A DNA stretch of 42,745 bases. It comes from Irineochytrium annulatum. Its lineage: Eukaryota > Chytridiomycota > Chytridiomycetes > Chytridiales > Chytridiaceae. The stretch lies in NCBI GenBank assembly GCA_027600665.1, contig JADGJL010000104.1, positions 1 to 42,745 of the forward strand. The letters run 5' to 3'. The translations under genes and the position numbers were made by a program. Position 1 is the first letter of the stretch; every line of letters begins with the position of its first letter. The notes under the pieces were generated by a model. It was given only the letters and a program-made list of their open reading frames with translations. It ran no database searches and had not been told where the DNA came from. Positions 1-42,745 of the stretch are shown one piece after another.

Positions 1-776
1 CGGCGGGTGGGGTCCGGCGGGGCGGCTGGGCGGCTCCGTTGGGGGGCTTCCGGCACGAAGGTGGACGAGGATAAACGGCTATCGGAGGCGGCCGAGCGTC
101 TAGCGATGTGTGTTTTTTTTTTTTTTTTTGGGGAAAGCTTGTACGAGCGGTCGCTAAATACGGTTTGTCTCCTTACGCTTCAGGGAGCAGGAGCTAGCGA
201 ATTGCGAGTACAAGAAGGACTACCGGCGGGCTGTCCTCCTTGCAATGGACCTCGACCAGCCCTTCCGACTGTTGAGCCTACTAAAAAATCTTCGGTGGGA
301 CAACCCGGACCCCGAAAGCAGAACGGGCTCGAACGTCGTCGACAAGGCGCTTCTTGGGTTTGACGACAAAAAGGTAAGGGCCTCAATTGCTTTAACATTT
401 TCATTTATTTCATTTACAAAAGCTCGAAAAACTCCTCCGCTACATTCGCGACTGGAACACGAACGCCCGCCATGCCCGCACGGCACAGTCCATCCTCCAC
501 CTCCTCCTCCTCCGCCTTCACTCCTCGCGACTCCTCCGTCTCCCAAAGATCAAGGAGCTCGTCGACGGTATGATACCGTACTCGGAGCGGCACTACGGCC
601 ACGCGCAGGATCTCTTAATCGCGAGCCACGTCGTTGGTCACACGTTAGACCAAATGGACAACATGATTACGGTGGACGTGGACGCGGCAGACGTGGATAT
701 GGGTGGCGAGGTGGGTGGCAGGGACGTTGAGGACGCGTTGGGGTTGCTGGGGTTGGATGAGGATGACGACGAGTAG
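1..776 (+). CDS. UTP13: UTP13/TBL3 C-terminal part (5' end outside the window)
   Basis: Partial gene; the WD40 part lies upstream of the window. Exons 1-107, 184-373 and 423-776 join in frame to give 216 residues ending at TAG. Introns of 76 and 49 nt are GT-AG; the first carries a 17-T run. The joined protein has the conserved C-terminal helical Utp13 domain: a lead-in DYRRAVLLAMDLDQPFRLL, then LEKLLRYIRDWNT and a helix around HLLLLRLHSSRLL, then an acidic tail ending DEDDDE. Utp13 is a subunit of the UTP-B module of the small-subunit processome and acts in the nucleolus in 18S pre-rRNA processing. The family call rests on the C-terminal domain only, since the propeller is not visible. It is convergent with the CDC25-like gene. 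Confidence 0.85.
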
Positions 777-1755
777 TAACGCGAGGGCGCATCCTGCGCG
801 GCGGTAGAGATATTGCAGGGTTGTTCTGCACGGTGGTTATAATAGAAGCATGATTATTGTTTGTCTTCGCTTTGTACATTTGCTTTATGTCTTCGCGCAT
901 GTTGTTTGCGTTCGTTGCAGCTGACTTCTAAGGTTTGTTGCCGTGCTTGGGCTCGTGCATCTTCTAAGCGTCGTATTAATGGCATCAAAACAGCTATAAC
1001 ATGTTGGACGAGGTAGTGCTGAGTCCCTCCGCCTCAAGTTACCGTCTCCGACAACCGTTTTCCCACGCTTTCCCAACAACCCTCCCTTTTGCCAACTCCA
1101 TCAGCCGAAGAGGTGAGAGCTTGAGTCCTCTGTCCCTCGTCTCGATTGCAAAATCTAGTCGTCTGTGAAAAGTATGCAAGTGGCATCTGACGATAATGTC
1201 TGACCGCCTGCCTTTGTTCGCTCCCAGTAGTGGTGCTGAAGAAGATGGGTGCGGTGCTTACCCAAAATTTGGAAAGCCACCTTTCACTTTATCTTGAGAG
1301 CCGCGATTGCGAAAATAAAGTGGGCGTTTATTGATGATAAAATGACAAGTGACTGACTATCGTGAGAATAACGAAAGGAACAAATTAAAACGGTAGGGCG
1401 TGGTGGCTACCAACGGACAAGATACACATGGCGGTAGGAGAAAATAAGAAAGCGGAAGTCCAGGTTAACACGATCTGATGTTCAAAATACAATCCGCGAA
1501 GGCCAAAAAAAAAAAAAAAGAACTCCATCGCACAGCTTTTTTTAAAAAACACAAGAAAAAAAAGGAAAACACGATCCGGCATTACAATTGGAGATACCAG
1601 TGCGACGACTTACGAGTCAGACCAAAGACATACGAAGGTTAAAAAAGTAAAAAAACGAATGGTAAACGGATAATAACAATATATAGGAGCTTATAGAAAA
1701 GCGAGTTAACTCGCAAACAAGGAGGGCCCGACGGGCCGTTGCAAAGAATCACTTT
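777..1755. other. Intergenic, convergent 3' ends
   Basis: About 980 bp between the stop codons of UTP13 (+) and the CDC25-like gene (-). It should hold both 3' UTRs. From about 1350 it is AT-rich with A runs (for example at 1506-1519) and no convincing ORF; the short ORFs here have no recognisable content. Confidence 0.6.
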
Positions 1756-4700
1756 TCAAACGAAGCCTGACTCCGATAGCAACCGCGCAATCTTCTCGTC
1801 CTCCCTAATAGCAAAATAGGAAAATAAAGAAGAAAAGAAGGAAGAAATAAAAGTCAGGACCGAGCTTTCGAAGGCGAAGGAAGAGGAAACGAAAAAGCAC
1901 TCACCGCTCCCTCGGCTCAAGCGACAGCGACAAATTGTACAATGCCGTCTCATCCGCCGTCTCCATAAAGCTCTGCTTCAAGAACTGCTGCAACTCCGGC
2001 ACGTTTGCGAGCTGATACGGCGCGTTCTGGTACTGCTGAATATCCCTGATAACCTCGGCCGTCTTTGTCCTCTTCGAGAAGTTGATCATCCCATCATCGG
2101 CGCCCTTCAGGCAGTTCGGGCTGCCGTCCTCGATGAAGGTTAAGTCCGTCAGGTAGAAACCGAGGAAGGGCACGCATGGCGGGTTTACGTTGTGAAGCGT
2201 TTCGCGGTAACGCGAGAAGTTCTTGGCCGTGTTCATAAGCATCCGCAAGGCCTCAAGCATTGTCTGCGAGCGCGCGGGGAGGAGGTCCCATGTCCGCTTC
2301 AGGCGGTGGATTGGGGCGGAGTTCAGGCCAGCGAGGACAGCCATGAGGGTATTGAAGTTATTAATGGAGCGGCATTTCTGTATAATTGCGTTAGTAGTGC
2401 CGAGTATATCAATTTAAGCCACACTTACGTCGGCAATGCTGATGAAGTGCTTCGTGAGTACAGCCCTCTTCTTAATATCCTTCTCCGAAAGGATACTTTG
2501 CGCTACCCATCCGGACACTTGGTTCGACATGTTGATCATCGACTTGACATTGACAGCCGAGTGCGGCGCGTCTTTGTCACTCCACGCCTTCAACAGAAAC
2601 TCCGCGGGCTGGATCTTATTGTACTCCTTGCTCTCGAGGATGGTCAACTGCCTAGCGACCTCGAGCGGGTCCAAGTCCAGGAACCTGATCCTCCTCAAGT
2701 TGCTAGGCAGCTTCGGCGGCGGCACATCCCTCCCCGCACTCTGGATCATGACCCTGATGGGACCCTCGTTCTGCTCCCTCCGCTCGCAAAGCTTCACGAG
2801 CTGGTTCGCAAATGAACCGGCGTCCTGCATCGTTGTAGCCGCGAACCGCTTCACCTGCGCCAGGACCTCCCGGTCCTCCGAGTCTTCGGAGCAGTAGTTC
2901 TCAACCCACGACTTCATCACGTTGAAAACCCGCAGACGGATAGGCATCCGCTTCTGCTTCTCCCAGTCCGCAAACTCGGCCTCAGTTAAGCTCTCTGGGG
3001 GCTCGATTAAGAAACGCCTTTCAAGAAGCTCCATGAAACGGGCTGTGGTCGTGAAGGACCGGTACGTGAGGAGGAAGGTCTGGACGTAAGTGACATCGGG
3101 GGAATCGTGGAGGGTTAGGCGCTCGACAAGGGCTTCGATCCGGCCTCCCTTAACCTTGCCTTCCATGTTGAGAACGATGTCGTCAGGGTTGTAGTCGTAC
3201 TTCAAATACCACTTCTTGTCCGGTTGTGACATTAACGGCTACAGGAAATCGTCGTCAGCCACGTCTGCTTTTACCGTAGAGATGCCCAATACTCACGCTG
3301 TCGGTCGACCCCTTCCTTGGCGATGTCGTCGGTGCTTCCGCACCCAAAAGCTGGTGGATCTTCCCCATCTTACCCTTGGAGTTCGGCCCCCTCCCAAGCG
3401 AGTCCATAAAGTCCATGTCGCTCGGCCCGCCGGGCGGCAATTGCTGACCCTGCCTCGACACAGGCGCCGACATCGGGCCGTTGCCGACGAACATTGGCGC
3501 CCCGGGCGGCGGGCCCGAGGGCGGGTACTGTTGCGCCATACCCTGCTGGTGAGGCATGCCGGGATAGCCCTGTTGCTGCATCGGTTGGCCGTTCATCATG
3601 GCCGGGCTAGAGGTGTAGGTGCCGATGGTGGGCGGTGCGCCGTTCAAGATGCCGCCAGACGGGTCGACGGGGTCGGATGGGGAAGACGACTCTTGGAAGT
3701 CGCCCAAGTTCGGGCCGAGGATCGAGAGCGAGAGTGGCCTCCGCCGGATAACGGGCTCCGAGGGCCGCCGGGCGTGTGCAGCGGCGGCGGCCGACGCCGG
3801 GCCGTTGGCAGAGCCCTGCCCGGACCCGCCGCCGTACTGGTCAATGTACTGCTGGAGCGTCTGCTGCTCGAGCGCCTCCTTCTCCTCAATCAGGAACTTT
3901 GTCGAGATGAGAAGCTCCTTCACGGCCTTCTCAACGAGACCCGTTGCGGCGACGACCTGCTCAAGGGCGTTCGAGGGCGCGAGCGTCCCCGTTGCGGTGG
4001 AAGTGGCCATCACGAGGCCGGAGATGGAGTTGTAAAGCGAGAGCCGGTTGACCTTGAAGTCGACCGTGAGGTCCTCGCTGAGGGAATCAAGGGGCAGATC
4101 ATCCACGACGGAGAGGAAATTTCCAACCTCCGTCACCATCGACCTCACGTCCGTAATCAGGACCGACGAGTTGAACTGATCCCCACCGATGGCCCGGACC
4201 AGCTCCCGGATCATACCGACAACGTTCGAAGTGAACCGCTCGAGCTGCGCAATAATTTCCGAGTTGGTCGGCTGCGGTCCCTCCTCGTCGTACTCGTCCT
4301 CCTCCCCGCCTGCTGAGGAATTCGGTCCCGTCAATGAGCCCGCGTTCAAGTTCGACATGGTAGGCGACGCCGGGTAGCCACCCTGCCCCGACCCCGGCGC
4401 GCCCGGCCTGCCCGTCGATGTGGTCGGCGACCCCGAAGTTCCCTCCCCAGCCTCATCGACCCGAATCTCCACACCGGCCTCCTGCGCCGCGTTGACGAAG
4501 CTCTTCACGGCCTGGAGGACCTCGGAAGCAGCGGCCTGCATCTTCGAGATGGCGTCCGGCGGCGGCCACACCCCCGAGGCGCACTTTGCCGACAAAACGA
4601 GCCTCGACAGCGTAGCCATAATGCTCCGGTGATGTACCCTGAGCGTGCGGTGTGCTTCGACAAGCGGCGCGTCCCGCCGCGCCGTCCCGGAAGCGAAAAG

Positions 4701-6204
4701 CATCACCCGGATCGTCTCGACAATAGCAGAAGATTGCGGGATAAACTTTTCCTTGAAGTTGTTCTTCGCCGAGAAGTTAAGCTGTTGGACCGCGCCGACA
4801 ATGTCGTTTGTCAGGCGCGCCCATGTCACCCGGCCCGCGCCGTCGTCCTCGACCATCGATGGTCTTCGGAGGGAGTCCGTCGATGAGTTCGAATGCGCAG
4901 AGGTGCTTTCCCGCTTTTTTGTAAGCTGCGAAAGTGATCATCAGTCAAACCATTACCCAAATGGCAACGCCCATCTTACCAATTCTCCCGTCTCCAGATC
5001 GATATCGGACAGCAACCATGTCGTTTCATCGGTGAGCATGTTGTAGTAGTATGCCCGGCCTTCGGGTGTGGACTTTTTGCCCCAATTTGGCGGGAGCTAT
5101 AGTACCATTTTTCAGTAACTGCGTCATGCAAGTAAGCATCACTCACCCCTTCATTCGCCGCCTGGCGGGTAGATACAAGAGCCGTCGTGCGAATGAGGAG
5201 CCCGTTAGAGCTCACTGGCGCGATAAGAGAATTGGGTGCGGTCGTGGGTGAGGTAAGGTTATCAGCGGAGAGGCTCGACGCCGAATTCAGAGAACCAATC
5301 GAGGCCGAGGTCGTGGTCGTGCCCTCTGGCGGTGTCCACCGAGTCTCCTTCGTGAAGCCGTTATAGTAAACCATGGATCCGTCCTCGGCTTCGAAGACGA
5401 TCCAACCTGGCGGCAGGTTCAAGCTCGTGTAGCCGGAATCCCGCTGCGGCTGTCCGGATGCACCGCCGGGGGTCGCTAACGGGTTGGAGGTCTCGGAGAG
5501 GCGGGGTGAGCTAGCGAAGCTGTCGTTCGAGGAGCGGCCAGCGGCCTCGACGGCCTGCTCGCCGGTATACTGATTTACATAAATGATTCTGCCATCTGCT
5601 GTCACCTGGCGAAGCCATGGTCCCGCCTTGTACGTAAATTAGTCCAATGATCGTCTAAACGATAAAATGAGGAGGAATCGCACCTCGGCTGATGCTGGAG
5701 GTGTCTCGACGATAGCCTCCTCAGGCTCGCTGACATAATTTGACGGAAACCTGGAAGAAATATCGATCAAGTACGTGGTTAGTATCGGATGCATGTTTAG
5801 GGAGTTCACCAAGGGTAGACCAATAGCAGGAGACGCGCTTCGCACGACCAACCGCCCTCCACTGACCGCGGTCGCCCCGACCATTCGCCGCGGCCGTCCG
5901 GAAACCCCGGCCGCAGGATCTGCCGCCCTCCGGATGTTGCTCTGCTGGGCTCTTCCCCCTCACCGCCCATTATCCCAAAACTTGCCGGGAACCATCCTCC
6001 CTTCCCGGCCGCGCCACTTTAGTCAACACCTCGCCAACACTGGGCCAGAACCCACCATCCTCGATCGTCATTGCACGATCCGTCCCACCAGCCAGACTCG
6101 AGCTGGTTGTGGACGTGGATCACATCCCCGCGCTTGAACGAGAGACCCGAGTCATCCGGCCTCGTGTAATCGTACAGCGCCGTAACGTATACGATCCGGG
6201 ACAT
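1756..6204 (-). CDS. CDC25: Cdc25-type Ras guanine nucleotide exchange factor, SH3-WW-WW-WW-REM-RasGEF
   Basis: Eight exons on the minus strand: 6204-6056, 5750-5684, 5626-5147, 5096-4980, 4925-3297, 3238-2429, 2377-1905, 1804-1756; 1257 residues, all phases consistent. Residues about 4-58 are an SH3 domain (ALYDYTRPDDSGLSF ... DRGWFPSNYV). Three WW-type elements follow: about 73-100 (GPWLRQVTADGRIIYVNQYT, degenerate), 143-174 (LPPGWIV ... TRWTPPEG) and 233-264 (LPPNWGK ... DETTWLLS). A long helical and low-complexity region (about 272-810, Q/P/G-rich near its end) precedes the REM domain (VKGGRIEALVERLT) and the RasGEF catalytic domain (CRSINNFNTLMAVLAGLNS, NPPCVPFLGFYLTDLTFI). The product should load GTP onto Ras upstream of adenylate cyclase or MAPK pathways. 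The intron splitting the SH3 domain is unusually long, 305 nt (5751-6055). Confidence 0.93.
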
Positions 6205-7822
6205 GGCGATACTCTAGCTCCTTGCTCGGATACGATTTGGAGGTGTGAGCACCGGGATCACCGGCTGCCAATGCCTGTGGCTAGCGCAGCCTCCCTTCTC
6301 CCTTCCGAGATCGAATTGGCCGGCTCGCGGGCGGCTGCAGGAGTCCAGGACTGGGGCGGACCAACGGCAACGACGGGGTCGGGGACGGCCTCCAAGGATC
6401 GGAAGGATGATGGGTCCACAGGCCTCACGGGCGTTCCTGGCCTTCTGGTTGCAGGGTTTGAGTTGATCCTATTATTAGAGTTTCGGGCTCCATGTCGCAC
6501 AACAAGGAGATATCGACGTTTCTTTGACGCGAAATAACGCAGTCTTCACTTTTTTTTAGCGTCTGAACGCGTCACTTATTGTCGCATGCTCGAGGCTCGT
6601 TCCTGCGGGGATGAAGGTGAAAAAGCTGGACGCCCGTCAGCAGCATTGCACCCCGCCCCTCCCCCCGACGCGTCGTGGTGCCGCGCATGGCTGGGCGGAA
6701 CGTGTCAGCAGCAACCGCACGCGCCAGAACGACTCTTCAATTATATTATTAAAATTCTGTCGTTGTTTTTTGAGTGCGAAGGAAAGGTCGAGTTACTGAA
6801 GGGCAGTAACTAAGGTTGGTCGCTTGGAAGGTCAGGCCAAAGACTCCATTCAGGAGAAAGGACAGATCAGGTAAACATTGGATATCGAAACCAGACCTTT
6901 CGAGACTGGTCCAACGGCCGGGGTTTCGAGTGCACAACTGTACGCCAACGACCATCACCAATGGGCCTGCTGCCGTCGTGACCATCGTCTGCTTGAAGCC
7001 CGCCGCCTGACTGACCTTGGCCGACGTGGTGGCGTGATCAGGGCTGGGTGGCGACACTAAGCCGCTGGTAGTGAACCCTTGCTGACTCGCACTGTCAGCT
7101 TTTCCCGTTACAGTTGTTACATCTGTAAAAGTCATGTCGAAGGTACGACGGCGTTGTCGGGTGCATTGAGAAGCCGCGTGGGTGCCATTACGCCATGACC
7201 TCATTCGAGATAGGTGTCTTCGTCTCCAGTTTTTCTGTGTACTTTCGACCGCCTCTTCGAAAAAGCTCAAAATATAAGGAAGAATATAGTATGTGTTGGA
7301 GGGATAATAAGACAAAGACGGCTTGCGGTAGATAAGAGCAAAGGTGGAAGTGAAAGGTTCAAACTAGAGATACAACATCTACGAGAAAACGCTGCGGAAA
7401 AGGGAACATATAAAGACGACAACGTCGTGAAGGATGAAGGGATATACATGTCCAAATAATCTTTGGGGTGAAGGCGCAATTAGCAGGGAGATTGCAACGA
7501 TCAATGGCAAAAGAAAAACTATAAAAATGAACTGTCCACACATAGGAATATCACAGGCAAAATCAATAACCAGTCAAGTACAACGTGAAGGATGAGTGTC
7601 CGTATCAGTCAAAAACCGAGACCACAGCTATAGGACGCAGAAGTTGCATAATTGATTTAAAGGATGATAAGACGACAAAAAAAAACCCCCCACGGAAAAA
7701 TGGGAAACAGAATGAAAGTTCAATGTTCGTACGGTGAATAGGTAAATAAGACTTTAAACGCATGCAATCTGGAACCGGTCAAAGTGACAACTGTAATCCA
7801 GGTTGTCCACAGCCAAAACCAC
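6205..7822. other. Intergenic: CDC25-like promoter side and 3' flank of the AACS fusion
   Basis: About 1.6 kb. The left part is the upstream region of the CDC25-like gene; the right part, AT-rich from about 7200, should hold the 3' UTR of the fusion gene. The only ORF worth recording is on the minus strand at 6749-7135 (separate entry). Confidence 0.5.
6749..7135 (-). CDS. Unassigned small ORF, weak
   Basis: Minus-strand open frame that can start at an ATG at 7135 (MTFTDVTTVTGKADSASQQG...) or further up at 7315. It is Thr/Ser/Ala-rich with one hydrophobic patch (GPLVMVVGVQL). No family is recognised. A possible donor after TSLER would shorten it. It may be an exon of the CDC25-like transcript's 5' UTR, a small gene, or chance. 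Composition is intermediate between coding and non-coding DNA here. Confidence 0.2.
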   Translation of the reverse strand: MTFTDVTTVTGKADSASQQGFTTSGLVSPPSPDHATTSAKVSQAAGFKQTMVTTAAGPLVMVVGVQLCTRNPGRWTSLERSGFDIQCLPDLSFLLNGVFGLTFQATNLSYCPSVTRPFLRTQKTTTEF

Positions 7823-10800
7823 TCAATAATCCTCCATCACCAGCCTTAGGCCCGTCGCGACGCCGACGAACCTCTCAAAGAAGCCCTCATGCACGCCCCT
7901 CGGCGTGGCCCTCGACACGCTCAGCCACGTCACGCACCTCCCCTCCCGGACATCCAGATCCACCTCGAGCCTCGCGGCCGTCGAGTGGAACTTCTTCTCT
8001 ATCCTCAGTTCCCGATCCCGGACCACGCCGAGCGGCTGCTCGTTGACGCGCACGATCACCTCGATCGTGTCGCGCCAAGCGATGTACTCGGACGTCGCGC
8101 CGTCGTTCCGCTCCACCGTGCGGGAGCCGTAGGCGGCAGCGGCGGAGTCGGGCGTCAGGGCCGAGGCGGAGGGCGGAAGGCGGACGGTCTCGTAGGTGAA
8201 GTAAACGCCGTTGCCGGACTTGCCTGGGCTGGTCGCGACGCCGTGAGCCATGTAGCCGACGACCTCCTCGCCCGTGTCCGGGTCAACCTGACGCAGCGGC
8301 GCCAGGCCGGTAGATCGCTCGCCGTCCCTCGCGCGCCGGTCGTCCTCATGGCGGAGCGACAACGACGACAGGTAGCTGATGATGACAGCCCCGACTGTCC
8401 TCTGCAGCGCCGCCGGGTCCCTCGGATCAAACCTCGCGACAAGGTGCTTCTGATCATGCGCAACGCTCAGGTTGAACCTCGGCATCCTCCACTTCTTCGT
8501 GACCGCATGCCGATCAATGACCTTGTGTGGCTTCCGCGTCCTGACGTCGTACCTCGGCATGTGTACCGTGCAGGAGTCGACGTCCTCGATTGTCAGCGGC
8601 GCGAGCACGGGCATGAGCTCGAGCGCTTGCGTGCCCTGCTCATATAACATCCGCAGGTCCCGCATCATAGCGCGGAGCGAGAGCGCGTCGAAGACGGCGT
8701 GGTTCACAAAAACGTACGCTACCGTCGCGTTGACCGCAGTCACGGCCGTGATCATCGTCTTCTCTCCCGCGAGGGCCTTGTGCGCCGCGACACGGACGGC
8801 AGCGAGGTCCTGCATGACGGCGAGGGGCACGATGACGGTGCGAGGGTGGGGCGTCTGGGAAAGCGGGAGGATGACGGCGCGCGTGGGGTCCTTAGCGGCG
8901 CGGCGTTTGCCATGGGGCATAAGGCGGGCCGAGAGGATGCGGTGGACAGCATGAAGGTCCTTCATAGCGCGGGTGAGACGCGGGGCGTCGATAACGGGGT
9001 GCTGGCTAGTGGACGGGTCGAAGTCGCCGCGGAGGGCATAGGGGTATAGGGACCATTGGACAGAGTTGCGGATAATGTTGGCAATAGGTGTCGGCGCGAC
9101 TTGGTACCTGGATGCAGAATTTCAGCAGACAATCCCAAATCAAGGTACGAGGTTACACTACTTACAGCCAAGTCTGCGAAAACACATGGAACCCCGGCCC
9201 GATCTCGACGACCTCCTTCCCGTCCGCCGTCATCTCAACCTTAACCTCCTGACGGCCGTCTTTTCGCATCGTGACGGCCTTCTCATCTATCCACCTCGCT
9301 ACCTCCGACGGCCTCGCGGTCTCGCCCAAGAACAATACAGCTGGCACGTCAGCTCCGAATTTCTCCCGAAGCCTCGCGGCCAAGATCACGCTATGGATGC
9401 TATTCAGGCCCGCCGAGAGGAAGGTAAAGTCACGGCCAGAGAAGTCCGGACACCCGATGACGGACGAAGCAACGGTCGAGATCTCGTGAGCCCGTCCGTT
9501 CGGCGGGAGGATGTCGAGGCTCGGGTCGGTCGACGTCAGATCTTCCGGCTTATAGAGGAGCAGCGAGTCGGGATTCACGAGCGTGTTGGAGGGGACGACC
9601 TTCTCGCCGTTGAGGATCTTCTTGACGGCTATCTCGACCTTTTTGCCGGTGTGGGTATACTGGTGAGGAGAAGAACATCAGTACTTCAAGCAATCCAAGA
9701 GCAATAATTCAATAACTTACCGGAATGTCATCAATCGGCAGAATGAACGCGGGAGCATGCCTGACCGACAGCTCCTCGCAGATCTTCGCCCTGACGCTCG
9801 CCGCCAGCTCCCTTGAAAACTCCCTCCCCTCCGCCATCCTTAAGTACAGGACCACCCTCTCATCATTCCTCCACCGCTGCCCGACCGCCAAGCTATCCCT
9901 AACCTCCTCAAACTGCGTCACGACGTTGTATAGCTCGCTGCTCCCGAACCTCACACCGGCCGGCTTTAACGTCCCGTCGCTCCGTCCCAACATCACAAGC
10001 CCACCAGTCCGCGGGTTGATGCTTACATAGTCGCCGTGGAACCAAACGCCCTCGAACCGCTCGAAATACGCCGCGCGGTACAGGCTCCGCCTGTCATCGT
10101 CACCCCAGAAGAACACCGGCATGACCGGGAATGGTTTCGTGCACACCAAGTCGCCGGGAGCGTCGCCATCGACCCTGTTGCCCGACTCGTCCCAGGCCTC
10201 CACGGCCATGCCCAGGCACCGGCACATGATCTCCCCGTCCTGGGCCGGCTCGCCGTCGGACCGATGGCCCGCGAAGAGCGACAGGATGTCGGTCCCGCCC
10301 GTGATGGACCCGATCAGGACGTCGGGCTTGATCGCGCTCCTCACGTACTCGAACTGCTCCACGGCCAGCGGGCTCCCCGTGGAGTACACGTGCCGCAGCG
10401 TGGTCAGCGAGTGGGTCGATCTCGGGGACAGGTGCAGGTCCTGGATGCTCTGCAGGTACTTGGCCGACGTCCCGAGACACGTGATGCCGAGCTCGTCGAC
10501 GAGGTCGAAGATGTGGCTGGCCTTGGGCTTGAATGGGGACCCGTTGTAAAGGACGAGCGTGAGGCCGACTGACAGCCCCGAGACGAGCCACTGCCACATC
10601 ATCCACGAGGTGGTCGTGTAGTAGAAGAGGACGTCATCGCGGACGAGGCCGCCGTGGATCATGTGCTCCTTTTTGTGCTGAAGGAGCGCGCCGCCTGCCG
10701 AGTGGACGATGCATTTCGGCTTGCCGGTGGTGCCGGAGGAGTAGAGAATGAAGAGCGGGTGGTCAAAGGGGAGCTGCTCGAAGTGCAGCGGCTGGGACGG

Positions 10801-12088
10801 GTCGGCCCGGTCTACAAAGCTCGTCCACGTCTCGACGTTCGCGATGCCGTCGAGGGTGAACACGTGCGAGTCGACGAACGGTAGGACGACGGTTGCAAGC
10901 AACGTGTCGGCCAGCCGGTCCGCGACCGCCCTGACGCGGCCCATATTGTCAACGATGGCGCCATCGTTGATCGTAGCCGCGACAGAGAAGAGGAGCTTCG
11001 GCCGGATCTGACCGAACCGATCGACAACGGCGTTGGGGCCCAGATCGGGCGAGGAGGAGGACCAGATGGCGCCGATGGACGCGGCGGCGAGCATGAGTGC
11101 GACGGCCTCAGAGCAATTGGGGAGGTAGGCGGCGATAGTGTCGCCAGCTTTAATGCCCATGGAGCGGAAGGAGGAGGCCAGTATGCGCACCTGGCTGTAG
11201 AGCTGGTTGTAGGTGAACTCGCGGTCGAAGCCGTTCTCGTTTGCGGTAACGATGGCGACGCGGTCGTCACGGTAACACCTTTTTGTATAATAGCGTTAAT
11301 TTCACGCGTTGTGAGGAAAGGAAAAGTCAGCGCACTTACAGCAAGTTCTCTGCAAAGTTCAACCTCGCGCCCAAGAACCACTTGGGCACGTCCTCCATCC
11401 TCTTGCCCTTCTCCAGCACCTCCCTCCACGGCTCGCTGCTCACGATGCCAGTGTACGTCCACACGGCGGACCAGAATGCCTCCAGCTCCGTGATGCTCCA
11501 CTCGTACAGGTCGTCATACCCCCGCAGCTGCAGCGACGGATGCATCGCGTTGACGAGCGCAATGAAGGCCGCGATGCCGTTCAACCCGGTGACGGCCACG
11601 GGGCGACGCGTGGGTCGACGCTTGGCTAACGGGGACGCGGGCCGTGCGTTGATGAACTCGAGTGTGGATGGGGTCGGGGACGCGGTCTTGAGCCTCTCCG
11701 GGCCCGAGTAGGACTCGCGGAGCGTGTGGGCGCTGAGGGTGGTCGAGGAGCGGGAGGAGATCGAGGCGGGCTTCGCGGCAAGGCGAGCAGGAGTGACAAT
11801 CCAGCTTGGCGCCTGGCTCGAGGAGGCGCTGAGGCCGTCGACGGAAGAGGTGGACGAGGTGCGCGACTGCATGGAGGAGAATGACGACGACGTCCGGAGC
11901 GTGTGAGTGGCGGCCGCCGAGCGCTGACGGGACTTGAAAAAGGACAGCTGGAGGGACTTCATGGTGCCGGGCGTCGGCCGTTGTGAGGCCGCCGAGTTCA
12001 CCGAAGCGGTTGAGTCAGCATACAGCGAGTCGTTCCACGCTCCCGCCGCCCTCCTTGAGGCGGCGTCGGCATCCGGGAAGAGAACCAT
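7823..12088 (-). CDS. Acetoacetyl-CoA synthetase / carrier domain / condensation-like domain fusion
   Basis: Four exons on the minus strand: 12088-11340, 11278-9721, 9659-9166, 9107-7823; introns of 61, 61 and 58 nt; 1361 residues. Residues 1-about 140 are Ser/Thr/Ala-rich and probably disordered. Residues about 140-845 are a complete acetoacetyl-CoA synthetase-type adenylation enzyme: N-terminal signature YEWSITELEAFW (195-206), ARLNFAENLL (241-250), P-loop YSSGTTGK (429-436), and the C-terminal IPYTHTGKKVE with expected catalytic Lys775. AACS enzymes normally end soon after this. Here follows a carrier-type domain, about 820-895, with FLSAGLNSIHS and candidate phosphopantetheine Ser856, then a condensation-superfamily domain (about 935-1361) with RLTRAMKDLHAVHRIL and VNHAVFDALS (His1070, Asp1074). 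Inferred role: activate a short acyl group, load it on the carrier and transfer it to an acceptor. The substrate is unknown. Confidence 0.88.
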
Positions 12089-13108
12089 GGCTACTGCTGG
12101 CTTCTGCTGCTGATGCGGTTCGGGAGCTGTTGAAGGAGCCGGTGATGAATCAGGCTGGCCCGAGGTGAGACGTCGACGTCAGAATGGGATCAGGGGCCGT
12201 CGAAGCGGGAGCAGGGTCGCGGGGTCGCGGGGTAACGGGTCGAATGGTCGCTTGGCGCCGCGAGCGTGGGGTGCGTTGGGCACTGCGGCCGGGAGCAGGA
12301 GCAGGGAGCAGGAGCAGCGAGGGAGTGGCAGCTCCAAAGGGCGGCACGGTCAAAAAAACACGACCTCGTCTCCTTTGCAAAACTTGCTTGAAGGCTAGGA
12401 TATTCAGCACCGAGGCTGGGGTTGCAAGCCCGGTCGGGTCGGGCGGGTGCGGTGCGGGCTTAGTCGCCCCCCCCCCGCGTTCCTGGCCTGACAGGTCCTG
12501 GCGACGATGTCCCCGGCGAGTGCGAGTTGCAAACGAGACTGACGAACACGTGCAACGAACGATGGCGCGCCCTGGCCTTCGCTCGTAATCGGTGCAACTG
12601 ATGAATGCTCGCCGCGCGATGGCGAAAGGACTTTTGTTGCGGAAAACGCGGAAACTCCTCAGACGTGTTGATAAATGGCGTTCACTTTGCTCAGGAGGGT
12701 GGCGCTATTTGTTGGCCTTTGTGTTAGTACTTTGCACAGCCCTTCTCGGTGCACGCACGCCAGCAGCAAAGTGGCGCGGTGAAAGGGGTTAGTCGTAAAC
12801 GTCAGCGCCCCCACGAACAATTAAAGCGCTGCAGACCTGATCCTGGTTAGTTAGTTGTTGCTTGCTCCATCGTTATCGTATCAACTATACAAGGGCCAAA
12901 GGAGCAACTACGGAGATTCCAGTCGCCGCCAAAAATATTCTCCCTCAAAGTACGATGCATTGTTGTTGTGTAATGAGACCATCAATTACCAACTGCATTA
13001 TTACTGAATATTATAATAGAAAAAGAGATCAACTGTCCTGTTTCCTTTAGCACGCTACCCCATGAATGCTGCTACTCAGTCGGTTAAACCCGCCCGCTTG
13101 CCCAGTTT
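12089..13108. other. Intergenic: upstream region of the AACS fusion and 3' flank of URC1
   Basis: About 1.0 kb between two minus-strand genes. 12089-12600 is GC-rich with G/C runs (for example a C run near 12468-12475) and holds the presumed promoter of the fusion gene; the start codon at 12088 sits in the context gccATGg. 12800-13108 is more AT-rich. No convincing gene. Confidence 0.5.
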
Positions 13109-15178
13109 CTAATGGTTGATGTCGTCCCTGAGAAGAAAGTCGTAATTAGCATAGTTGGAGCCGAAAAAAAAAAAAAAAGGGGAGAAGAGGACATAAAAAC
13201 ACAAATAACTCACCAAGTTCTGCCCTTCACGTTGGCAAGGTCCATCGAGGACACGACCGCGGGCGACTTGCCGCTGAAGTAGCCCGACGCGATCTTAGCA
13301 TCGATTTCAACCTGCGAGTCCGGTGGCAGGCGCCCATCGGGGATGGCTATCCTCTCGAGGATCGGGATGCCGGATCCGACAATGGCATCGTATTTCTGCG
13401 AGGACAAGTGCGTCAGAGAGGGTTTGAAGCCACAAATACCAAAAGAACCCTCACCATGTTACTCATCGAAATCATCTTGTCGATCTTCTGCACCCCCAGC
13501 CAGTGGAGCACGTCCGGCATCGTCGCCTGAAACCTCATATCCTTGACGCCGGCCACGTTCTCGGTACGGAGGAAGTAGTTCTCGGCCGTGTCGCCGCCCT
13601 CGGCCCGCTTCCTGGCGTTGTAGACCAGGTACTTGGTGACCTCGCCGAGCGCCCTCCCCTCCTTCCTGAAGTAAACGATCAGGCCGGCGCCGCCCTCCTG
13701 CGCCGTGCGGACGCACTCCTCGATACCGTAAATAAGGTAGGGCCGGCACGTGCAGATGTCGGAGCCGAAGACGTCGGAACCTGTTCGCTCGAGTTTAGTC
13801 CATAGCATCAAGAAAAAACAAGACGCATTAATACCGTTGCACTCGTCGTGAACACGGACGGTAAGAACCTTCGACGGGTCGGAAATATAGTCCGGGTTAC
13901 CGAAGATGTAGATCGAAAGGCCACCAATCGGGGGAAGGAACACCTTCAAATCCGGTCCTAGCAAAACAGCGGGTCAACAATCTTAGTTACGTAAAAGAAC
14001 ATCCTAGAGGATACATACGGGTGATAAGCTCAGGGTACATGCCGCCGGTGTCCTCGAAAAGGGCGCGACGCAGGGTGGTCTCGTCAACGCCGAAACGCTG
14101 GGCAATCCCCGGAAGGTACCAAACGGGCTCAACAGCGCCCTTCGTTACCATCAGGTCCCCAGCTTCGTTGACAACGACCTTCCCATCCACCTTGATTCTC
14201 CCGCTCCTGACCTCGGTCTCGATCTCGATCAGCTTCATGTGCGCCTTAGTGATGGCGATGGTCGGTCGGATGTCAATCGTCTCATTGATGTACTTGCTGT
14301 ACACGTCGGCTACAGCGTGTCCCCAAGGGTCCATCGATACGATCTTCGTCGGGTCGCCCCAGGCCGGGTGCGGCCCGATCTTGACGACGGGTTCCGTATT
14401 ACGGAGGTTCGGCCTGTGTCCCGGCTCGAGCTGACGAATCGCGATAGCCAGGGCGCGGTAGACCGAGTAGGAGCCACCGTGGGCACCGATGGCGTTCCGG
14501 ACCTTGATAGAGGACTTGGCACGCGAGGCCACGATGGGTCCGCGGAGGGCAGGGTCATGGTGGCCCCAGACGAGTGGGATGGGGCTGACGCCGACCTGGC
14601 CCGGGTAGGTCGTGAGGACGATGCGGTGGTTGTAGAGAGGCTGGACGAGGCTGCTTGAAAGCGAGCGGGACTGCGACAGAGAGAGGTTCGAGTGGCTGCC
14701 GTACGAGTGCGGGGCCGGGCTCTTGGCGCGGGAAGAGACCGACTCGACATCCGAGTCGGACTCCTCGTGACCATTCTCGTTAACCTTCGCATCTGTCGAG
14801 AAGAAAAAAACCAGCGAGCAGAATGATCAGAAACTCGCGCATAGAGCAATCAAGCAGAGACGCTCACCACTCGCGTAAATTCTGTAAGAGCTCTTCTTCT
14901 TCGGGCGAGGAGGGCCGTCGGGTGGCAACATCCCAGCATCCGTGGCCGAGCTCAGGAGCATGCGCTCCTGGGAAGCGGCCAACCCGCTGATGGCCTCCTT
15001 GTTCTGTTGCTGGTAGGTCTCGACCTGCATGCAAGAGCTGGGTAAGCATTACTCCGCACCGGACCTGCATGCACTGCCGGGCAACTCTCTTCCAAACCTT
15101 GGTCAGGATCGCCTGCTGATCGGACTTGAGAGACTGGACGGCGGCCAGGATCGCGTTCAACTTGGCGGCGTCCTCCAT
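13109..15178 (-). CDS. URC1: URC1, GTP cyclohydrolase II-like enzyme of uracil catabolism
   Basis: Seven exons on the minus strand: 15178-15098, 15024-14868, 14792-14019, 13957-13835, 13780-13455, 13395-13214, 13127-13109; 553 residues. The last intron's donor overlaps an in-frame TGA, so the protein ends ...WDDINH rather than ...RTW. Residues 1-about 134 are an extension with a coiled-coil-like start and a Ser-rich linker. The GTP_CH_N domain follows (IVLTTYPGQVGVSPIPLVWG from about 137), then the GTP cyclohydrolase II core. The zinc cysteines are kept: RVHDEC (Cys377) and SDICTC (Cys388, Cys390), then YFRKEGRALGEV in place of the riboflavin-enzyme motif. In Lachancea kluyveri URC1 is needed for uracil catabolism rather than riboflavin synthesis. 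It is head to head with uracil phosphoribosyltransferase, which acts first in that route, and this supports the URC1 call over RIB1. Confidence 0.9.
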
Positions 15179-15509
15179 TGTGTTCAACGTTCGACGAAGG
15201 CTCAAGGTCTGGGGCGACGGGATTCAGTCAGAAATCGGGCCCGAGTGCTTTGCGGGAGTTCGTCGAAGGGGGGGGCAGTTTGCATGCTAACCGGTCCGCT
15301 GGGTCCAATGTACTGCAATAGGCGGTACGCGGTGCAAACGGGGTCTGTACTTCCGGGCGCTAACGTTAACGCGGTCCCCAGTCGGAAGGCCTCCGTGCAA
15401 AGTTGATCCTTTTGATTCTGAGCTTCGACGTCCGAGCTCGCTGCGCACTTGGAAGTCGTTATCACCCCTCAACAGCTGCCCGGCTCCCGACAACGGACCC
15501 TCGCACGCC
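15179..15509. promoter_or_regulatory. Divergent URC1/UPRT promoter with a palindrome
   Basis: 331 bp separate the start codons of URC1 (-) and uracil phosphoribosyltransferase (+), so both promoters must lie here. At 15357-15372 is a 16-bp near-perfect inverted repeat, GCGCTAAC/GTTAACGC, with one mismatched pair. A GATA-type core (TTATC) lies near 15459. These are candidate sites for joint control; no factor is identified. Confidence 0.55.
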
Positions 15510-16630
15510 ATGGCCAACCTCGACAACGTCACCGTCGTCCAACGTAAGCCGTCTTTTGCGGCCGCTGAAGGCGCCTTTTGCCATAGTTGCTGGTTGTTGG
15601 GCGTGCTGCTCGCGGCTTCCCTTGCGTCGTTCTTACCCTTTTCGTCTTTCTTTGCGTCCCCAGATCCTCTCGTCCGCCATAAAATCAGCCTGCTCCGGGA
15701 CCAACGCGTTAAGCCCAAGCAATGGAGGGAGCTCGTGAACGAGATTGGCCAGATCATCGGCGTCCAAGTTACGGCCGACTTTGATCTGATCGAGACGAAG
15801 GATGTACGTTGGCGCGCGGTGTTGATCCGCTCTTTTTGCGTTGGGAGACGCGAACTTACTTCCACATGCTTTCGCCCAGCTGACGACGCCGACCGGGGGC
15901 ACGTACAAAGGCCTGAAGATCAAGGACAAGGTTGGGCTCTTTCCGATCATGCGGGCGGGGTTGGGCATGGTGGACCGTACGTTACCGATTGCTTATCGCC
16001 CATGTTACTGGGTTTGTTTTTTAATTGAGTCTACTTCCCCGTGATCAAACAGCTTTCTTGCACCTTCTTCCGGCCGCGAGAGTGCACCACTTGGGTCTTT
16101 ACAGGGAGAAGGTTGGTCAGGGCTGGCCATGATGATTCTTTACGTGATGTTCATAAAATTTCTTACTAGGCGACACTTCTGCCCGTTGAATACTACAACA
16201 AGCTTCCGAACGAGTGCACGATCGACGTCGGCATCATCCTTGACCCGATGGTGGCGACCGGTGGGACAGCTGTCGCGGCGATCAACATGTTGAAGGACTG
16301 GGGCCTGAAGAAGATCCGGCTCGCCGCCGTCATCGGATCCGACTTCGGTATTAGGGCCGTGCAAGAGGCTCACCCAGACGTGGAGATATTTGTTGGGGCC
16401 GTGGATGAAGTGCTGAACGACTCGGGTTACATTCTGCCGGGTTGCGGGGACAGGTTCGTCACCTTGCTCCATCTTGCTGTGTTATTCGAATTCTTTTTTT
16501 TTTTTTTTTTTTTTTTTTTACCTGTTTTCTTTCATTTTCACGATTCTAACCGCTGTTCGATTTGCCTGTTCTGCTCTCGAAATCTTTTTCGATATTCAGT
16601 GGTGACAGGTTGTTCAAGACATTTCATTGA
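15510..16630 (+). CDS. FUR1: Uracil phosphoribosyltransferase
   Basis: Six exons: 15510-15543, 15664-15803, 15880-15976, 16053-16111, 16170-16453, 16609-16630; 211 residues, close to the usual ~216 of yeast Fur1. It makes UMP from uracil and PRPP. Visible landmarks are LVRHKISLLRD, FPIMRAGLGMVD (about 80-90), VHHLGLYREKATLLPVEYYN, the PRPP loop DPMVATGGTA (135-144), the uracil-binding region GYILPGCGDR and the end LFKTFH. The last intron (16454-16608) carries a 26-T run. In URC-pathway fungi the equivalent gene is URC6 and feeds the catabolic route. The head-to-head arrangement with URC1 suggests co-expression. The KAT-like gene follows on the same strand 166 bp downstream. Confidence 0.95.
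16494..16519 (+). repeat. Poly-T tract, 26 nt, in UPRT intron 5
   Basis: Uninterrupted T run between donor and acceptor of the last UPRT intron. It is likely length-variable and a sequencing-error hotspot. Shorter runs occur at 113-129 (17 T, UTP13 intron) and in the last URC1 intron near 13165-13178 (A on the plus strand). Confidence 0.9.
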
Positions 16631-16796
16631 AGGGACGCAAGGGTAATTTCGACATGAAGAACCTCTATAATAAGGAAGCCGAGCGTGCCAATAGTAAGAG
16701 CACGCCGCAAATTAGTGAAAGCATCATCCTATACATTGAATTCAGTTCGTCATTTCAGTTGTTAGTGGAATTGACGACGACCCAACTGTATGCAGG

Positions 16797-18556
16797 ATGT
16801 CGCCATCTCTCTTGCAACGAGCACTTTTCACACCATTCCAACACACCCGAGGGATGGCCGTGAGCGTTATCTCATCCAAGGTGAGCCAATCGTCGCCGCT
16901 CTGATCGTCGTCGCTGATCCTTCCTCGACTCGCTATCTGCAAAGGCCGCCAAAGTGAGTTTGCTGCATGACAGGTTGCGCTCCCTTCGCTGACGTAGTCC
17001 TGACAGCGCCTGGACTCCCTTGACAAGGCCGGCACTGTCTTCTCGGAGTTCACGGGCCTCGCCATCAAGCACAATGCCGTGAACCTCGGCCAGGTGGGCG
17101 TGTGGTCGCCAGTTCTCTTCAAGGACCCTTTTGCTGACTCCCTGACAGGGCTTCCCGACGCTCCCGGTCCCCGAGTTCATCCGTGGCGCGGCTTCGAAGG
17201 CCATTGCGAATGTTAACCCGCTGCATCAGTACACGCGTTCGGAGGGTCACCCGAGGCTCGTAAAAGGTTAGCTTACTTTCACGGGTGAAGGTGTTACGCT
17301 GACATGTAAACGTCACTTCGCTCTGCTTAGCGCTCTCGAAGTTCTATGCGGACAAGCTTGGCAAGGAGGTTAACCCGATGACGGAGATTATCACGACCGT
17401 CGGGGCCACAGAGGCGTGAGTATTCGTGCAAGTCCCGGAAAGACGCATGCCCTGCTAACCGTTCAACAGAATCTACAGCACCATTCAAGCCTTTGTGAAC
17501 CCGGGCGACGAAGTAATCCTCATGCAACCCTTCTACGACTCGTACCCTGCCTCCGTGACACTCGCCGGCGGCACTCCCGTGATTGTGACTCTGGCGCCCG
17601 GTGAGGTGTCGGCCACATCGGACGACTGGCGGCTGGATCTGGCCGAGCTCCGGCGCGCGGTGAAGCCCGGCAAGACGAAGATGATTTTCGTCAACAACCC
17701 GCACAACCCCGTGGGTAAGGTGTGGAGGAGGGAGGAGCTGGAGGGGATTGCGAATATTGCGAGGGAGTTTGATTTGATCGTTGTCGCGGATGAGGTTTAT
17801 GAGACGCTAGTGTACACTGATTCGCCGACGCCTATGATCAAGTTCGGTGAGCAGCGCCTTTTCTGTTTGACCACCCCCAAGCAGAGTTCTGATTCCTTTT
17901 TGAACAGCGAGTTTGCCGGGGATGTATGAGAGGACTATCACGCTGGGCTCGATTGGGAAGATGTTTGGCGTTACGGGGTGGAAGATTGGGTGGTGCATCG
18001 CCCCGCCGGAAATCACGCGCTCTATCTGGATGGTTCACCAGTTCCTGCCATTCTCGGTAGTTACACCCCTTCAGGTAACAAATGTGTTTTTTTTTTACTT
18101 TTTCTTTGCTTGACTATCGCCTTGAACACGAATATTCATGTGGTTATCTAGGAAGCGGCCGCCCAGGCCCTCGAAGAGGCCATGGCGTCCGATTACTTCG
18201 AGCAGACGCGCAACACGTACGAGTCCCTCCGGAACAACCTCCACGCGCTCCTATTAAAGAACGGCCTCCGCCCGACGATGCCGCACGGCGGCTACTTCGT
18301 CATGGCCGACACGACGTCGCTGGAGCCGCTCCTCCCTGCCATCGCTGCGGGATCGGACGTTAGGAGGGACTTTAGGGTCTGCCGGTTCCTCACAACTGAG
18401 GTCGGCGTCACGCCCATCCCCCCGTCGGCGTTCTACGAACGGAAACCGGGGGCCGGTGGGGACGTGCCCGGACGGTTCGCGCGTTTCGCGTTTTGCAAGG
18501 CTCAGGACCTGTTGGACAACGCGTCGGACCGGTTTGCTGCTTACTTCAAGAAGTAA
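16797..18556 (+). CDS. BNA3: Class-I PLP aminotransferase, kynurenine aminotransferase-like
   Basis: Eight exons: 16797-16880, 16945-16953, 17007-17093, 17149-17266, 17331-17415, 17470-17846, 17908-18074, 18152-18556; 443 residues. Fold-type-I landmarks in order: HNAVNLGQGFPTLPVPEF, the cofactor-anchoring GATEAIYSTIQAF, substrate segment NNPHNPVGKVWRREEL, DEVYETLVY, and the PLP lysine motif SIGKMFGVTGWKIGW (Lys271), with a C-terminal RFAFCK. This is the kynurenine/glutamine transaminase branch (Bna3, CCBL), which turns kynurenine into kynurenate and uses several amino and oxo acids. The N-terminus MSPSLLQRALFTPFQHTRG is Arg/hydroxyl-rich and acid-free, like a mitochondrial presequence, with a second possible start at MAVSVISSK. 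A 9-nt exon (GCCGCCAAA) lies between two good introns of 64 and 53 nt; skipping it keeps the frame. Any link to uracil catabolism is only by position. Confidence 0.9.
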
Positions 18557-18725
18557 CGTGTAAGCATGCTGTTGTTATTCAGCTGGTAGTTGGACATCAT
18601 TTTACGATTTTACGACGGAATCCTTTTTCCTGCTTTTTAGATTATGGCTTTGCTCTCCACGGATGAATATGTTCAAAAATTAGTTGCAACTGCTCCCACT
18701 AATTTTATGTACCGCATCGCAACAT

Positions 18726-20112
18726 CTACCGCTTCTCCCGCTTGTCGGTCCGGTACGGCGAACCCCGGCCACCATGGCCGCTGTCGCGGTCCCGATCCCG
18801 AACCCCGCCGTCCTTGTCTCTCCGACTGTATTCCCTATCCCTGTCCCTACTCGGTGCCCCCCTGTCATCCCTCAACGGTCCTCCATTGCCATTCCGGCCC
18901 CTGTCCGCTTCGTGATAACGGTCGTTGCGCAATTTATCCCGCCCGCTGTTCCGATCCCTCCCACGATCACCACCGCCGCTGTCACGACTCCCACCATCCC
19001 GGTCTCGCTCGCGACTTGACCCGCGTCGACCGTCTGGTCGGTCGCTCTGGCTCCTGGCGTGCGGCTTTGCGCGCTCCGTGCTACCGTTACTGCCGCCGTT
19101 CGAAATATCGGGTCGCGCGCTACCAGCCCGTGGACGGTTACCTTTGCCGCCGCGCAGCGTTGCCAGGGTTGGATCGGCGCCTAGCCCGAGAAGATGAGGG
19201 CGGTTTTTCAACACAACTGGTGCGAGTGCTCTGAAAACGACCGAAACCTCAACGACCAGCCTCGAATACAACAATCGACGATGTAAATACCCAGACTGAT
19301 TCCTCCCGACAGTCCTCCCCTCCTCCCATCCCATTCCACGCAGGATGGCCGCACCAAAGTCGTCAATCGGCGTGTCCTCGTAATCCTCCAACGTAGACTC
19401 CGCGGGTCGGAGAGACACGTCCTTGTGGTACTTCTCAATAGGGTCCAAAATGTCCGCGAGCTCAGGCAGAGCGCCTTGCTGGAGCAAAGGGAGTATCTGC
19501 ACTTGCGGCGCAGTGGTTGGCTCCGACGTGCCTGTGAAATGAAGCACATGAGTGTTTGAGAACTGAACGAAGCGGAGCGGCACGACATACCATCAAGCAA
19601 GGCTGCTATTGCCTCCTCTTCCACGCTCCTATGCGGTGCATCCGGCCTGGCGCTCCCTGCTGACGGCCCCTGCTCCACAACAACGGTCCGCTTTTGCACC
19701 TGCAACCCCCACTGCGTCCGCTCCTCACCGTCCTTGTCGACGTTCGTCACAAACTTCAGGTCCTGCTTTACGGGCATTTGCGTCTTGGCGACCCCATTCT
19801 GGCGTAGTGGGATCACAAGCGGTTTCTTCTTGGCACCGGATCTTAATATCGCAAGGAGGACCCAAAAAATAACGGATAGAAGATGACAGGACGCCGTAAG
19901 CCTTTTGCGCGCCAAAGATTCCGCGGTCAGCGAAGAACATGTAACACGTACTCGGTGGAGAACTCGACGATCTCGGTTATTTGAAACTCCTCGTCCTCGG
20001 CGTCAGAATCGTCTCCATCTGCGAAGAAGCTTCAGGTGAGAAGATGAGTCGATTGCTCGCGGAGGACGCCGCGGGAGGGTGTCGCTCACGTACCGTTGAA
20101 TAGCTTTGACAT
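18726..20112 (-). CDS. SPP2: SPP2-type G-patch pre-mRNA splicing factor
   Basis: Five exons on the minus strand: 20112-20094, 20018-19952, 19841-19591, 19531-19297, 19230-18726; 358 residues. It begins MSKLF, then an acidic stretch, KKPLVIPLRQNG (the conserved Spp2/GPKOW lead-in), YEDTPIDDFGAAILRGMGW (G-patch core), GRTVGRNQALAPVVLKNRPH and LLGLGADP, and ends in a long R/D/S/G-rich tail. Spp2 and GPKOW activate the DEAH helicase Prp2 before the first splicing step; the G-patch is the contact. No KOW domains are seen, so this is closer to the fungal form than to human GPKOW, although the RD/RS-like tail resembles metazoan splicing factors. The 66-nt intron at 19231-19296 inside the G-patch region is a multiple of three with no stop. 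It is convergent with the aminotransferase gene, 169 bp between stops. Confidence 0.88.
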
Positions 20113-20405
20113 CTTGAAGAGATTCTCTGCACAGAAGTTGCGAAGTTCTTTTGAACGTGAGCTCTAACTACTACGCACTTCCTCCGTTCTGTTGCGACGT
20201 TATCATACAAATTAGCAGACTGTGAGCCAAACAATGACTGACTACTTCGCCAGGTTGCTAAAAGCCGTCGTGATAATACTTTTTTTGCACAATATATTAT
20301 TGCTGATCTTGATAATCTGGCACTTATTGACACTCCGTGACCGTGATATGATATTGATCACATAGGAGAAGTGCGGGACCGAAAGTTTGACGGAGGGACT
20401 CTGAA
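20113..20405. promoter_or_regulatory. Divergent promoter SPP2 / Tctex light chain
   Basis: 293 bp between two start codons. It is clearly more AT-rich than the flanking exons, with a T run and an ATATATTATT-like patch around 20280-20300. No specific operator is recognised. Confidence 0.45.
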
Positions 20406-21122
20406 ATGAGCAGCAAAGAGAACCTTGCGGGCAAGGCGGGCGGCTCGAGGTCGGACCTGACCACCGGCGGCGCCGGCGGAGGCTCCAAGCATGGATCCAT
20501 TCGGAACTTGGCCAGTCAGAAGCAGCAGGTGCCGCCGCCCCCCGTCGAGCAGCCCGTGCCACCAACAAACGCCATCGTGTACGAGAACACCTACGCCATG
20601 AAGCCGGATAGAAAGTCGGCGGATCGTCCTTCGTCCTTTCTTCATTTTTTTGCTGTTCGTTTGGTTGCTGTTGCTCTGACTGTGACTTTGCGAGCACAGA
20701 TTTCAGAGTGAGCCTGTGCGGAAGCTGACGGAGGAGATTTTGAAGACGAGCTTGCTGAAAGTGAAGTACGATGCCGAAAAAGTCCCCGACATATCCATGA
20801 AACTGGCGAACGAGATTCTAGCCGCAATCAAAAGTTGTTCTAATATTGCCCTCTTGCTTCCCTTCGCGTGCAAAATGACTGACGGCTATGACAGAGCTAG
20901 AGTACGATCGGTATAAGTTCGTTGTAGACATCACGATCGGGGAGTTTAAGGGCCAGGGGATACGGGTGGCCTCGAGGTGCCTGTGGGACACATCGACGGA
21001 CTCTTTCGCTTCGGCTTCGTTCAGGAATGTAAGTATCTTCGTCGGTCCCGACCACTTTCTGATGAGCTTTACAGGGGACCTTATTTGCCGTTGCCATCGT
21101 TTTTGCATGTTACTATGAGTGA
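20406..21122 (+). CDS. DYNLT2B: Tctex-type dynein light chain, TCTEX1D2/DYNLT2B-like
   Basis: Four exons: 20406-20614, 20700-20833, 20895-21028, 21075-21122; 174 residues. After a Gly/Ser/Pro-rich leader come the family landmarks YENTYAMKPDRKFQ, PVRKLTEEILKTSL, DRYKFVVDITIGE, GQGIRVASRCLWD and the end LFAVAIVFACYYE. This matches the TCTEX1D2/DYNLT2B subfamily, a light chain of the dynein-2 complex that drives retrograde intraflagellar transport and is also found with some axonemal dyneins. The subfamily is kept mainly by organisms with cilia, so its presence supports a zoosporic fungus. Membership of the Tctex family is firm; the exact subfamily is inferred from the YENTY start and the GQGIRVASRCLWD block. 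Confidence 0.9.
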
Positions 21123-21376
21123 ACGGGTTGGTATATATATAGAGCCACAAAGTTGTATCGATCGGGAAAATACACGCTGCTTGCAGTCCCCGTCGCGTGA
21201 TGTACTCTAACCCGCGGAGTGTTCATCCAGTTCGTCTGGGTCCTGGCTGACCCGAGATGTCCTCGCTTTGGTAAACAATGGGCCATTGTCGCGCTCTGTG
21301 TACAAGGCGCCGATCGATTCACCGAACCCGCCAGCGACCGAGATTGGTCGGCCGTAGTAGCTCTCCCGTCTTCGCC

Positions 21377-24041
21377 ATGGAGGATCCCCAGCCTGCCGTC
21401 GCGGAGGCCCCGACGGCCGACGACGCGTCGACAACTCCGGACGCGTCTTTCAAAGCGGAATCTGCCCTCCAGCCTGGCGCGTCCACGACTGCACCGAGCT
21501 CTGTCCGGCCCTCTGTCTCCACCAGGAACCCCTTTAACCGGCTCTCTCGCGAAGTCGTCCATTCAAACTACAGTCTCAACAACGCCGGGGTCAATGAGGC
21601 CGACAGGTCCACCGGCAACCTGACCACCTCGACCCAGGCCACGGGCACCGCCAGGCCGAGCGCTGTCGCGCGCGCGCCAACGATCCCGCGCTCGACCTCG
21701 GCCCACTCGATCGCGACCAGCATCGTCGGTGATCTGAACGGGCATCACCTCGTCGGCTCGACCACTAACCTCTCCATCGCGGGCTCCTCCGTCGCGGACA
21801 CGACGCCCGCGGCAAGCCGGCCAATATCGACGGTTACGACCGGTGGGGGAGGCGCGAACGCGCGCGCGTCCGTCGCGTCGTCAGTCGACGCCGGGTCGGG
21901 GACGGGTGGTGGCCGGACCCCGGCTGGGATGGGCGCGACTACGACGATGACGGGGAGGGCGCGGAGGAGGCGGTTGAGCATGGAAAGCAGTCCGTTCAGG
22001 TCGATCCTGGCCAGTCCGATGAAGGAAAACGCGGAGGCACCGCCACCGCCGGTAGAAGCGTCAAAGAAGAGACGGAAGGGGAAGAGGAAGGGCATGGTAG
22101 ATGAGAGGAGGCTGATTATGTTCGAGGACGTGATTCATAGGCTGCGGGAGCCCGGGACGGGGATTGAGCTTAAAGATAGGAACCGGCTATTCAAATCGTA
22201 TCCTCAGACCTTCTTGGGTAAGATTATCTTTAATTGCCATCGGGCTTTCCTAGATTTGCTTTCCGTGTTTTCTGCATAAAACGTCGTGATATTTAATATC
22301 TTTCTTCGTGGCAGGCTCCGAGCTTGTAGATTGGCTCTCCCACAACTGTAATCTTCTCGGCAAGGACGAAGGGTTGAAGCTCGCCGCTGACCTGTTTGAC
22401 GCTGGATACGTCATCTCCATCGACCTCAACGACCGCTTTACACCCGACAACGCCATCTATGTCTTCCAGACGTCATACCTCTGGACGAAGGCCGGCTACC
22501 AGATTGCGGACATGGATTACTTAACATACCTTCTTCGGCGGTCTCAGAAGACGACGCCTAAGTTTCTTTTGAGCGACCGGGAGGAGTATGACATGGCCGT
22601 GCTCAAGAAAGCGCACAGGAAGCAGAAGGAAACCATTCGTGATAAAGTGAAGGAGCAGATTGAGTACGTCTTCCACTGCATTTGGGCACTCTGTTGGTTT
22701 GACTTCACCTGGGCGGAATTTAATACTCGACTGACAGTTTTTTCGAGGCCCTGAGCAAGAACGAGCGGCGGCTGCTAAATGTTCAGGAATTCACGTTCTG
22801 GAAAATGCAGCGGCCCGGGGCCTTGCCAGAGCACCTTCAGTTGGCCGTCGACTCGGACGTCTCGAAGAAATGCTTCACCGCCGAGGAGATGGAGGCGAAA
22901 CTAACAGATACGGAGCTGATAGGATACATGGAAAAGAAGCTGGATGTCCTTGAGTCGTTGATGACGCTCAACCGCGTCAAGGTGTCGACAGCCTCAAGAA
23001 AGTGAGTGATGTCGGAACTGTTTCTTCACTCTTTTACAACCTCCTAACAACGTTACCAAGCCTTGTCCATCGGTGCGATATCCTAAGGGCCTTTGATCCT
23101 TGTTTGGAACCCTCTTTAAACGCCCAAAACCCGTTCATAACCGACAACGAGAAGATGTGGGACGCCGTGAGGTAAGTAAAACCGGGCTTGCCTTCATAAA
23201 TTCACCTTAAACTCTCAATTAATTTCATAACAGAAAACAACCAATAAAGCGAGACCTGATGCTTTGGTGCACGTCCCTCGACGACCTCCTCCGCGACCCT
23301 CTCGGCATCGAGTACTTTGCTCGCTTTCTCAAGACAGAGTTCTCGCTAGAAAATCTAGACTTCTACCAGCGGTGCCAGCTCTTGGCCTCGCTGCCCACAT
23401 ACAGCGAGTTCCAGCGCGAGGCCACGGCCATCTTTGAGGAGTTCATCCAGGTTGGCTCTCCGCGAGAGCTCAACATCACCTCTGGATGCCGCATGGTCCT
23501 GATCGCGCAGTTCACCGCCGTCGGTCTCAACAAACTCGGCAACACGCCGATGATGGTGAAGGCCTCGTCGCCGAACCTCGCGACCGTTTCGACGACAGGC
23601 GCGGGGTCGGACGAGCCCGCGCCGATGCCGGGCACGACGCCGACAACGACGACGGTCACTTCGCCGGTGCTTCGAGCACCCCCCGCAACAAGCCCCGGGG
23701 CGGCGAGTCCTGCTGTCACGAGCCCCTCATCAGTCGCGACTAACGACACGGGCACGACGGGTGGCTCCAAGCCGAGCCAAAGCAGCGCGAATGGTGGGGC
23801 CACCAACACGATGAGGCGTATTGAGCAAGTGAGCTCGCTGACGAGGTTGCCGTACGATATCTTCTGGGAGGCCCAGGAGCACATCGCTCACCTAATGGGG
23901 AAGGACTCGTACCAGAGGTTCTTGAACTCGAAGCCGATCCAGGAGATGCTGGTGGCGGCTGGCATCCCGCTGGAGTACGCGAAGGTTGGGAACTCGTCGA
24001 AGAAGAATTTGGCCAGCTCGCACATGGCGCTCAATCCTTAA
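21377..24041 (+). CDS. R7-type regulator of G-protein signalling: DEP-DHEX-GGL-RGS
   Basis: Five exons: 21377-22217, 22315-22663, 22738-23001, 23061-23171, 23234-24041; 790 residues. The start was placed at 21377 (cgccATGg); the frame is open further up, but that stretch looks like leader. Residues 1-about 235 are Ser/Thr/Ala/Pro-rich. DEP (about 245-325) shows FLGSELVDWLSHNCNLLGKD; the DHEX-like helical part (about 340-440) shows FEALSKNERRLLNVQEFTFW. The GGL (G-gamma-like) segment (about 460-520) has MEKKLDVLESLMTLNRVKVS, LVHRCDILRAFDPCL and NPF. The RGS domain (about 530-770) shows FLKTEFSLENLDFYQRCQLL and LMGKDSYQRFLNSKPIQEML, interrupted by a ~105-residue low-complexity insert. R7 RGS proteins pair through GGL with G-beta-5 and speed GTP hydrolysis by G-alpha. 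Fungal Sst2/FlbA proteins have DEP and RGS but no GGL. Confidence 0.9.
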
Positions 24042-24952
24042 ACAGTACAATTCTGTTCCCTAATGCTGTTGTGATAATGCGCTTCGGATTACCACCATTC
24101 TCAGTCCAATTCTATCGGCTTAGCCCTTCCTCCTTTCTCCACGGCGACGCTCTGCGGCTTTCTGTGACTTTTTTTCTCGGATGCTTTTCTTAAGCTATCT
24201 GTCGTCCACATTCTCTTTTCATCGATTCTTGGTCTACTTTCAATACGCTGATGGAGAGAAATAAATACATATTCCGTTAGTATTGACTCTGCCAGACAGA
24301 CAGGATGCCATGCGGGGTCTGTACAAAATGTCGTCGCTGAAGTGTCGGGGACAGTATTACTACGAGATTTGAAGTATGGTCCCAGAGTCAGCGGTATGGT
24401 TGGCATGGCCTTCTCCATACCTTATCTCCTACAGACCAGTACTTTCTGTACTTATCGAGAGGTAAAGGCTAGGACTGGGTCTGTTTGACCAAAATTTTTT
24501 CCAACGACACGAATTATCTACCAGTGCCCCGAATCAAGGTTTGGCCAAAGAAGTCACGTTACGCCTCTCTCGAAATCGGCCCGTCTAGAACTGCAGCAAC
24601 TTAACAAAAAAATGTCGGGCCTTGAACCCCAACTACTTCCAAAATTTACAACAGAATTTGTTATTAACTATTCTAGCGGAATCAATTCTCTTGGAAGCGG
24701 TCGAAATGAAACCCAATATAATTCGGTGTTAAGTAGGGGTGTTTTGGGCCGCCATTACTACGCCACACCTGGTTGAGTAGGGTGTCATTGGCAATGGTGA
24801 CAATCCTTTTCTTCATTTTCGGAGTGCGGGTATGAGCTCGCTGGGATGCGTGATGCCCGACGGACGTGTGCTAACGGACCCCGTTCTCTTCTTCTCTGTT
24901 CCTCGTCGACAGCTGTGCCTTTAATCACGGTCTCCGGAAGCTAATCCTCAGC
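24042..24952. other. Intergenic and RPS0 5' region
   Basis: About 910 bp between the RGS stop and the RPS0 start. No ORF with recognisable content. The right part holds the RPS0 promoter and a likely 5'-UTR intron (separate entry). Confidence 0.5.
24830..24912 (+). other. Probable 5'-UTR intron of RPS0
   Basis: A donor gtatga at 24830, a branch-like TGCTAAC near 24869, a pyrimidine-rich stretch and the acceptor gacag at 24912 define an 83-nt intron ending about 40 nt before the ATG. 5'-UTR introns are common in fungal ribosomal protein genes. It was inferred from motifs alone. Confidence 0.5.
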
Positions 24953-25936
24953 ATGTCTGCCAAGTGCCCGGCCATCCTGGCCCCGACGGAGAATGATATC
25001 CAGTTGATGCTGGCCGCCCAGGTGTGTACACGACCTTCATCCTGGACGAGCGACGGGGATGACATGGAAGATCGCGCGTACTGACACGGCCTGCTCATTT
25101 TCCTCCGATCAGGTCCACATGGGCACCAAGAACCTGGACATCGCCATGCACAACTATGTCTGGAAGCGCCGCAACGACGGCATCAACATCATCAACATTG
25201 GCAAGACGTGGGAGAAGATCGTGTTCGCGGCCCGCATCATCGCCGCGATCGAGAACCCCGCCGACGTTTGCGTGATCTCGGCCCGCCCTTACGGGCAGCG
25301 CGCGGCCCTCAAGTTTGCCCAGTACACTGGCGCCCAGGCCATCGCTGGTCGCTTCACGCCGGGTACCTTCACGAACTATATCACGAGGTCGTTCCGTGAG
25401 CCCAGGCTCATTATCGTTACTGACCCCAGGACGGACCACCAGCCCGTCAAGGAGGCCTCGTACGTTAACATCCCCGTGATCGCCTTCTGCGACACGGACT
25501 CACCGCTGAAGTTTATCGATGTCGCTATCCCGGCCAACAATAAGGGAAAGCACGCCATTGGTCTCGGGTACTGGCTCCTGGCCCGTGAGGTTCTCCGCCT
25601 TAGGGGTACCATCGCCAGGACCTCGCCCTGGGCCGTTATGACGGACATGTTCTTCTACCGTGACCCCGATGAAGCTGAGAAGGACGCTGAGGCCGCCGTC
25701 GCCGAGAAGGCCCCCGACGCATGGGGCGGCGAGGAGGCTGCCCCTGCCACTGGCGATGTAAGTTTTTTGGATTTTGTTTTAGAAGGCGAGGTTAACTTGG
25801 CTAACTCGTATTTTAGTGGGACATGGGTGCTGTTCCCGCCGCTGGCGCTACCGGCGAGGTTGCTGAGTGGGGTGCTGAGACCGGCGAGTGGGGTGCTGAG
25901 CCGACGACTGCCGTCCCGAGCAGCGGTTGGGATTAA
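24953..25936 (+). CDS. RPS0: 40S ribosomal protein uS2 (RPS0/RPSA)
   Basis: Three exons: 24953-25021, 25113-25757, 25817-25936; 277 residues. Landmarks: [59 protein letters not shown] and [20 protein letters not shown]. The acidic C-terminal tail has repeated Trp-Gly-Ala units ([13 protein letters not shown]) and ends SSGWD, like eukaryotic RPSA. It is a structural part of the small subunit and is needed for late 40S maturation. Codon choice is strongly biased to C/G-ending codons, as expected for a highly expressed gene. The first intron lies straight after the helix 1 LAAQ. Confidence 0.96.
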
Positions 25937-26188
25937 GATTTTGCTTAGATGCAGTCAGTCTTAATAAAAGGGCTTAATTTGGTCAAAAGCAAGCAAGAGG
26001 AAGCTAAAAGTTGGATCTGATAGTGATGGGTGTAAAGGCTTTGTCGAATGAACATGCATACTACACATGGGAGAAACGTATCACCACCTTGGCGGCCGTT
26101 TCCATCGCTGAAATTTTTTTTTAATGCAAGGACGCAGCGTTCCATGTATGCACAATGGTGTAAGTGTATCGCCACTCCATTCCGCTCT

Positions 26189-28797
26189 CTAGGTAAACAA
26201 AAATATCTCCTTCTCGCTCATTTTCGCCACGCGAGATGTCCCTACAATTCTCTCCATCTTTAACTTATCATAAGCCGTAAACAGCACGGTACACGAAAGC
26301 TCCGAAGATTTCTCTGCCATGTTCAGGAGCTCCGGGTAGAACCTCGAATTCTCCGGCAAACCGTAAAATACCAAGTGATATATCCCGCGGATCTTGAAGC
26401 GCCGGTAGAAGTGAAATCGCTCCGTGCAAAGAACCGCGTGCACCTTTTTGTGGAAGAAACGCTCGCGGGATCTTGCTGTGTCGCTCGGGCTTGTGTACCT
26501 ATTCACGAAATCAGCACACGGTAACGACAGACATCTTGACTTACTCGCTAAGCTCGGCGAAGGAGTAGTTGTGCTCCACGAAGTAGTTGCGGACGCGCAC
26601 ATAGTCGAAGTACGACGGGATGAAGAACATCGTTTGACTAAAGTCGGAGGTCGTCCGTCTTAGCGACGGAAGCACCTAAACGTCCATTAAGCACATAGCA
26701 AACGCAAAACAGAGCAGGTAAAAGCATACAAAGCAAATAAAAGTCCTCAGCACATCAGCTTCCGCAATTTAAATTTGGAAAGATAACGCAAAAAAGTAAA
26801 ACATCATGGGGCAATCGCAGAGTGCAGGATCAAGAGACACACCTTTTCAATAAAGTAGTTGAATCTGTCATCGTTTGAACTCATGACGCTCGCGCAGGGG
26901 ATTCGATAGAAAAGCTACGCATGTTCAGCCAATCTTCTTTGACGATTACTATAACCTGTGGCATCTGTACAACGACATCGCTAAGCGTCCCCGGGTGATC
27001 TCGCGCTATCTTTATCCTCCCAGCAACGTTTTTGCAGGTGACGTTGAAGAGCGAATTAATCTCGGGGCTGAGGTAGCTCGAGATGACGATGGTCTGCCGC
27101 AGGTATTTCGCCTTCCCATCCAGATACCAGGACTTGACGCGAGAGAAATCACAGTCCCGCGAATTCTTTGGAATTTGATTCAAGTGATCAAACGCATACT
27201 TGAAAAGTGGTCACATAAGCTGCGAAAGACAACCCAACTTACAACAACGTGATCCCAGTTCTGCATCTGGAAAAAATTGGCCGAGTCTAGGATGAGCACT
27301 TCGATCGACGATAGGAAGTCGCTGTCCTTCTTCTTTTCCTTCTTTTCCCTGTAGAGTATTCTTAAAACGACGGGTTTGCGAAAAAGGCGAACCCGTCAAT
27401 TAAAAGGCGCAGGCCCAGCGGAGAGGCAACTATGATGTCGCACGTGTAAAAGTCGGCGTAAAGCTTCAAATGCTTTCGCGAGAACTTTACTCCTATCCGG
27501 AAACAGTCGTCGATGTTTCCTGCGAAATCCTTCTTGTAATCATCTATGCTGGATAAGTAAGATACACGAGACCGCAATGAAGTCACGTACCAGGTCGCCG
27601 GGCGTCGATCTCGTCGTCCTCTGGCGATATTCCATAGTCTTCCAGAAATCTCGCTTTATTTTCCTTCGTGGACGATGTAAGGATCGCTGAAAGATTTCAA
27701 GGCTAGCTCACTTGTTGCGTCGATCCGCTTAGTATTATAAGAGCTTTAATAAGCTTCAGTGCAGCATGCTTCGTAGGCATCAGTATAAGCCCTTTGGGCC
27801 GCGTGAAACCTTGGTCCGCGTAAGAGACACTAAGCAATATCAGAACACGGCAATTGATTAAAAAGAAACCTACCCAGGTTGGCTTCCGGCGCTTATTTTA
27901 GCGTTGTTTTTCAAGACTTTGTGCCTGGATCTACCTAACTTAAGGTTCATTCGTATATGCAGGTAGAAAAGACCTACTTGAGAATATGGTTCATAACATG
28001 CAGCAAGTACGACGTCCTGATCTCATCTAGCCGCTCGTGGGTTTGGTGGGTGTAAAACACATCAACGTATTTATTCATGAAAAAGAATAATCGCTGCTGC
28101 GTATTTGTGAAGCCTTCTGTCCGCGCGTCTGCAAAACATGAGCTACGCGCTTCAAGCACCAGGGAGTGAGATTTGCTGTACCGGCGGGTATTCGTAACGT
28201 GTCGTTCAACTTCGCGAAAGGTTCGTGCAACGCCGCCTTTACCCCAAGATCTGCAAGCGAGCATGGTTGATCCACCTGCTTTAAATCCCACGCGTATGAC
28301 TGCTCCAGCCTCCACCGGTAGACGTTCTTCAGCACGTTGCTCCTGTACAAGTCCTTCTGCCACCGCTGAGCATCAACCGCCGCCGCCAAAATTTCTAGGC
28401 TTTGAGCCTGCCCATCTTGAAAGTGGCGGCTGTAACTCTCGTCAACTTTCCCCGCGTGATCCTGGACCTCCACGTCGCTCTCCGAATCCTCAACTTCGTC
28501 AGGGCCTGGCGCGGCCGGGGTCGTGACGGGCTTCTGATTTTCGTTCTTAATCGCAGGCGGTCGAGCGGCGGGAACTTTCTGGCGCTTCTTCAGCGACGAG
28601 ATGAAGGCGTCCTCCTTCTTCCTCTTCATTTTCTCGGCCGAAGTCTTTTTTTCCACATATGCATGCATTGGCGTCAAAATTCGTCGAATCTCCATCAACC
28701 GGCTTTGGAGGGTGGGCTGGGCAGGCAGTAATCGGTTTCGCGACACGGGGTACAACTTCATCCGCACTGAACTTGCATCGCCATACACCGCCAACAT
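26189..28797 (-). CDS. UTP25: UTP25 (digestive-organ-expansion-factor family), SSU processome
   Basis: Eleven exons on the minus strand: 28797-28182, 28128-27978, 27930-27874, 27829-27712, 27663-27591, 27543-27393, 27348-27243, 27198-26956, 26914-26843, 26675-26545, 26498-26189; 675 residues, near yeast Utp25 (about 720). Landmarks: MNHILKSRHKVLKNNAKIS, DQGFTRPKGLILMPTKHAAL, AGNIDDCFRIGVKFSRKHLK, DIIVASPLGLRLLIDG, FFIPSYFDYVRVRNYFVEHN, TERFHFYRRFKIRGIYHLVF and FYGLPENSRFYPEL. Utp25 resembles a DEAD-box helicase that has lost its ATPase motifs and joins late SSU processomes in the nucleolus. The 28797 start is the first clear ATG and is less certain than the rest. Nine of the ten introns are 41-53 nt; the exception is 167 nt (26676-26842). 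Confidence 0.93.
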
Positions 28798-30258
28798 CCT
28801 CCGCCGCAGGAGTTAGGAGCGCAAATAATTATCTCAATAATGGCATGTTCCACCCTGTCGAACCATGGTTTTCATTTCTCGTGCGTGAACACACCTGTTC
28901 AGGAGGATTCAGATGGGAGTCGGTTTCGCTGGCGGCCGAGCTTAGGGCCGGACACCAAGAGTAACACATGATGCGATATATTAACTAACAAAGAGCAAAG
29001 GAGAGGGACCGAGAATAAAAAGTATCTGTAGTAAGGGGGCGCGACAGCGAGTTTGGCTTCTATGCTTCAAATGCATCGTACGCTATTTGTCACAGGTATC
29101 GAGGCACTTTTTATCATGGTGAATGGCTAATATGCTGACGACGACGATCCATTTGGCTTCTTTAAATTTGACAATTTTTGGTGGCTGTTCAAATGAAAGG
29201 CTCTTGTGTATGGCGAGGGCACCATGCTTTCGCCTCCCTTTTTGGGAAGAGGTGTGTGGATGGTCGGGAAATGGTATACTTACAGGCTTTGATCGGCATC
29301 TGACACGCTAGGGTTTGTGAAGCCTGTTTGGAACGCCGCCACAGTCTGCTTTGATGATAATTCTCGTGCGCCAGGCTTCCTCTCCCGCTGCCGTTGTGCT
29401 GTTGAGCTCCGTCTTCGGCGGCCCTCTTATGACCGCTCGTGATGTATCGTGATTAAGCTTTTGCTCGTCATACAAAGCGTTTATTTGGAGAAAGTTGATA
29501 AAATACGGGCAGGCAGCTGGACAACGGGTATCGATCGAGCTGGCCGCGTCGACATATCAAGAACACGTGCCCGTTCCTTGCCCGTCCCTTTGCAACGGCA
29601 CTATGGCATGTCGCGACGACGCACAGCCCACGCCCGGACGACCCGTCCTCGCAGCGAGCGCCGTTTCTCCGATCCCGCCGTTCGGTCGCCGGTATCCTGG
29701 ACGTGCTCCAGTGCCGTGGCGTCACGATCACCCGCCCCCGCTCCTCGCCAGCCTTCTCTCCATCTCAGTCCTCACTTCCTTGTAACCATCTCCGGCCTTG
29801 ACTCTGACGCATGACAGCGCTTGTGATGCTGGAGGACGTTGAAAATGGGCCACACGCTGTAAGAAATGACGTACTGGAGGGCGTACTAGGCTAATATATC
29901 GCGCCAGGCGACGACGTGTTATAGGAAGGTTGGCGGCTTGAGAGCATAAAGGATGATCATTAAATTGGGCGGAGTGAATCCACTTCCTTCACGAGCATTA
30001 CTGTCAAGTCAATTGTTGTTGATTGGGTGCTGTTTCTCAATGTCCATGCTGCAGACTAGCGACACCACGGCATGCATAAAAGCGTTCAACAGACAGGTCT
30101 TCCTTCTTAGGTGCGAGTTCACAAGTCGGTTCTTCCATCATTACTTTGCATTAGAGCGGCCATCCAGATGTTGCGATGAACAGTGACATATGTGGTGAGA
30201 GGATCGCAAAATCTAGGGTTTATTACTCGTCTGCTAAGTACAGGGTGTGATATCAAAA
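28798..30258. other. Intergenic: UTP25 promoter side and 3' flank of the deubiquitinase
   Basis: About 1.46 kb between two minus-strand genes. Small ORFs occur on both strands (for example 29449-29814 plus), but they lack recognisable motifs, good start context and consistent splicing. I see no RNA gene. Confidence 0.5.
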
Positions 30259-32274
30259 CTAACTACGGGTAAAAAACATCATGTACGCCTGTTTCTCGGG
30301 ACTATCCTTGGTGACATCATCAACCGAAACCGGCACAATCGACGCGTCGTCGATGTGCAACCACTCATCGCTGTGCCTATGCACGTGGCACGTGTAATGC
30401 CCCCCTCCCGCAAACTTCCCATGGTGATATACGACTAACACGGGGACATATTAGTGATCTATCTCGAAACGAGACGCCATCAAATTTTTACCTGCAAAGA
30501 GGCGGTATTCCAAGTATTGGTTTTGTGTCCTTGATGACGGAGACACAATTTCTATAGTCGAAGTTAACTTCCAAAAAGCATTTTATAAGAAATGCCGACA
30601 AAGCAACTCACCTGGGTTGATTTTTATACTTGTTGAGTAACCGACGTGTTTCCGAATTTTTTGGATCCCGCCGACGCTGTTATATACAAACCGCTTGAGG
30701 TGAAGAATGAGAACCGGAGGGAGTTGGTCGAGCAAGTTTTGCTTCGTCGCTTCCACCTGCTCCAGTTGTCAACCTTTTTTAATGACGCAATTACTTACCG
30801 GTGTCCCTGTTGATGATACAAATCCGTCTAGATGCTCGGGTATGGTCAAATTCCGTAGCGCATCGTCGATAGTATGCACGCTATCCGGCTAAAACAAATT
30901 AGCACCATCTGAACAAAAAATCGGTGATCATAGCTGTTTACTAACCGCTATATCGAGCTGTAAGGACTGGAACGGATCCAATGTGATGGAGTCCTTACCC
31001 CCCGACGACCGCACAATTGATCTCATGCGACCCCCAAAAACTTGCGTTATTGCCGACTCCATAATTTCCGTCTAAAGAAGTGAGAAAGTCACGGGCCTGT
31101 TACCTTAACTGCTTCCTACCTTCCGTGTCACCAACGTCCGATTTTTAGGACCGACCTCCATCCAATTGCTGTCCCCGTTCGTAGGCGCCGCCTTCGGTAA
31201 CGGCCCGGCCGTATCACCATGTTGGACTGCGACATATTTATCAACGTCTCTTCCCCAAACTCACAAATAATTACTCAGCAACAGTTCTTCGTGAAGCCCG
31301 TCCAACAGGAAGCCCAAAAACTCTTCAGCATCTTCTTGTCGGCCCTAATCGAGCATAAGGCGCTCCATCCCGCCCTATCTTCATACATACCTTGACGGAG
31401 TTCACCTTCTTCAGCGATCGAAGCGCCTCGTACACGTAGTCCGGTTCAAAAGCATCCTCCTCAGAGTATTTCTGGCTGACCACTTCGTCGGACATAGATA
31501 CTTCCTTAAACTCGTTCAAGAAAGCAATCCTCGGTCACGTCAGAAATACATTATGCGGAAAATCTTACAAGGCATCTACCAGCGGTGTCTTAATCTGGAA
31601 GTTATGAGGAACTTGCTGGCCCATCTTTTTAAACAAGTTGTAGAACGGCACGCAGTGAACTAGCGGCTGAAGAATCGCGTTCATGAAACACATATTCCCG
31701 TTGTTGATCAGGCCCCGAGGGTATATTAGCTTCCCGCTGAAGGAGGCCGAAAAGTCCCGGAGGTAGGCTTTGATAAACACGCGTCAGCCTTAAAAGCACA
31801 GCCGTGATCACCCACTTTGAGCCTGTGTTGACAAAAGTTTCGCAGCGACCGGCTTTTGATGCGGCAGGGACCCATTTTGCCTGCCTTTGAACAAATCTGC
31901 CCATGATGCTGACGCTTTTCCGGCGGGTAAACGAGGTATCGGTTGCACAGGGGATGATATAGTTGTGGGAGATGTTGGCAAGCTGGTGTCAGTGCCGGCC
32001 TGCAGAACGATCGTGGGTATATTCTCCGCAGGGTCCAGCTCCGACGCATCCTCCTTCACCGACGCAGCCAAACCGTTCGTATGCCGGGCAACAATATCCG
32101 AAGACCATTTGTCAGTCTGGGCAATGTTAAGAAGAGCGCTTTTGCAAGACTACGGGAGACCTGCGGGTGGAATCGCCGACTAAGCTTGGAGATATCGACA
32201 ACGGCCTCGACGTCTGATCTTTGCAGGTCCCCAAAGATCAATCCCCCAGGCCATGTCGCCGAGGCCGAGTCCAT
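30259..32274 (-). CDS. UBP3: USP10/Ubp3-type ubiquitin-specific protease
   Basis: Eleven exons on the minus strand: 32274-32161, 32116-31816, 31767-31569, 31529-31391, 31344-31275, 31226-31120, 31071-30946, 30888-30799, 30756-30612, 30551-30492, 30434-30259; 508 residues. Cys box [20 protein letters not shown] (catalytic Cys165), [51 protein letters not shown], His box [15 protein letters not shown] (His463) and HIDD (Asp479). The short N-terminal region has a FGDL motif (GLIFGDLQ) near residue 12 and ASWADLFKG just before the catalytic domain; human USP10 uses an FGDF motif to bind G3BP, and yeast Ubp3 works with the G3BP-like Bre5. Likely roles are deubiquitination in stress-granule, trafficking and ribophagy pathways. 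At 508 residues it is much shorter than yeast Ubp3 (912) or human USP10 (798). Confidence 0.92.
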
Positions 32275-32383
32275 GCGCCGTCGTCAAACACGGTGAAGTT
32301 GCAGTTACTCTCTGGAGGAAATCGACCGGCGATCTCGGGACGTCCTCGAGCGTCTTCTCAAGTCCGATCTATCCTTGGGCAGC

Positions 32384-32420
32384 ATACGTGACGGGCACTA
32401 GGAATACGTGACGGACACTA
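32384..32420. repeat. Direct duplication, 17-bp unit
   Basis: ATACGTGACGGGCACTA at 32384-32400 is repeated with one change at 32404-32420, three bases apart. Confidence 0.85.
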
Positions 32421-32917
32421 AATGCGAACGTCGGGCAATTCGCGACTGCCAACGCCACTACCCCGGAGCAGCTGTAAAGAAAGCGGTTCTTTGTGGATCG
32501 CAGCCTCGTAAACTTGGACCACGGGAGGGACGGCTCATGGATGGAAGCAGAGGGTTCGGCAAGTCTTCTGTGCGCCTTGCATTCGAGAGTTCGGCGCCGC
32601 CTCGCTACTCAGCGTTATCGTCGCTGGTGACATGTCGCCGCGGCTGTATCGACGGAATGAAGTCGACCTTGGAAACTACGTCAGCGGAAAAGGAGGCAAC
32701 TGGCGAGGTGGCCGACTTGGAGCGACTTACTACGCAACCTTACCTACCGGGGCCCCGCTCAGTGGAAAAAATCGTAATTAAGGCTTGTTTTGGCGAGAGA
32801 GCCCGGAATATTTGAGGCAGGAGAGGAATTTCCCTGAGGGAAGGCGTTGTAGCCGGTGCAATCAATCAGCCGGGAAGAATGGATGGCGTCGTATCAGTTG
32901 AACTAACCGAGCCCAGC

Positions 32918-32943
32918 GAGAGTGTCAGATGAGAGTGTCAGAC
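32918..32943. repeat. Exact-tandem duplication, 13-bp unit
   Basis: GAGAGTGTCAGAT at 32918-32930 is followed at once by GAGAGTGTCAGAC at 32931-32943. Confidence 0.85.
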
Positions 32944-33171
32944 GACGGATCTGAAGACGGCGACTTCTGCTGTAGCTCGAGGGGTTGATGTAATGCTGCC
33001 TTGTTTTAAGCCAAGCTATTCTTTTGTCCGAGCAACAACATATTGTAGCCTTTACCAAAGTGATTCTCAATTGAAAATTAATGCGAGTTTATCCTTTTAG
33101 GGGCAGGAGATCTTATTTCAAGGCGAATTCCGGAACTTAAAAACTACGCAACAATGTAAAGACGGGTGTTG

Positions 33172-33201
33172 GCCCCGGCAGCGATAAGCCCCGGCAGCGA
33201 T
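33172..33201. repeat. Direct duplication, 14-bp unit
   Basis: GCCCCGGCAGCGAT occurs at 33172-33185 and again at 33188-33201, two bases apart. It is close to the YPT1 3' end. Confidence 0.85.
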
Positions 33202-33286
33202 GTGCACGATCCAGACCTAATAGGGACTTTATTGAATGACAAGTGGTAACGAAAAAATCATGATGTTGCACTGAGAGAGAGGATCT

Positions 33287-34096
33287 TTAGCAGCAGCCAC
33301 CGGACGATTGCTGCTGGACTGTGGTCCCATTGCCGACGCGGATAGGGGCTTTGTTCGGCGGAGCGGCCGTGTTTGCACCCATCCTGAGAAAATTATTACA
33401 CAGAATATGCCCAGAGATAATTACCTGTCCTTGATTTGCTTCGCCATCGTCAAGAACGCCTGCTCGACATTGCTGGAGTTTTTCGCGCTAGTTTCCAAAA
33501 ACGGGATTTGCAGCTGGTCGGCAAATTCCTGGTGCACACATATTAATACGACTACACGATGTAAGAAAAACAAAGCGTACCTGTGCAGCTTTCGCGTCAA
33601 CAACCTTCTTCGCAACCAAATCGCTCTTGTTGCCGACAAGCAACTTGTTGACGCCTTCCGAAGCGTACCGATCAATCTCCTGCAACCATTGCTTCACGTT
33701 GTTGAAAGTATCCTGATCCGTGACGTCGTAGACCACGATGATGCCATGAGCGCCGCGGTAGTAGGTGGAGGTGATGGTGCGGAAACGCTCCTGTCCTGCG
33801 GTATCCCACTGGTGGCGAAAGCGCAACGGTTAAGACTATTAGCTCCCCTGCTACCGCAAACGTACAATCTGCAACTTCACGGTCTTCCCCTCCAGCTCAA
33901 TCGTGCGGATCTTGAAATCGACACCAATCGTGCTGATGTAGCTCTCCGTGTATGTGTCGTCCGCGAAACGGAGGAGCAGACACGACTTCCCGACGCCAGA
34001 GTCCCCGATGAGGAGGAGCTTGAACAAGTAGTCGCTATAGCAGGTGAGTCCTTCATTGCGGTGTTGAGCCACTCACTAGTCCGCGCTGAGAGACAT
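33287..34096 (-). CDS. YPT1: Rab GTPase YPT1/RAB1
   Basis: Five exons on the minus strand: 34096-34077, 34034-33866, 33808-33581, 33528-33425, 33383-33287; 205 residues (yeast Ypt1 has 206). P-loop GDSGVGKS, effector region [20 protein letters not shown], switch [34 protein letters not shown], and a C-terminal GGCC for double geranylgeranylation. Ypt1/Rab1 controls ER-to-Golgi transport and autophagosome formation on early secretory membranes. The start [20 protein letters not shown] is split by a 42-nt intron after the seventh codon begins. It is head to head with LIN1; only 95 bp separate the start codons. Confidence 0.97.
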
Positions 34097-34191
34097 GGCC
34101 TATGATCTCGAAATTTTACTGAAGCGGCGCTGACGTCGTGGCAGTTAATCGCGTGATTGACCCATCAGGACACTTCGTAGTCGTCGGAAGG
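34097..34191. promoter_or_regulatory. Compact divergent promoter YPT1 / LIN1
   Basis: Only 95 bp lie between the two start codons, so both 5' UTRs and both core promoters share this stretch, unless the LIN1 start lies in a further, unseen exon. No TATA-like element stands out. Confidence 0.5.
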
Positions 34192-35198
34192 ATGCGACGC
34201 TTAAGAAACGACGCGGACGATGAGGAGGAAGACCTTGAGTTTGGTAAATGCAATTTTGTAGCCTTGCCTCTGACGTCTGTTATGTAGCTAAGAAGCGACG
34301 TGGTGGGATAAAGCAAGGCTACACCGAGTCGGATGATGAGGAGCTTCTAAGCGATGGGGGAAAACCAGCAGACGACGCGGACGATATGTTTAGCGCAGAA
34401 GCCCCGGCGGAGACAAAGAAGAAGAGAAAGGGAGACGTGGAGTTGCTCACGAAGAAGGCCGTTGATGATGAGGGAGCGGAACGGAACGACGATATTGACG
34501 AGGAGGAGGTGGAGAAGATTGAACAATTTAACATGGATCAAGAATTGGAAGAAGGGTATGTGCTCACTAGTTATTCGGTTTTACCAATCTGGTATGAAGA
34601 GGCTTTGATGCAGATTTTAATTACATCCGTTCAAAAGACGAGCATCAAATGCACGATAACTGGCTGCAAGGCATCACGAAGGAGGAGATGAAGAAGGTAA
34701 AGGCAAGAGCGGAATTAATCTAACTTGACGCAGGCACGCCGTGCACAAGCGAGGAAGGAAGCGAAGGAACGGGAAGAGGAAGCGGAGCCGGATGACAATG
34801 CGTCCGAGACGAAGCTATGGTACTCCGTCTTGTCGATGATGCGGCCCCGAGAGAGCTTGGCTGGAGCAATGACTCGCCTGAGGACGTCGTCAAAGAAGGA
34901 GCCTGCATGGAAAGCTAAGAAGAAACGAAAGGCGGGAAGTACGGTAGGCGATGCTATTATAGAGTGACCTCATTTTGTCCAGGTAGACGAGTCGGTGATG
35001 GCCGCAGACGCGAAGGCACTTGACGATCTGATTGGACTTTCTGATGCTCTACTTAAATATGGGCATTATGACGCGGTCAACTACCAGTACGAGGCAATCG
35101 TGAGGCTGCTCCGACAAAAGGAAGCGCTGGCGGAAGATTGGACTGCCGGCGACCCTCTGCCACAGTTCGATCAAGCGAGATCAACATCTCAGAAATGA
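34192..35198 (+). CDS. LIN1: LIN1/CD2BP2-like U5 snRNP protein without a visible GYF domain
   Basis: Five exons: 34192-34243, 34288-34555, 34600-34696, 34734-34943, 34983-35198; introns of 44, 44, 37 and 39 nt; 280 residues. Landmarks: AKKRRGGIKQGYTESDDEEL, an acidic stretch, EKIEQFNMDQELEEGGFDAD, FNYIRSKDEHQMHDNWLQGI, LWYSVLSMMRPRESLAGAMT and LDDLIGLSDALLKYGHYDAV. CD2BP2/Lin1 is part of the U5 and tri-snRNP particles, where its N-terminal part binds Prp6 and Dib1/U5-15K-type partners. Family members normally end in a ~60-residue GYF domain that binds proline-rich ligands; here the protein stops after YEAIVRLLRQKEAL ... RSTSQK with no GP[YF]-type signature. Either the domain has been lost or it lies in an exon I cannot find in the 77 bp before RLI1. 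Confidence 0.85.
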
Positions 35199-35276
35199 CA
35201 TATTTTATTGCTCATATTTACTGTAAATTAATACTCTATATTGCTAGTACAAAATTTGTAGATATTAACTGTGCGT

Positions 35277-37460
35277 TTAATCTTCCAAGAAGAAGAATTG
35301 CCCTAAATCAGAAGTAAGAAACTCTGGCGACCGCCGATTTTATAACCTGAAAGCTTCTGCTCCTTGTCCTTCACCGAGTCCATTTTATTAATACGCGGTC
35401 GGAAGTTCGTTGGGTCTCGACGGAAGGTGATTTCAAGCGTCTTCAAGAACCGATTCATCCCCGGCAAAAGCGCCTCCGGCCTACGAGGAGTTAAAGATCT
35501 AAACGGCGAAACTTGCTTCTTACTTGCAGGCCGTTGCTTTTACCGACGGAGTCCCCTCGTAGACGATCACTCGATCAGCCAAATACGTTGCCATAATGAA
35601 ATCGTGTTCCACGATAAAAGCCGTCTTCTTGCTGTGGAAAATAAACTTCTTAATGACCTTGGCGGCTATAATCCTTTGCTCTGAATCAAGGTACGCCGAT
35701 GGCTCATCAATGAGGTAAATGTCCGCAGGTTGTCCTAGGCATAGCACAATGGCAACACGCTGCAATTCACCACCAGAAAGCGTGGTGACTTCCTGATCAA
35801 TGATGTTCTCTATCTGCAATGGCTTAACGACATCGGTTTGGAACTGCTGGTGCATGAAAGCCGACCGAATTTTCTTCAGCAAAAGCATGCGGACGGAGCC
35901 CTGGAACTTTGGCGCAATCTTCTGAGGCTTGTAGGCCACCAGCAACTCGGGGACTTGTTCGTTTCCGTCCGCAGGAAGTAACCCCGCGAGCATACGAATG
36001 AATGTAGTCTTGAACGCATGAAGACAGGCGAAACAAGCAAATTATACCTTTCCGGTCCCGTTCTGCCCCAACATCACCAGAATCTCTGAATCGGTGAAAC
36101 CGCCCGCCTCAATCGTCAAATGAAAACCACCAAGATCCTTCACCATCTTCGGATACTTGAACCTTCGCATCTTATCCACAACCAGCTCGTCGGCCGTCTC
36201 GGCAAGCCGGAAGGTCAAAGATTCGTCACGAAACCTTAAATTTTCCGTCGGCACCTTCCCGTCTAAAAAGATATTGATGCCTTCACGCACAGAAAAGGGA
36301 AGGGTGACGACTCCGTACGCCGAAGGCATGCCGTAGAGTACGCAGATGAAATCAGATAAATAGTCGAGAACACTGAGATCGTGCTCAACGACAATGACGT
36401 ATCTGTTAAACAAATGCTTTAGCTACCATCATTCAAAGGAATTGTACGTAGTGGGGGTCAGCAGCGTGCGAATAACTCGGGCCGCGTTCAGTCGCTGCTT
36501 AACGTCCAAGTAACTTGACGGCTCATCAAACATATAGCTGTCGTCTATAAGAATAATGCTTTAAGCATCAACCTCTCACATGTCGGCTTGACGAATAACA
36601 GCAAATCCGATCGCAAATCGCTGCAACTCGCCTCCAGACAACACGTCGACCTGCCGGTCCAACACACTCTCCAAATCTGACACGTCAACACTGGGAAATA
36701 GCGCAGTTGCGCTTACCCAATATATCAATCACGAATCCTACATTGTCCTTCTCCGCCTTCGCATCCAACAACTCCTTGACCCCTCCCTGAATCGCTTTCG
36801 GGATGGCGTCGACGTACTGCGGCTTGATGACGGCCTTCAGGTTATCCTCTAGAATCTTCGTAAAGTAGTTCTGCAACTCGGATCCACGAAAGTAACGCAA
36901 GATCTCCTCCCAATCCGGGGGATCCTGGCAAACATGAGTACGGAGTCGCATCAACACTCGGCACCGTAAACCTGCCCAAGTTGGGCTTAACCTTCCCAGC
37001 CAAAATCTTCAACGCCGTGCTCTTCCCTATGCCGTTGGTCCCCACCAGCCCCAAAACCTGCCCAGGCCGAGGGACAGGAAGCCGATGCAGTTTAAAAGCA
37101 TTCGCCGAGTACCGGTGTGTGACCTCTTTCTCCAAATTCGTTGGCAGGTTGATAATTGAAATGGCAGCAAAAGGGCACTTCTTCACGCATATGCCGCATC
37201 CGATGCACAGCTCCTCCGAGATATAAGCGATCTTGGCGTTCGAGTCGACTTCAATGCACAACTTGCCTGATAACGGCGAGTTAAACGCTTCCAAAGAGCT
37301 GGACATCACCCACCCATGCGCACCACAGGACATCCCTTCTTGCATTCCTGCCTGCATTTCTTCGGCTTGCACTTGTCAGTGCTCACGATCGCTGCACCGA
37401 AGACGTCGATACGCGATTATGAAGTTGTACGGTACCTATCCGCGTTAGCTTCTCCGACAT
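35277..37460 (-). CDS. RLI1: ABCE1/RLI1 ribosome-recycling ATPase
   Basis: Ten exons on the minus strand: 37460-37436, 37391-37314, 37266-36965, 36924-36717, 36676-36580, 36537-36448, 36402-36048, 36008-35524, 35480-35347, 35302-35277; 599 residues, the same length as human ABCE1. The first Fe-S cluster ligands lie in [20 protein letters not shown], the second in [16 protein letters not shown]1: [35 protein letters not shown]2: [36 protein letters not shown]. It ends [16 protein letters not shown]1 splits post-termination 80S ribosomes with eRF1/Pelota and takes part in initiation and 40S maturation; it acts in the cytosol and nucleus. All nine introns are 39-47 nt. It is convergent with LIN1, 78 bp between stops. 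Confidence 0.97.
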
Positions 37461-37504
37461 CTTGCAGGTTGGCAGGTGTCGATGAAAAAAACGTTGGCTT
37501 TTTA

Positions 37505-38002
37505 TTAATCAAGTGGGTGTGGAAGAAGTGGATGCGGTTGAGTAACTGCTCTCAAGGACCGCGACTGTGTCGTGCCGCCACTCCCGGTGCAAGTGGAGAT
37601 CCGAGTAATGGCAGGGCTTTGGCGCCGATGCTGAAAGGTGGCGTGCTTTCGCCGCGTCTCTGCATCATGGACTTGCCAGGTGCCCCAGACTGAAGCCGTG
37701 ACCCGCCAGTCAAGACTCGTTGTCAAGATGTGGCCCGCTTCCTGGTAATCATAGGACGGCTGCCTGACAGCTTTGAGCGTCGGGTGTCGCAACACAGCTG
37801 GACCCGCGTAGCCCATGATATGCCGCGGCCCCATGAAGTATGTAACAACTGATGCTGGGACCGCAATTGGCCGTTGAATTTGTTCATGAGGGTTGGAAAA
37901 CGAAGGCCCGGTGCTGAATTTCCCGTGCGAAGAGAAGCGTTGCATTCGCATTTGATATGTGAATTTATAAAAGCATCGGTTGATGTGGTTTGTAGGCATC
38001 AC
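37505..38002 (-). CDS. Unassigned ORF, possible small mitochondrial protein
   Basis: An open minus-strand frame of up to 165 codons ending 45 bp before the RLI1 start. An internal start gives MQRFSSHGKFSTG, which resembles a mitochondrial presequence, followed by VVTYFMGPRHIMGYAGPAVL and PTLKAVRQPSYDYQE. The last third is Arg/Ser/Thr/Pro-rich and may be non-coding or follow an intron (possible donor near 37705). No family is recognised. Confidence 0.3.
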   Translation of the reverse strand: MMPTNHINRCFYKFTYQMRMQRFSSHGKFSTGPSFSNPHEQIQRPIAVPASVVTYFMGPRHIMGYAGPAVLRHPTLKAVRQPSYDYQEAGHILTTSLDWRVTASVWGTWQVHDAETRRKHATFQHRRQSPAITRISTCTGSGGTTQSRSLRAVTQPHPLLPHPLD

Positions 38003-38023
38003 AATTTATCGTATAATCGAATG

Positions 38024-38590
38024 CTACCACGCCCTGTCCTCGGGCAGACTTAACGACATCACAGCCCGCCACACCTGCATTCCCTCCTCACCCTCACCGG
38101 CATCCAATCTCGCAAGGACGCTCCCGTCGGCTTCCTCGGCGCAGGCTGCGGCCACGGCAGTGGCCTCCGCCCAGCTGACATTCTCCTGGCCTCGTGGGAT
38201 GACGGTCTCCCTACCTGTCAAGATGCTACTATCTCGAGCCCGCTTCGCTCGGACGTTCCCTCCACAACGGCTGTCAGACGCACAGCGACCGCGGCTGAAA
38301 TGGCCAGGAGAACATGGTCGCAGCCCCTTCGCCTTAAATGTTTTTGGTTTGTTGCCCCGTGCTTCTTCCTTTCTAATTCGCCTTGTGATACGTCGGCCCA
38401 CCAACGCTTTGCGTCTTACATTTGCCTCCGAATATGTTTTCTGTCGTATTTCTGTTGCTCTGGTCGGAGGAGTGGCCCGCCAAGTTCTTTGTCGCCAACC
38501 GGCAGACGTGTTCCCAAAAAAGTACGAACATATGTTAACCAAGGTAAAAATGCCAATGGTGAAGTAAAACGAGTGGGTCACACAGCTCAA
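38024..38590 (-). CDS. Unassigned ORF with a hydrophobic start and an acidic C-terminus
   Basis: An open minus-strand frame of 188 codons. It starts with a hydrophobic stretch (FYFTIGIFTLVNICSYFF), continues through a basic Arg/Lys-rich middle and ends in an acidic, Ala-rich part (ENVSWAEATAVAAACAEEAD ... SLSLPEDRAW) that reads more like real coding sequence than the rest. It would be divergent from CMK1 with only 26 bp between the start codons, so the true start, if it is a gene, is probably further in. No family is recognised. The opposite strand is also open here. Confidence 0.25.
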   Translation of the reverse strand: MSCVTHSFYFTIGIFTLVNICSYFFGNTSAGWRQRTWRATPPTRATEIRQKTYSEANVRRKALVGRRITRRIRKEEARGNKPKTFKAKGLRPCSPGHFSRGRCASDSRCGGNVRAKRARDSSILTGRETVIPRGQENVSWAEATAVAAACAEEADGSVLARLDAGEGEEGMQVWRAVMSLSLPEDRAW

Positions 38591-38616
38591 TAGAAAAAGC
38601 CATCGCGATCGCTGCT

Positions 38617-40074
38617 ATGGCTGCCAACCCAAGTCTTGCACCCTGTGAATACAAGGTGAGCGGCGATCAGCATGCGGCTTTCCCTCTGATCCCTGTGGAC
38701 GTCAGACTGGCAAGACCCTGGGACAGGGAAGCTATGCCACCGTCAAAGAGGCCATCCAGGTTGGTTTGTGTCTGGCGGAGGCGTATTTGACCCTTCGTCA
38801 GATCAGGTCCGGCGAGCGGTTTGCGGTTAAGGTCATTAGCAAGCGACTCATGCAGGGTCGGGAGCACATGGTCTGGCAGTACAGCTGGAAATTTGTCCTT
38901 ACTTTCCCACAGATTTTAAATGAGATTGAGATCCTGAAGAAGGTCTCGAAGGGGCACAAAAACATCGTCACGCTTCACGATTGTATGATGATTTTGTCTT
39001 CAAAGTGCTTATTAATCGTCGTGTCGCAGATTTCGAGACCCCAAACAATCTTTATCTGGTTATGGACCGTAAGGAGCGGAGACACGGCCGGCTTAACGTT
39101 TCCAGTTTGCACAGGCGGTGAACTTTTCGACCGGATCTGCGAGAAGGGGTCTTTCTACGAGGAGGATGCTGCCGAGATCGTCAGGACGGTCGTCGACGCG
39201 GTGGCCTACCTGCACGATCTGGACATCGTCCACCGTGATATCAAGGTTGGACGAAGGGTGCGAGGCTTTTGGGTTGTTAACGGAGTTGTAGCCGGAGAAT
39301 CTTCTTTTCAGGACGAAGGACTCTTTGAGCGAATTGGTTATCGCGGACTTCGGCTTGTCGAAAATCATGGACCCGGAGACATATGACGGCCTAATGACTA
39401 CTTGCGGAACACCGGGATACATGGCCCCAGGTTTGATCCGACTGTTTATGGAATACAATATCAAAGGCGATGCAGAGGTGATTAAGAAGACTGGTCACGG
39501 TCGCGCCGTTGACATGTGGTCGATCGGAGTTCTGTCTTACTTCCTCCTTTGTGGTTATACGCCCTTCGACTCGTCCAGTTCGGCGGACGAGCTGCAGCGG
39601 ATTTTGACAGGCTCTTACACCTTTGAGCCAGCGGAATATTGGCAAGAAGTCTCAGACACCGGTATTTCTTGTTCTTAACTCCGTTTTTCCATACTGAGGT
39701 GATGTTTAGCCAAAGACTTCATTCGCAGTTTGCTTCTCGTCGATTCGACAAACCGACTTACGGCTCGCCAAGCCTTGGCACACCCGTGGCTTGCTCAACT
39801 TGATCCGATGCCGACCGAAGATGGCCAGGAACAGCCGACGCGTGTTCGGACTGTGGACTTGCTACCTAACGTCAAGGCCCGGTTTGACGCGAAACGGATG
39901 TTCAAGAAGGCGATCGGGGTCGTGAAGGCAATAAACAAGTTGGCGGGTGGTGGAGAGGGGAAGTCCCACGAGAGCCTACACACAACCTCCGCGCCAATGA
40001 GCGTGGACGAAACGTTTAGGCCAAAGGAGGATGAAGTAGCGGACGATGGGCACTTGATGGTTCTTTCAAAGTAG
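38617..40074 (+). CDS. CMK1: Calcium/calmodulin-dependent protein kinase I-like
   Basis: Nine exons: 38617-38655, 38706-38759, 38802-38870, 38913-38982, 39030-39068, 39106-39245, 39292-39430, 39476-39661, 39710-40074; 366 residues. Gly loop [12 protein letters not shown], catalytic Lys41 ([10 protein letters not shown]), [30 protein letters not shown] (Asp135), DFG (156-158), activation loop [13 protein letters not shown] with a Thr where CaMKK phosphorylates, and [20 protein letters not shown]. The C-terminal part [20 protein letters not shown] is a basic amphipathic helix as expected for the autoinhibitory/calmodulin-binding segment. It is a Ser/Thr kinase answering Ca2+ signals. The PENLLF motif is recovered only if the exon 6/7 junction is placed at 39245/39292. 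Confidence 0.95.
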
Positions 40075-40206
40075 AAGAGCACCATCGGTATTCGTATTTC
40101 TCAGTTCCTTCATCCCTTAATTCCCATGCTTAAACATTATGATCTCGAACCAAAATACAAAATACAAGATACGCCAGCAAAACGAAACATATATTTAAAA
40201 ATGAGT

Positions 40207-42695
40207 TCATGCCCTGCTATAAAAAGAATTCGAATAAACCTTGCACAAAGAATCCGCCCCGCCGCTAGCGATAAAATCTTGTCGAGTCGGATGATACTTT
40301 ACGCTCCAAATACCCTCGTCATACTTTTTCCGGTGTGTGCTATACTCCTGAGTGCACAACCGCGTGCCTAAGTCCCACCACCTAATTGAGCAGTCGTGCC
40401 CCCCCGACACTAATGCTAGCCCGCTCGGCGAGAAGTCAACGCTGGAAACGGAGTCTAAGTGACCCAGCATCGCATGCGTGCAGCGGCCTTTAACATAAAT
40501 ATCTTTAATAAACCCTGTACAGTGCGCACCAACCTGAATTGATATCATAAAAACGAATATGTCGGTCCTCTGACGCCGACACAAGCATCGGCATGGTCGG
40601 ATGAGTCACAACCATATTCAATTGCGAAGAGCCTAAATGTCAGTACTTGTAGACATCAATTGGTCTACCTTCGCTTTCTTTTGCTTCAAGGTCCAATCGC
40701 ACCACCTCATCGCCGGTCTCGACGTCGAAAATGCGGATGCAGCCATCACGATGGCCCACAATCAGCCTCCTCCCGTTGGTATTTAACCACTCCAGCGACG
40801 TCGGAATTGACAATCTATCCCCTGTCGTAAGAGATAACCTCAACCCATAGCTTTCGTCAGTGACATCCCATATTTTGACTGTTCCATCAGCTGACGCCGA
40901 CGACATGACCGGGTAGTGTTGCAGAAGGGGATTCAGCTTGACATCCCAAACGGCGTCCGTGTGACCAACAAAGACATGGGTTCTTGACGTCGTATCTACT
41001 TCGGGTTATATCACATAAAAACACGCCGTGCACTCTAACCATATTGTGCATAGGTCTCGGCTTCCAAAGACGGTATTTTCCAAGCTGTGACCGTTGCGTC
41101 CAAACTTCCCGTTAGTAGCCGCTGAGAATCAGCGGATACAGAGAGCGACGTTATCGGGCCCTTGTGGCCCCTGAACGTGAACGATGGCTCCAGGTCGGAA
41201 AGTGACTTTCGAGAGTGAAGGTTTCGCAAATTCCAAAGCTTTGCTGTGCCGTCCTCCGAAGCTGACAGCAAGGCCAACTCTTTTGGTAAGAAGCTAATTG
41301 CTCTAACGGAGTCTAAATGGCTGCTTGGGTCAGTAACCCCCTAAAACAATCTCTCTTCACCTTCGTAATGTCACCCTTGGCCGCCAGAGATTGGGTTCGT
41401 CAGCAGTCCCATCGCCGTGCATGTTCTAGACTTCGTTAAGCAATAAAGCGACATATTTCAACTTACCATCTTATCGTCCACATCCGTTTCATCATCTTCG
41501 CAATATGCTCTCCCGACGTCATGGGGGAAGCTGGCAGTATCGCTTTCAGCTGCAAGGGTGAGTAGAATGTGCTCACATCTCTGCATACCACGTCTAGCCG
41601 ACTGGCTGTCATCCCGATCGTCATCGTCCGCAGCAACCGCTTTCGCGCTCTCTGCTCTCATCTTATTTGCCGTTAGTAACCAAGGCACATAGGTAGCACA
41701 CCTCTTCTTCGTCATCGAGGACAGTTGCACTAGGGTATATCGTCAACACTCGCCAACTAAAATTAGTATACGTACTCGACATCATCAACGTCCTCAACCT
41801 CCGTCGTCATGACAGCATCAGACATATGACGCGACCCGCCCGGTTTAGTCGGTGCGGAACGCGTTGTAGCATTCTTCATCATCGTCTTTTGAAACGCTGA
41901 AGGTTTGCCAGCGGAGTGACGCGTCGACTCGGCGTTCTCCCCGTCGCTTAAGATCTCGTCTGAACCAGGGCTGTGCATCCGTTGATTTGATGTAGCGGAA
42001 CTCAATGGAGCAACAAGACCGGCGTGTGATAGGAGGTAGTTTGCTTCTCGCAAGTAGCTAGTGTGCTTCAGTACGCATCGAATTCCAGCGCCACGCACTT
42101 CTTCAGGATCTCTCGACTTCGCAAATTTCCGACACCCTTCGAATATCCCAAAAGGGTTCCACCCGGAGCTCCGCCAGCACCGTTGTTGTAGTGCCCTGGT
42201 GTATCGTTTGCAAAAGTTGACTCGACCTGCTGCTGCACAGATCCCGGAACGTCCGACTCGGGGAAATTCGGACCGTTGTTCTCGTTCGGCTGCCCGTCCG
42301 AGGCCTGCTGCTGCCTCGACAGATACTTCCCGCTGTAATGCACTAAGTTCCACGTCTAAGCTAAAAATGACGGACCGTTCCTGCCGCAACGCGTACTCTA
42401 GCATCTTCACCCGTCGCAACAGGTCCGTCTTGATGTTCTCCATCCCACGCCTTTCGCCCTCAAGAAACGAGAGCTTCGCCTGCGAGATCAAGGCATGTCA
42501 GGCGAGATTCCAAGATCCTATCTCGACCTTCAAATCAGCTCTCTCAATCTCCCACTCGTTCCGCTCCCGCTCAAATCTTCTCCATTCTCCTTGGAGAAAA
42601 TGAAGGACGCCTAAGAAACAAATCAACACTACATCTTGAAATTCGTCCTAACCCGGAAGCGAATACATCGGTGGATGCGGTGCTCTTCGTGGACG
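40207..42695 (-). CDS. STRN: Striatin, STRIPAK scaffold (N-terminus beyond the right edge)
   Basis: Thirteen visible exons on the minus strand: 42695-42653, 42610-42528, 42479-42376, 42332-42099, 42057-41776, 41729-41702, 41661-41589, 41549-41467, 41425-41361, 41320-41040, 40998-40669, 40632-40534, 40487-40207; 661 codons before the stop. The first visible exon is preceded by an acceptor (gttag) with an in-frame stop just upstream, so the start lies outside. N-terminal striatin block: MYSLPGVLHFLQGEWRRFER, then the coiled coil SFLEGERRG ... LLRRVKMLEYALRQER; then SREILKNYLREANYLL, a Ser/Asp-rich linker, LWRPRVTLRSHLDSVRAI and a C-terminal WD40 propeller (GHKGPITSLSVSADSQRLLT, GHTDAVWDVKLNPLL, GHLDSVSSVDFSPSGLALVS). 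Striatin (Pro11/Far8 in fungi) is the regulatory PP2A B''' subunit that holds together the STRIPAK complex. All introns are 36-48 nt. Confidence 0.93.
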
Positions 42696-42745
42696 CTAAC
42701 GGGAGGACCACGGGCGGGCAGCAGCGTATGTGGACGGTTGTGGGG

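Follow-up and report, generated by a model that had tools for sequence, protein, structure and literature searches.

An acetoacetyl-CoA synthetase domain followed by a carrier and a remote condensation-type domain in a predicted chytrid protein

Can an acetoacetyl-CoA synthetase (AACS) serve as the loading domain of a compact, NRPS-like enzyme? The question is raised by a 42,745-nucleotide stretch of Irineochytrium annulatum DNA (hereafter, the window; contig JADGJL010000104.1), for which an initial annotation had proposed one gene encoding an AACS, a carrier domain and a condensation-like domain, in that order. We evaluated the gene model, each of the three domains, and their relatives in the genome of this chytrid and in bacteria.

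The gene model and its coding evidence

The gene lies on the minus strand and is predicted to comprise four exons, giving 1361 codons plus a stop with no internal stop codons (Table 1). Its three introns are canonical (GTAAG...AG), consistent with the four-exon open gene with intact phases described earlier, and the motifs YSSGTTGK, TGKKVE (Lys775), FLSAGLNSIHS (Ser856), and NHAVFDALS (His1070, Asp1074) were all found where that description had placed them. The protein begins with a low-complexity stretch of about 165 residues; the match to the AACS family starts at residue 172 (TIGR01217), and the alignment with a free-standing copy from the same genome starts at residue 165.

The end of the AACS domain and the carrier share one open frame within exon 3 and are thus joined without splicing; a predicted intron is needed only between the carrier and the last domain. 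To evaluate exon 4, codon usage was trained on exons 1–2. The proposed frame scored +0.41 bits per codon; the two remaining frames of the same strand scored −0.50 and −0.88, and the best reverse frame +0.14. Third-position GC content was 0.84 in exon 4 and 0.86 in exons 1–2. A contaminant or a pseudogene was also considered as an explanation of the locus; the introns, the coding bias and the retained active-site positions speak against both.

The Pfam-matched genes around the fused gene in the window (20 frames scanned) were of housekeeping type, with no biosynthetic neighbours. Elsewhere in the window, a small ribosomal protein encoded at 25008–25961 had eukaryotic PDB matches, the best two being ascomycete entries.

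Table 1 Features of the predicted fused gene and its free-standing AACS paralogue (positions in the window unless stated otherwise).
Feature	Position	Strand	Basis
Whole gene	7823..12088	-	spliced translation without stop; three GTAAG...AG introns
Exons	12088-11340, 11278-9721, 9659-9166, 9107-7823	-	predicted
Introns	11279-11339 (61 nt), 9660-9720 (61 nt), 9108-9165 (58 nt)	-	GTAAG start and AG end in each
N-terminal extension before the AACS match, rich in Ser, Thr and Ala (residues 1-165)	11594..12088	-	sequence
AACS adenylate-forming domain, residues 172-806	9549..11575 (includes introns 11279-11339 and 9660-9720)	-	TIGR01217 and 4wd1 match
Catalytic A10 lysine, Lys775	9642..9644	-	aligned with Lys617 of 4wd1
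Phosphopantetheine carrier (PP-binding), residues 829-893	9288..9482	-	PF00550
Candidate phosphopantetheine serine, Ser856 (FLSAGLNSIHS)	9399..9401	-	aligned to the modified-serine position of 8qpy
Intron 3, joining carrier exon to condensation-like exon	9108..9165	-	GTAAGTA...CAG
Condensation-like domain, residues 927-1353	7850..9188 (includes intron 9108-9165)	-	HHalign to condensation profile
HxxxD motif NHAVFDA, His1070 and Asp1074	8687..8701	-	aligned to HHxxxDG of condensation profile
Free-standing AACS (L019, contig 854), 663 aa	767-1995, 2042-2097, 2144-2434, 2488 onward (exons, in L019)		

The AACS domain, its relatives and the carrier

The AACS identity claimed for the first domain is well founded. 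It scored 756.8 bits against NCBIfam TIGR01217 (curated cut-off 520.9), covering nearly the whole model (positions 19–645 of 652), and 425 bits against the solved S. lividans-type AACS 4wd1. The catalytic lysine is present; its counterpart in S. lividans AACS, K617, is named as the site of acetylation in PMC8007912. In Pfam, ACAS_N (46.4 bits) and AMP-binding (147.1 bits) were matched, and AMP-binding_C fell below its cut-off (13.0 bits; cut-off 24.5). The domain also scored below the cut-off of the amino-acid adenylation model TIGR01733 (73.8 bits; cut-off 317.4), and thus it is not a canonical NRPS adenylation domain by that model.

The assembly of this chytrid (26.9 Mb, 1082 contigs) encodes a free-standing AACS as well, which is 60% identical to the fused one over 636 positions. 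In a tree of 39 sequences (37 of them bacterial) the two were sisters with a support of 1.0, on branches of similar length (0.42 for the fused and 0.38 for the free-standing copy). We then considered the 144 alignment columns in which at least 95% of 40 bacterial rows (three rows being duplicates) share one residue. The fused copy departed from these at 31 positions and the free-standing copy at 29, with about 23 of the departures at the same positions. The SITGGTD stretch, which we take to have a role in the acyl pocket of AACS, is identical in both. Given the sister relationship, the similar branch lengths and the comparable departures from conserved columns, the fused AACS appears to have arisen by duplication, with no sign of decay. 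It also looks active, because conserved positions are kept about as well as in the free-standing copy. A scan of the genome_contigs collection with a few exact peptide patterns, which is weak for the other domains, detected two AACS relatives (query residues 96–805 and 184–799), with AACS matches only, ending at residues 805 and 799.

A carrier after residue 820, with Ser856 as the candidate for phosphopantetheine attachment, had also been proposed, and both points are upheld. PF00550 scored 26.0 bits on the protein, above its curated cut-off of 20.8, and 31.8 bits in a six-frame search of the genome; the serine is in place, and the best PDB sequence match of this part was the TomA PCP 8qpy (E 0.0018). 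The distance from Lys775 to Ser856 is 81 residues, AACS tail included, a predicted spacing that is compatible with an A-T didomain. AlphaFold2 run without an alignment gave a weak model of the carrier (pLDDT 49) with three helices, the second starting just after Ser856. A fold search with this weak model had a non-significant best match (E 0.13), and carrier proteins took ranks 1–11 of 43. The genome has 36 PP-binding matches in total, and six phosphopantetheinyl-transferase matches over the cut-off (PF01648).

To determine whether AACS is joined to carriers elsewhere, we surveyed two overlapping bacterial samples, in which 85 of 398 and 155 of 399 genomes had an AACS. A total of 103 loci (100 distinct by sequence) were examined, comprising 59 among the matches listed and 44 long-frame stretches (three repeats), with shorter-frame matches left out. 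In 102 of them the frame ended 377–439 residues after SGTTG. The remaining one (L142, from the Pseudomonadota sample) has an AACS-type domain (589 bits, over the family cut-off) followed by a carrier (PP-binding, 42.7 bits) and a thioesterase (PF00975, 87.5 bits), and its AACS-type domain is 36.7% identical to that of the fused copy. Because L142 joins an AACS-type domain to a carrier and a thioesterase, the AACS–carrier fusion is rare yet recurrent and not unique to the window.

The remote condensation-type domain

The last domain is the most divergent part of the protein, and it was assigned by profile comparison rather than by a curated family model. Pfam Condensation (PF00668, cut-off 30.6) matched residues 1065–1094 only, at 10.4 bits (E 0.26); when the C-terminal fragment was the query the score rose to 12.1 bits (E 0.08), still below the cut-off. 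The 47 matches of a genome-wide PF00668 search (E ≤ 10), counted exon by exon, included none in the window. NCBIfam gave no meaningful match for the last exon, the C-terminal part had a single, chance match among PDB sequences, and the genome held no paralogue of the domain at E ≤ 1. No relative was detected elsewhere, PDB chains being the eukaryotic collection covered. Searches with PF02458 (this genome) and with the AATase family PF07247 (289 bacterial genomes) had no matches, and neither did their controls, which left neither family usable as a comparison profile. AlphaFold2 without an alignment gave no usable model of exon 4 (pLDDT 32).

The HHxxxDG motif is incomplete, as NHAVFDA has the catalytic His and Asp with the first His replaced by Asn and the Gly by Ala. 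The occurrence of HxxxD by itself is not beyond chance, being seen in 1311 of 2000 shuffles of residues 895–1361; the real domain has three. More informative is the comparison of residues 895–1361 with a profile of 19 condensation sequences, 18 from bacterial loci and one from this genome (of 31 loci in all, 12 were dropped for having no full-length open HHxxxD frame). HHalign aligned 376 columns with a score of 36.3 and a probability of 32%. The alignment runs nearly end to end (query residues 927–1353 on profile positions 17–435 of 462) and places His1070 and Asp1074 on the HHxxxDG motif. Shuffled versions of the domain scored 15.7 ± 2.7 (n = 200; maximum 24.0), and 93 of 94 decoy frames, all unrelated, reached at most 21.5. 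The other decoy (L021) scored 74.8 and proved to be a Lys2-type gene with a condensation remnant of its own.

Two further sets of sequences place this score on a scale. Wax-ester synthases, which we take to belong to the same superfamily as condensation domains, scored 24.4–54.6 against the same profile (n = 29; median 34.1), and the last domain sits at their distance from it. Five condensation or epimerisation stretches of this genome scored 83–260, and the last domain is therefore far more distant than these. Against a wax-ester-synthase profile the last domain scored 25.7, which lies within the range of its controls (up to 27.5 for shuffles and 27.4 for decoys). Removal of residues 895–960 did not lower the score against the condensation profile, so the profile fit says nothing on the splice junction; a first condensation motif spanning intron 3 was likewise unsupported by this removal.

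We conclude that the last domain is a distant relative among the condensation-type HxxxD acyltransferases, and not a PF00668 member by the curated test. The condensation-like domain of the initial annotation thus stands as an end-to-end alignment above controls with the catalytic His in register, but not as a family member by the Pfam cut-off. Accordingly, the order AACS, carrier, condensation-type domain is supported, with the proviso that the last domain is placed in the superfamily as a distant member. This architecture is real and unusual, and a mechanism may fairly be inferred for it.

A possible acetoacetyl-loading enzyme and its alternatives

Our main reading, to which we assign a probability of roughly one half, is that a duplicated AACS now serves as the loading (A) domain in a compact A-T-C enzyme of the NRPS-like type. 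The AACS domain would convert ATP and acetoacetate, or a closely related beta-keto or short acid, to the acyl-adenylate, a step well supported by family membership. The acyl group would next pass to the phosphopantetheine arm on Ser856, replacing or alongside free CoA, and the condensation-type domain, with His1070 as the base, would transfer it off the carrier onto an amine or alcohol provided in trans, yielding an N- or O-acetoacetyl compound. The ordinary supply of acetoacetyl-CoA would be covered by the free-standing paralogue. Loading of its own carrier by the AACS domain is plausible, given the retained active-site positions, the existence of the free-standing AACS, the 81-residue spacing and the phosphopantetheinyl-transferase matches. 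Transfer to an amine or alcohol is conjectural. Precedents for the main reading are TAS1, in which a condensation domain acylates an amino acid with an acetoacetyl thioester (PMC4640141), and the bacterial L142.

The chief rival, unlikely in our judgement, is a CoA ligase with vestigial appendages, in which the AACS domain makes free acetoacetyl-CoA only and what follows it, carrier and last domain alike, is a relic or has a regulatory role. The great divergence of the last domain and the lack of a gene cluster around the fused gene would fit this, as would the Lys2-like L021 of the same genome, which has such a remnant (Condensation, 25.2 bits) ahead of its A-T-reductase part. However, HxxxD is kept in register with the condensation profile, the frame is open over a full domain length with coding-type codon use, and the carrier serine is retained. 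Somewhat less probable again is the same A-T-C machine whose AACS-type domain has shifted to another substrate, a beta-keto or short branched acid. Both copies do differ from bacterial AACS at some conserved positions, and carrier-bound AACS-type domains do drift, as in L142, but the departures are largely common to the free-standing copy, and SITGGTD, with its presumed acyl-pocket role, is the same in both.

We give still less weight to a fusion that serves channeling rather than A-to-T loading, with the carrier taking another unit or the last domain using acetoacetyl-CoA from solution, as TAS1 does (PMC4640141). The Lys775–Ser856 spacing, compatible as it is with a didomain, argues against this, as does the lack of any other A domain in the protein by Pfam. 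Very improbable is a wrong join of two genes, one for an AACS–carrier protein that stops at the donor of intron 3 and one for an independent acyltransferase. In favour of it, the join relies on one predicted intron, and retention of intron 3 would end the protein just after the carrier (the frame of exon 3 itself ends at 9162, at the donor). Against it, the donor and acceptor are canonical, and the first ATG in the frame of exon 4 comes no earlier than residue 982, which already lies in the aligned condensation-like domain; an independent gene would have to start with a 5′ exon located elsewhere.

How does the A-T-C enzyme of our main reading relate to known systems? With the AACS family (TIGR01217, 4wd1) the fused protein shares the whole AACS domain, the P-loop, the catalytic lysine and the conserved positions, and it differs in the N-terminal extension and in the two domains after the AACS. 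L142 likewise continues from AACS into a PP-binding domain, but ends in a thioesterase instead of a condensation-like domain. A condensation remnant at the N-terminus is a feature of Lys2; the alpha-aminoadipate reductase L021 resembles the fused protein in combining an A domain, a carrier and a distant condensation-like stretch, whereas its remnant is N-terminal, a reductase is C-terminal, and its A domain is not an AACS. Unusual loading domains are already known among NRPS-like A-T-X enzymes. The CrmA-type enzymes are likewise single fungal proteins with adenylation, thiolation and transferase domains, but have an isocyanide synthase, and an AACS domain is not named in the available part of PMC9381783. 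Tenuazonic acid synthetase (TAS1, C-A-PCP-KS) has a condensation domain that joins isoleucine to acetoacetyl-CoA and thus uses an acetoacetyl thioester donor; it differs (PMC4640141) in taking acetoacetyl-CoA from solution, in activating isoleucine with its A domain, and in its domain order and release.

No description of the order AACS, carrier, condensation was found in titles and abstracts of the open-access literature. The statement that the protein lies outside the usual NRPS families is weakened by the known A-T-X enzymes and by the bacterial L142. The fused protein is an NRPS-like A-T-C protein in which an AACS takes the place usually held by an A domain for amino acids or aryl acids.

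Acetoacetyl units in natural-product enzymes usually come from a polyketide synthase or, as in TAS1, from free acetoacetyl-CoA. As a tentative generalisation, which we hold with less confidence than the main reading, AACS may have been recruited as a loading domain, probably on more than one occasion (together with a condensation-type domain in this chytrid, and with a thioesterase in a bacterium), placing acetoacetate straight onto a carrier and founding a class of small acetoacetyl-transfer enzymes that draw on ketone-body metabolism and use neither source. The bacterial AACS–carrier–thioesterase protein makes the loading idea testable in a second, unrelated setting. If true, acetoacetate activated by, and held on the carrier of, a single protein would directly link ketone-body metabolism to assembly-line chemistry, and would offer enzyme engineers a convenient loading module and genome searches a marker.

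Genes sharing the window with the fused gene

The exons at 1904-5638 belong to a Ras exchange-factor gene, which lies downstream of the fused gene on the same strand, and the gene at 22290-24038 is a regulator of G-protein signalling. The other features of the window, together with those of the related loci, are listed in the table.

Features of the window and of related loci (G000, own genome assembly; C, contigs; L, sequence stretches)
Location	Strand	Feature
396-773	plus	Utp13 exon
1904-5638	minus	WW domains, DUF7783, RasGEF_N/RasGEF exons
13416-14826	minus	GTP cyclohydrolase N-terminal domain (305 bits), then weaker GTP cyclohydrolase II match
17459-18553	plus	aminotransferase exon
18729-19592	minus	G-patch exon
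22290-24038	plus	DEP and RGS domains
25008-25961	plus	small-subunit ribosomal protein SA/S2 exon
38649-39383	plus	protein kinase exon
41766-42497	minus	striatin-type exon
G000:C854 (L019:767-2903)		free-standing AACS, 663 residues, four exons
L021:547-4311 (G000:C192)	minus	Lys2-type reductase (A, carrier, reductase)
G000:C325:43965-78230		several carrier and condensation matches, very long intronless frames
L142 (G592:C2:153361-158292); L195:5915-9052	minus (L195)	AACS-type domain, carrier and thioesterase in a bacterial frame

Bacterial AACS-carrier-thioesterase locus

No assembly-line cluster was seen in the 15 kb that hold the AACS-carrier-thioesterase frame of the bacterial locus L142 (Pseudomonadota sample). 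Among the frames nearby are ones for a family III CoA-transferase, for a mechanosensitive channel and for a sensor kinase.

Carrier and condensation domains elsewhere in the genome

The N-terminus of the Lys2-type reductase carries a distant condensation stretch. The intronless frames on contig 325 reach 3050 residues, and one condensation domain there scores 386 bits; these frames may be bacterial in origin or represent contamination.
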